This document shows positions 1-64,000 of a stretch of 64,000 nucleotides of DNA, in pieces (positions within the stretch are counted from its first letter, which is position 1; each line of letters starts with the position of its first letter). Location of the stretch: contig OY757017.1 in NCBI GenBank assembly GCA_963580285.1, positions 18,307,003-18,371,002 on the forward strand. The letters are read 5' to 3'. Source of the stretch: Lucinisca nassula (Eukaryota; Mollusca; Bivalvia; Lucinida; Lucinidae). Under the pieces are notes generated by a model. It was given only the letters and a program-made list of their open reading frames with translations, did not search any database and had not been told where the DNA came from. The position numbers and the translations under genes were made by a program.

Positions 1-26
1 ATTAGAACACACAAAAATCCACTTAC

Positions 27-164
27 TCTACGACAGATTTAGGTATTGCAGTAGTATTATCCATGATCCCTGGTGTTGACAGGGACGCTTTGGCATTCCA
101 GGTTACTAACATCATAACGTTGATGGCAAAACTCAGGATCGTCACCAGGTGATTCCAAACTAAC
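27..164 (-). CDS. ITPR-like exon 15 (first transmembrane helix)
   Basis: 138 bp: 1 nt, 45 codons, 2 nt, acceptor CATTGCAG, donor GTAAGT at 21-26. LVWNHLVTILSFAINVMMLV is a clear hydrophobic helix in the place of ITPR helix S1 ([20 protein letters not shown]). The 25-residue polar tail faces the next loop. Later pore exons lie beyond the left edge. Confidence 0.8.
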
Positions 165-378
165 CTGCAATGTTTAAAATATGGGTATCGATATCGAGTG
201 TGTATTAACATCTACGCACGCATCATATAAGAACATGTTCTAGCTATTAGTTTTTGAGTCTACTTTGAAAACTCTTGACAACGTATATGAAAAGTATATA
301 AATTTTTGCCCTGTATTTTGTGGTTTTGGTATGCTGAGATTTCTGTTTTGCTCTTTGTGATATTGCTTGGCTGTTATA

Positions 379-606
379 TATGGGCCCCGCCAAGCGAATT
401 TGTGTCTTCGAGCATTCCGTCATGACAAGTTTTAACTGCGCATGCCCAGCCATTCAGAGGGGCCAGTGATATTGCTTTTCTGTCTGAAGGGTCCTCTTGA
501 TTCACTGCTTACATGAGCGAGCAGCGAAGGTTCTGGCGAGACTGGGCGGATGCGCAGTCTCGCCTGAACCTTCGCTGCTCGCATAGGCGATAAGTACCAA
601 AAACGT
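379..606. mobile_element. TIR element F, right end lost
   Basis: Begins TATGGGCCCCGCCAAGCGAA and contains GAGCGAGCAGCGAAGGTTCT...AACCTTCGCTGCTCGC, a fold-back of about 30 bp arms. Confidence 0.65.
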
Positions 607-879
607 CCGATAATGTTTCCTAATATAGGTAACTTATTTTATTTTCCTTTCAAATATATGCATTAACGAGGAGTTCACCCAAATATGTCGCATACAATAT
701 GAATATTGCAATACAAAGTTAAGTAAAAATAACCAAACCCACTAAAAGCGGAAATGGGCGTCTTATCATTTGGTATTACGTGCATGGTTCAATAGGTCAT
801 ATCTGACCAAACGTAGTCCACATTTATTTTGAAATATTTAGCTTGATATGCTGTCAAAATACACGCTTATTTATCGCAC

Positions 880-1085
880 AGCAACAGATAAGGTAAGTAT
901 TTTGTTATAACTGAACGATAGTTTTTGACAGTTCTCCATAATAACCTATGTTGTGGGTATTCACTTGAACCGCCTCGACGAAGCGGTCCTAATGAATACC
1001 GAGGATATAGTTTTTATGGAGAACTGACAAACATTATCCATCAATTATCACAAAATACTTACCTTATCTGTTGCTATGTTATCAT
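880..1085. mobile_element. Fold-back element with related centre
   Basis: Arms GCAACAGATAAGGTAAGTAT and its complement pair over about 70 bp. The centre has GAACCGCCTCGACGAAGCGG. The outer arms differ from the main fold-back family. Confidence 0.7.
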
Positions 1086-1563
1086 ATTCAGAATATGAGT
1101 TTTTAGACATTTCGAGGTAATCTTCAGAATCACCACATTTATTAAATTGGTATATTACATGCATATCAGAGAAATACTATGATTTCTACCAGACATAAAC
1201 TTGGTATTTTCCGTTTTCCTAAGAAGACAATTTCCTGTTAGCCGGGGAAATACGAAATACGTAAACCTCCAAAGCTGGAACTACATTTTGTACAAGACAC
1301 AATATACAGCTTTTGCAGTGAAATCGTTATCTTCAAACGCGGAAAAGTTTCAGTGACGTCGACGTTTTTCAAAACGTCAGCGCAATGACGTCTGGAAAGA
1401 TATCAACAGACGTTCAGAATGAGTCGGATGCAACGCTGAAACAAAGAAAGCATGAACATGACCATTAAATAGGAAGTACGTTTTGCTTTTTTTATTCTCA
1501 CATTTTAGTTGTTTTTCACTGTAAACACGTTGTTTCTTCTATTTTATCCAAAACTGTAGAAAA

Positions 1564-1620
1564 CACCGAGGGAGGTAAAACAATCCGATGAAGGAACAAG
1601 TGCGATCCTCCCTCGGTTTA
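1564..1620. repeat. Small inverted repeat
   Basis: ACCGAGGGAGG and CCTCCCTCGGT, 11-bp arms 57 bp end to end. Confidence 0.45.
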
Positions 1621-1712
1621 TAAATAGGAGAATAACATATACTTCACTCGATCTACATATACAACTGGAACACATATTCTACTCTCCACTTTCATGTAAC
1701 TTGCATACTCAC

Positions 1713-1882
1713 CAGCCCTTTGTCAACACAATAGCAAACGGATTACTGAGTATCTTTCGTTGATAAGCTATGTCTTTCATTATATCTTTGGACCATTCCA
1801 TCAAATCCCTGATTTTATTGCTGGGCGACGATCTGTCCACATTCCATTTCAACATTTCTTTAACCTCTTCTCTTAACACACG
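1713..1882 (-). CDS. ITPR-like exon 14 (pre-channel segment)
   Basis: 170 bp, 56 codons plus 2 nt, acceptor TTATTGCAG, donor GTGAGT. It includes SNKIRDLMEWSKDIMKDIAY and ends IVLTKG + TG. The pattern matches the ITPR stretch [20 protein letters not shown] before the first membrane helix. The split Trp codon (TG + G) is completed by exon 15. Confidence 0.8.
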
Positions 1883-2156
1883 CTGCAATAAGGATAACTC
1901 TTAAAACAACAATCGAAAAACAAACCAGACCTAAAGGGATTCTCGAAGAATGACCAAGCTAGCATTTCATTTTAATCGTCTGCCTTGCCATTAAAAACTT
2001 ACAATAAAGTCTAAACGATAGAAAATGGGAAGGAAACTTTTGTAAGTGTCATTCGCTGTACTGCATTTAGGGATTTAAAGGTTTATATTTGTGAGGTTAT
2101 TTGAAATATAATATATGGGAATTGAAATTTTATGCTAATGGCTGCTTTGCTTTATA

Positions 2157-2972
2157 GTTGTTTGTTTGAATTTAGGGTTTACATCCCCGTCAACATTATT
2201 TAGGTCATTTAGAAGACGTTGCTTCTAATTTTAAGGGACATTTACTCGACATTGAGACGAAATGACATCTCATGCCCTACCATCCAAATAAAACAAAAGG
2301 GTTTATAAGCGGGGACTAACCGAGTTGCACCTTTTTGCCAGACTGTCTCTGGTCGGGCTCATCGGAGTCTAACTGTTGGTTTTCTTTTGCTCCAGCATTT
2401 CAGTGGTTTCTTGCTGTCGAGTCCTCACCGTTGTCTCACCTCTGTGGTTCTTTGATTTTTGTGTTCACGGGGATGTTGCACTGATGAGTTAGGAGGCCTT
2501 CATGCGGACTGAACAAATTATTTGTCTAAATCGCGACGAAAGTAAGGGCGAGGATTGTGGCCACGTAAAATCGATTTAAGCCCCCCAGTGGAAATCTTCC
2601 ACTGACCGTTCCAAGGCGGCTCTTCTGTGGCGATTTATTTATGTTGTTGTTTGTTACTTACTGTGTGTATCACTTGTGTCTTTTGGTTTTGGATGGCCAT
2701 ATGGCCATTTTGTGGGAAAGTAACTGTCCTTATGGCATTCCTTTGTTTAGGTTTCCATTATGGTCTGGTCGCTTAATGTTTGTATTTCTTTCCCTTTGGT
2801 GTCTTTTATGGGTGGAGTAAGTTAATTGTATCAATTCCTGATCTTTGTTTTACTTCTACTTAGAAGAACTTCTAAGCAATTTACCAGTACCCATTCGCGG
2901 TCGGTTTCAGCTCTGCGTGGTAGTATCACGCAGCCCAATCTATTTCTCCAAACTCCGATTGGCGGGGGCAAG
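2157..2972. repeat. SINE-like repeat B split by DR-A
   Basis: Opens GTTTGTTTGAATTTAGGGTT. The CAGCTCTGCGTGGTAG.ATCACGCAGCCC block is at 2,912. DR-A lies at 2,325-2,861. Confidence 0.6.
2325..2861 (+). repeat. DR-A copy, near full length, inside a SINE-like repeat
   Basis: Runs from the CTGTCTCTGGTCGGGC region through GCACTGATGAGTTAGGAGGC and ACCGTTCCAAGGCGG to the 3' end TTTTACTTCTACTT. The SINE-like family B continues on both sides (2,157-2,320 and 2,868-2,972). Confidence 0.75.
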
Positions 2973-3117
2973 CTGTGATATATAAAACAGATACATATAT
3001 TTCTAAACATAATCTGAAGGAGGAAATGAAGAGCACATCATATGTCTATATGTTTCGGTATGTTGAATCTGTTCTTAAGAGTTGTCTGCTTATGACATTA
3101 TAAAAAGGTTTTCTAAT

Positions 3118-3425
3118 TGCTAGTTACGCTCCCGTACCCCGCCCATCGTGGCTTGCAGAAATTGATGGGTTGCATGGTGCTTCCACACAGAGCTGAAACT
3201 GACCATACATGAAGAACTGGCAAACCGCTTAGAAGGACTAAGCCTGCCCAGGCGAAGTGTTGTGAGTCAAACCGTCCAATGCATATAAGCCTTTTGGTAT
3301 CATTGAGCGGCAGGGCTTGAGATGTCATTTCATCTCGTTGTCGGGTAAAAGTCCCACAAAATTGGAAGCAATATCTCCAAAATCAGCTAAATAGTGTTGA
3401 CGATAAACATCAATTCAAACAAACT
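3118..3425. repeat. SINE-like repeat B, near full length
   Basis: Contains GCTTCCACACAGAGCTGAAA and ends TTCAAACAAAC. The family's short A/C-rich tail suggests a retroposed SINE, but no Pol III boxes were identified. Confidence 0.6.
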
Positions 3426-3584
3426 TTACAGTCAAATTCCAATGGCTCCAATAATTTTGGGACCAGGATTGGTAACTAAAGTATGAGGGTTAACTAAAGT
3501 GCGAGGGTTAAATACAGTGTGACGTTAACTAAAGCGTTAAAATAATAGGAATACATTTTGAGTTTTCTTTAAAATAACTGATGT

Positions 3585-4440
3585 GTTACGCATTTAAATC
3601 GCCTAATCGAAGCGATTCTTATTAGCACATACAACACATATATTGTCAGGACAAAATGAGACAAAATATCAAATTATATGAATATCATTATGCTTCCTAG
3701 GGACTCAAAAACAAGTTTGGAATAGCCGTCGTAAACAAGTCGTTAGTGTTCGAGCTATCAAAGTTTCCCTGTATATCGCTGTCAAACACGGTTTTTAGCA
3801 GTTCATGTTTTATTAATTTTGGCAGTTTTGGGGACATATAAGGGAAATTTTAATTTTGACATTGTCAATTTTAATTTTCAAAAAAAATGTGATGTCCCTC
3901 GTTTTAAAGGAATATACATATCCCAATTTAATCGTTTTATAAGAGCACGTCTTATATCAACGACTTCTCATCACGTTAACAAGTCAGTGTAATGAATACC
4001 CCCTCTACACCACACTTATTATAGAGAAAACTGGTGTTTACAGGGGTATTGGTTATTTTTATTTTTTATCCATTTAAGCCCCCTAAGGGGAATTCGTTTC
4101 ACTGACCGTTCCAAGGCGGTTCTTCTGTCGCGGTTTATTTTGTTATGGTCTGTCTTTGAGTGTTTGTATCGCTTATATTATTTTGTTTTGGACAGCCAAT
4201 TGGCCATTTTGTGGGAAAGCAACTGTCCTTTTTGCTTTCCGCTATTGATGTTTCAATCAGGGTCTGTTGTTTCATGTTCCATTTCTTTCCCTTTGGTGTC
4301 TCTTATTGGAGCTGTGGGTGAATTGTATCGATTCCTGATCATTGCCTTCACTTCTATATTCCCATGAGGCGGTTATAAAAAGCACCTACACATAATGTTT
4401 TGAGTAGAAATAAGACAAATATCACACATTTTCATGAAAC
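3585..4440. mobile_element. Fold-back fragments (3,585-3,680; 3,965-4,069; 4,364-4,440)
   Basis: The first is a diverged piece with TCGCCTAATCGAAGCGATTC. The second and third are the halves of one copy split by the DR-A at 4,070. Confidence 0.55.
4070..4363 (+). repeat. DR-A copy inside a fold-back element
   Basis: Starts CATTTAAGCCCCC and ends GCCTTCACTTCTAT. The left and right halves of a fold-back element flank it. Confidence 0.75.
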
Positions 4441-4456
4441 ATTCTTGTACTGACGA

Positions 4457-4496
<40 letters not shown>
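4457..4496 (+). repeat. (ATG)n microsatellite
   Basis: About 12 GAT units. Confidence 0.95.
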
Positions 4497-4560
4497 ATTT
4501 CGTATTTAACGACGCGTCAACCCTCTTTGTGGGTCATAAGCGTTAATCGGTATGTAGAAC

Positions 4561-7500
4561 CAGAGGACCATTGGTCCTGAGCCGCTCACCTTTGTGCTGA
4601 GAGCTTATGGAGCCATTTCATTTCTGAGAAGACGATTTTATAGGGTTTTTACCAAGTATTAATCTCGGTCTTGTGACTTGATAATGGGCCCATTGGTTCG
4701 AAGAAAAAAACCCGAAGGGTATACATGTATATCGACATGGCAGCCATTTTAGTAATGTGACCAAATTCATATTAATAAATTTTCATTTGTTTGTTCCTAT
4801 AAGTTTTCAAGTGAAATTTGGCTACAAATGGAGTAGTGGTTTCTATGAAAAATAAATTTTAATTTCATCTGAATGACCTTGGGACAACGTCAGAGAATAA
4901 TATTGACCTTAGTTCTATCCACTCATTTAGCTTATTGCATCTACCAATTTTCAGATCACAGGTTGCAATAGTTTCCAAAAAATACACATTTTTTTTTACT
5001 TTCTCCAATACAAATATATAGGCAACCAAATTTGACCTTTGCGTAAAACAGGTTATGGCCATCCAGGGGTCATCATTTGAAGAAACTATAGTGGGCCCAA
5101 ATCCCAAATGCTACATACCAAGTTTAATGAAAATCGGCCCACTGGTTCTGGAGTAAACGATTTCTGAAGTGTTTTTACCTTATATGGGCATGAAGGTCAT
5201 TTTGGTCATTTGAGCAAACGCATGTATTTAAATCTTCATTTACTTGTTTCTACGAGCTTAGTATAAAATTTGGTAACAAACGGCACAGAGGTTCTGGTTA
5301 AAAATAAATTTTAATTTTCATATCTGAAAGGCCTTAGGCCAAGGTCAAGGAATGACCTTGACCTTGAATACGCATGTTGTTTCATCCATCATTTAGCTAA
5401 CTGCATTTATCAATTTTCAGATCAGAGACTGCAATAGTTTCCGAAAAAAACATGGTTTTGACCTTTTTCCCATCCCAAAATCTATGTGACCAAATTTGAC
5501 CTTGGCGTAAAATAGGTATCAGAAAGTCAGCATTTGAATAATATGTGATGAGCCCGAGCCCCCAATGCTGCATATGAAATTTTTGTTACAAATGGCTCAG
5601 TGGTTTCTGAGAAGATATGTTTTAATTTTCATATCTGGATGACCTTGAATCAAGATCAAAGAATGACTTTGACCTTGAATACTCATGTCATTTCATCCAT
5701 TAATTTAGCTTACTGTATCTACCAATTTTCAGATCACCAGGTGCAATATTTTCAAAAAAGACACAGTTTTGACTTTTTCCCCATCCAAAAGTCTATGCGA
5801 AAAACTTTGACCTTGGCCTAAAATAGGTCAGGGTCATTCAGGAGTCATCATCATGGGCTCAAGTTCCCAATGCCACATACCAAGTTATATGATTATCGGC
5901 CCACTGGTTCCAGAGAAGAAGATTTCTGAAGGGTTTTTACCTTATATGGACATGACGGCCATATTGGTCATGTGACCAAATTCATATTGATAAATTGTCA
6001 GTTCCTTGTTCTTGAAAACTTTCATATGAAATTTCATTACAAATGGCTATGTGGTTTCTGAGAAAAATAAGTTTTAATTCTCAATAACTGAATGACCTTG
6101 AACAAAGGTCAAAGAATGACCTTGACTACTCATGTAGATTCATCCACCCATTTAGCTTACTGCATCTACTAATTTTCAGATCAAAGGCTGCAATAGTTTC
6201 CAAAAAATACACGATTTGGACTTCTTCCCATACAAAAGTCTATGCAACCAAATTTGACCTTGGCCTAAAATTGGTCAAGGTCATCCAAGGGTCATAATTT
6301 GAGAAAAAATTTGATGGACCCAAGTCCCTAATGCTACATACAAAGTTGCATGATAATCGACCCACTGGTTCCGGAGAAGAAGATTACTGAAGGGCTTTAC
6401 CTTATATGGGCATTACGGCCATATTGGTCATGTGACCAAATTCATATTGATTAATTGTCATTTCCTTGTTCTTAAAAACTTTCATATGAAATTTTGTTAC
6501 AAATGGCTTTGTGGTTTCTGAGAAAGTAAGTTTTAATTCTGATATCTGAATGACCTTGAACAACGGTCAAATAATGACCTTGACCTTGAATACTCATGTA
6601 GATTCATTCACCCATTTAGCTTACTGCATCTACTAATTTTCAGATCACAGGCTGCAATAGTTTCCAAAAAATACAAGGTTTTGACTTTTTCCCCATACAA
6701 AAGTCTAAGCCACCAAATTTGACCTAGGACTTAAATTGGTCAAGGTCATCCAAGGGTCATCATTTGAACAAAATATGATGGGCCTGAGTTCCTAATACTA
6801 CATACCAAGTTTCAGGCCAATCGGCCCAATGGTTCCGGAGAAGAAGATTTTAGAAGGGTTTTTACTTTATATAGGCATGGCGGCTATATTGGTCATGTGA
6901 CCAAATTCATATTGATTAATTGTCATTCCATGTTCTTAAAAACTTTCATATGAAATTTCGTTACAAATGGCTTTGTTGTTTCTGAGAAAAATAAGTTTTA
7001 ATTCTCATATCTCAATGACCTTGAACAAAGGTCAAATACTGACCTTGACCTTGAATACTCATGTAATTTCATCCACCCATTTAGCTTCCTGCATCTATTA
7101 ATTTTCAGATCAGAAGCTGCAATAGTTTCCAAAAATACACGGTTTTAACTTTTTCCCATACAAAAGTTTATGCGACCAAATTTGACCTTGGACTAAAATT
7201 GGTCAAGGTCATCCAAGGGTCATCATTTGAACAAAATATGATGGACCCGAGTTCCTAATGCTACATACCAAGTTTCAGACCAGTCGGCCTGATGGTTCCG
7301 GAGAAGAAGATTTCTGACGGGTTTTTACCTTATATGGGCATGGTGGCCATATTGGTCACGTGACCAAATTCATATTGATTAATTGTCATTACCTTTTTCT
7401 AAAAAACTTTCATATGAAATTTCGTTACAAATGGCTTTGTGGTTTCTGATAAAAATAAGTTTTAATTCTCATATCTGAATGACCTTGAACAAAGGTCAAA

Positions 7501-8018
7501 GAATGACCTTGACCTTGAATACTCATGTGGTTTCATCCACCCATTTAGCTTACTGCATCTACTAATTTTCAGACCACAGGCTGCAATAGTTTCCAAAAAA
7601 AACACGGATTGACTTTTTCCCATACAAAAGTCTATGCGACCAAATTTGACCTTGGCCTAAAATTGGTCAAGGTCATCCAAGGGTCATCATTTGAACAAAA
7701 TATGATGGGCCCGAGTCCCCAATGCTACATACCAAGTTTCAGGCCAATCGGCCCACTGGTTCCCGAGAAGAAGATTTTTGAAGGGTTTTTACCATATATG
7801 GGCATGGCGGCCATCTTGGTCATGTGACCTGGACCCCGCGAAGGAACTTTCGTTCCCCCATCCCACTGAGGCCCCACATGAAATTTGGCTTCAATCGGCC
7901 CAGCGGTTCCAGAGGAGAAGATGTTTGAAAATGTTGACATACATACATACATACATACATACAGACAGCATGACCACCCTATAAGCTCACCAATGAGCCT
8001 TCGGCTCAGGTGAGCTAA
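4561..8018 (+). mobile_element. Helitron-like non-autonomous element with about 460-bp tandem repeats
   Basis: 5' end has the palindrome AGAGGACCATTGGTCCT followed by GCTCACC. 3' end has hairpin GAGCCTTCGGCTC, then AGGTGAG and terminal CTAA followed by T. The interior holds several units of about 460 bp (landmark GGTCATGTGACCAAATTCAT at about 5,970, 6,426, 6,890 and 7,354), then an (ATAC)n tract at 7,937-7,966. A 3' hairpin ahead of CTRR and a 5' palindrome are Helitron/Helentron features (inference). No coding capacity. Every unit carries TGACCTTGACCT motifs. Confidence 0.65.
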
Positions 8019-8053
8019 TGATGAGGATATAATGAGGATAATAAAAGTAAACA

Positions 8054-10351
8054 AGAGGCCCATGGGCCACTATGCTCACCAGAGCTCAGGTGGGCACTGC
8101 CTAATTGCAGCCATGTATTTTAACATGATATCATTTTAATCTGCCAAATGAACCCCCATATCCAAATGAGCATCAATGTGGACTCAGTATATGAAACATT
8201 AGGCCTTTTATGAAGTAGAGGGGGTGGGGCACTGACCCAATGGAGCCCTGGTTGGTATCACTAAATGTGTCTTATCACAAAGAACAAGAATATATATGGT
8301 TTAGCAGTGGGGATCTGCATGGCTGGAGATATAAGTGGAGGGGTTGGAGCATGCCCTGTCGTTCCCAGGAAAGCCCAAGATTGTTGTCCCTAAATGTGTC
8401 TCATCATAAGGACCAAGTATATATATGGTTTAGGGGTGGGAATCTGAACGCTTTCCAAGATATCCTTTCATGAAGTGGAAAGGAGAGGACTGGCCCCTGC
8501 GGACACCCCTACAGTAGGTGTGCTAATAATAAGGAACAAGAACATATATGAATATGGGGTGGGGATTTGAATGGTTTCTGAAATATATGGCCTTTTATGA
8601 AGTGGAAGGGCGGGGCACATTGCCTCAGCACAAAGAGACCCCCAAGTTGGTGTGACTGAATGAGTCTTATCATAAGGAACAAGAATATATATGGTTTAGG
8701 GGTGGGGATCTGAACTATTTCTGAGATATGTGGCTTTTAATGAAGTCAAGCGGTGGAGCAAGGCCCGGGCATGCCCCGGGGACTCACAAGCTGGTGTCAA
8801 TGAATGTGCCTGTTCATAAGGAAGATGAATATATATGGTTTAGGGGTGGGGCTCTGAACAGTTTCTGAGATATAAGGCCTTTTGTGAAGTGCAGGGGTGG
8901 GGCAAGGCCCAGGGAGACCCCCAGGTTGGTGTCAATGAAAGTGTCTTATCATAAGGTACAAGAATATATATGGTTTAGGGGTGGGGATCTGTAAGGTTTC
9001 CGAGATATTTTGATATTATTAAATGGAGGGGGTGGGGCATGGCCCCAGCTCATCCCTGGGGACCCCCAGGTTGGTGTCACTGAATGTGTCTCATCATAAT
9101 GAACAAGAACATATATGGTTTAGGGGTGGGGATCTGAACAGTTTCTGAGATATATGGCCTTTTGTGAAGTGAAGGGGTGGGGCATGGCTCCGGCGCACCC
9201 CGGAAGACCCCCAATTTGGGGTCAATGAATGCGTCTTATCATAAGGAGCAAGAATATATATGGTTTAGGGGTGGGGATCTGTAAGGTTTCCGAGATATTG
9301 GGCCTTTTATGAAATGGAGGGGCGGGACATGGCCCCGGCGCATCCCGGGGGACCCCCAGTTTGATGTCACTGAATGCGTCTTATCAATAGGAACAAGAGT
9401 ATATATGGTTCAGGGGTGGGGATCTGAATGGTTTCCGAGATATTGGGCCTTTTATGAAGTGGAGGGGGTGGGACATGGCCTCGGCACATCCCGGAGGACC
9501 TCCAGGTTGGTGTCACTGAATGCGTCTTATCAATAGGAACAAGAATATATATGGTTTAGGGGTGGGGATCTGTAAGGTTTCTGAGATATAAGTCATTTTA
9601 TGAAGTACTGGGGGGGGGGGGGGTATGACCCCGGCACAACCTACTGGACCCCCAGGTTGACATAAAAGCATATGGCTAAGAGAAGTTTACTAAAGGAACA
9701 TTTCTATGAAAGTTTTGTCAAAATATCTGCAAAGGCTTTGTAGTTAATGCCATTTTTCAATTTTCCCCATTATAAGTCTATGGAAAATCTAAGTTGCCAT
9801 AGCAACCAAACTAATGAGCCGAATTTCATAAAAAAACACAAAACCTGTAAAGGCAAATATGGTGAATATTTCCATAAACTTTCAGCCTCATAGAGCATAC
9901 GGTTTCTGAGGAGATGATTTTTTTAAGTATTTTTTTTTCTATTTTTTCATTTTGGTTTCCATGGCAACCAATACAAATGAGCAGTAGGCCTAAAATCATA
10001 TGGCAGATAGTAGATTGCCTAAGGAATATTTCTATGAAAGTTTTGTCAAAATATCTGCAGTGGCTTGGCAGTAAATGCCATTTTTCAATTTTCCCCATTA
10101 TAAGTCTATGGAAACTCTAAGTTGCCATAGCAACCAAACCAATGAGCCGAATTTCATAAAAAACACAAACTTTCAATCCCCCAACCAAAGGATGCTACAG
10201 ATGAAATTTGGACTCAATCGGCCCAGTGGCTTCAGAGGAGATGTCGTTTGAAAGTGTTGACGACGCAGACGCAGACGCAGACGACGCCGACGACGACGGA
10301 CAACTGCCTATCCTAAAAGCTCCCCCGGAGCCTTCGGCTCTGGTGAGCTAA
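8054..10351 (+). mobile_element. Helitron-like element with about 142-bp tandem repeats
   Basis: 5' palindrome AGGCCCATGGGCC then GCTCACC; 3' GGAGCCTTCGGCTCTGGTGAGCTAA. The interior has about 10 units of 140-145 bp (landmark GGTTTAGGGGTGGGGATCTG) at 8,240-9,600, then two copies of a roughly 325-bp unit at 9,690-10,170. The last 200 bp resemble those of the element just upstream, but the repeat units are unrelated. A (GACGCA)n tract precedes the 3' end. Confidence 0.65.
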
Positions 10352-10396
10352 AAAGGCAGAATGAAAATGTATAAAAATCTGAAAAAAAAATTAAAT

Positions 10397-10770
10397 CTAA
10401 TGAAAAAGACCAATTTCTTTTAAGAGTAAGATAATATTATCAACAGGTACATCCTGAAACAATTGTTGCAAAGTGTCAGCTTTGAAGAATAAGTTACAGG
10501 ACGATGATAAGTCTACACAGTTAATTAAGATATGTTGAACAGTGAAATGCCAATTACAGCCTACACAAGAAGGTTGATCGTCACTGTTTAAAATATAAAA
10601 ATAAGTAACTTTAGTATGGCCGATGCGCAGTCGCGTTAATACTACATCCTCTTTCCTGGAAGACCGTGGAGGAGAGCACTTTGTTCCCAACCAAGGTTTA
10701 ATGACACCGAGTTTGTTATCTATTGCATGGTCTCATTCGTCTTGCCATTCCTACAAGATGTATCTAGCGA
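10397..10770 (-). pseudogene. LINE ORF2 C-terminal fragment
   Basis: Reads IKPWLGTKCSPPRSSRKEDV, VLTRLRIGHTKVTYFYIL, then Cys-rich CVGCNWHFTVQHILINC. This is the C-terminal tail typical of Jockey/CR1-type non-LTR retrotransposons (RLRIGHT, CxxC, HIL..C). A TGA replaces a Trp codon at about 10,727. It is 5'-truncated next to the Helitron-like element. Confidence 0.72.
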
Positions 10771-10811
10771 TATGATAGACACCATTTTTCGCACATAGGA
10801 GGGTTACCGTA

Positions 10812-10875
10812 ATGAACTGTTGGAATTTAAAACAAGGCTACCGGTGTCATAAAGCATTTTTTCTAAGTTATATCG
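10812..10875 (+). pseudogene. Short Penelope RT C-terminal remnant
   Basis: NLKQGYRCHKAF matches the NQGYRCHKLRKAF block of the 51.0k copy; the nucleotide match extends about 50 bp. Nothing recognisable follows. Confidence 0.45.
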
Positions 10876-11371
10876 TTGGCACAGAATGGCACTCTTGGTT
10901 TTATTTGTGTCCTTTGTTCTTCTATATAGCGAATACCAGTTTCGTGTCTTCTGATGCCAAGTTTATCACGCAAGGCATTGTGGACGCTGGTGGAATCGCG
11001 AGGCTTGCGATATTTAGTATCAGCTGACCGTCATTTTTCGTATGTTATTTTGTGAGATATTTTTTCCCATTTTCTCCAGTTATAAAACATTTTTGTCATT
11101 TTTCAGTGGTTCGGTTCATGCATAAAAGTGCGATGGGATGTTGACCTCACTTAAAGCCCCATTGTCATGAGATAGCATATCTTTATCAAGTCAAGGGGTT
11201 ACAATGTAATTAATATAGGGGGGTAACTGGTAATGTTGAATCTCTGGTCATCTTCATTTGTATGTCGTACATATGTACTGACGCAACCATAAAAAATACT
11301 AAGGTTCAATGACTCATGAAATTTAGCGTTATCCACGTCTGATAAAGATACATACACACCTTACTTTTTAC

Positions 11372-11470
11372 CCTGAAATTAACTTTTTGTAGCTCATCTT
11401 CTTTGACAACCTCAATAGACATGCTGTTTTTCTTGTAGTAATTGTATGCTTTCAATTGCAAAGGTGTCAG
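11372..11470 (-). CDS. ITPR-like exon 13 (two possible acceptors)
   Basis: 99 bp as drawn, with donor GTAAAA. It contains LTPLQLKAYNYYKKNSMSIE and ends ELQKVNFR, resembling ITPR LEFYAKHTAQIEIVRLD. The sequence TTTCAGTGAAG offers two acceptors 5 nt apart (11,475 or 11,470). The strong first AG would need the weaker exon 12 donor. The second fits the better exon 12 donor. Either pairing keeps the frame; mixing them does not. Confidence 0.7.
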
Positions 11471-11734
11471 CTTCACTGAAATAAAAAATGCATATAGGAG
11501 AATTATCAAACGAACCACATTTGAGGACAAACCTGTTTAGGATGTGACATTTGCCGAATAAAAATTTCCAGGTAACCTTTGCGTTCCCTACTTGAGTAGT
11601 TCAATACCTCTATTTTTAGTTTCGATCGTAGACTCTTAATTACTAAAATTCGGACACACCCATTCTTGTAAATAAGAATTTTGTCAAAATAACTAGGTGA
11701 CAAACATTAAGATCCCAATGAGGCGGCAGGTTAT

Positions 11735-11992
11735 TATTACGAAAACACGCCTTTTCAAATACATTACAAATTTCAACGCCGAAAAATGAAAACAAAATCG
11801 GATGAAAAATTGTGATATTTTTTCTTATTCTGCTCAAATGTAGATGAGGCGGTTCTAACGAGTACCAAACAACTTATATTTTAGAGCAAAAATAAGTCAA
11901 AACATGTTTACCATCGCAAACCCATATTTTACTACATGTTTATAAAAGTGGAGTTCAAGGGTGTCAGAATTAGATAGTTGTGTTTTCGTGAT
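11735..11992. mobile_element. Fold-back element (GTTAGAACCGCCTC family)
   Basis: Ends TTACGAAAACACGCC and GTTGTGTTTTCGTGAT; centre GATGAGGCGGTTCTAACGAG. Confidence 0.7.
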
Positions 11993-12479
11993 GGAGCCGT
12001 CTCATGTGGATGTACATAATTTTACAGAGGACTGAAAGGGTTAAGAGCAGTTCTTTAGTAAGCAGGCTCGTATTCATGTGATCGCACAGCAACTATTTAG
12101 TAAATGTATTTCAAATACCAGTGTATCAGATTATATGCAATCTGGGTCCGGTAGTTGAAAACTAACAAAATCATAAGTAACATTAGCTAAAAATCAACAG
12201 TTCGTTATGCGAAAAGTGATATTTCTAAAAATATGTAAGTATATTTTAGGAAACGCTACTCATGTTTCTAAGAGAACCCAGAAATGTTTCAGAAGAAACT
12301 TTTTACGCCATCATTGTTGTGACCCAAAACCCATGTGCCCTTTCGCAGTAAAGATCATCCCAAACATTTATATTATGCTGCCATAAAATACATTTTCAAA
12401 TATGACCACGATTTATATTTTTTGAGAAGGAAAACTGGTGAAGGCAAGCTATTCATGGCCAAAATTTGACAGCTCTTTG

Positions 12480-12965
12480 GAGACTGCAGCCTTGAAATTA
12501 GGTCAAGGCCACCAAAATATAATCAATTCTTTGATTATGTTGCAACAATATATTGTACTATTTTTTATCAAAACTAATACATGTGTTTGAAGGATATGGC
12601 GCAGAAAAGCTTTATTACCCAATTTTGGGACTTTGTGAACTTAAAAATATAATAAAGGTCAGAGATATCTAATCCAGTCTTTGGTAGGTAGCAATGATAA
12701 TGGTTCAAAAATTGTTCAGAAGAAAAGATGCAGTGGAGATATTCGTGGCCCAACTTCCCTAGTCTTAGGAAGACATTGTAAATGACATTAAGGTCACCAA
12801 ATCCTAATGAAGTATTGGGAAAGTTGCAATAATAAATCATACCAATTTTGACTATATTTGTTCTTAAATATATGCAGGGACAGGTGCTAACAAGCATTTT
12901 TGGTCCAAATTTAAAAGTATTTAGAATCTGTGTCCTTGAAAATTAAGACAGGGCCATCAAAATCT
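12480..12965. repeat. Decayed relative of the TGACCTT minisatellites
   Basis: GTCAAGGCCACCAAAATATAATCA, AATAAAGGTCAGAGATATCTAATC-type and GGTCACCAAATCCTAATG-type blocks recur at about 150-bp spacing. Confidence 0.4.
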
Positions 12966-13166
12966 AACCATTTGCCCTATCCTAGGTATGTAAGCATACA
13001 CGCTTGGTAAGAATTCATCCGTTGGTTTAGAAGAAATAGTGCTTAGAACAGCAGCGACGCCAATGCCACCACCAACACCGACGCCGATGTAAGGGGTTCC
13101 GTACCAAAACACTTTGTCCGTTCCCCTCAGTGTGGTAACATAATTCCACCACATCGATATTAACAC
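12957..13166 (-). CDS. Unassigned glycine-rich open frame, possible exon
   Basis: A 69-codon frame preceded by a good acceptor (CTCTCCTAG at about 13,167). It includes VFWYGTPYIGVGVGGGIGVA, a Gly-rich hydrophobic stretch, and runs to a stop near 12,957. It has no place in the ITPR order between exons 12 and 13, where the protein should be soluble. Possibly a decayed exon, an alternative exon or chance. The plus strand has a donor-like GGTAAGAA here as well. Confidence 0.2.
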   Translation of the reverse strand: MLISMWWNYVTTLRGTDKVFWYGTPYIGVGVGGGIGVAAVLSTISSKPTDEFLPSVYAYIPRIGQMVRF

Positions 13167-13488
13167 CTAGGAGAGTAGTTTACGTTTGAAATACATATTA
13201 GTTCTTTGGGCCAAAGAGGCTTTGACTGCCTGAACATTTGTACCTACCATTGTCCATTAATTTTGGATCAACGTCCACCATTCGGGCAAGAATCAAATAC
13301 AAGCGGAAACCAACATCCATATACTGCTCGGCAAACTCATTCCTTTCTTTCTTCTGAAATTAAGGGAACAGTTGTGAACGATGTATAAAATAAGGTTTTT
13401 TCAGTAAAATTTATATAATCCATTTTAAGTTGAATCCGTTTCGTAATTAGGGCTATCAGTTTGAGTTGTGTACTATGAAACTTCTATA

Positions 13489-13735
13489 CAGAGGATCTTA
13501 CATGAGTGTTCATGTATTATTGAATTTGTTGAAAAAAGGGATTTCTTCTGTCTTTTTCCAACACGTTTTATAAATTTAATAATACATGAGCATGAATGCA
13601 AGATTTTGTTTATCATATGACATTAAAAGCATTTATACATGTTTTTTGTTGTTTTTTTTTTTTCATAAAAATGCCATCCTTCCGCCATACGTAAACGCGA
13701 AGTCGTTAAAGACTTCGTACGTGTCACGTTACGGG
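13489..13735. mobile_element. Fold-back element G, eroded copy
   Basis: GAGGATCTTACATGAGTGTT and its complement-type arm TAATAATACATGAGCATGAA; extends to the ACGTAAACGCGAAGTCG segment. Confidence 0.6.
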
Positions 13736-13765
13736 GCGCATCTAACAAATTTGTATTTTTAGTCA

Positions 13766-14072
13766 CTATTATCGCAGGCCCCCGCCCTTAGGGGCTTGAA
13801 GAAATATATGGGCTGCATAATGCTTCCACGCAGAGCTGAATCTGGCCCGCACACTAGTACTGGTTAACCGCTTAGAGGATCTAAGCCTGTCCAGGAACCG
13901 CGGTGCGAGGCGGACCGTCCATGCTAATAAACTCTATTGGTTTCATTGGGAGACAGGGCTTTAGATGTCATTTCATCTCATTGTCGGGTAAAAGTCCCAC
14001 AAAATTGGAAGCAACGTCTCCAAAACGACCTTTACAGTGTTGACGGCGACGTTAAACCTCAAATCAAACAGT
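13766..14072. repeat. SINE-like repeat B, near full length
   Basis: GGGGCTTGAAGAAATATATG to ACGTTAAACCTCAAATCAAAC. Confidence 0.65.
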
Positions 14073-14391
14073 TTTAGCTAAGCAGGGAATGAGATTTTTT
14101 TCAACCAGGTTTCCATAATTAAACCGCGATTGACTGTGGCATATTATCATATACCAATGTACCTTTCATCAGATCTCTGTATTGTTTATGACCCACCAAC
14201 AGAAGCATGGCTACTACGATCAACCATTGAACAGAAATATTTCACGTATTTCATGTATGTTTCACTTTTGTCCGTTACCGCAGTCAATAATCAAAGCTGT
14301 TTGTTTATTATTGGACCACGCAATTCAACAAGGAGATCATATTTTGATGATATATATACTTATAATTACTTCAACTCTGTATCAGTCTAAC

Positions 14392-14574
14392 CTTAAATCC
14401 TTTCAGTAAGCTTTCTCCTGCCTTTGTGAGTGCTTTGTTCTTTGAAGCTGGTGACACTCCCTCCATCTGTATGTATTTCAGTTCTTCTAGTTTCTTTTTG
14501 TCAATTGCATGTTGTTCGAAGCATTCTGTCATTAGGGAAATTATGGCTTTCTTGTCAATTGTATCCTTCACTTC
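14392..14574 (-). CDS. ITPR-like exon 12
   Basis: 183 bp, 61 codons, phase 0-0, acceptor TATTTCAG, donor GTTAGA. Starts EVKDTIDKKAIISLMTECFE and ends SLLKGFK, matching the ITPR helix with PKELVEVIKKAYMQG in position and character. A second possible donor (GTTGAA) lies 16 bp further on and changes the exit phase; see exon 13. Confidence 0.75.
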
Positions 14575-14608
14575 CTGAAATATAAAATAATCGAACATCG
14601 GTTCTATT

Positions 14609-14926
14609 TTCCAGTTCGGTGGTGTATTCCTTGCTTCCAAAGGATAACCCTTTCTAGAACATATTTAACTTTACTACAGCTGTTGTCTGGGAATGTGTGG
14701 TGGCCGTAAAAGGTCTCCCCGCCTACATCATGGTGTAGTTTATATTTTCTTATCTTTGGGATCACAGATTCCATTGTGGAATTTTTGAAAATATTTGAGG
14801 ATCACTGATGAGGCCTAGATGGCCGAAACTAGCTAGTCTGGCCAGAAAACATGTACACTCCATATATTCCAGTTCTGTGGTGTATTCATTGCATCCAAAG
14901 GATAACCCTTTCTAGAACATATTCAA
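14609..14926 (+). repeat. Hammerhead-bearing repeat with partial tandem copy
   Basis: The 60-bp block TTCCAGTTC.GTGGTGTATTC... occurs at 14,609 and again at 14,867, a period of 258 bp, with one hammerhead motif between. The same block flanks the LTR retrotransposon at 63,551-63,606. Direct repeats enclosing a ribozyme resemble Penelope pseudo-LTRs or animal retrozymes. It lies in the intron directly upstream of exon 12. Confidence 0.7.
14800..14843 (+). ncRNA. Hammerhead ribozyme motif, complete core
   Basis: CTGATGA (14,805-14,811), stem II GGCC/GGCC closing loop TAGAT, GAAA (14,825-14,828), then a minimal stem III (ACT/AGT around AGCT). The cleavage triplet GTC ends at 14,838. Stem I pairs TGG with TCA (one G-U), followed by one mismatch and a further pair. 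All conserved core nucleotides are present. The short stem III is the form known from Penelope elements and retrozymes, which cleave best as dimers. Confidence 0.82.
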
Positions 14927-14985
14927 AAGCTTGAATACAATAGGGGCCATAAGGATTCGTTTGAGATGGGGTATATTGAGCAACA

Positions 14986-15260
14986 CATCACGAAAACTCA
15001 TCTATATAAGTTTGTCACCCTTGAACCCCACTTTTATATAGTAAAGCAGGGGTTTACAGGGGTAAACCTTATTTTTCTTATTTATGCTCTAAAATATAGA
15101 TTGTGGGTACTCGTTAGAACCGCCTCGATGAGGCGGTTCTAACGAGTAATCTATATTTTGAGCAGAAATAAGAAAAAAATACAAAATTTTTCATCATAAA
15201 ATCTTCATTTTTTCGGCTAAAAAAACTAGTATATATTTGTATAGGCGTGTTTTCGTAATA
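14986..15260. mobile_element. Fold-back element (GTTAGAACCGCCTC family), complete
   Basis: CATCACGAAAAC to AGGCGTGTTTTCGTAAT; centre GTTAGAACCGCCTCGATGAG then GCGGTTCTAAC. Confidence 0.8.
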
Positions 15261-15907
15261 TGATGGGTTGTCATAATGCCAGGACAGGAGGCATGATAAC
15301 GATGATTTAGGAGTATATTTTCAATCTTCTGTTACTTAAACCTACACGGTGTGTACTCAATGAGGCGATATCAATGTGTACATACAACATATCTTCGAAG
15401 ATAAAATTAGACGATATAAGAATCTGATACATGATGTTCTATTATAGATGGGCTTCACCAACGTTCGGGATGACCGTGCTGTGTGGAACCGAGGCTTTGT
15501 CGAGGTTCCGCCCACCACGATCACCCCTGCGGGTTGGAAAGTCCCATTTACAACAAAAGCCCATAATAGATTTTTTTTCTCGCACAACACCACCGAAAAT
15601 TTACATTTTACTTTACTTTATTTGATGTTTTATTTTTCGCACACTTTATCTGAGTAGTTTGGCCGGGTAAGGACACTAGGGTAAGCGGCTGTAAGCAGTG
15701 TGGCGGCTGTAAAAGGTCTCCCCTACATACATTTAATGCTCTTATTTTTTCAATCCTCAGGGATTGCTTATGCAATTGCTTCTCACTGTTCCATCAATTG
15801 GCATCCTTTAGATACCTGTTGAAGGTCATTATTAAACCGATGTTCGTTCCTCGTTGTATAACAACTGCTTGTTTGACATCCCTGGACTTTAAGTAGACTA
15901 AGATGTT

Positions 15908-16912
15908 TTGTGGGCTTTTGTTGTACCGTCCTTCTATTCGAAAGAATTATCTTCAGTAATTTTATATGCTTTTTTATTTAATGACCGGTATGAAGATCAC
16001 TTTAGTTTTGACGGTATCATAACCTTAATAATCATAACCTTATTAACCCACATGAGTATCACAAATACATTTACAATATCAATATCACCCCTTAGGTTAC
16101 ACTCTGCTTCTTCAGTACGGATTCCCCATTCTATTAAGAAATTTAATACTATGTTGTCTTCGGTATTGGTTAGACCCTTAAGTTTGTCTTCTGTAACTTC
16201 AGTTAATCTCAATGAAGCAGGCAATACCAATGTTTTTGGGAGTAGTCTTCGTATAAGACTATCTCCTCTCAAATCGCCCATCCTTCGAAAATATACTAAT
16301 CCGTGGAAAAGAAGTGAAATGGATCCTAGTATTTCTAAGTGCAATGCCAAGAGGTGCAGATGTTGTTCGCATTTAAGCACTGCGTCTACCGTTACTTCAT
16401 CTGTAAACGGTAGACGCTTCTCTGTAGTTAACATGTCTGATTTGACATGACAGTCTACAGATTTAATTTATCTAATTACATGACGTGCTGCAAACTGTAA
16501 TATGCAGTACGTCGGTCAAACTAACAGCATGCTTAAAACTAGATTGAACGAGCATTATCGTAGAATGAGTAAAGTAGAAATAAAACAAAGATCAGGAATC
16601 GATACAATTAACTTACTCCACCCACCAAACCCTAAGAAAACTGACACTTTCTTGTACCGTCACTTTCGACGTACAGGTCATTCGGTAAATAACATTGTTA
16701 TACAACCAGTGGAAAAACTTTATTACGATGCAAATTCTACATCTAGATTCAAAATTATCAAAAGACATGAGGCTGAACTGAAATGGATTAAATCTTTACA
16801 GACCCCTTTTCCACTACGATTTAATGACAACATTTATCATGAGGGTAATATTTCCAGAATGCCGGAACGTAAATTACGTGCGTTTAAACGACACTATACT
16901 AGACTGAAGTGA
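15908..16912 (+). pseudogene. Naiad-like GIY-YIG endonuclease with in-frame TGA codons
   Basis: One frame runs through, interrupted by TGA at 16,448 and 16,481 and ended by TGA at 16,910. Cys-rich start (SKCNAKRCRCC), then the GIY-YIG strand region (DLIYLIT, TGA, RAANC, MQYVGQT), KTRLNEH, and a C-terminal part with YRHFRRTGHS and a basic KRHEAELKWIKSLQTPFP. Penelope endonucleases carry cysteines where both internal TGAs stand, and the published clam Naiads encode several selenocysteines. A 22-residue insertion (16,568-16,633) comes from an antisense DR-A tip. Either a selenoprotein-type copy now decaying or coincidental stops. Confidence 0.75.
16571..16629 (-). repeat. Antisense DR-A 3' tip inside the endonuclease frame
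   Basis: About 59 bp equal to the reverse complement of the DR-A 3' end. It adds 22 residues without closing the reading frame. Confidence 0.75.
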
Positions 16913-17632
16913 CTGTCAATTATATTATTAAATCATGGACGCCACTCTATGCTTTCATTTTTAAGTTCATTACCCGTTTCTGTTTAACGTCTTCTGGACA
17001 CCGAGGCGAATAAATTCTACGATAGTTCTAATCAGTTATATGATGCGGCTCTCTTAACTAGAGGCTATACTCAGCATACTCTCCGTCCTTACATTGATTC
17101 TTAAATTAATCATAAACACCATTTCTTCAAAATATCCTTCATTATAAGGGTATGGATTTTATAGATTTGCCCAGTATCTTCCGTGAGCTCGGTGCTTTCT
17201 TCCATTCCTGCTTATTTTTAAAATGCTGAAACACCTATAATTTGCTATAAATATAACAAACCTGTTAGATCTATCATTTTTAATTTCAATAAACTTGTTT
17301 CACATCTTGATATTGATACTAATACTCCTGATTCATGTGATTGTAAAAACTCAGTGTATTGCTATCCTGCTGCTGGTCATGTAACTGCTGGCAATTTGAA
17401 AATTATTCCTGATTCTAGGATAAGGAATATAATTTCTAAAGGACCGAAATATCGGTTTCCTTCTAAAATTGATTTCGGTAAATGTAGAGATGAAATCGCT
17501 GCTTCCCTGAATGAGTTCGGTAATCGATGGTGTAAGCGAGAGTATGTTGAGCATAAAGCCCTTAAGGACTGGAAACTTAGCTTTTTAAAACTAGTGAATC
17601 AACGCATTTCTTTCTATTCTCCAAAAAACTAA
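16913..17632 (+). pseudogene. Naiad-like CxC linker and RT N-terminal extension
   Basis: Mostly the same frame as the endonuclease, with TAA at 16,985, 17,102 and 17,219 and a short frame-1 segment at about 17,146-17,180. Readable blocks: KFYDSSNQLYDAALLTRGYT, GMDFIDLPSIF, ICYKYNKPVRSIIFNFNK, then SCDCKNS (the CxC motif at 17,336-17,344) and CYPAAGHVTAGNLKIIPDSR. This connects the endonuclease to the RT as in described Naiads. Confidence 0.72.
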
Positions 17633-17637
17633 CTTAT

Positions 17638-18063
17638 TACCTCCTAAGCCTAAGACGTCTTTACGTCATCTTAAACTAGGTATTCAAGAATTTCATAAGA
17701 AGTTTGTTTTGGCCCCTGCAGACAAGGCCGCTTACAACGTCGTCGTTGTGTGACGGCTCCACTATGTTAATACGCTTAAACAGGAGCTTGGTGGTACTAA
17801 GGCCTATGAACTTCAGCCTTTAGCTGAGGAGAGAGTTGTAGTAGATAAACATATTTATCATTCAGCCACCAAGTTTGCTGTGTGTGTTACCGAAAGCCAA
17901 GACAAGCTTCCTACGCTATACTGGTTACCAAAACTTCATAAAAGACCTTACAAAGCACGGTTTATTGCAAATTCTAGCTCTTGCACTACCACTGAACTTT
18001 CTAAATTATTAACTTCCTGTCTTACTGCTATTAAAACGCATGTGATTAAATATTGTGATAAAT
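17638..18063 (+). pseudogene. Naiad-like RT, fingers region, one in-frame TGA
   Basis: Frame-shifted by one base from the linker. It reads through ...EFHKKFVLAPADKAAYNVVV, TGA at 17,751, RLHYVNTLKQELGGT, and on to LPTLYWLPKLHKRPYKARFI, the Penelope/telomerase-type RT motif. The TGA again stands where family members are expected to have Cys (from memory of the family). It ends abruptly at the DR-A insertion. Confidence 0.72.
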
Positions 18064-18452
18064 GTTGCACTGATGAGTTAGGAGGCCTTCATGCGGACTG
18101 AACAAATTATTTGTCTAAATCGCGTCGGAAGTAAGGGCGAGGATTGTGGCCACGTAAAATCGATATAAGCCCCCCAGTGGAAATCTTCCACTGACCGTTC
18201 CAAGGCGGCTCTTCTGTGGCGATTTATTTATGTTGTTGTTTGTTACTTACTGTGTGTGTCACTTGTGTCTTTTGGTTTTGGATGGCCATATGGCCATTTT
18301 GTGGGAAAGTAACTGTCCTTATGGCCTTCCTTTGTTTAGGTTTCCATTATGGTCTGGTCGCTTAGTGTTTGTATTTCTTTCCCTTTGGTGTCTTTTATGG
18401 GTGGAGTAGGTTAAATGTATCAATTCCTGATCTTTGTTTTACTTCTACTTTG
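18064..18452 (+). repeat. DR-A copy inserted inside the Naiad RT
   Basis: Starts TGCACTGATGAGTTAGG, ends TTTTACTTCTACTTT. RT coding resumes immediately after it, so this is an insertion into the element. Confidence 0.8.
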
Positions 18453-18538
18453 AAAGATCAGGGAGAAATCTGTTTTGGTTTATAAAAAAATCGAATGAGG
18501 TTTTAAATAAATTGAAATCCAGACATTTTCGTGCTTCA
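18453..18538 (+). pseudogene. Continuation of Naiad RT after the insertion
   Basis: Translates as RSGRNLFWFIKKSNEVLNKL followed by KSRHFRAS. It continues the RT from 18,063 and then stops at an inverted DR-A tip. Confidence 0.65.
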
Positions 18539-18561
18539 AAGTAGAAATAAAACAAAGATCA
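18538..18561 (-). repeat. Inverted DR-A 3' tip (24 bp)
   Basis: AAAGTAGAAATAAAACAAAG... is the reverse complement of the DR-A 3' end. It is joined directly to a plus-oriented DR-A copy. Confidence 0.7.
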
Positions 18562-19068
18562 CCATCGGAGTCTAACTGTTGGTTTTCTTTTGCTCCAGCA
18601 TTTAAGTGGTTTCTTGCTGTCGAGTCCTCACCGTTGTCTCACCTCCGTGGTTCTTTGATTATTTGTGTTCACGGAGATGTTGCACTGATGAGTTAGGAGG
18701 CCTTCATGCGGACTGAACAAAGTATTTGTCTAAATCGCGACGGAAGTAAGGGCGAGGATTATGGCCACGACAAATCAATTTAAGCCCCCCAGTGGAAATC
18801 TTTCCACTGACCGTTCCCAGGCGGTTCTTCTGTGGCGATTTATTTATGTTGTTGTTTGTTACTTACTGTGTGTATTACTTGTGTCTTTTTATTTTGGATG
18901 GCCATATGGCCATTTTGTGGGAAAGTAACTGTCCTTATGGCCTTCCTTTGTTTAGGTTTCCATTATGGTCTGGTCGCTTAATGTTTGTGTTTCTTTCCCT
19001 TTGGTGTCTTTGATGGGTGGGGTTAGTTAATTGTATCGATTCCTGATCTTTGTTTTACTTCTACTTTT
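18562..19068 (+). repeat. DR-A copy, near full length
   Basis: Starts ACCATCGGAGTCTAACTG, ends TTTACTTCTACTTTT. It directly follows the inverted tip at 18,538-18,561. Confidence 0.78.
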
Positions 19069-19221
19069 TATATCCCAGTCTAAAACAACGGATTTTCACA
19101 TCTGGTATGCAACAAAATTAATTCTTTTATAGAGATCGTGGAAAATTTATCCAGGGACTCAAGAACGAGTTCGAAATGATCATTGTAACCGAGAAATCAG
19201 TTTTTAGCTATCAGAGCGTAG

Positions 19222-19370
19222 TGACCGTCATTTTGGCTTTCAGCTATTGGTGTTTCCATAAGGGTCTAGTTACATGTAATTCATGTTTGTATTTCTTTCC
19301 TTTTGGTGTCTATGATGGGAGTTGTGGGTTAATTGTATCGATTCCTAATCACAACCTTCACTTCTATTTT
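19222..19370 (+). repeat. DR-A copy, 5' truncated
   Basis: Only the last 150 bp (GTGACCGTCATTTTGGCTTT to CCTTCACTTCTATTTT), second 3'-end subtype. Confidence 0.7.
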
Positions 19371-19548
19371 TCAAGTCATTGAAATTTCACTTCCTGGAAT
19401 ATAGTCACACTAATCCGTAAGGGCTGCGCCAAGCGAAAAGGAGTTTCCAGCACGTGCTCCAAGCCAGCTCTCAGCGAAGACGTATATCACTCTGCTTAAG
19501 GAACGACAATGACCTACAAAGTTTATATTACCATTTTCTATGTTTGCT

Positions 19549-19865
19549 TGTTTGATTTGAGGTTTAACGTCTCTGATAACACTAATTAGGTCCTTTTGGA
19601 GACGTTGCGTCTAATTTGGTGGGATTTTTACCGGGTAATGAAATAACATCTCAATCCCCGTCGCCCATTGAAATCAATATTATTAATATGCATAGACGGT
19701 ACGACTCGCACTACTCTGTCTATGCAGGCTTAGACCTTCTAAGTGGTTTACCAGTCCTCATATGCGGTAAGTTTCAGCTCTGCGTCGAAACACCATGCAG
19801 CCCAATATATTTCTCCAAGCCCCGAAGAGCAGGGGTCAAACCCTTTTCGGTGTATCGGTGTACTT
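19549..19865. repeat. SINE-like repeat B, near full length
   Basis: GTTTGATTTGAGGTTTAACG to CCCCGAAGAGCAGGGG, opposite orientation to 13.8k. Confidence 0.65.
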
Positions 19866-19967
19866 GAGGAACACTTGGATCGCAGGGTATCCATGAGACG
19901 CTGGACGCACATGCTCCAGGACCCCATTTTACTGGTAGGGGTACGGACAGACTATTTTAAATCGCTG

Positions 19968-20078
19968 CATTATGAAAACACGACTATACAAATACACTGT
20001 ACCTTTTTGCTACCGAAAAATGAAAATTGTAATATGAAAAAATTCTGATATTTTTCTTATTTTTAACGGGTACCCCCC
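19968..20078. mobile_element. Fold-back element, left arm only
   Basis: TTATGAAAACACGACTATAC through TTAACGGGTACC; the rest is replaced by a C-tract and a DR-A copy. Confidence 0.55.
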
Positions 20079-20097
20079 CCCCCCAACAAGTAAAACA

Positions 20098-20344
20098 TTT
20101 TTGCTGACCGTTCCATTTTCTGACCGTTACAAGGGTTCTTCTGTCGTTGGTTGTTATTGTAAGTGTCGTCTTTCGATGTATGTATTGTTAAATCTGTTAA
20201 TTTTGGATAGCCGTTTAGCCATTTTGTAGGAAAGTAACTTGGCCTGTGACGTTTTCATTAAAGCGAAGTTATTTTATGTTCGTGTTTGATGTTTGGATGT
20301 GAGGTTATTGTATCGATTCCTGGTCGTTGCCTTCCTTCTATTTT
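20098..20344 (+). repeat. DR-A copy, diverged
   Basis: Recognisable by TGACCGTTACAAGGGTTCTT, GGATAGCCGTTTAGCCATTT and TGTATCGATTCCTGG. Confidence 0.55.
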
Positions 20345-20455
20345 AATATGCAAAAGCTACACACATCCAAGTAATTGGATACTGTAATTTCTAGAACATT
20401 TAACAGTTTGTCAATTAACGAGCTCAACTAGAATTTGTTTTTCTACAAAAACACA

Positions 20456-23400
20456 GATGTCTCCCCCGTTTTTGACTGCTAAGTATAACCTTGACATTAG
20501 ATGTCTCCCCCGTTTTTGACTGCTAAGTATAACCTTGACATTAGATGTCTCCCCCGTTTTTGACTGCTAAGTATAACCTTGACATTGGAGGTATTGAGCT
20601 GTGTCTTGTGTGCTACACATCATCTAATGAAGATGAACATTTCTGCATAGTAACTTTAAAAATGTTCATAGAAAAATAAAAAAGTTATTGGCTGTAAACA
20701 AAAAAGCACTTTTTTACCTTTGACCTCTAAGTATGGCCTTGACCTTTGCGGTACAACACATCGTCTCATGATGGTTAACATTTTTGCCAAGTAATTTCAT
20801 AATCCATCAAAGAATAAGGAAGTTATTGACTGGCCTTTTTTAACCTTTGACCTCTAGGTATGACCTTGACATTGGAGGTAATGCTAACAAATAAATCAAA
20901 GGACAATAACTTTTGAAAGGGGCATAATGCGTATGAGAAAAAAATATGTGTCAGCTAATTTTCCATAGCGAATCCATATATGAAATTTCAAAACCCTAGC
21001 TTACACGGTTCTTAAGTTAATCTCGATGAAAAAAAATACGTATCAGCTTATTTTCCACCAGGAACGCATATACGAAATTTCAAAACCATAGCATACATGG
21101 TTCTAAAGTTATGGAATGCATCACTTTTAGCATACATTACAATAGACACAAATTACCAAAATGACAAAGGGCCATAACTCAAATTTTGTCAAAATTCAAT
21201 CAGGTCACCTACTCATCACCACCAATCTTTTCATCAACTTTCAAGACTCTAGCTATAATACTTTTTGAGATCTCTTGCTGACAAGATTTTATTAAAAAAA
21301 CTTCAAAAGGCAATAACTCTTGAAAGAGGCATAATCCGGATGAGAAAAAATACGCATCAGCTTATTTTCCATCAGGAATGCATATATGAAATTTCAAAAC
21401 AATAGCATATACAGTTCTAAAGTTATGTTATGCATCACTTTTAGCATACATTGGGCACAAATTACCTAAATGACAAAGGGCCATAACTCACAAAGTATTT
21501 TTCGGAATTTTGTCAAAAGTTAAGCAGGTCATCTACTCATCAACACCAATCTACGTGTATTCATCAACATTCAAGGCTGTAGCTATAATAGTTTTTGAGA
21601 TATTTTGCTGACAAGATTTTATTCAAAAAAACTTTAAAAGGGCAATAACTCTTGAAAGGGGCATAATCCGGATGAGAAAAAAATGCTTGTCAGCTAATTT
21701 TCCATCAGAAATGCATATATGAAAATTCAAAACCATAGCATACACGGTTCTAAAGTTATGCTATGCATCACTTTTAGCATATATTACAATGGGCACAAAT
21801 TACAAAAATGACAAAGGGCCATACCTCACAAAGTGTTTTTCGGAATTTTGTCAAAAGTTGATCAGTCCATCCACTCATCACCACCAATATGTTCACTAAC
21901 TTTCAAGGCTCTAGCTCCAATAGTTTTTGAGATATCTTGCTGACAAGATTTTATTTAAAAAAAATTCAAAGGGAAATAAATCTTAAAAGGGGCATAATCT
22001 GGATGAGAAAAAAAATACGCGTCAGCTTATTTTTCATTAGGAATGCATATATGAAATTTCAAAACCATAGCATACACTGTTCTAAAGTTATGCTATGCAT
22101 CATTTTTAGCATTCATTACAATGGGCACAAATTACCAAAATGACAAAGGGCCATAACTCGCAAAGTATTTTTCGGAATTTTGTAAAATGTTAATCAGTTC
22201 ATATACTCATCACAACCAATATACTCAACAACTTTCAAGGCTCTAAATCCAATAGTGTTTGAGATATTTTGCTGACAAGATTTTATTAAAAAAATTTCAA
22301 AGGGCAATAACTCTTGAAGGGGACATAATCCGGACGAGAAAAAAAATATACCTCAGCTAATTTTCCATGAGGAATCCATATATGAAATTTCAAAACACTA
22401 GCATACACGGTTCTAAAGTTATGCTATGCATCACTTTTAGCATACATTTCAATGGGCACAAAGTACCAAAATGACAAAGGGCCATAACTCACAAAGTATT
22501 TTTTCGGGATTTTGTCAAAAGTTAAAAACAGTTCTTCTACTCATCACCACCAATATATTCACCAACTTTCAAGGCTCTAGCTCCAATAGTTTTTGAGATA
22601 TCTTGCTGACAAGATTTTATTAAAAAAATTTCAAAGGGCAATAACTCTTCAAGGGGACATAATCCGGACGAGAAAAAAAAAATACGCATCTGCTAATTTT
22701 CCATGAGGAATCCATATATGAAATTTCAAAACCCTAGCAGACATGGTTCTTTAGTCATGCTATGCATCAAAAGTGTAAAGGATGGACAAACGGACGAACG
22801 AACCAGAACCAATATGCCCCTCAACTTTTTCAAAGTTGGGGGCATAATAAGAAAGTTATTGACAGAACACAAAAAGGCCCTTTTTTACCTTTAACCTCTA
22901 TGAATGACCTTGACCTCTCAGGTACCAAACTGGTTACTGCGTGCAACACATCATCTCATGGGGGTTAACATTTCTGCCTAGCAATTTCAAAATCCATCTA
23001 AAAATAAGAAACTCATTGACCAAACACGAAAAAAGGCCCCTTTTTTATCTTTGACCTCTAAGTATGACCTTGACCTTTGAGGTACCAACCTGGGTCATGC
23101 GTGCAACATATTGCCTTATATTGGTTAACATTTCTGCCAAGTGATTTCAAAATCCATCTCAAAATAAGAAAGTTATTGACCAAATACGAAAAAAGGCCCC
23201 CTTTTTGACCTTTGACCTCTAAGTATGACCTTGACCTTTGAGGTACCGACCTGCCTCATGTGCAACACACATTGTCTCATGGTTGTTAATAATTATGCCA
23301 AGTAATTTTAAAATCCATCTCAAAATTAGAAAGTTATTGACCAAATTCGAAAAAAGGCCCCTTTTTTGACATTTGACCTCTAAGTATGACCTTGACCTTT

Positions 23401-23870
23401 GAGGTACCGACCTGCCGCATGCGCACCACACATCGTCTTATGGTTGTTAATAATTATGCCAAGTAATTTTAAAATCCATCTCAAAAATAAAAAAGTTATT
23501 GACCAAATACGAAAAAAGGCCCCTTTTTGACCTTTGACCTCTAAGTATGACCTTGACCTTTGAGGTACCAACCTGCCTCATGCGCACCACACATCGTCTT
23601 ATGGTTTTTAATATTTCTGCAAAGTAATTTTAAAATCCATCAAAAAATAAGAAAGTTATTGACCGGACACGATTTGCCCATACATATATACATACCAACA
23701 AACTTCCAAGGGAGATAATTCAAAAAGTATAAATGCGAGAGTTATAGTTCTTGCACACTGCACGTCGTCTAATGCTGATTAATATTTATACGAAGTTTCG
23801 TGAAGATAGCTTTAACGGTTTTCAAGTTACAGAGCGGACACGAAAGTGTGACAGACAGACAGACGGACAG

Positions 23871-23908
<38 letters not shown>

Positions 23909-23971
23909 GGACAGACAGACGCCCGGGGGATAAACAATATGTCTCTCCGAAAAAAAAATTTTCGGGGGAGA
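20456..23971. mobile_element. Minisatellite element with ATGTCTCCCCC / GGGGGAGACAT ends
   Basis: Begins with a 44-bp unit (ATGTCTCCCCCGTTTTTGAC...) repeated three times at 20,458-20,590. Then about six units of about 332 bp (landmark GGCATAATCCGGATGAG) at 20,900-22,760, flanked on both sides by about 157-bp units (landmark AAGTATGACCTTGACCTTTG; five at 22,860-23,650). Then (ACAG/ACGG)n at 23,849-23,915 and a terminal hairpin TATGTCTCTCCG...GGGGGAGACATA. The two unit types are unrelated. No long reading frame. Confidence 0.65.
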
Positions 23972-24042
23972 CATAAATAAGCTACCAGTGCTTTGATCGG
24001 CTGGACACAGGTCTACATTCCACTTAAAGTGTGAATAAATAC

Positions 24043-24126
24043 CATTGCCACTTGCGACTTGCCGGGACCATTTTCTTCTACCAGTGAGATAACTAGATTG
24101 GAGATACTTTCACGCAGGCATAATAT
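24043..24126 (-). CDS. ITPR-like exon 11
   Basis: 84 bp, 28 codons, phase 0-0, acceptor TTTCAG, donor GTATTT (weaker). Reads ILCLRESISNLVISLVEENG then PGKSQVAM. It lines up with the ITPR helix LELKNNASKLLLAIMES. It lies just beyond the end of the minisatellite element at 20.5-24.0k. Confidence 0.75.
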
Positions 24127-24660
24127 CTGAAATTTAAAACAATATGCAAAACTTAGTTAAATGAGATGACACAAGTTGATCAAATTGATAATGGCTGTGG
24201 CGACCCTTGTCGTACACTACTCTTGATTTGCATGTCAAAAGCATAGAATGTCAAATAGTAATTATTCGCTAAGTCAATGGATGTCTAATGCGCATTGCTA
24301 AACTTTTAATCATGTTATACAGTCATTATGGTCATACTCAATGCTGTTCTATACATCTTGTTCATGACAGCCTAAAATGTTTAGCGTATTTCCAAGAGTT
24401 CTCCTAGGCAACCTTCTACAGAAGATGGAAAGAAGTCGAGCCACATGTGTTGGAGGGATTGTCGTTTATTAAAGATTTTTCTATTTAATCTCTAGCGGCT
24501 ATCTTGGATATTGTCGCGGAACGATTTTTTTCTATTTTGCCAGGGATCCACTTAGGCAATAAGTAAAATATGTAGTTTACATGTTTTCTTGGCCATACCA
24601 GCTAGTTTCAGCCAAAGGCTAATCGTTTGGAAGCAATAAGATGTATTGTTATGAATGTAC

Positions 24661-24762
24661 CTTATCAGTGGAACAGTCTTCGAAGTCTCCTGCTCTCAAT
24701 ATAAAGTTGATGTAATCTATTATTTTATTGTCATAGATAACAATTCTGTTTTCTTGATTTCC
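24661..24762 (-). CDS. ITPR-like exon 10
   Basis: 102 bp, 34 codons, phase 0-0, acceptor TTTTTTCAG, donor GTACAT. Reads GNQENRIVIYDNKIIDYINF and continues ILRAG. This follows the RIH-associated core exactly as the ENQ...IDIIIALIL segment does in ITPR. Strong positional support for the gene identity. Confidence 0.82.
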
Positions 24763-24984
24763 CTGAAAAAATAACATAAATAAGAGCTGTATTTTGAATA
24801 TTTGCTTTTCGATTTCGTCAGAAAGCATGACGTTTTCGTGTAAGTATAGGCTACTTATTTACTTATGATTTCTCAATGTTAGTTTTCGCTACAACAGTGC
24901 CATAATGCAAAAGACATTTTTTTCTGCAAAGAATCACAACTAAGTACATGTTTAAAAAGCATTGCTGTCTACTAAGGATCCATT

Positions 24985-25505
24985 CATTACGGAAAAAACG
25001 CCTTTTCAAATACATAGGATATTTTAGCACGAAAAAATGAAAACTTTTTTTTTTACATTTCTGCACAAAGCATACATTGTGTGAGCTCGTTTTAGCAGAA
25101 AGAAAAGAAATGTACACCCTTGTGAGGATTATTGCCATGTAAAATCGATTTAAGCCCCCCCCCCCCAACCCAGTGGAATTCGTTTCACTGAACGTTCCAA
25201 GGCGGTTCTTCTGTCGTGGTATATTTTTGTTATGGCTTGTCTTTTAGAGTGTGTGTGTGGCTTATATTATTTGCTTTGGATAGCGATTGGACATTTTTGT
25301 GGGAAAGTAACTGTCCCTTTGGCTTTCCGCTTGTGATTTTTCCATTCGGGTCTAGTTGTTTCATGTTTGTGTTTCTTACCCTTGGTGTCTCTGATGGGAG
25401 CTGTGGGTTAATTGTATCGATTCCTGATCATTGCCTTCACTTCTATTTTAGTATATAAAACTGGGGTTTAAGGGGGTCAAAATTATATAGGCGTGTTTTC
25501 GCGAT
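24985..25505. mobile_element. Fold-back element halves around a DR-A insertion
   Basis: ATTACGGAAAAAACGCC on the left, AGGCGTGTTTTCGCGATT on the right; DR-A occupies 25,108-25,450. Confidence 0.65.
25108..25450 (+). repeat. DR-A copy inside a fold-back element
   Basis: From ATTGCCATGTAAAATCGATT to GCCTTCACTTCTATTT. Fold-back halves lie at 24,985-25,107 and 25,451-25,505. Confidence 0.72.
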
Positions 25506-25636
25506 TATTATTTTAGTATCAATAAAAGCTAACTTCATGAGTACACAATTCTTTAACATGCTAATGACTTGGGTCCATGTTAAGCCAAAAGGAAGTCTTG
25601 CTGCATTGGCTGCCGCTTTAATGTTATTTTTAAGAA

Positions 25637-25763
25637 ATAGATCAGCTCTAACTGTGATTTGTTGAGTAATAAATCAAAGTTTGGAGGTCAGTTGTAAAGT
25701 AGATAACTGACAGACAAAATGTGATGTATTACACAACAAATCACACTAGAGCTGATCTAGTTC
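25637..25763. mobile_element. TIR element H
   Basis: About 34-bp TIRs: TAGATCAGCTCTAACTGTGA and TCACACTAGAGCTGATCTA. Confidence 0.65.
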
Positions 25764-26215
25764 GATTCTCACACGCTGAAAATCAGCAATAATGTTGTCG
25801 TTTCCTTTAAAATCTCACAATTGTTTGCTATTGATAGAATAAATCCCACAAAAATCATCGACTGAAACACATACTTTTAAAGCCTTTTCTAACGTTTTCG
25901 ACACCGTCTAACGTCAAGTTAATCGACTAGTGACGTCATAAATTGGCAGTTTTTAATGGCGTCACTCGTCACGCTCTTCCGAGCTGTGATTTGTTGCATA
26001 ATAAAACAAAAATCCTTTGCATTGCCTGTATAGGCAGACTGTGTTAGAATTGTTTATTAATTGTACTGCTAATTCGTATAATGATCATAAAGTTTTACCC
26101 TATCTTTGCCACCTGTTTCTGTTAGCTCTTGATCAAATTTTAATTGTTAAGAAAATAATATTTCAAGTCATTACGATAACACAGCCGGGCGACATAGTGC
26201 ATAATCACGTCTCCG

Positions 26216-26432
26216 AAATGGCCACTTTTCGGATAAAATCCATGATATGTTTCTACTTTTAACAGCAAACATAGGTTGTGGGTACTCGTTATGGCGATTT
26301 TAACGAGTACCCCACAACTTATGTCTTGGAGCAGAAATAAGAATCATAATGTATAGCCCGTACACCCCATTGTTCTCTATATAAAATGGGGTTTAAGCTG
26401 TGTTCATTTCACGGACTCTTTCACGTGATGTA
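26216..26432. mobile_element. Fold-back element, second end type
   Basis: Right end GTTCATTTCACGGAC...TCACGTGATG, the second type of arm; centre partly deleted. Confidence 0.65.
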
Positions 26433-26809
26433 TCTTTCGAAAAGTCGAATCATAACCTCATGAAATTGATTTGTTTTTCAAAATATATATAAAGGGTTGT
26501 TTTCAGATTTTGAACAGATCAGCAACAGGTCGGCAAATGGGTATAAAGAGGTGAAATCCTTTTCCAATGATGTGGCGCATATGCTGACGGCAACAATGGT
26601 TATATATTACATTTTACACATTACACTGGTTATGTCGCTCTTCTTGAAAATGCTATTTAAGCAATTAAACAAATGGTACTAAAAGATTGCTTATAATTTC
26701 AGGTTGGTTTTCTTCTCAAAACAGACGTTCATGGTTATTGTTTATGGCTTTAGCTCCATATTAGCCTGACGCAAGCCGAAATAGGAAGCTGCTAGCCCCT
26801 TAAAAATTG

Positions 26810-27051
26810 TATGAGCCCCGCCAAGCGAATTTGTGTCTTCGAGCATTCCGTCATGACAAATTATTACTGCGCATGCCCAGCCATTCAGAGGGGCCAGGGA
26901 TATGGCTTTCTGTCTGAAGGTTCCTCTTGATTCACTGATTGTATGAGCGAGCACCGAAGGTTCTGGCGGTACTGCGCGGATGCGCAGGCACGCCTGAACC
27001 TTCGCTGATCGCATAGGCGATAAGTACCAAAATCGCTTGGCGGGGCCCATA
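26810..27051. mobile_element. TIR element F, complete
   Basis: TIRs TATGAGCCCCGCCAAGCGA and TCGCTTGGCGGGGCCCATA. A direct repeat of about 55 bp (TTAGCCTGACGCAAGCCGAA...) flanks it at 26,760 and 27,052. Confidence 0.75.
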
Positions 27052-27624
27052 TTAGCCTGACGCAAGCCGAAATAGGAAGCAGCTAGCCCCTTAAAAATTA
27101 TATAGTTGTGATAACATGTAACGTCATGCTGCCGTCCGAGACAATCCTATTTTTGTCCATTTTTGAATGTTTTATGATATCTTAATTTTTAAAAAGTATT
27201 ATAAAAGCATTAATACTGATGAAAACTACTTGTGACTTAAGTCTCAGTTCGAAACGAAGTTTGGTGATCAAGCAAGACAATACAAAGCAGAAATGAGAAA
27301 TGACTTTAAAGGCATTTATTCTGTAACAGTAGAACACACCGTGTCCTGTGATATACTGACTATAGCAGATCAAAAGCGGCCCTTAAAAGGGTGATTAGTA
27401 GCTCTTGTTGTATCCCCTGACTGAGGCACTTAAAAGGAAAATCAAAAATGTACACCAGTCAACAGTAAGTAATTTATTGATTTTTCCCAAGGAAGCCCCT
27501 TACCTGTTGAAGCCAGAGGACTTCTCTACAGTCAGCTCTGAGGGCTACATAATATTATGTAATGAAATGATAGTCCGCAATAATCAAAAATAAATGCCTT
27601 TAAGATGGAGAATATCACATCTAC

Positions 27625-27958
27625 ATATGGGCCCCGTCAAGCGATTTTGGTACTTATCGACTATGGGAGCAGCGAAGGTTCAGTTCGGTTTCCATTATGG
27701 TCTGGTCGCTTAATGTTTGTATTTCTTTCCCTTTGGTGTCTTTTATGGATGGAGTAAGTTAATTGTATCAATTCCTGATCTTTGTTTTACTTCTACTTTG
27801 CCAGAACCTTCGCTGCTCGCACATACAAGCAGTGAATCAAGAGGAACCTTCAGATAGAAAGCCATATCCCTGGCCCCCTCTGAATGGCTGGGCATGCGCA
27901 GTTAAAATTTGTCATGACGGAATGCTCGAAGACACAAATTCGCTTGGCGGGGCTCATA
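27625..27958. mobile_element. TIR element F with DR-A replacing its loop
   Basis: Inverted relative to the 26.8k copy. The segment between GCGAAGGTTCAG and GCCAGAACCTTCGC holds DR-A. Confidence 0.72.
27684..27799 (+). repeat. DR-A 3' fragment inside a TIR element
   Basis: Last 116 bp of DR-A. It replaces about 26 bp of the loop of the TIR element at 27,625-27,958. Confidence 0.75.
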
Positions 27959-28087
27959 GGATGCATAAAAAATACCATATTGCTTTTCCTAACCGACCAA
28001 TTGAAGACGTTTTTGCTAATTTGTGTATGACTTACATGCAATATACAAACGAGTGAGGTTTCATAAGAAGTTATTTCGTGAATTACA

Positions 28088-28410
28088 TAGAGGATCTTAC
28101 ATGAGTGTTCATGTATTATTGAATTTATTAAACGAGTTGAGGAAAAGGGATAAAATGCGAGACTTTGTCGAGCATTTTATCCCTTTTCCTCAACGTGTTT
28201 AATAAATTCAATAATACATGAGCACGAATGCAAGATTCTATTTATCATATGATATTTAAAACGCATTTTATTCACGATTGTTTACAAAAATATCAATATT
28301 CCGCAATTAGTAAACGCGACGTCTTTAAGGATGTAACGTTACGGGATTATCGAAAATATAACATGACGTTATTACACTCTCAGACGCGACGTCATGTAAT
28401 AAATAACTGA
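28088..28410. mobile_element. Fold-back element G, good copy
   Basis: Arms of about 56 bp (ATGAGTGTTCATGTATTATT... and complement) close a 13-nt loop near 28,165. The segment beyond shares with 13.5k. Confidence 0.75.
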
Positions 28411-28604
28411 AACAAAAGGTAGGTATAGTAGCAGACAACATTGCAACAAAAATGTGAGCCATTTTACAAAGCAGACAAAATCATGTTAACAAGTCCGTGA
28501 CAAGAAAACCTTATAAACTGCAATTTAAATTGAGATAACTGAGTTAAAAGATATGTGTTATTATCTTATTATTTTCCAAAAACATAGATTGAAATAGATT
28601 GATG

Positions 28605-28680
28605 GTACGTGTTAGGCCTCAATAAGGCGGTTCTTATGAGAACAAGTAATTCATATTTAGACAAAATATCAAATTTGTAC
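28605..28680. mobile_element. Fold-back centre fragment
   Basis: TTAGGCCTCAATAAGGCGGTTCTTATG, similar to 3,590-3,680. Confidence 0.45.
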
Positions 28681-28778
28681 TTGAAAATGCATCACTACCC
28701 CACATGGAAGTGTAACCCGAATGATAAGCCCGGTTCCCATATATGTTCACGCCTACGTTGTGTACCGATATAACTTAC

Positions 28779-28928
28779 TGAAGTAAATTCTACCATGGTT
28801 TGGAATGCTTGTATCACCAGAAGAATATTTTCTTCCGTTATATTTGAAAATATGTAATCAATAAAATTTGAAACTTCTGCAATAATATTGAACGTCTTCA
28901 GATTGTCGGGTTGTTCCCGAAGGTAATC
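28779..28928 (-). CDS. ITPR-like exon 9b (RIH-associated domain, version b)
   Basis: 150 bp, 50 codons, phase 0-0, acceptor TTTCAG, donor GTAAGT. The first 16 residues are nearly identical to exon 9a (DYLREQPDNLKTFNII). The rest diverges (ENILLVIQAFQTMVEFTS). Same length and boundaries as 9a, so this is a tandem exon duplication with later divergence of the C-terminal two thirds. Confidence 0.83.
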
Positions 28929-29001
28929 CTGAAATAAAGATAAGGGTAGGTAAAAGCATGCATAGAAAGAAAATGCTGAAAGTCGGGTATCTCATACTCA
29001 C

Positions 29002-29151
29002 TGCCGTAAATTCATTTATGGACTCGAAAAGCTGGATGGTTAAATCGATGTTCTTTCCATTAATATTAGAATATATGACGTTAAGAAATTGTGCCACTTC
29101 TCCAATGATGTTGAACGACTTCAAGTTGTCGGGTTGCTCTCTTAGATAATC
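29002..29151 (-). CDS. ITPR-like exon 9a (RIH-associated domain, version a)
   Basis: 150 bp, 50 codons, phase 0-0, acceptor TATACAG, donor GTGAGT. Starts DYLREQPDNLKSFNIIGEVA and contains INGKNIDLTIQLFESINEF. This is the RIH-associated signature (compare ITPR NEKNVALINQTLESLTEY). It is separated from exon 9b by only 73 bp. Confidence 0.85.
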
Positions 29152-29271
29152 CTGTATAAATATGGTGTACAATGGAAAGTTAATTCAACGTTATTCAAAA
29201 GTTGTATTTACATGCAAAAGACATGAAATTCAACTAGACTCATGAAGACTTGACTCATGAACATCAAAACA

Positions 29272-29310
29272 TGTATTTTCACTCGTTGCTTTGCCACTCG
29301 TGAAAATACG
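29272..29310. repeat. Small inverted repeat
   Basis: GTATTTTCACTCG and CGTGAAAATAC; lies between exons 8 and 9a. Confidence 0.4.
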
Positions 29311-29932
29311 TTTTTGTGTTCCTTCGGTGAAACAAAAATTGATATATCACCAAAAGTTCAAATATCCTCTATTCCATACAAAACAGACTGTTTAAAAGTA
29401 TATAACAGGTGAATCTCTACGTTCGATTAGAAAGTGTTTAAAACGTCAGTGTGATGCCTAAACATTTAACTCACATGGCAGAGCGTCAACTACTTCTACA
29501 CTGAGACACAAATTTTGTGAATTTACGATAAACGTATTTGGCAATTTTATGAATGCCTTTGGACTGTGCTTTTACAGTGACCATGTGCATTTCATTTCTA
29601 TTCATTTATTTTTTTACAATATTTCTATTTATAATGAATAAAAATGCTCGTTTCCAAATCCTGTTGATTATTTCTGGTATATTATATTCTTGTTATTCAA
29701 CTGTAATTGCAAAAAAGAAGTTAACAAAATAGTGTTTACACTGGAGAATCAACCACTGATTCAGAATGATGAACATTTGAAATTATATTTACAGTTTATT
29801 TACTTACGCAGTTCGATACGTTAAATTAACATCAAATTCGATAACAGAACAATTTAGAGTCGATAACAAACAGAAAATAATTCACTCTTTAAACATGTCC
29901 CTTGATAAATCACATTTTCTATTTGGTGATAC

Positions 29933-30064
29933 CTGAAGTTGATGATTCTGACCATCACACATTCTCGCCATCACCTTGAGTACCAATTCAATGTAACCGT
30001 CATTTCTATATTCCTGTGCTGTGTCATTGTCGTCTTCGTCTATTTCTTCTTCTTCCACGATAGA
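29933..30064 (-). CDS. ITPR-like exon 8 (acidic linker into RIH-associated domain)
   Basis: 132 bp, 44 codons, phase 0 both sides, acceptor TTCTTTAG, donor GTATCA. It starts with an acidic run (SIVEEEEIDEDDND) and goes into IELVLKVMARMCDGQNHQLQ. This matches the ITPR motif around LRFLQLLCENHNRDLQNF, just before the RIH-associated core. Confidence 0.82.
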
Positions 30065-32180
30065 CTAAAGAACATTAGAAATCATATATATGTTAGACAC
30101 TACTTGCATATTTAAATCTATGGTCCTTGGTTTGTAAAATGAAGACATGAGAAAGAGAAACGGGAAGTGGATATCTCAGTATCTGAAACCCCTGTTTACA
30201 AAATGGATGGTATGAAGATGCACCAATTCATCTTAACTTTACTATAATTCATCTAAACATCCCTTTTGAAATTTCTGATTTATTTCATATGTTCTTTCAA
30301 AGCCATTCATAAAAAATAAGTCACTGCTGGAGCATTGTTGCGAGCGCATTTGAGACCATGTTGTGTAAATATTGTGCTTCCATAATAACAGCTGTTTAAC
30401 CTTAAAAACTCCTAATGAGTGATAAAAATTGTTTTGCTACGAAACATTTCTTCCAGAAAAAAGCAGACCTTTGTTTTTTATTAATCCGATAATCCGATTA
30501 GGATAAAGGACAAGAAATTAGTCTTCCTAGACAAAAATGCTGAAAAAAGGTCGAATGTAGTATCCATTTCCGAACCATCGTTTGTTTCTTCTAGAAGTAC
30601 ATTCATAAATATCTTTATTGTAGTTTCCTTCTTTGGGTTGAACTCATTTTAATTTTCAATTAATTGTTGATATCAAATATTATGCACACAGACATGCCTA
30701 TTAAAGTATGTTTTTATTTTTCACTTCTGTATTTAATAAATATATAAGTGTTAAGCCAATCGGCCTTGAAGAAATAAATTGGGTTTCATGGCGCTTCCAC
30801 GCAGATCTGAAACCGACCACACATAAGTACTGGTAAACCTCTTAGAACAGGCAAAGTGGTGCGAGTCGGACCGTTATGTATATAAACCCTTTTGGTTTGC
30901 TGGGGCGGAAGTGCTTGAGATTACCCACAAACAAAATGCAACGTCTCCAAAATGACCTAAATAGTGTTGATGTGGACGTAAAAACTCAAACAAACAAGCA
31001 ATTTAATAGATTTAGAAATAAAACACAGGAATTTGCAATTCAACAACATTATTGTTATAAAATGCACAACACTTCTTATCACGCATTTCACAATTAAATC
31101 TTAAATTTATAGGTACATGAACTCACGCAGAAAAAACATCCAACTCGTAGGGTAAACGATATTTGTGCTAACTTTCGAACCTTAAAAGATATTGCCGAGT
31201 CTTTGTGACAAAAAGTGATGATACAGCATCAACTCGCTTGAACAGGGACGTGCACTAATTCAAAATATTGTGTTTTCTGCGAGTGTGTTTGTTCACCAAG
31301 GTTTTGTACATTAAATCAATCATAAATTCTTACTTTCATTTGATTAAATAAATACACAATATTTACAGTTTTAGATGAATATCAAACATATTTCATCTCT
31401 TTTGTTGAAAATATCAGAATTTTTTCGCACGAATGAAAATTCTGATGTTTTTAACACACAAGATGAAATATTTTCCTTTTTATTTTTTTATATTTTAGGA
31501 CACTTACTGTAATTCATCAGTCGGATCTTACGTGACAATTTTTAACTTGGCTATGACGTCACAACTGTCAGTTTCAAAACAAAAACAGATCGCCATTTTG
31601 AATACAAAATTTTTACAGTACAAAAAGGGCTTTTCAAGGTATTTTTCAGAATTATTTTATAGACAATATATATGAATTTTGGCGAGAAAAGTAGTCCGGG
31701 CTGCTACAGTGAAATAAAAAGGTCATGTTATTTTTCACACTGTGAAAATATCATTTATATTTTCAATATCACTTTTACTTGTTTCAGATATGCATTTATT
31801 TCACTGCTATGTATGAAATAAAAGCAATTATCTATAATACAAAAGGTATTATCTCGGCGTGTATTCTCCAATTTCAAAGCTAAGTAAATATCTTGTCTGG
31901 TTCAAAAGGCACTCCTACATCCAGAAAGTCAAACTTTATGTGCCGAGTAAATATTTATTGAGCCTCAATAACAAGGTACATAGGTTTCTACTAACGTACA
32001 TATAAATAATAGACGACAGCACGTGCAAATACAATACCAGAGATACAAAAGAAAGCGGCATCTCCAAATTGTCACTGTATTGTCATTGTGTTATTGTATG
32101 AAGCACAGTTTTGCTGGCCTTCGTGTTTTCCTGGCCCTTTGTGCCTTTGATTCCCTTACCTCCAAAATGGCTACTTTCTA
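30065..32180. other. Intron 7-8, right part
   Basis: Apart from the SINE-like copy at 30,760-31,000 it holds only AT-rich DNA with small fold-backs (for example around 31,415-31,455). No exon or gene seen. Confidence 0.5.
30760..31000. repeat. SINE-like repeat B
   Basis: CTTGAAGAAATAAATTGGGT to ACTCAAACAAACAAGC. Confidence 0.55.
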
Positions 32181-32184
32181 ATGA

Positions 32185-32393
32185 AAATCCGTAATGTTTT
32201 TCTTATTCACATTGCAAACATAGGTTGTGGGTGCTTGTTAGAACCGCCTCAATGAGGCGGTTCTAACGAGTACCAACAACCTATGTCTTTGAGCAGAAAT
32301 AAGAAAAATAATGTTTATCCCTGTAAATCCCAGTTTTCTATATAAAGTGGGGTTTAAGGGGGTGTTCATTTCACGGACTTGTTCACGTGATGT
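32185..32393. mobile_element. Fold-back element, second end type
   Basis: Centre GTTAGAACCGCCTCAATGAG, right arm GTGTTCATTTCACGGACTTG. Confidence 0.75.
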
Positions 32394-32647
32394 ATCAAAT
32401 AATAATGAACTTGCTGCTCTGTATTGGAAGTAAACAAGATGGCTACTATATTATTATATTATACTGCAGGCATTTTTGTATATGTAGTATTTTCAAAACA
32501 TATACATCATTAAATTATAAAGCACCCAGCTGGCATAAATTTTATGAAACACACAATAACGAAACTTTGGCAGTCAAAAACTACGAATTGATATTGTTCC
32601 AAAGACTTGGGTAGATTTATATTCAGTGACAATAACACGGAAAAGAC

Positions 32648-32872
32648 GTCTTCTGTCGCGGTTTATTTTCTTATAGTTCGTCTCACTTATATATATTTTT
32701 TTTTGGATAGCCAATTGGCCACTTTATGCGAAAGTGACTGTCCTTTTGGCTTTCCGCTATTGGTGTTTCAATAAGGGTCTAGTCATTTCATGTCTGTGTT
32801 TATTTTACTTTGGTGTCTCTGATGGGAGCTGTGGGTTAATTGTATCGATTCCTGCTGATTGTCTTCACTTCT
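32648..32872 (+). repeat. DR-A copy, 5' truncated
   Basis: From CTTCTGTCGCGGTTTATTTT to GTCTTCACTTCTTT. Confidence 0.7.
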
Positions 32873-33224
32873 TTGTTTTTTTTTTCAAAAATCATTTAAT
32901 CGGGCATTTAACATCGTTCTTTGATTAGAGGGAAACCACATCACAAGACACAGCTTATATTGCAATCATGCGAACAGCATAATGTGTTACGCGAGTAATT
33001 TTGCCGACAGTCTTCACAAACGAGGTGCGCAGTTTTCCAAAAACTCTAAACATTGTTGCAAGGGATAAGAAAAACTTTAATGAACTGTTGGTGTACTAAA
33101 TTTGTTGATGTAAATTGAAGTCAACTAGGGTTCTGTCAAGATTGCCAAGATTGACGTGATTAGTTCCAACATTTAAATCAAGGCGCTGGTGGATAAATTG
33201 AACTGAGTCTTGTATACTATACTA

Positions 33225-33293
33225 CCCAAGTTTTACTGTATAAAGTTGGGGTTCAAGGGGGTCAGAATTATATAGGCACGTATTCGTGATGCT
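33225..33293. mobile_element. Fold-back right arm fragment
   Basis: TTACTGTATAAAGTTGGGGTTCAAG-type arm ending GGCACGTATTCGTGAT. Confidence 0.55.
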
Positions 33294-33308
33294 TTTATGT
33301 CTATATCA

Positions 33309-33382
33309 AGAAGCACCGGCCTCCAAGGCTAGCTCGGACGCGCGTCTGACTAGTGATCACGATGACAACCGGGTCGGGTCGG
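33309..33382 (+). repeat. Possible tRNA-related SINE head, decayed
   Basis: CCGGCCTCCAAGGCTAGCTC, GCGTCTGACTAGTGATCA and CCGGGTCGGGTCGGC look like A and B box areas of a tRNA-derived SINE; the B box is mutated. Confidence 0.3.
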
Positions 33383-33489
33383 CAGCAGTCTTTCTCGCAG
33401 ACTAATCGTCAAATCACTTCTTTCATTTTTCTACCCCTTTCGTTGATTCAAGAAGGGCAGATGGCAGTTTTGGACGAAAGAATGTCTGC

Positions 33490-33600
33490 TTATGAATACG
33501 CCTGTCCAGGAAAAAGTGTGGTAAGGTAAACTGTCCGGCTAGACATGACTTAAACAGTGCTTACAGGTCGTTATAATAAAAATCAAACCAAATACACAGA
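33490..33600. repeat. SINE-like repeat B fragment
   Basis: GCCTGTCCAGGAAAAAGTGTGGT-type block and an AAATCAAACCAAAT end. Confidence 0.35.
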
Positions 33601-33812
33601 GAAGCTCTGGTATAAGGTCCACCAATACAGCACATAATGAAGACACTCATCAGACTTTGCGAATGCTTAGTTTTCACTGTGGGTGCATTCAATAATTAAA
33701 TTTTGGCTTGTCACGGCGCCAACAATTTTATTGCTAAATAAGTAAATGATGCATGTGCACCCTCACAAGAAAATATACCAACGGGGTTTTCGACAACCAC
33801 AAACTGGCCTGC

Positions 33813-34232
33813 TTACAAGAGTCTTGAAATTCTAGGTTTAAAATTTTGAGGTATTGCACTGTCCAAGCAGCGACAATTAACGTGCTGATCGGACTGGGCG
33901 GATGCGAAGCTGATCCGCGTCTTAAGTGGAAGTGGAACACCTTCATGGGAGGCAACTCGTGCAAAAGTATTTTTGTCTCCCTTGTCAATAGTGGTTAACT
34001 CTATAAAGAAAGTATTTGTTCCTGAAGAGCAAATTCTTTCCTTTAAGAGACCACCCTTTTTCAGTCGGACAGGGCTTATAGAAACGTGAACCGGATGTCC
34101 AAAAAGTTGTTTCCCTTTGAAAAATAGCGGAGACATCTGCCAGGTGTTCCCATTCCCCTTAATTGATCGAAAATTGCACAAACAGATGTTTATGACGTAA
34201 ATCATGAAGAACCAGGCAAGGAATGCGATCAT
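33813..34232 (-). CDS. Candidate nested gene: small secreted protein, function unknown
   Basis: A single open frame of 139 codons in the intron between exons 8 and 7, same strand as the host gene. It starts MIAFLAWFFMIYVINICLC, a typical signal peptide (short N-region, about 17 hydrophobic residues). The mature part is about 118 residues with three cysteines (ICSSG, NCRC) and no recognised domain. GC content is visibly higher than the flanks, and an AATAAA signal lies about 85 bp past the stop (33,727-33,732). Signal peptide plus polyadenylation signal suggest a real short transcript, but I do not recognise the family. It could also be a retrocopy or a chance frame. Confidence 0.4.
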   Translation of the reverse strand: MIAFLAWFFMIYVINICLCNFRSIKGNGNTWQMSPLFFKGKQLFGHPVHVSISPVRLKKGGLLKERICSSGTNTFFIELTTIDKGDKNTFARVASHEGVPLPLKTRISFASAQSDQHVNCRCLDSAIPQNFKPRISRLL

Positions 34233-34404
34233 GCATTTTCCTGAATAACACTTTTCTTTCTAGTTTGTAAGAAACCCACACTCAAAAAAGAAAACAAATG
34301 ATTAAAAATCATTCATGTCTAGCAATAACGAAAACCATTGTGTTAAACAACTCACTCAAAAAAAAGAAATAATAAACACCCATCTTCACATCACATAAAC
34401 ACGT

Positions 34405-34602
34405 TTGCCGGGTAAAGCTTATTATTCTTCTTTCTGCTCTTAAGTATAGATTGTGGGTGCTCGTTAGAACCGCCGTTCTAACCCTTACCCACAATCTATA
34501 TTTTTAGCGGAAATAAGAAAAATATTACATTTTTTATCTTAAAATTTTCCCTTTTCCCGCGATAAAATTTACACTGTTTTATACAGGCATGTTTTCGTAA
34601 TG
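34405..34602. mobile_element. Fold-back element, 5' truncated
   Basis: Centre TTAGAACCGCCGTTCTAAC, right end CAGGCATGTTTTCGTAATGG. Confidence 0.7.
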
Positions 34603-34604
34603 GA

Positions 34605-35740
34605 AATATCAAAAGTGTCTTTGAGGCAAGCGCAAAACCAATGACATGCTCACAGCAATAAAAGTTATCATGACGAAAGTACAATTAAAGTGAAAAGGTA
34701 CGGAACAGCGGTATATGGGAGGTCAGTGGATTTTGCTGTTTGGTACTGGATATAATTAAACCACACCTATGTTCATGAAGAATGAAACATAACTCAACAA
34801 AACATTGCTTCATCCAAATACAAAAGCTTTTTGTACAGAATAGTGGGTTGTTTTTACAGGATTTTAACAAAATCTAAACTAAAGCACCCAAGCAATATAC
34901 GATAGGAAACGGCACTTTCTAGATGCTGGAATCCAACGTCACATTAAAGCTTTAACTGAAACGTTAGTTTGTGTTGACACATCACACACTAAGAAGCAAA
35001 GTATAAGACGATACAGTGTAACAAGGTTACAAAATGACAATACTTACATAGAGAATTGAAGAAGAGGAAGTGTTTTATGTGAATAGTTAAAGTGAATAAA
35101 TATAAATGAGACACTACCGAGACAGTTTGTACAGAAAAGACATGTGAAAGACAAGAGTTGAGATCAATTGAACTGTGCATTTAAGTCTGAATTGCTACAG
35201 GGTTAAGGAATCCAAAATATAAAGTGATTTAAAGAGAGGGTATTTGTCAGATATCTTTTAAGCGAGAATAGTGCGATTTGAAAAATATTGAAATGGTGTT
35301 TGTCTTTGCAAAAACTGTAATCAGCAATCGTCCATGTCCATGTCGATATGAGAGCCTAGACTGGTGTTTGCTCAAATTAAATTATCATAACTAGAGTAGC
35401 AATCTGTTTTACACTTGATCTCTGCAGCAGACTAAACCTGGTTATATTTAACATAGACCATACAAGGTGCTACAAGTATGTGCAACTTATAATAAGCATT
35501 GTTGTGTGTATGCATACATTTGTCACTATCACAGCATTGATATTTTAGCATTGTCGAAATTTCATGTTCTTTTTGTGCTGATAATAACAGCTTAAAATAC
35601 AGTATTTTTTTAACCGAGACTTTAACTTGCCAAAACTGACAGTACATCTTGACTCTCATTCCATGGACGGATCGTTTGATTCAAGTCGAAGGAGCTTGAT
35701 TTTACTAAATAGACTACAGTGCGTCAAGACTTTTGCTTAA
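34605..35740. other. Intron stretch without recognised features
   Basis: No repeat family, exon signal or long frame beyond chance was recognised. Confidence 0.5.
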
Positions 35741-35752
35741 GAGTGATCCCAC

Positions 35753-35980
35753 CTCTGTCTCTTCCACAACCTCCAAGGTTTGAGGTACCTCAACTTTTAT
35801 TTCTGTCATTTCTGTGTCCTCATATCCTGCATTGTCCATTAACGCTTCGTCTTCTTTCATTGCTCCGTTTGCAAATTTTACCGTAGTAATTTTATTTTTC
35901 TTGTCCTTTTTCATTTTCTGAGTGACTTTTTTCTTCTTTTTCTTTGCGGCCTTGTTTGCAGTCTTTTGTCGTTTAGGTTT
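35753..35980 (-). CDS. ITPR-like exon 7 (Lys-rich linker, 3' end uncertain)
   Basis: Acceptor GTGTTTCAG, phase 0. The frame opens KPKRQKTANKAAKKKKKKVT and turns acidic towards the end. Three phase-0 donors are possible: GTGGGA after 35,753 (preferred), GTTGTG upstream of it, and GTACCT after 35,789. If none is used the frame runs to TAG at about 35,714. The Lys-rich then acidic composition matches the disordered linker ahead of the RIH-associated domain. Confidence 0.65.
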
Positions 35981-36361
35981 CTGAAACACCAACAAAGCTG
36001 ATTTGAGGAAACAATAGGATTTGGGGTACAGTTCTACCGCATTGCATCAGTCATCTTTGCACAGAGTATGACGATGTATGAATTACGACAATACATTATC
36101 AGACTTCAGCTATCAACAACCATCTGAAGGTAGAGCATAAGAAACGAAATTTTTGGTCTACCTGGTGGTTCCTTTAGCTCCAGCTTAAAGTGTGTGGAAC
36201 AAGCTACGGGCCCTCATCTTTAATTCATCACAGTCTTTCAATTTGATTTTTATTTCAGTTTACTCTAATTAGTTTACTCTGTGATGATTTATTGATTGAG
36301 TTACTGCAGTAACCTTCAGGTGGACCAACGATTTTGTGTGCTGTAATAATATTAGCAGCTA

Positions 36362-36625
36362 GAGTGGAAAAAATAGAATCGATTTAAACTCCCCAGGAGT
36401 TCTCACTACTGACATCCCTAAGGCGTTATTTTAAATGCAGCTTTGTCGAATTTTCCGACGGGGCTCAACATGTTGTATGTGCTTATGGTTGCGTATCACT
36501 TTTATTATTTTGTTAAGTTTCATTAATTGCACCAGTCTGTTGGATCTTGATCCCTACTGTGGGGAAGAGAGAGTAAGTTGATGTGCTGTTTGCGATTCGG
36601 TGTTTTCTTCCTGATTTGTTTTCCT
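36362..36625 (+). repeat. Distant relative of DR-A
   Basis: Shares the layout ATCGATTTAAACTCCCCAGG, a CTGAC...CCTAAGGCG block and a CTTCCTGATTTGTTTTCCTT end, but little identity between them. Confidence 0.35.
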
Positions 36626-36635
36626 TATTGTTAGT

Positions 36636-36895
36636 CATCACGAAAACACGCCTATATAAATCTGACCCGCTTCAACACCACTTTTATATCGTAAAAAGGG
36701 GGTTTACAGGGGCAAACCGTATTTTCTGATTTCTGCTCTAAAATATAGAGGAGGCGGTTCTAACGAGCACCCATAATGTATATTTGGAGCAGAAATAAGA
36801 AAAAAATCACAATTTTCCAGCTTAAAATCTTCCTTTTTTCGGCGGAAAAGTCCGCAATGTATTTGTATAGGCATGTTTCCGTAATGTACTTTTTC
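36636..36895. mobile_element. Fold-back element
   Basis: CATCACGAAAACACGCCTAT to GGCATGTTTCCGTAATG; centre deleted to GAGGCGGTTCTAACGAG. Confidence 0.7.
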
Positions 36896-37564
36896 CTCTT
36901 GGTGCCATTGGTAGGCTTTAATAATCTTTGATTGTGGCTTTTCCCGGGCATCCATTTCTATATTTTTTCCTATTTCGGAAATAACAAACTACAGCCTTTT
37001 TTATAAGTATATGCTGTTTAGAATATATGATTTTTCAAATTATGTAATAAATAAAAATTTGATGAGGGGAAAAGGAATAAAAATCAAAAATGAGTTCCTT
37101 TAAGAGCAATGAAAACATTCATAAGAAAGAAGATGCCCCCTATCTGAAATCGTGACTAAATGGATCACATTAAGGCTTGATTCGTAGTTTTGAACTTTCA
37201 AAAATTAAGATACTCATTCAGTTTAAACGGAGACTCTCATTTGTTTTCTTCGATAGATTCTTTATTGCCAAAGTTAATCTGCATTTTAAAATATATCTTA
37301 AGCCCATGGCCATTCCGTGAACATGCGCAACCACCTATACATATGAAATCAAACATCTAGTTCTGTGACTTAGCTGCATCCTAGACCTATCGTAGCATCA
37401 TTGAAAATGGAATGCCTACGTGCACACACCACAGGGCGTAAGCAATCTAACACACAACATTACTGCTAAAATGAATCAAACACGAGGTAAGTTTGAACGA
37501 TTCAATTGATCAGTCTAGCCTTTAACAATATATTGCGCGGTATTTCAACATTTTGATCTCTCAC

Positions 37565-37800
37565 TGTAGACAGGTGTCCGTGGTCTAGTGTTTAGACTTT
37601 GGCGTTGAAAGTCGAAGCTTCGACCTTCATTAATACTGTAGCTGAACAGACCCTCTCCGTTCATCCATGAGTGAATGTGTACATCACATACTTAAGTATA
37701 TGTTGAAAAGATTGGGTCAAGCCTTTATAGCCAACGCAGAAAATACAGTGGATACTAACCGCTCACTGCCCTTACGCTTTTAGGGACACCGTCATATTTC
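37565..37800 (+). repeat. Possible tRNA-related SINE
   Basis: GTGTCCGTGGTCTAGTGTTTAGACTTTGG resembles the D-arm half of a tRNA-derived SINE; the B box is not clear. Confidence 0.3.
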
Positions 37801-37842
37801 TTTATTTTGCAGATGCATCTCATTATACAGCCAAAAACTTAC

Positions 37843-37893
37843 CCATCCACTTAGTCTCTGTTGTTTTAGTGCATCTTCATAAGCCTGCACTTG
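37843..37893 (-). CDS. ITPR-like exon 6 (51-bp microexon)
   Basis: Seventeen codons (QVQAYEDALKQQRLSGW), phase 0 on both sides, acceptor TTTTCGCAG and strong donor GTAAGT. It is too short to recognise by homology. It is accepted because both splice sites are good, the phase fits its neighbours and the frame stays open. Its length (a multiple of 3) allows skipping without a frameshift. Confidence 0.65.
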
Positions 37894-38269
37894 CTGCGAA
37901 AAGTAAAAAAGCAATTGCATGATAAGCCGTAAAACATCTAAAAGTAAAAAAAAACAAGATCATTATCGAAGATTTTAATCTGAACTACATACTTTATGTT
38001 GCTTGATATTGCGAATGTTTTATGCATGATGTTTGGTTTGCTCAGAATCTTGAGTACACCGGTAGGCTGCGCTCTGTGATTATGATACTTTCTGGTTATC
38101 TGCATTTTTGTTTTTGCCGGATATTTGTTAAGTCCTCAACCCTGATTCATGATAATATTAATCTATACATAACCATTTTACCATGTATTTTATCATGGCT
38201 CACTGTTGGGCTAGAAAGCCTCTATGCAGATCAATTTTTATTTGTATTTTGTTTGATACTGTACTGGAA

Positions 38270-38725
38270 CTGAGGGCGAGGGTTGAAATTTCATAAACGC
38301 CGGAGTTGAAGCCCCAAGTAGTTTTACTACTGACCGTCCCAAGGCGGTGGTTCTTTTGCAGTGTCTTAACTGTTATTTGGCTTTGTGCCGTTGGCTCATG
38401 TTTCGTCTGTTTTTGTGTGTGCCCCCGTGTCACTTTCTATAGGTGACTTGAGACGGCTGCGTTCTTGGCCTTTCATGAGTGACCTTTTCTTACTAGTTTA
38501 CCACTGGAATTTCTTTGAAGTTGTGTATTAATTGGCTTTGCAGTGTTTTTACGCGTATTAAGTTTTCTTTCGTGCTATGTAGCCTTTCATTTGGTTAAGC
38601 TGCTTTAGGGGCTCTACCTTTTCCGTGGCTATTCCTGTGTTGCTTTTAATTTTCCTGAACGTTACGCCATGGCTGATCACCGACCGCCAAGTAGGCCAAT
38701 TTCGAGGCGGTCGTTCCTATATTTA
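38270..38725 (+). repeat. Distant relatives of DR-A (two ACTGACCGTCCCAAGGCGG-type blocks)
   Basis: GAACTGAGGGCGAGGGTTG then ACTGACCGTCCCAAGGCGG at 38,329, and again ACCGACCGCC...AGGCGGTCGTTC near 38,680. Probably 3' tails of other Penelope subfamilies. Confidence 0.35.
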
Positions 38726-39171
38726 TTTATGTTCCGTACTGGTCGGTATCTTGTAAACCGTTCTACAACATGCATGTAGTCTGCTATGTTATCCGTCCTT
38801 TAAGCATTTACGATATCTGTTGGTGAAATAGATTGCTTGTCATGCTTCTTCTATTAACCATGTCGTGTTTTAGCTCGGACCTTAAGATGCATGATCTTGA
38901 TTTATTGCTTTTTCGTGCCATCTATTGTCGTTTTCAAAGAACTACAGAGAACCGTCTCTCTTTTTTATGCCACAAATTCTGCTCTTTGAATTGGTCTATT
39001 CTTCACAATGAAAAGATCCCACCAACATGGGGCCTCTTCTCCACTGCGGTACAGAATTTTGAGGTGAAAAAATTGTTTTCAGTTTGTGTCGTTATTTTGA
39101 ACACTCAGATCATTCTGAATGTAAATGCTATACTTTTCAATACTCATGACACAAGTATTGTATGATCATAC

Positions 39172-39277
39172 CTTTAAAGCATTCACAGTAACCGCAAAGC
39201 TATGCTGTGTTCGTTTACTGGAACTCTTTGACGTATCCTTCTTCCTCTGGGCTTCCATTTGGGTTTCCAAAGATCGC
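39172..39277 (-). CDS. ITPR-like exon 5
   Basis: 106 bp: 1 nt plus 35 codons, acceptor TTCTTCAAG, donor GTATGA. A charged, Ser/Lys-rich segment (RSLETQMEAQRKKDTSKSSS then KRTQHSFAVTVNALK). It sits where ITPR proteins have a variable, phosphorylatable linker. The first base completes the Lys codon left open by exon 4. Confidence 0.72.
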
Positions 39278-39570
39278 CTTGAAGAAACAGATTAATTAAC
39301 ATTTCGATAATACACCTGTGTGGCATAGTGGATTATTTTCTATGACTGTCATAAATTCTGCGTAATGTTTTCAACATGCCAAAATAATAACCACGTTATC
39401 TTAATAAAACACTCAATTGTAATGGATTGAGAAACTACGCCTGATTACACTCTTCTGGAGTCCATGTCTGTTGACCTGAACACTGATATTTGCCTTTTTG
39501 TCTATTGATTAATGATTTTGGATTAACGCTTTGGTACTACGACCTAAGCTACATTTATAGCAGCATTACC

Positions 39571-39727
39571 AGCAATTTTGTGTGAAAGTAACTGTCCCTT
39601 TGACTTTCCGCTTTTGATGTTTCCATTAGGGTTTGTTGTTTCATGTTTGTGTTTCTTTCCCTTTGGTGTCTCTGATGGGAGCTGTGGATTAATTGTATTG
39701 ATTCCTGATCATTGCCTTCACTTCAAC
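39571..39727 (+). repeat. DR-A copy, 5' truncated
   Basis: From TTTTGTGTGAAAGTAACTGT to GCCTTCACTTCAACTTT. Lies in the intron between exons 5 and 4. Confidence 0.7.
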
Positions 39728-39997
39728 TTTTATAGTAGATTGAGGAAATTTGAGTGATCGAGCAATCCAAAATCAGTTGATGCCAGCTGCAGACATACAC
39801 ATTTGGGGCACGCCGAGCAAAAAGGTGTCTGATTCTCGCCCACTGTTGGATAAGTTACTTTATATGGGAAACGTTTAACCCTTTTTGTACCAAATGGAAT
39901 CTTCCTCCTTACAGATAGCAGGAGTCCATTTAAACATTTAGCGGTGTCAGGTTGTGTTTTCATTCAAATTTGTCTCGAAAATGACTGAACTTTTAGC

Positions 39998-40066
39998 TAA
40001 CAGTGGAGGCCCTGATCAGACGCCGCATTCTGCGGCGTCTGATCTGGGCCTGCACTGTTTGCCAAG
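39998..40066. mobile_element. Hairpin related to TIR element D
   Basis: GATCAGACGCCGCATTCTGC and its complement form a near-perfect hairpin with a 5-6 nt loop. Confidence 0.55.
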
Positions 40067-40195
40067 GTACTTCTTTAGGGGTTTCTGATACTGAATGGGT
40101 TAATAGATAGAAAGTGCCTTGAAACATATTCACTATAAAATAAATGAAAAATCAGCAATACATACATGCAAAGCATGTATGTATTGCTGTTTTTG

Positions 40196-40477
40196 TTGTT
40201 GTTGTTTGTATAGCCATCTGGCCATTTTGTGAGAAGGAAACTATCCTTTTGGCTTTCTGCTTCTTATGTTTTGTCTTTGTTTGCAGGAATGTGCTTCTCT
40301 GCATGTATTTATCGCAGATTTTTTTTTGATAGCTATTTGTCATTTTGTGAGAAAACAAAACTGTCCTTTTGGTTTGCTGGTTGTGATTTTTTAATCAAGG
40401 AGAAGTTTGTTTAATGGTGAAGCTTCTTTCCTTCGATATCTTCGATGCGAGGTCATTGTATCGATTCCTCATCACTG
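40196..40477 (+). repeat. DR-A copy, diverged, with internal partial duplication
   Basis: The segment AGCCATCTGGCCATTTTGTG recurs 130 bp later in altered form. Ends TATCGATTCCTCATCACTGC. Confidence 0.5.
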
Positions 40478-40870
40478 CTTGTTAACCTTTCCGCGTATCG
40501 AAGAGCAAATGCGGCTGATATAGCAACATCGACTACAGAATGCAACTCTAATGACGAAGCTCAATGTTTATCTCGACATTAACATATTCGTGTTATGACA
40601 TCTTTGTAAATACTAACCTTAAGGACTCAATTGTATCACACGGGTGTATTATCGTAACGCGTTTTACGTTTACGCCAGGTAAGAGCCTTTCTAAATATGT
40701 TTCGAAATTATTCATGACGCAGACGTATCGGATGAGACGCATTTAAGTTTGAACAAAACTTGACAAAGCTCAGCGCTAGATACATTTTGCAAGCACTGCT
40801 ATAAATTCAATCGGTCAAGCACACAGATAAGAAACTATGCCCCAGTTCCTAGTTTAGATATTATACTCAC

Positions 40871-40968
40871 TTTTCCTTTATAGTGTTGGTTGAAAGGGCC
40901 ATTCTATCCCTCACTGCCATGAAAAACACTTCCTCCCGGGTTGATAAAAAATACTCCAGCATTGATTG
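40871..40968 (-). CDS. ITPR-like exon 4
   Basis: 98 bp: 32 codons plus 2 nt, acceptor ACAAG, donor GTGAGT. Reads QSMLEYFLSTREEVFFMAVR and continues DRMALSTNTIKE. The pattern matches the ITPR stretch containing EKFFKVFYDRMKVAQQEIK. The split Lys codon (AA + G) is completed by exon 5. Confidence 0.8.
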
Positions 40969-40969
40969 C

Positions 40970-42490
40970 TTGTAAATGAAAATAGAAGATGTAAATTAAT
41001 ATCTTTATTTTATCACTAACGCCGTTAGCAGTGTCATGACGTCGATACGTAACATCACATGGTCACATGTTACATATCATTTCATATATACGCCGCAAAA
41101 CGGTCTGAAAACATTTGCGAAACTGATATGATTCTCGTAGAAAGATATCAGCAGTTAACTATAAAGAATGAGAAACGAACTGGTTTGCATATTAACAGAT
41201 GCATACATGATTAGTCATTCAAATAGTGTATTAACATGGCTGAGACCTTGTCTCATTTTTAAATTTCAGATCAAATTTTCATTAAGCGGAGACCCAAGAG
41301 TACGTTTATATGAAAACAAAACAAAACGATGTCATTTCACCGGATTATAGTTTTTAGCCTAACCAGCCATCAAGGAGGACAGAAAGTGCATATTCTAACA
41401 GTAGCGTCCTCCATATCGATTAAATGTAAACACGTGAGAAATATATTACCATCCATTATTCACATAAACTAAAAAGAACCCCATTTCCACATACTTAAAA
41501 TATGCATATTGCTTTATCATCACGCGTCTTATAATAGAATTTGTAAAAAACGCATATTCCGAAAATATATCGCAGAATGCATGAATATTGGATTTATCAG
41601 GTGTTATGGTAAACACCACAACTATCGTTACAATCGTATCCTGGTTGTTTTATCACTGACAAATAACCATTTAAGCTTCACATCTATTTCGATTGTATTT
41701 TACTAGTTTATTTTCTATAATCAGCTAACAGTTAATACCAAACCAACAAAAGAACATCATGTTTTGTCCGGTATGACTAGTTTCAAATTAACAAAGAACA
41801 TTAGTGTTTCAAATGTGAACAAAACGTCTGAAAATCTGTTTTCTAAATGAGACTTTAATGCATGCTAAAATGAAATAATTTCATATATCTGCATAAAAAA
41901 ACAAAACACACAATTTCATGCTAAAACATTGCACAATATTACACCGAGCTGTCAAAAATAGAATTACCTTCATCCTTAATATCCTTTTTGCAGATTGGTT
42001 ACATATTATGTGGCATCAAATGTAAAGCCATTCTATTAAGATATTATATACAAGTTATTGTTTTAAATATTAGTAGATAATTCTTATATCAGGCACACTA
42101 TATAAACATATGGTAGCTGACATATGAGTATGTCCAGTAAGCGCGTTCTCGCCAGACCCTTTTGCTGGTCTCTGACATGCAGAGAACGCAGTTGGGTTGC
42201 ATAGCGCAAAAAGTCAAGCTTAGGCCTATTTACTCTTGCACACCAGATAAGAAAATCCGTAGTTTTGTCTGGGTTAGTAAATTTGTTCTTACCCTGGTGT
42301 TCTCAAATGTTTGAAATGCACTGGTTGAATACGACCTTGAAAGTGCCGTAGTTAAGGTTGACGTCACAGCACGTTACGTGACGTCACTAAAATTACACTA
42401 TTGTCACCACAATATGGCGGACGGCGGCAACCAACGTGACTACATTATAACACGCTCAGAAATGAAAAGTATGCAAATAAAAGAATCTAA
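40970..42490. other. Intron 3-4, left part, without recognised genes
   Basis: AT-rich. A GCGTTCTC/GAGAACGC inverted repeat near 42,137-42,190 is the only structure seen. Confidence 0.45.
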
Positions 42491-42492
42491 CA

Positions 42493-42591
42493 TGGGTGTG
42501 AGGTGGGGATAGAAATCCGTCCCTCGGCAGGCCTCGTGATGCCGGACTGTGACCCTCGGAACGGATTTTGTTTTCACTTCTCACACCCAGG
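42493..42591. mobile_element. Fold-back with GGGTGTGAG ends
   Basis: GGGTGTGAG...GAAATCCGTCC pairs with ACGGATTT...CTCACACCC. Confidence 0.5.
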
Positions 42592-42773
42592 AAAGACTCT
42601 TATAATCTGCCGATAAGAACATTTGAAGAACTTAAATCAGAGAATGCTAACTAAAGGTGTAATTTTTCAGCTCATAAATATTAAATGTTTGGAATGTCAT
42701 TCCATATAATGCATGTAACGCGTGACTTTCTAACATACTAGTTCATTTGTGCCCTGAGTGGGAGGTGTATTGT

Positions 42774-43021
42774 TTGGTTGATTTGATGTTTAACGTCCAC
42801 ATCGACATTATATAGGTGGAGACTAAGCTTCCAATTCTGCCCCATGATGAAACGACATTCTCCAGCCCGTCCATCCAATGTAGAGTTTATTCGCATGTTC
42901 TGTCCGACTCACACCACTTTGCCTGGGCTGGCTTAGATCTTCTTAGCGTTTTACCAATACTCATGTACGGTCGACGGAAGCACCATGTAGCCCAGTCTCT
43001 TTCTCGAAGGCCCGATGGGTA
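42774..43021. repeat. SINE-like repeat B, joined to a DR-A tip
   Basis: TTTGGTTGATTTGATGTTTA to CTCGAAGGCCCGATGGG. Confidence 0.55.
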
Positions 43022-43085
43022 GGTGCACGAGTTGGAGGTGTAAGGTATTTGTATCGATTCCTGGCCATTGTCTTCACTTCTCTTT
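43022..43085 (+). repeat. DR-A 3' tip fused to a SINE-like repeat
   Basis: TATTTGTATCGATTCCTGGC and CATTGTCTTCACTTCTCTTT end the family B copy at 42,774-43,021. Confidence 0.5.
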
Positions 43086-43577
43086 CCTAACAGGTTATGG
43101 CATGTTCAAAATTATAGCAGACCTTCGTTTAACAACAGATTTTGTCTGATCTGGGTCCGTTAGGTTTGCATTTTGGTTTAATCATTATTTACTGAGTTTC
43201 AAAAGAACAAATACGTATATGATACATACAAGGGTATAAAGGAATTTACAGTAAGTGATGCACTTATATGGAAGTCATCCCCTGTGGTCAAGAAATATAC
43301 TATCTGCAGTTTGGTTGGGTTTCCGGTCTAAAATGGATTAACTAAGACATATATCATCTGACTGTGTTAAACAAGGTGTTTCATTTAATTTAACAGGAGT
43401 AGCAAAAGTTCAATAAGCTTTGATATAAAATTTATCCACGGTATCCAACGGGTTGGCAGTTGTTCGAAACAAACAATGTCGCTTGTAAACATATTCTTTA
43501 ATTTTTTATCACGGAATATGGAAAATGTGCTTAGATTTTTTCTTGACAAAATTGAGTAGCTTTCGCAAATACAAACC

Positions 43578-46089
43578 AGAGGACCAGTGGTCCTGTAAAC
43601 GCTCACCTGACACCTGGTCCTGGTGTACATTTTAATGTTTTTATATATGTATATAGCCTCAGAGCAGGGGTACACAACTTGTGGGGACAAAATTTTGATG
43701 TCTAACAGTGTGATAAAACTTTCCACCTATTTCTACCTTTCTGACAGTTCGAAGGCCATGCTTTCATTATGGTTTATTCCATTTGTCATATTTTTTTTAA
43801 CTTTTCATATTATTTAGCCTAAGTCCGCAAATTTGACATTGCCGTAAAATAGGTAAAGGTCAACCCAGGGTCACCATTTGAACAAATTATGATAGGCCCG
43901 TGTACCAGATGCTTCCTGCCAAGTTTCAAGGTCATTTGCCTTACGGTTCTGGAGAAGAAGAATTTCGAAGTGTTTTTACCATATATGGGCATGGCCACCA
44001 TCTTGGTCATGTGATCTGGACCATATGAGCAAATTTTCATTTGTTCATCATAAAAAGGATCCATGTCAAATTTCACTTGAATTGGGCCAGCGGTTTCTGA
44101 GAAAAAACTGTTTGAAATATGGAACCTGGTTAATCTTGGTCCCAGGTCACTGAATGATGACTTTTCTTACCCATGAATCTTCATGTATTCATTTACTTTA
44201 CCTGATCTACCAATTTGGTGACATTGTCTTCAATGGTTTCCTAAAAATCCATTATTTTCACTTTTTCCCATGCAAAAGCCTAAGTTGACTAATTTGACAC
44301 TGCCATAAAATAGGTCAAGGTCAACCCAGGGTCAGCATTTGTAAAAACTATGACGAGCCCGAGTACCATATGATATATGCCAAGTTTCAAAGCCATTGGC
44401 CTTACGGTTCTGGAGAAGAAAATTTTTGAAGGCTTTTTACCATATATGGGCGTGGCGGCCATCTTGGTCATGTGATCTAGACCGTACTGGCAACTTTTCA
44501 TTTGTTCAACTCACAAAAGCTCCATATTGAATTTCACTTAAATTGGCTCAGTAGTTTCTGAGAAAAAATGTTGTTTTTTTTTAAATATGAAATCGGAGTG
44601 ACCTTGGTCTTAGGTAAATGAATGACCTTGACCTTTCTTACCCATAGATCTTCATGTATTCAGTTACTTTACCTAATCTACAAATTTTGGTGACACTGTC
44701 TTCAATGGTTTCCCTAAATATCCATTATTTTCACTTTTTCCTATGCAAAAGCCTAAGTCAGCAAATTTGACATTACTGTAAAATAGGTCAAGATCAACCC
44801 AGGGTCATCATTTGAACAAATTATGATAGACCCGAGTACCATATGCTACATGCCAAGTTTCAAGGCCATTGGCCTTACGGTTCTTGAGAAGAAGAATTTC
44901 GAAGTTTCTTTACCATATATGGGCGTGGTGGCCATCTTGGTCATGTGATCTAGACCATGTTGGCAGCTTTTCAATTGTTCAACTCCCAAAGGCTCCATAT
45001 TGAATTTAACTTCAATTGGCTTAGTAGTTTCTGAGAAAAAATGTTTGAAATATGGAACCTGCGTGACCTTGGTCTAAGGTAAATTAATGACCTTGACCTT
45101 TCTTACACATAGATCTTCATGTAGTCAGCTACTTTACCTTATCTACTAATTTTGGTGACACTGTCTTCATTGGTTTCCTAAAAATCCATTTTTTTTTCAC
45201 TTTTTTCCCATGCAAAAGCCTAAGTCGGCAAATTTGACATTGCTGTAAAATAGGTCAAGGTCAACTCGGGGTCACCATTTGTACAAACTATGATGGGCCT
45301 GAGTACCATATGCTACATGCCAAGTTTCAAGGCCATTGGCCTTACGGTTCTGGAGAAGAAGAATTTTTAAGGCTTTTTACCATATATATAGGCTTGACGG
45401 CCATCTTGGTCATGTGATCTAGACCGTATTGGCATTTTTTCATTTGTTCAACTCACAAAGGCTCCATATTAAATTTCACTTAAATTGGTTCAGCAGTTTT
45501 GGAGAAAAAAATGTTTGAAATATGGATCCTGAATGACCTTGGTCTAAGGCCAATGAATGTCCTTGACCTTTCTGACCCACAGATCTTCATGTATTCAGTT
45601 ACTTTACCTGATCTACAAATTTTGGTGACACTGTCTTCAATTGTTTTCCTATAAATCCATTATTTTCACTTTGCCCCATGCAAAAGCCTACTTCGGCAAA
45701 TTTGACATTGCTGTAAAATAGGTCAAGGTCAACCCGGGGTCACCATTTGTACAAACCATGATGGGCCCGAGTACCATATGCTTCATGCCAAGTTTCAAGG
45801 CCACTGGCCTTATGGTTCTGGAGAAGAAGATTTTTGAAGGCTTTTTACCATATATGGGCATGGCGGCCATCTTGGTCATGTGATCCAGACCCCGCGAACA
45901 AACTTTCGTTCCCCCATCCCACTGAGGCTCCATATGAAATTTGGCTTTGATTGGCCCTGCAGTATAGGAGAAGATCTTTGAAAATGGTGGTAGGACGGAC
46001 GGACGACGGACGGACGGACGGACGGACGGACGACGGACCATGGCTATACTATAAGCTCACCTATGAGCCTAAAGGCTCAGGTGAGCTAA
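43578..46089 (+). mobile_element. Helitron-like element with about 466-bp tandem repeats
   Basis: 5' AGAGGACCAGTGGTCCT; 3' GAGCCTAAAGGCTCAGGTGAGCTAA. Five units of about 466 bp (landmark CATCTTGGTCATGTGATCT at about 44,000, 44,460, 44,932, 45,400 and 45,869), diverged relatives of the 4.6-8.0k units, then a (GGAC)n tract at 45,993-46,034. Confidence 0.65.
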
Positions 46090-46366
46090 AAATAATCAAC
46101 ATTAGCGTTGTTTATAAAGCTTTGACTAACTAGACCAAAATGTAAAATAGTCTTCCAAATACAAAATCTATTGCGAAAATTTTCTTGCAGCAAACAAAGC
46201 AAGGAACATTTATATTTGGAAACGTGTCTCGATTCTTTTCAGCAAACTTATTACTTTGTTTGCCTATTAACCAATATATGGCAAAAGGATCTTCCACCAA
46301 ATAGCTAGGGTCGGTCCATCTCCATTTATAGAGATCTGATGCCTGCTTTGTTTCTGACAAATTTTA

Positions 46367-46876
46367 CAAAACAGAAGTAGAGGCAATGATCAGGAATCGA
46401 GCCAATTAACCCAAAGCTCCCATCAGAGACACAAAAGGGAAAGAAACACAAACAGGAAGCAACAGACACCAACGGAAACACCAACAGCGGAAAGCCAAAA
46501 GGACAGTTACTTTCCGACAAAATGGCCAAAAGGCTATCCAAAATAAAATAATATAAGCGACACAAACACCCAAAGACAGACCATAACAAAAAATAAACCG
46601 CGACAGAAGAGCCACCTTGGAACGGTCAGCGGAAACGAATTCCACTGGGGGGGAGGCTTAAATCGATTTTACGTGGCCACAATCCTCGCCCTTACTTCCG
46701 TCGCGATTAAGACAAATAATTTGATCAGTAAGCATGACCACAGAGATGAAACAACGGTAAGGACTCGACAGCAACAAACAACAGAAATGCTGGAGCAAAA
46801 GAAAACCAACAGTTAGACTCCAATGGGCCCGACCAGAGACAGAGCATCAGGTACCAACCAACTACAGATTATTTTA
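46367..46876 (-). repeat. DR-A copy, near full length
   Basis: Minus orientation, second 3'-end subtype (AGAAGTAGAGGCAATGATC at 46,372). Abuts the next copy head to tail. Confidence 0.78.
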
Positions 46877-46877
46877 C

Positions 46878-47455
46878 AAAGTAGAAGTAAAACAAAGATC
46901 AGGAATCGATACAATTAACTTACTCCAACCACCAAAGACACCAAAGGGAAAGAAACACAAACATTAAGCGACCAGGCCATAATGGAAACCTAAACAAAGG
47001 AAGGCCATAAGGACAGTTACTTTCCCACAAAATGGCCATATGGCCATCAAAAATAAAAAGACACAAGTGATACACACAGTAAGTAACAAACAACAACATA
47101 AATAAATCGCCACAGAAGAACCGCCTTGGAACGGTCAGTGGAAAGATTTCCACCGGGGGGCTTAAATCGATTTTACGTGGCCACAATCCTCGCCCTTACT
47201 TCCGTCGTGATTTAGACAAATAATTTGTTCAGTCCACATGAAGGCCTCCTAACTCATCAGTGCAACATCTCCGTGAACACAAATAATCAAAGAACCACAG
47301 AGGTGAGACAACGGTGAGGACTCGACAGCAAGAAACCACTGAAATGCTGGAGCAAAACATAACCAACAGTTAGACTCCGATGGGCCCGACCAGAGACAGA
47401 GCATCAGGCACCAAGCAACATTACCTTGAATTAGATCTCTCCAATTCTCAATAAG
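46878..47455 (-). repeat. DR-A copy joined to Naiad RT (3' tail of the element)
   Basis: Full-length tail from TTGAGAATTGGAGAGATCTA to TTTTACTTCTACTTT in minus orientation, directly downstream of the RT copy at 47,456-48,490. This junction is the best evidence that DR-A is the Naiad 3' untranslated region. Confidence 0.78.
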
Positions 47456-48490
47456 CCTTTACGTTGGAACCGTCATAGAATCTAAGGCCTGACCCACCGG
47501 CGTGCAATTAAAGAGGGAAGCAAAGTTGCCAACCGTGATTGGGTTAACTACCATGCATGCAGTTTGTCGTATAACATCTATGTTGTACCCAATCTTTTTA
47601 TATCGAAGAATGATTTGACGATTGTGTGCTAAAGTCATTGCGGTTATATATTTTTCTTAATTTATATACTAAGTCACAATAAAATTCGGGTTCCGATAGA
47701 CCTTGTTGCAGTAGAGATTTAAGTCCAATATTGAATTTTGAAACTAGAGCTGTCAGTGAAACTGACTAGGGCCCCGGCAGTGCTATCAGAGGAGTAGGAA
47801 AATTTGTGGACGGACAGACGGACAGACGGACAGACAGACAGACGGACAGAGTGATTACTATAGGGCACCAACACTTTCAGTGCGGGGCCCTAATTAAATC
47901 AGAATGGCGTCTATAAAATTTTGAAAAGGCTTTGCGTAGTTTATGGTACCGATAACCCTGATTAAGAAGTTTAGCCGTTAATAATTTATTACGAATGCTG
48001 AAGTCACTTACATGACTACACACTCTAGCAAATCGAATAAATTGCGAAATATAAACGCCATAGGATGGCGTACGAGGAACATCACCATCCAAAAAAGGAA
48101 AATTTACAATCTCTAAATCAAAGTCATCGCGTTTATCATAAATTTTGCACGAAACAAACCCATCTACAATAGACAGATGTAAATCCAAAAACGGGGCCTC
48201 TGTATCAGAAGAATTTCTTTATTTAACTGAAGTTCTGGGGGGTAAATCTGACTGATCAAACCATCGAAATAGGTATTATCAATATTTAATAAATCATCTA
48301 AATATCTTGAAGTGCAGCTAAAAGCTTCAATAATTTCAGATTGGTTATCAATGGAAAGCGACAACATGAAGTCTCTTTCATAACAATACAAGAACAGATC
48401 AGCCACAAGAGGTGCGCAATTCGTACACATCAAACCTTGTAGACCCTGATCAGACTGATCTGCGACTACAATGTCCCAAATATGGAACAC
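47456..48490 (-). pseudogene. Naiad-like RT, C-terminal half with YLDD, frameshifted
   Basis: Minus-strand copy holding the part of RT that the 15.9k copy lacks. Readable blocks: NCAPLVADLFLYCYERDF; TSRYLDDLLNIDN with the catalytic YLDD; ELQLNK; after a frameshift near 48,190 DLHLSIVDGFVSCKIYDKRD, SYGVYISQFIRFARVCSHVS, LNQGYRYHKLRKAFSKFYRR; and further pieces down to NFASLFNC near 47,540. A 148-bp MITE-like insertion splits it at 47,744-47,891. It is followed directly (minus orientation) by a DR-A copy, which indicates that DR-A is the element's 3' untranslated tail. Confidence 0.78.
47744..47891. mobile_element. MITE-like insertion inside the Naiad RT
   Basis: Starts CTAGAGCTGTCAGT, ends GGGGCCCTAA, with inverted AGGGCCCC/GGGGCCCT near the ends and an internal (GGACAGAC)n microsatellite. 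The homologous Naiad copy at 51.0k reads straight through this point. Confidence 0.65.
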
Positions 48491-48529
48491 TAGGCATATA
48501 TATATATTGAATGATTAAAGTTTTATTGA

Positions 48530-48900
48530 CAAGAACAACCGTGAACCTGAGGGTGAGGGCTTGGATCCAGTAAAGTATACTTAAACCCATAAGTAATTTT
48601 ACTGACCGTTCCAAATCGGTGCTTTAGCTGTGGTTTATTTTTATTTAATGTTTGTTTTGTTGGTGATTCTAATTATTTCCCCATTACATAGGTTGTTCCT
48701 TTTTATTTACAGTTCGATTTTCTGAGTCACCGCATGTTTGGGAAAGAGATGCCTATTTTGTTTACTACCGTGAGTCAATGTTGCCTGGTCATTTTCCATT
48801 TTCAATTTCGAAAGTTTTGAACAACTTGGCCGAGGTGTTTGACCGGTCCTGCGATCGACTAGAATAAAAATGAACGACGCGATGCAGAGATTGTTAACAT
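48530..48900 (+). repeat. Distant relative of DR-A
   Basis: GAACCTGAGGGTGAGGGCTT and ACTGACCGTTCCAAATCGGT match the DR-A layout; the rest is diverged. Confidence 0.4.
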
Positions 48901-49310
48901 TAAGAAGAGGATCTCCACGAACGCTAAATACATACATTTCGTTGAATGAATGTTATTTACGTACATTTAAGCAAATAAGTTGCGTATTTGCTTAGAAATG
49001 TAATAATTTCTGGCATATGTGCCTTCTTATCAATCATATAATCAATAACATAAAAGAAACAAGTAAACTGGTGGTATTCAAATGTAAAAGTTTAAAAAAT
49101 AATAGGCCGTTTTTGTCCAATTTTCCTACTCAAAAAGAATGATCACTGGAAAAAAATAACAACACGGTCAGGGCTTGACACTTGACTGGAGAAGGTCGAA
49201 TTGTCGAATTCGACATGACAGTAGTTACAAATAATACATTATTTTTTATTATTATTAAACGCTGTCCAATTATGTAATAATATTCGATTAAAATATAACA
49301 ATAATTGTAC

Positions 49311-49467
49311 CTGCACATGCGCATTTGCATTAAACAGCATAATACAAAGAAAGCCAAGCACTTCCCTCGCAACATCTTCGTTTCTGGTAGCCAAATGCGG
49401 TAAACATTTGCGCATCGAACCTTTTGCGTCGTAGTAATTTTGTATAAGGGTAATGTAATTCAATGTT
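49311..49467 (-). CDS. ITPR-like exon 3b (duplicated pair, copy b)
   Basis: 157 bp: 1 nt plus 52 codons, acceptor TTTTCAG, donor GTACAA. It contains CLPHLATRNEDVAREVLGFL and ends NANAHVQ, clearly homologous along its length to exon 3a, 2.9 kb upstream in the gene. Both open frames are undamaged, which favours two functional alternative exons over one live and one dead copy. Confidence 0.8.
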
Positions 49468-49854
49468 CTGAAAAGCATGCAAATGAAATAGCATCCTGGG
49501 TCATGAAATCAGTATATAATATCGAATCTGCGAACAATACAAGAAATCTATATGTGAATTAGAATATGGGTGCGCTTTACAAAACTTTAAGTGCAAATAA
49601 CCATCCAAATATGATAGGTTGGTTTACAAGTCTAATGACTTGCTTGTTGAAAAACTGTATTGCAAGAATTTACATTTCCATTGCTACCATTTATTTGGAA
49701 ACTTGCATTTCTATTTGTGCTAATGTTCCTGCCGAACTAAAGTAGGGTAACCAGATTAATCATTATTGATTTGCGCGATTAACCTGCACTTAACTCTACC
49801 CAACGTGTCTCTCGGTAATTTAGTATTCATGTGCTTAATTGTACTTTTTCAAAT

Positions 49855-50054
49855 GTAAATAGAAGTGAAGGCAGTGATCAGGAATCGATACAATTAACCC
49901 ACAGCTCCGATCAGAGACACCAAAGTGAAAGAAACACAAACAAGAAATAACAGACCCTAATGGAAACATCAATAGCGGAAAGCCAAAAGGACAGTTACTT
50001 TCCCACAGAATGGCAAATTGGCTATCCAAAACAAAGTAATAAAAGCGATACAAA
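49855..50054 (-). repeat. DR-A copy, 5' truncated
   Basis: First of three minus-oriented copies in a row. Only about 200 bp of the 3' end is present. Confidence 0.75.
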
Positions 50055-50611
50055 ATAGAAGTGGAGGCAATAATCAGAAATCGATACAAGTAACCCACAG
50101 CTCCCATCAGAGACAACAAAGGGAAAGAAACACAAACACAAAACAACAGGCGGAAAGCCAAAAGGAAAGTTTATTTCCCACAAAATGGCCAACAGGCTAT
50201 CCAAAATAAAATAATATAAGCGACACAAACATCCAAAGACAAACCATAACAAAACTAAACCGCGACAGAACAACCGCCTTGGTACGGTCAGCGGAAACGA
50301 ATTCCACTGGGGGGGGGGGGGGCTTTTATCGTTTTTACGTGGCCACAATCTTCGCCCTTACTTCCGTCGCGATTGAGAAAAATAATTTGTTCAGTCCGCA
50401 TTAAGTCCTAACTCATCAGTGCAACATCTCCGTGAACACAAAAATCAATTTACCACAATGATGAAGCAACGGTGAGGACTCGACTGCAAGAAACCAATGA
50501 AAAGCTGGAACAAAAGAAAACCAATAGTTAGACTCCGGTGCGCCCGACCAGGGACAGAGCATCAGACACCAACTAACATTACATAGAATTAGATTCTTTC
50601 TAATTCTCAGT
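50055..50611 (-). repeat. DR-A copy, near full length
   Basis: Second of the head-to-tail series. Contains a G/C homopolymer at 50,309-50,322. Confidence 0.77.
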
Positions 50612-50897
50612 AAAACAGAAGTGAAGACAATGATCAGGAATCGATACAATTAACCCACAGCTCCCATCAGAGACACCAAAGGGAAAGAAACATAAACATG
50701 AAACAACAGACCCTAATGGAAACATCAATAGCGGAAAGCCAAAAGGACAGATACTTTCCCACAAAATGGCCAATAGGCTATTCAAAATATAATAATATAA
50801 GCGACACAAACATCCAAAAACAAACCATACCAAAAATAAACCGCAACAGAAGAACCGCCTTGGAATGGTCAGCGGAAACAAATTCCACCGGGGGGCT
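50612..50897 (-). repeat. DR-A copy joined to a Naiad RT remnant
   Basis: Third of the series. Its 5' side meets the RT remnant at 50,898. Confidence 0.75.
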
Positions 50898-51103
50898 TTG
50901 ACGCCGGACCGTCATAGAATCTGAGCCCTGACCCACCGTCGTGCAATTAAAGAGGGAAGCAAAGTTGTCAACCAGAAGAGATTTAAGTCCAATGTAGAAT
51001 TTTGAAATTAAATCAGCATGCCGTCTATAAAATTTTGAAAAGGCTTTGCGTAGTTTATGGCACCGATAACCCTGATTAAGAAGTTTAGCAGTTAACAATT
51101 CGT
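50898..51103 (-). pseudogene. Naiad-like RT C-terminal fragment
   Basis: Reads LLTAKLLNQGYRCHKLRKAF, then SKFYRRHADLISKF, GLKSLL and, after an internal deletion, NFASLFNCTTVGQGSDSMTV. It is joined in minus orientation to DR-A at 50,612-50,897. Confidence 0.7.
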
Positions 51104-51757
51104 AAAATAAAAAAGGAAATAAAACAGCAATTTTAACACCCCGGAATGCTATTTAGCCTAAACAATTATAGAAGGAATAGTAGAGGTAATTTCTGGCAGT
51201 GAAATATTAGTTCATACATAAGAACTCCATAGTAGAAAAAACAGTGTCCCTTTGGAAATTTTGTCACAGACCGAAATTGAAATAATAAGATTCCCAAGTA
51301 GTCATTATGGAAAGGGCTGCGAAGGAAAATTTCAAATTTTATCGGCCATTTTTTAGGAATTATAGTTCAGACATTTACGAAAGCCAAACACATGACCCAT
51401 AAGATACTGAAAATTCCTTCTGTCACGCTCGGACTTTGTCTAGAATGACCGTAGGTAACATCCGTTACGCTCAAATTTACCGGAGTTGTCAAGAGGATTG
51501 CTCCGACACGTTGAGATATCGTTTAATGTAACGACACCTGGTTGAATATCTGTGTGAGTATACACCCATATTGGCAAATCCATTACGATTTTTTTTTCAT
51601 TTATCAACCTCAATCCCTATGTATTCCAAACGGAAATTTTTTATCATGTATACTCTTTTTCTTTAAAACTTATGGGAATACTTCACTGGACATGCTAACA
51701 CAGTCAACATCGATGAAAACGCATGCCTTGAATATTAAAATTGAATAATAATACACA

Positions 51758-51985
51758 AATCATCACATGAACAAGTCCTTGAAATGAACAGCCCTAAACC
51801 CCAGTTTATGAAGAGAAAACTGGGGTTTACGGGGATATACATTATTTTTCTTATTTCTGCTCCAATGCATATGCTGTGAGTACTGGTTAGAACCGCCTCA
51901 ATTGGGCAGTTCTAACAAGCACCCACAATATGTTTGCAGTATAAACAAGAAAAATATCATGGATTTTCATCAGATAAGTTGTCAG
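51758..51985. mobile_element. Fold-back element, second end type
   Basis: Left end CATCACATGAACAAGTCC; centre GTTAGAACCGCCTCAATTGG. Confidence 0.7.
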
Positions 51986-52371
51986 TTTGGAGATGTGAAA
52001 AATGAACCATGTCGCCCGGGCATGTTATCGCAATGTAAAATATGTTGAACATATAATTAATGACAGAATTAAATAATTCATTTTAATAGAAATAATGCTA
52101 CCACTCTGATTATTTTCCTAAATTCATTTCAGCAGTATGTAAGAATAAAACGTTCTAGTGCTAAATATCGGCCAAGTCACTACATGGTTTGACTGTATCA
52201 GACTGCTGCTGTGTATTTACAAGAAAAATATGTTGAAATTATATGGTGTTCATTAAAAGATGTTTCAAACTATATGAAATTATTTATACTCGAACAAACA
52301 ACAGCCATGCTTAATAAATATTGATCACGTAAAAAGGCAGCATTTAATTATGCACCAACATGCGCATGTAC

Positions 52372-52528
52372 CTGTACGTGTTGATTTGCATTCAATAACA
52401 AAATGCAGACGAAGCCGAGTACTTCTTTTGCAAGACTCTCACATCTTGTAGCAATATGGGGTAGAGCGTGCTTCAGGGCATTTTTACTATTGTAAAGTAC
52501 TTGAATTTTGTGTATGTGCTTCACCGCA
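52372..52528 (-). CDS. ITPR-like exon 3a (duplicated pair, copy a)
   Basis: 157 bp: 1 nt plus 52 codons, acceptor TTTTTCAG, donor GTACAT. It contains ALPHIATRCESLAKEVLGFV and ends NANQHVQ. This matches the ITPR segment that ends in a leucine-rich helix before the SFFCRLTED-type motif. Length and phases are identical to exon 3b at 49.4k. Because 157 is not a multiple of 3, using both copies would break the frame. Confidence 0.8.
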
Positions 52529-53094
52529 CTGAAAAATAACCGTATCATTGTGGATTCATAATATTACGCGTCTGAGCTTTATCAGCATAAACTTTCAATA
52601 ATATGATACTAATTACTCACACATAACGCAGTTGGGTCTAGTTTGCTTAGTTTTGCAATTGAAATAATTTCATACCTCATAGAAAAATTGTTTTACATAC
52701 ATAGCTAGCTAGCTAAAGCAGTTATATCAAGTAAAACACTTCGGAGTTTATAGTCGATCGAGGCTGAAATAGTCTTGCACAAGTTACCGTTACCTTAATT
52801 GTTACTTTAACATTGATGCAAGCCTTCAATAATATTAATTATAGCCATTAAAATGCCTGTCATTTATAGTAAATGATTACAATACATTATTGGGTTCTCT
52901 GTCATAACAAGGGCAACAACACTAGACAGGAGCCTTGAACTGGATCACCGTAAAGTTGTTGTTGTTTTGATGTTACTCACACACAACAGTAGTGTGAGTT
53001 GCTGCAAAATAGAAGTGAATGCAAGCCTTTTATAGCTCTAAAAATGAACTTTGAACATTCTCTGGTGAAAATGTGTCCACTTTCATTTTATTTA

Positions 53095-53375
53095 AACGCT
53101 TAACGTAGGTTGTGAGTTCTCGTTAGAACCAATTAATGGAATCCTTGTCCTGCTGAACCCAGATATGCCTTATCTTTCAAACAATGTAGATCCAGATCAG
53201 ATGGCTTCTGATCATGATCTTCATTATTTTTCATTCAGTTCCATGAATTTGTTGCAATAATTTGCATCAAGTAATCTGATTGGTTGATAATCAGTAGTCG
53301 GTGTGGCATATTTAAATATTCAGCAGGTTAAGGGTTAAGCGGTTCTAACGAGTATCCATCCTCCATGTTTTGCGG
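53095..53375. mobile_element. Fold-back element interrupted by another MITE
   Basis: GTTCTCGTTAGAACC on the left and GCGGTTCTAACGAGTATCC on the right. Between them (53,148-53,338) lies a copy of the TCCTTGTCCTGCTGA element. Confidence 0.68.
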
Positions 53376-53854
53376 AGTGGTAGGGTGAGACGAAGGTGTA
53401 ATGTGTCTTACATCATCGGGGTGCCCCACTGATATTAGCTTGCTGGCTGTTCTTGCAGCAGGTAAGGGAAGAGCGGGGTGGGGAGCTGTTATGTTTCTGT
53501 TTCTTTATTTTCATTTATTTTTCTCTTTCTCTCCAACCCCTTATCGTTTAGCTCCATCACTATCTCTTCTATATGTGTCTCCACTTCTCTGGGAGAAGAC
53601 CCGTGATGTGCAATGTGTCGTTAAACCCCCAACGAAATTAATTAATCAATCTATCTGTTGCGACAGTAATCCGAAACCTACATGAAATTTATACCACAAT
53701 AGACCTTACAGATGTATCTGGATATTCCGGGAATTGCAAGGGCAAAGAACACGGACTTGTTTCAAAAGTTGGTCAATTGTTATAAGGCGAGACGCCCAGA
53801 GCTCTCCTAGCGATGTGTGTCAAACATAATATGAAAAGAGACGATGAAACAAAC

Positions 53855-54013
53855 TTTTTGATTTTATATTCTGATGTTCTTGTCTGCCAGTCTTCTGGAA
53901 GTTTTCTTTCTTCATTGTGAATGATACCCCTGAGTATCTGCAAGCACTTGATGTTCAGTTCATCCATTTCCATACGCGCATGTTCCGTAAGTCTTTTCTT
54001 GTCAATGGATATA
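53855..54013 (-). CDS. ITPR-like exon 2 (RIH helical region)
   Basis: 159 bp: 1 nt, 52 codons, 2 nt. Acceptor TTTTCAG, donor GTTTGT (weak). It contains MDELNIKCLQILRGIIHNEE, which matches the ITPR helix containing LCIKVLQTLRE. The entry phase fits exon 1. The exit phase (AA + 1 nt) fits either member of the following duplicated pair, giving Asn with one and Lys with the other. Confidence 0.8.
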
Positions 54014-54220
54014 CTGAAAAACAGACTTTCATATAAAATTCTCGAAGACAACTTTCACAAAGTATAATGAGCGTTATAAATATTTTTATCATGTCCAAAT
54101 TTGAGCCCACTGATTGAGTGAGGAAAACTGTATGGGGGCCGAAAATTATTCGTGTTCTGAACATTATTTGAACCCCTTATATTGTTTAATCGAATTAAAT
54201 CCTACAATGATTATCGCTGC

Positions 54221-54466
54221 TGCCTCATTACGAAAACACGCCTATACAAATACAGTGTAAATTTTACAGAAGAAAAATCGAAAATGCTTAAATGAAAAAT
54301 TGTGAGCATCTCCAGATATCAATTGTTGGAACACGTTAGGTTCTAATGAGTACCCACAATCTATTTTTCAGAATAGAAATACGAAAATAAGGCTTTTCCT
54401 GTAAACGTGTATATAAGTGGGTGGGTCAAGGGGGTCAGAATTATAAAGGCGTGTGTTCGTGATGTT
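54221..54466. mobile_element. Fold-back element
   Basis: ATTACGAAAACACGCCTATA to AAGGCGTGTGTTCGTGATG, centre decayed. Confidence 0.68.
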
Positions 54467-54736
54467 TTCTACGGTGGTTGTTGCTAATATATGTGGCCCT
54501 ATGCTACAAGAATGTTTCTTCATGCTAAGTAATGTATCATGCATTTTAATCATTTCGCCGGGGAAGAAAGAGCTGGTTGCTTTGCCTACCGTTCTGTCTG
54601 TCTGTCATGTGTATTGCTTTGTTAAATGTATTTGATTTGCATGTAATGAGTATATGTTTTGCATAATTAAAACCCCTCCTTAGGTGAAGATTTGGGTCAT
54701 TTTAAGTCAATAGTACCATCCTACTACTACTACTAC

Positions 54737-54748
54737 AACACACACACA

Positions 54749-54806
<58 letters not shown>
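54737..54806 (+). repeat. (AC)n microsatellite
   Basis: About 34 AC units with one interruption, preceded by (CTA)n. Confidence 0.95.
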
Positions 54807-54808
<2 letters not shown>

Positions 54809-54851
54809 GAGACCCCGTCACGTTTAAAAGTTCCAAAATAAACATCCCAGT

Positions 54852-55348
54852 AAAATAGAAGTGAAGGCAATGATCAGGAATCGATACAATTAACACACAG
54901 CTCCCATCAGAGACATCAAAGGGAAAGAAACACAAACATGAAATAATAGACCCTAATGGAAGCCAAAAGACCCTAGCGGAAAGCCAAAAGAACAGTCACT
55001 TTCCCACAAAATGGCCAATTGGCTATCCAAAATAAAAATTTAAGCGATATATACACTCAAAGACAAACATAACAAAAATAATCTGCGACAGAAGAACCAC
55101 CTTGGAACGGTCAGTGAAACGAATTACACTGGGGATTTAAATCGATTTTACGCTGCCGCAATCATCGCCCTTACTTCCGTCGCGATTTAGACAAATACTT
55201 TGTTCAATCCGCATGAAGGCCTCCTCACGCATCAGTGCAACACCCGAGAACACAAAAATCAAACAAACACAGAGATGAAACAACGGTGAGTACTCGACAT
55301 CAAGAAACCACTGAAATGCTGGAGCAAAATAAAACCAACAGTTAGACC
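54852..55348 (-). repeat. DR-A copy, near full length
   Basis: Minus orientation; next to an (AC)n tract on one side and a fold-back element on the other. Confidence 0.75.
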
Positions 55349-55356
55349 CTACTTTA

Positions 55357-55545
55357 TGCACAGAATACTGGGGTTTAAGGGGTTTACATTATTTGTTTTT
55401 TATTTCTGCTCCAAGATATAGTTGAAGGATACTCGTTAGAACCGCCTCAACGAGGCGGTTCTAACGGGCACCCACAACCTATGTTTGATTATAAGTTAGG
55501 AAACATTTCAAATTTTCATCAGAAAAATAACCGTTTAGAAATGAC
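55357..55545. mobile_element. Fold-back element, truncated
   Basis: Centre GTTAGAACCGCCTCAACGAG then GCGGTTCTAAC; lies beside DR-A. Confidence 0.7.
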
Positions 55546-55708
55546 GTAATACTCTTTATCAAACGGGCGTTGTATCGTAATGCACAATGTGTCTAATGCT
55601 ACTGAATGGTCTAAGGAGGTGTTTCTTATGTTGTGCATTCCACATGGCCCATTGCTACATGGATGTTTTCATAATGAGTGCTGTATGGCAGACTGTCGTT
55701 TCTTTTTT

Positions 55709-56365
55709 CATCACGAAAACACGCCTATATAATTTTGACCACTTGAACCCCACTTTTATATAGTAAAACTGGGGTTTACAAGGGTTAACCTTATTTTTTC
55801 TTATTTCTGCTGTAACATATATATTGTGGGTAGTCGATAGAACCTCCTTTTCGAGGCGGTTCTAACGCGTACGATATGGCGGTTCTAACGAGTACCACAA
55901 ACTATATTGTGAGCAGAAATAAGAAAATTATCACAATTATTCATCTTTTGACTTTTAAAAAAAAATGAAACTTTTAAGATAAAAAATTGTGATATTTTTC
56001 TTATTTCTGCACAAAATATAGACTGCGGGTACTCGTTAAAAACCGCCTCAATATTTAAAACCGTCTCATTGAGGCGGTTCTAACGAATACCCACAATCTA
56101 TATTTTAGAGCAGAAATAAGGAAAATAAGGTTTACCCTTGTAAAATAGAAGTGGAGGCTATGATTAGGAATCAATACAGTCAACCCACAGCTCCCATCAG
56201 AGACACCAAAGGGAAAGAAAACAAACATGAAACAGCAGACCTAATGGAAACATCAATAGCGGAAAGCCAAAAGGACATTTACTTTCCCACAAAATGGCCC
56301 AGTTTTTACTATATAAAAGTGCAGTTCAAGGGGGTCAAAACTATATAGGCGTGTTTTCCTGGTAT
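55709..56365. mobile_element. Compound fold-back element with DR-A inside
   Basis: Two centres (about 55,840-55,895 and 56,036-56,095), outer ends CACGAAAACACGCC and AGGCGTGTTTTCC, DR-A fragment at 56,141-56,298. Confidence 0.7.
56141..56298 (-). repeat. DR-A 3' fragment inside a fold-back element
   Basis: From AAAATAGAAGTGGAGGC to CACAAAATGGCC. The fold-back arm resumes at CAGTTTTTACTATATAAAAG. Confidence 0.75.
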
Positions 56366-56439
56366 TCTATGCTTCTAGCTGACCCTTCTGATCTTATTAC
56401 GGCAGCATATCCGTGAGGCATACTGCAATGTTTCATATT

Positions 56440-56670
56440 TGAAAACGGACATTTTTCTGATAAAATTTGTGACATAGTTCTTACTTTTATTCAAAACTTA
56501 GGTTTAAGGTGCTTGTTATAACCGCCTCATTGAGGCTTTTCTAATGAGTACCCACAAACTATGTCCTGGAGTATAAATAAACCAAATAATGTATATCCCC
56601 GTAAACCCAAATTTTCTCTATATAAAGTTGTGTGTAAGGGGTGTTCCTTTCACGGAGCTGTTCACCTAAT
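56440..56670. mobile_element. Fold-back element, second end type
   Basis: Centre ATAACCGCCTCATTGAGG; right arm TGTTCCTTTCACGGAGCTG. Confidence 0.65.
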
Positions 56671-56867
56671 GATATTTATTTGCATTTTATTGAGAATTAT
56701 TGCAAAACTCCTCAAGGAAGAAAAGTCTCAATAATATAATATAATATAAATACAGCTTAAAGTGTTGCATTATGAAACAAAACACAGATAAAATGACAGA
56801 AAATGGGAACCTCGGGCTACCTGCTCTGGCAAATATCTGAACGGAACTCTATTTTAATTATATTTAA

Positions 56868-57192
56868 GATTATCACGAAAACATGCCTATATAATTTTGA
56901 CCCCCTTGAACCCCGCTTTTATATAGTAAAACTAGGGTTTACAGGGGTAAACCATATTTTTCTTATTTCTTCTCTAAAATATAGATTGAGGGTACTGTGA
57001 GAACCGCCTCATCGAGGCGATCCTAATGAGTATCCACTCGTTAGAACCGCCTCATCGAGGCGGTTTTAACGAGTATCCACAATCTATATTTTGAACAGAA
57101 ATAAGAAAATTATCACAATTTTTCATCATAAAATTTTCGATTTTTCGGCGGTAAAATAGTTAATGTATGTGTATAGGCGTGTTTTCCTTATG
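56868..57192. mobile_element. Fold-back element with doubled centre
   Basis: ATCACGAAAACATGCC to AGGCGTGTTTTCC, with the AACCGCCTCATCGAGGCG palindrome present twice (57,001 and 57,046). Confidence 0.75.
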
Positions 57193-57631
57193 GGTCTCAT
57201 TTACCCCACAGGTAATATTAATATTATTTGTGATATGGTGACACTGCTGTTGTTAAAATGCTTATGTTATCTGTCAAAAGCTAGCTCAGAACTCAAGGTG
57301 TGCTGGTCAACAGAGATTTCTCAAGGCAACATGCTCTCCAATCTTACCCGGTCGAACCTGTTTAAATAAACTTTTCCCTCTCTGGGAAAACAGTAGACAA
57401 CAAATGATTATATTTTTTTTTCAGAATTTTCTGGGAGAAGCAGGCGACAAATTGTTACTTTTCTTATTTAATCCAGAAAATAGGACTTGAAATATCAAAT
57501 CTTATTTTCTAGAGAAAACAGAAACATATTTCAAAATGTCGTCAGCTGAAAATATACCCAGCATGCAAAACATTAACATCAGCCTGAAATTTAATCACGA
57601 TATTTATTGAATGTAAACACCTTGTTGATTT

Positions 57632-57755
57632 GTTTGTATTCAAGTTTAACGGCCCAGTCAACACTATTTTAGGTCCTTTTTGAGCCGGTCAATTTACCTA
57701 TCCACACCCGTCTTCGTATAACCTTAGCTATCGTTGGGACGTAAAACTCAAACAC
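57632..57755. repeat. SINE-like repeat B fragment
   Basis: TTTGTATTCAAGTTTAACGG and CACTATTTTAGGTCCTTTTT. Confidence 0.45.
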
Positions 57756-57924
57756 TCACTCACTTACCTATCCACACTTTTCCTGCGCAGGCTTATCCGT
57801 AATTGGCAACCAGTATAGTGCACATTCTTAAGCCAGAAACTGACAACCGCCCTTCTTGGATCAGCGGAAGGGAATGAATGAATATAGAAAAGATTTCATG
57901 ATCAATCTCCACGAAAGAATGTTG

Positions 57925-58003
57925 CCAACCCTGGCTGGTATCGAACCCGCATCCTCCTGATCACCAGTCAGATGCGCATCCTACAGAGCTGCTAAGGCCG
58001 GCC
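57925..58003 (-). repeat. tRNA-related SINE head
   Basis: The minus strand reads TTAGCAGCTCTGTAGGATGC then a good B box GGTTCGATACC (57,937-57,947), like a tRNA-derived Pol III promoter. No acceptor-stem pairing typical of a working tRNA. Confidence 0.5.
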
Positions 58004-58135
58004 AAACACCATGTAGAAAACAGTGTTGATTACAAATATATGTATCAATTTTTTTAATGTTTGGCACAAGACATGGTTAGATTTTGTGTTCCCGTTACAA
58101 CTGCCTCAATGAGGACGCTCTAATGAAAACCCTCA

Positions 58136-58352
58136 ATTTAACCCTTGTCCTGCTGAATATTTATATATGCCACACCCACTACCGATTATCAACCAATCAG
58201 ATCACTTGAAGCAAATTATTGCAACAAATTCACAATCTGAATGGCAAACAATGTAGATCCTGATCAGATGGCTTCGTCAGAAGCCATCTGATCTGGATCT
58301 ACATTGTTTCAAAGATAAGGCATATCCGGGATTAGCAGGACAAGGGTTAAAA
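58136..58352. mobile_element. TIR element D
   Basis: TTAACCCTTGTCCTGCTGA and AGCAGGACAAGGGTTAA ends; central hairpin GATCAGATGGCTTCGTCAGAAGCCATCTGATC. Confidence 0.72.
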
Positions 58353-58481
58353 CTGCAACAGACATCAAAAGAAACACGTCGCAAAATGTTATCAGAAACA
58401 TTCCTCGTTCAGAAGAGTAAATATTACATTATCCTACTTAGTTTTGTGAGTCTGGCCCAGAAAACCTTTACTCTTCATATT

Positions 58482-58682
58482 TTTAACATCTATAACCAAA
58501 TGCTGGTTTCTATTTCATTAGATTTTATTTTACGGCAACAACAACATATGATTTATAATTCTAAACAAACCGCTTCATGGTTTCCAAGCCAACATGTTCT
58601 TATAACGTCACGTAACGTGACGTTACCAGATCTTAACGTAACGTTCTTAAACAACGTAAATGTTCTTATAGCAGATATAACA
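58482..58682 (-). repeat. 3' LTR of the Ty3/gypsy element
   Basis: 201 bp, no difference from the 5' LTR found by eye. It is followed in element orientation by the AATAT copy of the target duplication. Confidence 0.93.
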
Positions 58683-58684
58683 TA

Positions 58685-58698
58685 TCTCCTCTTCTTTC
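58685..58698 (-). promoter_or_regulatory. Polypurine tract (candidate)
   Basis: The minus strand reads GAAAGAAGAGGAGA just 2 bp before the 3' LTR. This is the usual place and composition of a plus-strand primer in LTR elements. Confidence 0.8.
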
Positions 58699-58897
58699 AA
58701 AAGAAAATGTCTATGAAATTGTAGCATTTTTACACAGCATTAATTTGGCAGTATCCAAACACGTTTATATGTCTATCAAAATAATATTACCTTTAAATTT
58801 AAGATAACCATGTACACACTTGTTGCAGAAGTCATGAAAATCAGTGAAAATTAAAATGTTTCGAATTGTGTGTGTATGTGGTTAATCAATATGTCCG

Positions 58898-61800
58898 TTA
58901 ATACAAAATAAAGTCATGAAATCTTCTTGGCAACTGTCTTTGTCGTTGAGGTCTTTCTATTGTGTCAGCAGGGATGTCTGCTCTGGGTTCTATATTTGGC
59001 GGGTTTTGCTGTCTCAAATCTGTCTCATTAGGCGTGTTCTCCTGTCCCATCACTTCATTATCACTCCTGTCATCACGATGATTTCCATTGTACACTTTAC
59101 TTTTCCGAAGTATGGATCCCCGGCGGTCGTCCATTTGTTTCGCCGTTGTACTCGAATTATAATCTGAATCTTGTAGGTGTCTATCAACACATTTGAAGTA
59201 GCTTGAATTCCGACATATTTGCCGCCCATCTGTTGTTCTTCGAGCGGATATAGTTGAGCCACATATTTTGTAAATGATATAAGGTATTGGTTCATAAATC
59301 GTACTCCACTTATTAATTTTTTGTTGTTGTAGAAGTACGTAATCATTCACTTCAAAATTGTGTTCCTTCGTATTTCGATTTTCAGCATTTTCTTTTGCCT
59401 TTTCTTTATACCGCCTATCCTTTCTATTCACAGATAATTCATCGTGGGATTTTTCGAACTTCCCAGGACGATAATCTAATTTTGTTCGCACTTTTCTGTT
59501 CATCATCCCTTCATAGGGAGTAATACCTGTCGCTGGGTGTGGCGTGGATCTATAACCTGTTAACATTTCCTGCATTGCGATTTTGACTGATACCTTTTGA
59601 GCGTGGGCTTGTTGCTCTGTTTTGTTGATTAGCTTCATAAAGACTTCTACTTCACCATTTGCTCTTGGATGCAACGGTGTAACACGGTGGTGTTTGAACC
59701 CCTCTTCTAATGCGAACTCTGAAAAATCTTTTGAGTTGAATGGCGGTCCATTGTCTGTCTCTATCTGAATAGGCGTACCATATGTCGCAAACATCTTCTT
59801 CAATTTCTCCTTAGTTGAACCAAAAGCTGTGGAATATATCCTTTCAACTTCAGGGTATCTAGTTCTTTTGTCAACAGCTACGAGGTTGTAGTGTCCGTCG
59901 GGATACGGCCCACTAAAATCAACTGAAACTACTTCCCATGCCTTTTCTGGAATCTCTGTCATCTTCACCGGTTCTTGTCTATGTTGTTTTGTTACCAGTT
60001 GACATTCACGGCATTGGCCTATGATATTTTCCACCAGTCTATTCATTGACGGAAACCAGTATTTCTCTCTCAGCATTTGTTTTGTTTTCGTCATTCCCAG
60101 GTGACCCAATCTATGAGCGGCTTTTACCACTTTGCTCTGGAGGACCTCGGGTATAACAATCTGGTTTAATCTAAATATCAATCCATCTAATACATATAGT
60201 TCTTGTTTCATATGATAAAATGGCGCTATGTCCATATCTTTCTTGTGTCTGTCCCAGTCTTCTTTCACAATTCTTTTGTGTAGCTTTTGGAGCTGTCTAT
60301 CCTTTGACGTCTCTATTTGTATTCTATCCAATACTACAGCATGTTCTGTATTAACAATACTTTTAATCACTTTCTCTGTTTCATCTGTGCCTGTTATCGG
60401 TAACGGATGCCTCGATAGATAGTCCAAGGGATCTGCTTCGTCTTTGCCTGGCTCATATATAAGTTCAAAGTCAACATCCTGCATGTCCATTACCCATTTT
60501 TCTATGCGAGGTGGTAGTTTTGCATTGACCTTGTTGAACATTGATATCAATGGTTTGTGGGATGTGATCAGTTTGAACCTGGGTGCACCCAGTAAGTACA
60601 TGCCAAATCGGTTCTTCGCCCATCTTATTGCCAGTGCATCTTTTTCTGTCTGGCTATATCTTCTCTCGGTGTCCGTCAGGGTTCGACTAATAAAATGGAC
60701 TGGTTGCAGTCCATTCCCCGCATCCTGAAAGAGTCCAGCGGACAATCCTTCATTGTAACTAGCTTCTGCCCTGACAACGATTTCCCGCTTCGGATTGAAA
60801 TACAACATGATCTGGTCGTTTGTAATGCTGTCCTTAAGTTGATTGAACGCTTGTTCCTCTACTGGACCCCATCTAAACCTAACATCTTTCTCTGTTAGTT
60901 TCCTCAAAGGAGCTGTTATTGATGCATACTTGTCAATAAATTTTGACAAGTATCCTACCATTCCTAGGAAGCTCCTAATAGCTTCTTTGGACTCTGGTCT
61001 TCTGCTGTCTTGAACGGCTTTAACCTTTTCCGGTGTAGGCCTCAAACCATCCTTGGTGAACTTGTACCCATAAAATTCTATCTCTTCAACTCCAAACTGG
61101 CACTTGTCTATATTGAATGTGATACCAAACTCGTCTGCTCTTTGTAGCACTGCTGCAAGTGCTGTGTTATGCTCTTTCAGATTCCGACCACCTATCAAAA
61201 TGTCATCTCGTTGACACATGCAGTTAGGTATATCTCCAAAGATCTTGAACATCATTTCATCGAATAGATCTTGAGAAGATTTTGCTCCGAAGACTAACCG
61301 TTTTGGTCTAAAATTTCCCCAAGGAGTGCTGAATGTAGCAATGGCTCTCGAATCAGGGTGTAAGCTTAACTGGTGATAGCCACTTCTCAAGTCCATTTTC
61401 GAAAATACTCGACATTCATGAAATCTGTATACAAAATCTTCAACCACTGGTCCTTGAGTGATTCGGTGTCTGGCCATAAATTTGTTCGGAACACGTAAGT
61501 CAATGCAGGCTCTTATCATGTGCGGCTGAAGCTCTTCTTTTGGCACTTGAAGAAATCTCGGCTTTGGTTGGACAACCATTGGAGAACACCATGTGATTGG
61601 CTCGTTTTGTGGAACCCTCTCAAAAATACCCTCTTCTATACTTTGCTCAATCCACGCCTTTAGTGGCTTTTGCAGGTAATATGCAACTGGCCTTGGCTTC
61701 TGTGCAATAGGCACTGCTTCTGGTTTCATTGAAAATTTCACATACATCTCTTCGTCATTCTTTACATCTCTTATCCTTCCGATTCCTCGAAAGACAGATT

Positions 61801-63247
61801 TATGTTCCGCAACAATCTCTCTTATTTGCTGTGATGCGCCATGTGCCATTACTACATTGACCCTAGCATCTGTCTCTGAAATGCACAAGTCGTTGGGTTT
61901 TGCGAAAGAACCATCTTCTCTGATTTGTAACATTCCTAGTTGTGTGAGTGTAGTTTTACTTATAAGAGGCGGCGAATTAATTCTACCCTTTATGACAACA
62001 AACTTAGTTGGCACGCCGCATGTCACGTTCCTTATCACTGCATTGAATTCCCCTTTTATTGGTAGATTACTTTGTAATGTTCTTAATTTTGTATCAGTCT
62101 TGTTCAGTGTAATCTCTGTATTTGACCTATACTTTAAAGCTCGATACTGGTATTCATCCATAACGTTGACATCAGCCCCACTATCCGGCTCTGCTCTAAT
62201 TGAGATATCGTTTATAGTTACAGGCACAGTTTTCTCTAGGCTATATCTTTTCTGGACTTTCTTAATTGTCATATGCGCAACTGACTGCGTTATGAAATCT
62301 TCATCTGAGCTATTTTGATTATCTGATTCGTATTCTAAGGCTTTCTTGACATTCCACTTACTTCTTTGTCCTTGTCGTCTATCTCTTCGTGGTGCATTGT
62401 AACTCGCTGGACGAGGTCCATCAGCCCTGCAAACAGCTGCAAAGTGATTTGGCCTCTGACATTTGTTGCATATTTTCCCAAATGCTGGACAATCTGTCCG
62501 GTCTCTATGTGTTCTCGCTTGTCCGCAATAAGCACATTTCTTCAGTGTCTGTTTGGTTCGGTTCGGTTTCCTCTCAAAGCTATTTTGCAGACCATAATCA
62601 CCTTCTATCTTTGCAATCTCTCTTTCCGCGGGCTTTGTTTTCATATCCCGCATCTGCAGGGATATATCTTCTATCTGGCCGGCCTCCGACAAAAACTCTG
62701 GTAGTGACCAACCTTTCCCTATACATTTTTGGATAAGTGTTTCATTTTCGATAGTTTGAATGAGATGCTCAAGAATTCGCTCCTCAAGATTGTCACCGAA
62801 TTCACAGTCATTGGCTTTCTCACGTAACCGTGTGGCGTACGATACTGTGCTTTCGCCTTCTACGGGTTTTGTTTTCAAAAATGTATACCTGGCGTAATGT
62901 TTGTTTCTCTTAGGCAAGAAATACCCATTTAATTTCTTACGTAGCATCTCGTAGGCATCCAGATCTCCTTCAGATTCAGAACCTGGTGTAGGGTCTGGTA
63001 GACTTTTCTCTAAGCGAGCAATCTCATTTCCTCCATATATTATTAGGGCATCCTTTTTATCCTGTGGATTAGTTATACGAAAATACCTGAATTCCCTCTC
63101 TATCTCTTCCAGCCACTCCTGCCATGCCTTACCCGTCAACAGCTGATCTTCCGTGTGTCTAAACGGTAATGCTCGTAGGTTACGTGTCTCTGTTGAAATA
63201 ATTGTTGTTATGTCATTACTCGCCATGTCTATCACGTAGCTGGGCAT
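58898..63247 (-). CDS. gag-pol: Gag-Pol polyprotein of the Ty3/gypsy element, 1449 aa, uninterrupted
   Basis: Single frame, no stop or frameshift. Domains in order: Gag (about 1-235); two zinc knuckles, C238-x2-C-x5-H-x5-C253 and the canonical CCHC C260-x2-C-x4-H-x4-C273; aspartic protease with DSGA at 355-358; reverse transcriptase about 500-730 with catalytic D619 (motif A) and QRDD at 679-682, where most families have YxDD; RNase H about 815-940; integrase zinc finger H1045, H1049, C1079, C1082; integrase core D1110, D1165, E1201 with exact D-x35-E spacing; a C-terminal tail rich in Arg, Asn and Gln. RNase H keeps E868 but has Glu828 and Ser896 where Asp is usual. No envelope gene. The start is the first Met of the frame, 97 bp inside the LTR. 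Confidence 0.93.
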   Translation of the reverse strand: MPSYVIDMASNDITTIISTETRNLRALPFRHTEDQLLTGKAWQEWLEEIEREFRYFRITNPQDKKDALIIYGGNEIARLEKSLPDPTPGSESEGDLDAYEMLRKKLNGYFLPKRNKHYARYTFLKTKPVEGESTVSYATRLREKANDCEFGDNLEERILEHLIQTIENETLIQKCIGKGWSLPEFLSEAGQIEDISLQMRDMKTKPAEREIAKIEGDYGLQNSFERKPNRTKQTLKKCAYCGQARTHRDRTDCPAFGKICNKCQRPNHFAAVCRADGPRPASYNAPRRDRRQGQRSKWNVKKALEYESDNQNSSDEDFITQSVAHMTIKKVQKRYSLEKTVPVTINDISIRAEPDSGADVNVMDEYQYRALKYRSNTEITLNKTDTKLRTLQSNLPIKGEFNAVIRNVTCGVPTKFVVIKGRINSPPLISKTTLTQLGMLQIREDGSFAKPNDLCISETDARVNVVMAHGASQQIREIVAEHKSVFRGIGRIRDVKNDEEMYVKFSMKPEAVPIAQKPRPVAYYLQKPLKAWIEQSIEEGIFERVPQNEPITWCSPMVVQPKPRFLQVPKEELQPHMIRACIDLRVPNKFMARHRITQGPVVEDFVYRFHECRVFSKMDLRSGYHQLSLHPDSRAIATFSTPWGNFRPKRLVFGAKSSQDLFDEMMFKIFGDIPNCMCQRDDILIGGRNLKEHNTALAAVLQRADEFGITFNIDKCQFGVEEIEFYGYKFTKDGLRPTPEKVKAVQDSRRPESKEAIRSFLGMVGYLSKFIDKYASITAPLRKLTEKDVRFRWGPVEEQAFNQLKDSITNDQIMLYFNPKREIVVRAEASYNEGLSAGLFQDAGNGLQPVHFISRTLTDTERRYSQTEKDALAIRWAKNRFGMYLLGAPRFKLITSHKPLISMFNKVNAKLPPRIEKWVMDMQDVDFELIYEPGKDEADPLDYLSRHPLPITGTDETEKVIKSIVNTEHAVVLDRIQIETSKDRQLQKLHKRIVKEDWDRHKKDMDIAPFYHMKQELYVLDGLIFRLNQIVIPEVLQSKVVKAAHRLGHLGMTKTKQMLREKYWFPSMNRLVENIIGQCRECQLVTKQHRQEPVKMTEIPEKAWEVVSVDFSGPYPDGHYNLVAVDKRTRYPEVERIYSTAFGSTKEKLKKMFATYGTPIQIETDNGPPFNSKDFSEFALEEGFKHHRVTPLHPRANGEVEVFMKLINKTEQQAHAQKVSVKIAMQEMLTGYRSTPHPATGITPYEGMMNRKVRTKLDYRPGKFEKSHDELSVNRKDRRYKEKAKENAENRNTKEHNFEVNDYVLLQQQKINKWSTIYEPIPYIIYKICGSTISARRTTDGRQICRNSSYFKCVDRHLQDSDYNSSTTAKQMDDRRGSILRKSKVYNGNHRDDRSDNEVMGQENTPNETDLRQQNPPNIEPRADIPADTIERPQRQRQLPRRFHDFILY

Positions 63248-63330
63248 TCGCCGTCTTTATTTATTTCAACTGATAGATTATTTCCCCGAGTTCTGCTTCA
63301 TTATTGGCTCTATAATACAGTACTTGGTTT

Positions 63331-63344
63331 ATCCTCGTCGCCAA
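63331..63344 (-). promoter_or_regulatory. Primer-binding site (candidate)
   Basis: Directly after the 5' LTR the minus strand reads TTGGCGACGAGGAT. TGG matches a tRNA 3' CCA end, and the next bases would pair with a tRNA acceptor stem. The tRNA species is not assigned. Confidence 0.75.
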
Positions 63345-63545
63345 TTTAACATCTATAACCAAATGCTGGTTTCTATTTCATTAGATTTTATTTTACGGCA
63401 ACAACAACATATGATTTATAATTCTAAACAAACCGCTTCATGGTTTCCAAGCCAACATGTTCTTATAACGTCACGTAACGTGACGTTACCAGATCTTAAC
63501 GTAACGTTCTTAAACAACGTAAATGTTCTTATAGCAGATATAACA
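63345..63545 (-). repeat. 5' LTR of the Ty3/gypsy element
   Basis: 201 bp, beginning TGTTATATCTGC and ending GATGTTAAA in element orientation. It contains a palindromic ACGTCACGTAACGTGACGT-type core, which could bind CRE/ATF-like factors (inference). Promoter and polyadenylation positions were not resolved. Confidence 0.93.
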
Positions 63546-63630
63546 ATATTTTCCAAGTCACTGGTGTATTTCTTGCTTCCAAAGGATAACCCTTTCATTG
63601 AACATATTTATGCTTATTAAAAGTACATAC

Positions 63631-63769
63631 TGTAGTTGTTCTATTAACTTCGCTGTCCATTCATACTTCTTCTCGGGCTTTTTTTCGTTGTTCTGTATGA
63701 AACACCTGATCAGACTCTGAAACTCTTCTCCTAATGGTAATTCTTCATCTCCACCGAGCTCCGTGTAAT
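63631..63769 (-). CDS. ITPR-like exon 1 (RIH-type helical region)
   Basis: 139 bp. Acceptor AG just above 63,769, donor GTATGT below 63,631. It starts with 2 nt of a split codon, has 45 full codons (YTELGGDEELPLGEEFQSLI... to ...AKLIEQL) and ends with 2 nt that join the first base of the next exon. The stretch resembles the ITPR helical region ahead of the LCIKVLQTLRE-type helix. The LTR retrotransposon sits 86 bp downstream, in the intron that follows. Confidence 0.75.
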
Positions 63770-63804
63770 CTAATGTTTAAAATAAACAATAATTACGCTA
63801 CCAT

Positions 63805-63974
63805 CACGCGAACAAGACCGTGAAACGAACGCCCCTAAATTCTACTTTTTATAGAGATAATTGGGGTTTACGTGGGGAATACATTATTTGTCTTATTTCT
63901 GCTCAAAAACATAGGTTGTCGATACCTCTTAGAACCGCGGTTCTAACGAATACCCACAACCTATGTTTGCAGTA
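63805..63974. mobile_element. Fold-back element, second end type
   Basis: Left end CATCACGCGAACAAGACCG; centre TTAGAACCGCGGTTCTAACG. Confidence 0.7.
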
Positions 63975-63976
63975 TT

Positions 63977-64000
63977 GTTTGTTTGATTTGAGGTTTAACG
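63977..64000. repeat. SINE-like repeat B, cut by the window edge
   Basis: TTTGTTTGATTTGAGGTTTA, the family's first bases. Confidence 0.5.

Follow-up and report, generated by a model that had tools for sequence, protein, structure and literature searches.

The window (the whole stretch of DNA analyzed, 64,000 nucleotides) carries a Naiad-like Penelope retrotransposon in a decayed state, and comparison with its kin indicates, with a probability of roughly 0.88, that the family reads four in-frame UGA codons as selenocysteine (Sec). The TGAs are shared with sister copies and stand mostly at cysteine columns, a SECIS-like hairpin lies at the end of the open reading frame (ORF) of sister copies, and the genome encodes tRNA-Sec. 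Given these observations, the family appears to encode a selenoprotein, and the window copy to be one of its dead members. This agrees with the original prediction, by which the copy descends from a Naiad that encoded selenocysteine and decayed afterwards; the insertion of Sec is what we infer from the shared TGAs, the columns of relatives, the hairpin, and the tRNA. The alternation of an in-frame UGA with Cys, by which eukaryotic selenoproteins are recognized, is observed at codons 167 and 598, in the element's own genome as well as in relatives.

In-frame TGA codons and decay of the window copy

The TGAs that had been reported at 16,448, 16,481, and 17,751, with a fourth at 16,910, are all present, and each lies in the frame that carries coding similarity. 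The first two stand in the context DLT-TGA-QSTDLIYLIT-TGA-RAANCNMQYVGQT, the third in TRLK-TGA-LSII, and the fourth in NVVVV-TGA-RLHY. TGAs apart, the frame is open from 5' of the family ATG (16,052), the codon at which 16 listed relatives begin, to 16,985, and it reads as a GIY-YIG-like endonuclease. The endonuclease is followed by frame changes, the CxC linker, and the beginning of the reverse transcriptase (RT). The TAA stops had been held to fall at non-Cys positions, and indeed sister copies have Leu at the column of 16,985 and Glu at that of 17,102. Pfam searches of pieces of the window and a PDB sequence search with the RT piece returned nothing useful, and Rfam gave no SECIS match in the tail of the window copy. 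The features are collected in Table 1.

Table 1 Features of the window copy, with the SECIS-like region of a separate fragment (positions in the window)
Feature	Positions	Strand	Basis
5' part: upstream sequence and protein N-terminus, with family ATG at 16,052	15695..16572	+	blastn to sister copy L027, 93.9%
TGA 1, family codon 156, directly 5' of GIY-YIG-like region	16448..16450	+	TGA in 19/19 stretches
TGA 2, family codon 167, first Cys of pair around GIY/YIG region	16481..16483	+	TGA 16, TGT 2, TGG 1 of 19 stretches
TGT, partner Cys, family codon 172	16496..16498	+	Codon tally, alignment to L027
Antisense piece of the element's own tail, inserted in endonuclease	16573..16627 (edges approximate)	-	Repeat search, L027 alignment
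About 77 bases of L027 missing	16866..16866 (site)	+	Alignment to L027
TGA 3, family codon 317, linker; mostly Asp in relatives	16910..16912	+	TGA in 21/22 stretches, other GGA
TAA at Leu column, decay	16985..16987	+	Comparison with sister copies
TAA at Glu column, decay	17102..17104	+	Comparison with sister copies
CxC motif, both Cys TGT; first TGA-like in some related families	17336..17344	+	Codon tally, L027, relatives
N-terminal part of RT, cut at 18,062 by tail sequence	17622..18062	+	tblastn, codons 555-701, 92%
TGA 4, family codon 598, after NVVVV	17751..17753	+	TGA 24, TGT 1 of 25 stretches
3' tail fragment, no SECIS match	18062..18463	+	blastn 95.5%; Rfam
Further RT scrap, codons 703-732	18449..18538	+	L027 comparison
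3' tail, second copy	18563..19074	+	Repeat search, L027 comparison
SECIS-like region of another, separate Naiad fragment	47370..47512	-	Sequence comparison

The TGA columns in sister copies and relatives

A DNA search of the element's own genome assembly (2.93 Gb) with window positions 16,400 to 18,200 scored 40 candidates and yielded 98 matched stretches, of which the long ones are 96 to 97% identical. Codons were tallied in 20 own-genome loci, fetched for their similarity, together with the window; the counts refer to aligned stretches, which are not independent copies, and gapped codons were skipped. TGA predominates in each of the four columns (Table 1). All other columns taken together hold 73 stops in 23,348 codons (0.3%; 19 TGA, 39 TAA, and 15 TAG), and among those with at least 5 stretches none exceeds 15% for any stop. 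Two sister loci, L021 and L027, contain 1,097-codon frames in which TGA is the only stop type, occurring four times in L021 and three times in L027, where codon 167 is TGT. This tally and the protein searches of the genome thus recovered other copies with the same TGAs, which are not private to the window copy.

The protein searches of the genome score the best candidates only, which favors intact copies. Within that scope, codons 51 to 315 met two TGAs in 138 of 144 matches and one in the other 6, a relative covering codons ~174 to 459 (P0031) met one TGA in 136 of 136, and another covering codons ~274 to 950 (P0253) met two in 64 of 64. The placement of these TGAs was read from frame lengths, the commonest of which (316, 430, and 930) are the distances expected for TGAs at codons 167, 317, and 598. 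The distal RT (codons 599 to 1097), used as a control, was stop-free in all 86 of its best-candidate matches, and each had a 499-codon frame, which places a stop directly 5' of codon 599.

Both between the UGAs and 3' of them, the sequence changes in the manner of protein-coding DNA, as judged from pN/pS values that include post-insertion drift. Relative to L027 these are 0.51 (codons 24 to 155), 0.43 (168 to 316), 0.61 (318 to 597), and 0.44 (599 to 1097), totals that omit L021, L027, and segments shorter than 100 codons. The family is numerous and its expansion apparently recent: many of the P0031 matches have an identical score, and some matches lie head to tail, spaced 4,151 or 4,163 bp, which together look like the outcome of a recent expansion.

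Relatives in other assemblies were collected by three protein searches (the best 120 of 208, of 4,564, and of 597 hits), and the alignments comprised 37 of 329 proteins plus one locus (A2) and 29 proteins plus one locus (A3). Among the 120 listed endonuclease matches, codon 156 is W in 33, C in 1, G in 1, and a gap in 2 of the 37 that cover it, and codon 167 is W in 31, C in 3, G in 1, and a gap in 1 of 36; in 30 listed relatives both are W. For codon 598, the 120 listed relatives give C 85, W 30, R 2, S 1, Y 1, and one that does not cover the column. The first Cys of the linker, codon 460, is C in 45, W in 20, R in 3, S in 2, L in 1, and a gap in 1 of the 72 further relatives that cover it. 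Codon 317 behaves differently, with D 55, C 3, N 2, V 1, and two gaps in the 63 listed relatives that cover it, and Asp in 48 and Cys in 2 of 78 in the further set. Another reference sequence shifts the counts slightly (C 4 instead of 3 at codon 167; D 52 and C 4 instead of 55 and 3 at codon 317).

The W residues, seen in protein records, are presumably TGA translated with table 4. Columns with W in at least 3 of the first 240 matches and none in the window copy's family are 156, 167, 460, 598, and 710. The last of these (W in 21 relatives) was considered as an additional TGA column and rejected, since the examples, found in proteins that have Cys at 598, look like ordinary Trp. Protein ends cluster at the same places. 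Exactly before codon 598, 48 of the 89 further relatives end (identity 47 to 72%, median 55%); Cys occupies codon 460 in 44 of these 48. The same set has 16 proteins whose end falls before 460 and 26 that begin at codon 174, where the first Met downstream of 167 stands. Of the first 240 matches, 15 stop short of codon 156, their last residue being the one after codon 154, and in 24 the protein terminates immediately ahead of codon 460.

The presence of W, Cys, or protein ends at the same columns indicates an exchange between Cys and an apparent UGA at 167, 460, and 598, which is rare at 156. Relatives thus bear out three of the four TGA columns. The expectation that the TGAs at 16,448, 16,481, and 17,751 replace family cysteines holds for 167 and 598, whereas 156 is rarely Cys. 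The TGA at codon 317 matches the others in conservation within the own-genome family, yet it does not stand at a Cys column; since relatives mostly have Asp there, Sec at this site looks like a gain of the window copy's family, as far as the sequences tell.

In one relative of 457 residues (P0074), ~330 residues with a cysteine-rich stretch, which we take to be PHD-finger-like, precede a Naiad N-terminus whose end falls before codon 156. This protein is perhaps a fusion or a case of nested elements.

The SECIS-like hairpin and the host tRNA-Sec

The DR-A 3' tail had been named as the place to search for a SECIS. Sister copies do contain a candidate hairpin, although it spans the stop codon instead of lying in that repeated tail, and the window copy no longer has the region concerned. 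Rfam returned seven matches in L021 and L027, and SECIS_1 accounts for the best five, four of them at ORF ends (25.1 bits against a gathering score of 35; E 0.44 for 18 kb and all families) and one in a divergent element of L021 (21.9 bits, E 3.4). The aligned hairpins read AUGAC, a 12-nt arm, AAA, and CUGAU, so that core, spacing, and apical AA are present. The ORF ends ATG ACG GCT CCA ACG TAA; the 5' core is therefore coding (Met-Thr), the apical AA lies inside the UAA stop, and the 3' arm is untranslated.

Among 33 near-complete copies, 30 retain the 5' motif together with its AA and 32 retain the 3' motif. For the structural comparison, 17 of these 33 were aligned (A1), near-identical copies and an A-to-G-rich copy at L028 being left out. 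RNAalifold, supplied with no structure, found the same helices, and 93.1% of cells pair in the structure as given, compared with 29 to 47% when it is slid. Of 29 pairs, 2 change on both sides, and one pair is U-G in 8, C-G in 5, and U-A in 3 copies; slid-column controls gave 0 to 5 such double changes and were not exceeded, so the support comes from motif, position, and pairing. In four loci a SECIS pattern scan hit each element once (L021 and L027 containing two elements apiece), against 0.18 hits per shuffled 9-kb strand; the scan lends weak support because the pattern was written after the hairpin had been seen.

The L028 copy differs from L016 at the element's 3' end (~2672 to 2814, minus strand) by 37 A-to-G and 4 G-to-A changes, the excess falling in two neighboring 300-base bins that cover the hairpin region. 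The pattern is as if its RNA had been ADAR-edited before insertion.

Two loci of the genome match tRNA-Sec strongly, at 80 and 77.4 bits (the cut-off being 47), and both have the anticodon TCA. The cut-off is also passed by seven lower-scoring matches, two of which read as tRNA-Ser. A tRNA-like Rfam match inside the window, at 57,926 to 57,990, was not called by ARAGORN and was set aside.

These observations bear on what the TGAs are. The window copy is otherwise broken, with TAA stops, frameshifts, and a cut RT, and its TGAs might be mutations of a dead copy that stand at Cys-like places by chance. Sister copies, however, have the same TGAs in the same columns while other columns hold 0.3% stops, and random decay is rejected on that ground, with practically no probability left to it. 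Ordinary stop-codon readthrough, or decoding of the UGAs as some other amino acid, is very unlikely too. Such a reading could draw on the hairpin's falling short of the Rfam gathering score and on Sec being a residue that we infer, but some stretches of the family have Cys instead of TGA at codon 167 or 598, 85 of the 120 listed relatives have Cys at 598, and both a SECIS core motif at the ORF end and a tRNA-Sec in the genome speak for Sec.

Another possibility is that UGA copies make short endonuclease pieces only and spread as passengers of another element's machinery or are copied as DNA arrays; relatives with Cys at codon 598 are present in other assemblies, and head-to-tail arrays occur. 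The frame beyond the last TGA is nevertheless stop-free in every distal RT match, albeit among matches selected for similarity, and its pN/pS of 0.44, drift included, likewise argues against passengers; we regard this as very unlikely.

If the UGAs encode Sec, the host Sec machinery would use the ORF-end hairpin for insertion at all four, and the resulting full protein would mobilize the element. The frame is otherwise open to the terminal TAA, and the UGAs are common to many near-identical copies. In the window copy the distal RT and the hairpin later disappeared, tail fragments, frameshifts, and TAA stops accumulated, and the copy is dead.

A partly translated SECIS would be unusual. According to one review (PMC8310308; see also PMC6769590), the fowlpox SECIS lies in coding sequence and all cellular counterparts lie in the 3' UTR, for which reason a stop-straddling SECIS would stand apart. 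The fowlpox GPx4 gene resembles the present family in that its SECIS overlaps translated sequence and related forms swap Sec and Cys, as the same sources describe (PMC6769590, PMC8310308); here, in contrast, the carrier is a retrotransposon with several UGAs and a hairpin that spans the stop codon. We lean slightly toward a working SECIS that straddles the ORF end, such that termination and Sec recoding share nucleotides, in a family that also gained Sec at a mostly-Asp column. If so, the SECIS would be melted by any ribosome that arrives at the stop, and output of the full-length protein could be paced or limited in this way; a SECIS whose apical AA belongs to a stop codon would bear on where SECIS elements can work.

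The family would represent a numerous, apparently recent group of selenoprotein-coding retrotransposons. At the columns in question its relatives show Cys or a TGA-like W, or their proteins end there, and the dependence of a mobile element on selenium thereby becomes testable by comparison. It is also a warning that gene callers cut such proteins at UGA.

Element identity and other sequence in the window

Judged by its sequence, the window copy is a broken Naiad-like Penelope element. Naiads have an N-terminal GIY-YIG endonuclease, a downstream Penelope-type RT with IFD, a linker CxC, tandem copies with pseudo-LTRs, and no canonical hammerhead ribozyme. In the present family the N-terminal GIY-YIG endonuclease, the CxC linker, and the RT follow one another in one frame of ~1,074 codons. 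The RT lies downstream of the endonuclease, with Pfam RVT_1 at E 0.1, below the cut-off, and the structure model of the whole protein is poor (pLDDT 52). The CxC cysteines are codons 460 and 462, at 17,336 and 17,342 of the window. Tandem copies occur at the two spacings given above, and the L027 tail is repeated 5' and 3' of the ORF. No hammerhead ribozyme was found among Rfam matches up to E 10 in L021 and L027, an absence at that sensitivity.

Naiads reportedly encode selenoproteins in clams and spiders (Craig et al. 2021, Mol Biol Evol 38:5005), and are said to combine an N-terminal GIY-YIG, a CxC linker, a C-terminal RT, and pseudo-LTRs, with several Sec in clams. By this description they resemble the window copy's family in general layout. 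Selenoprotein-coding Naiads in clams having already been reported, the less expected details are the stop-straddling SECIS and the codon-317 site. Canonical Penelope/Poseidon elements with a C-terminal endonuclease share with this family an RT and a GIY-YIG in one ORF and tandem pseudo-LTR copies, according to the published description (PMC11167929); they differ in that the domain order is reversed in the window copy's family, for which two sister loci gave no hammerhead match.

Further Naiad fragments lie on the minus strand at 46,367 to 48,431 and 49,853 to 51,101. The one with the complete SECIS-like region (Table 1) also contains distal RT at 47,462 to 48,430. Scattered tail (pseudo-LTR) fragments, 75 to 99% identical to L027, include 2,343 to 2,861, 27,684 to 27,801, and 54,852 to 55,347. 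Direct-repeat arrays with ~332-bp and 161-bp units, followed by a GACA/GACG run, occupy 20,455 to 23,930. A near-perfect short hairpin is found at 15,103 to 15,153 (ACTCGTTAGAACCGCCTC / GAGGCGGTTCTAACGAGT), and near it are longer inverted arms at 15,166 to 15,259 and 19,969 to 20,062, possibly a MITE-like piece.
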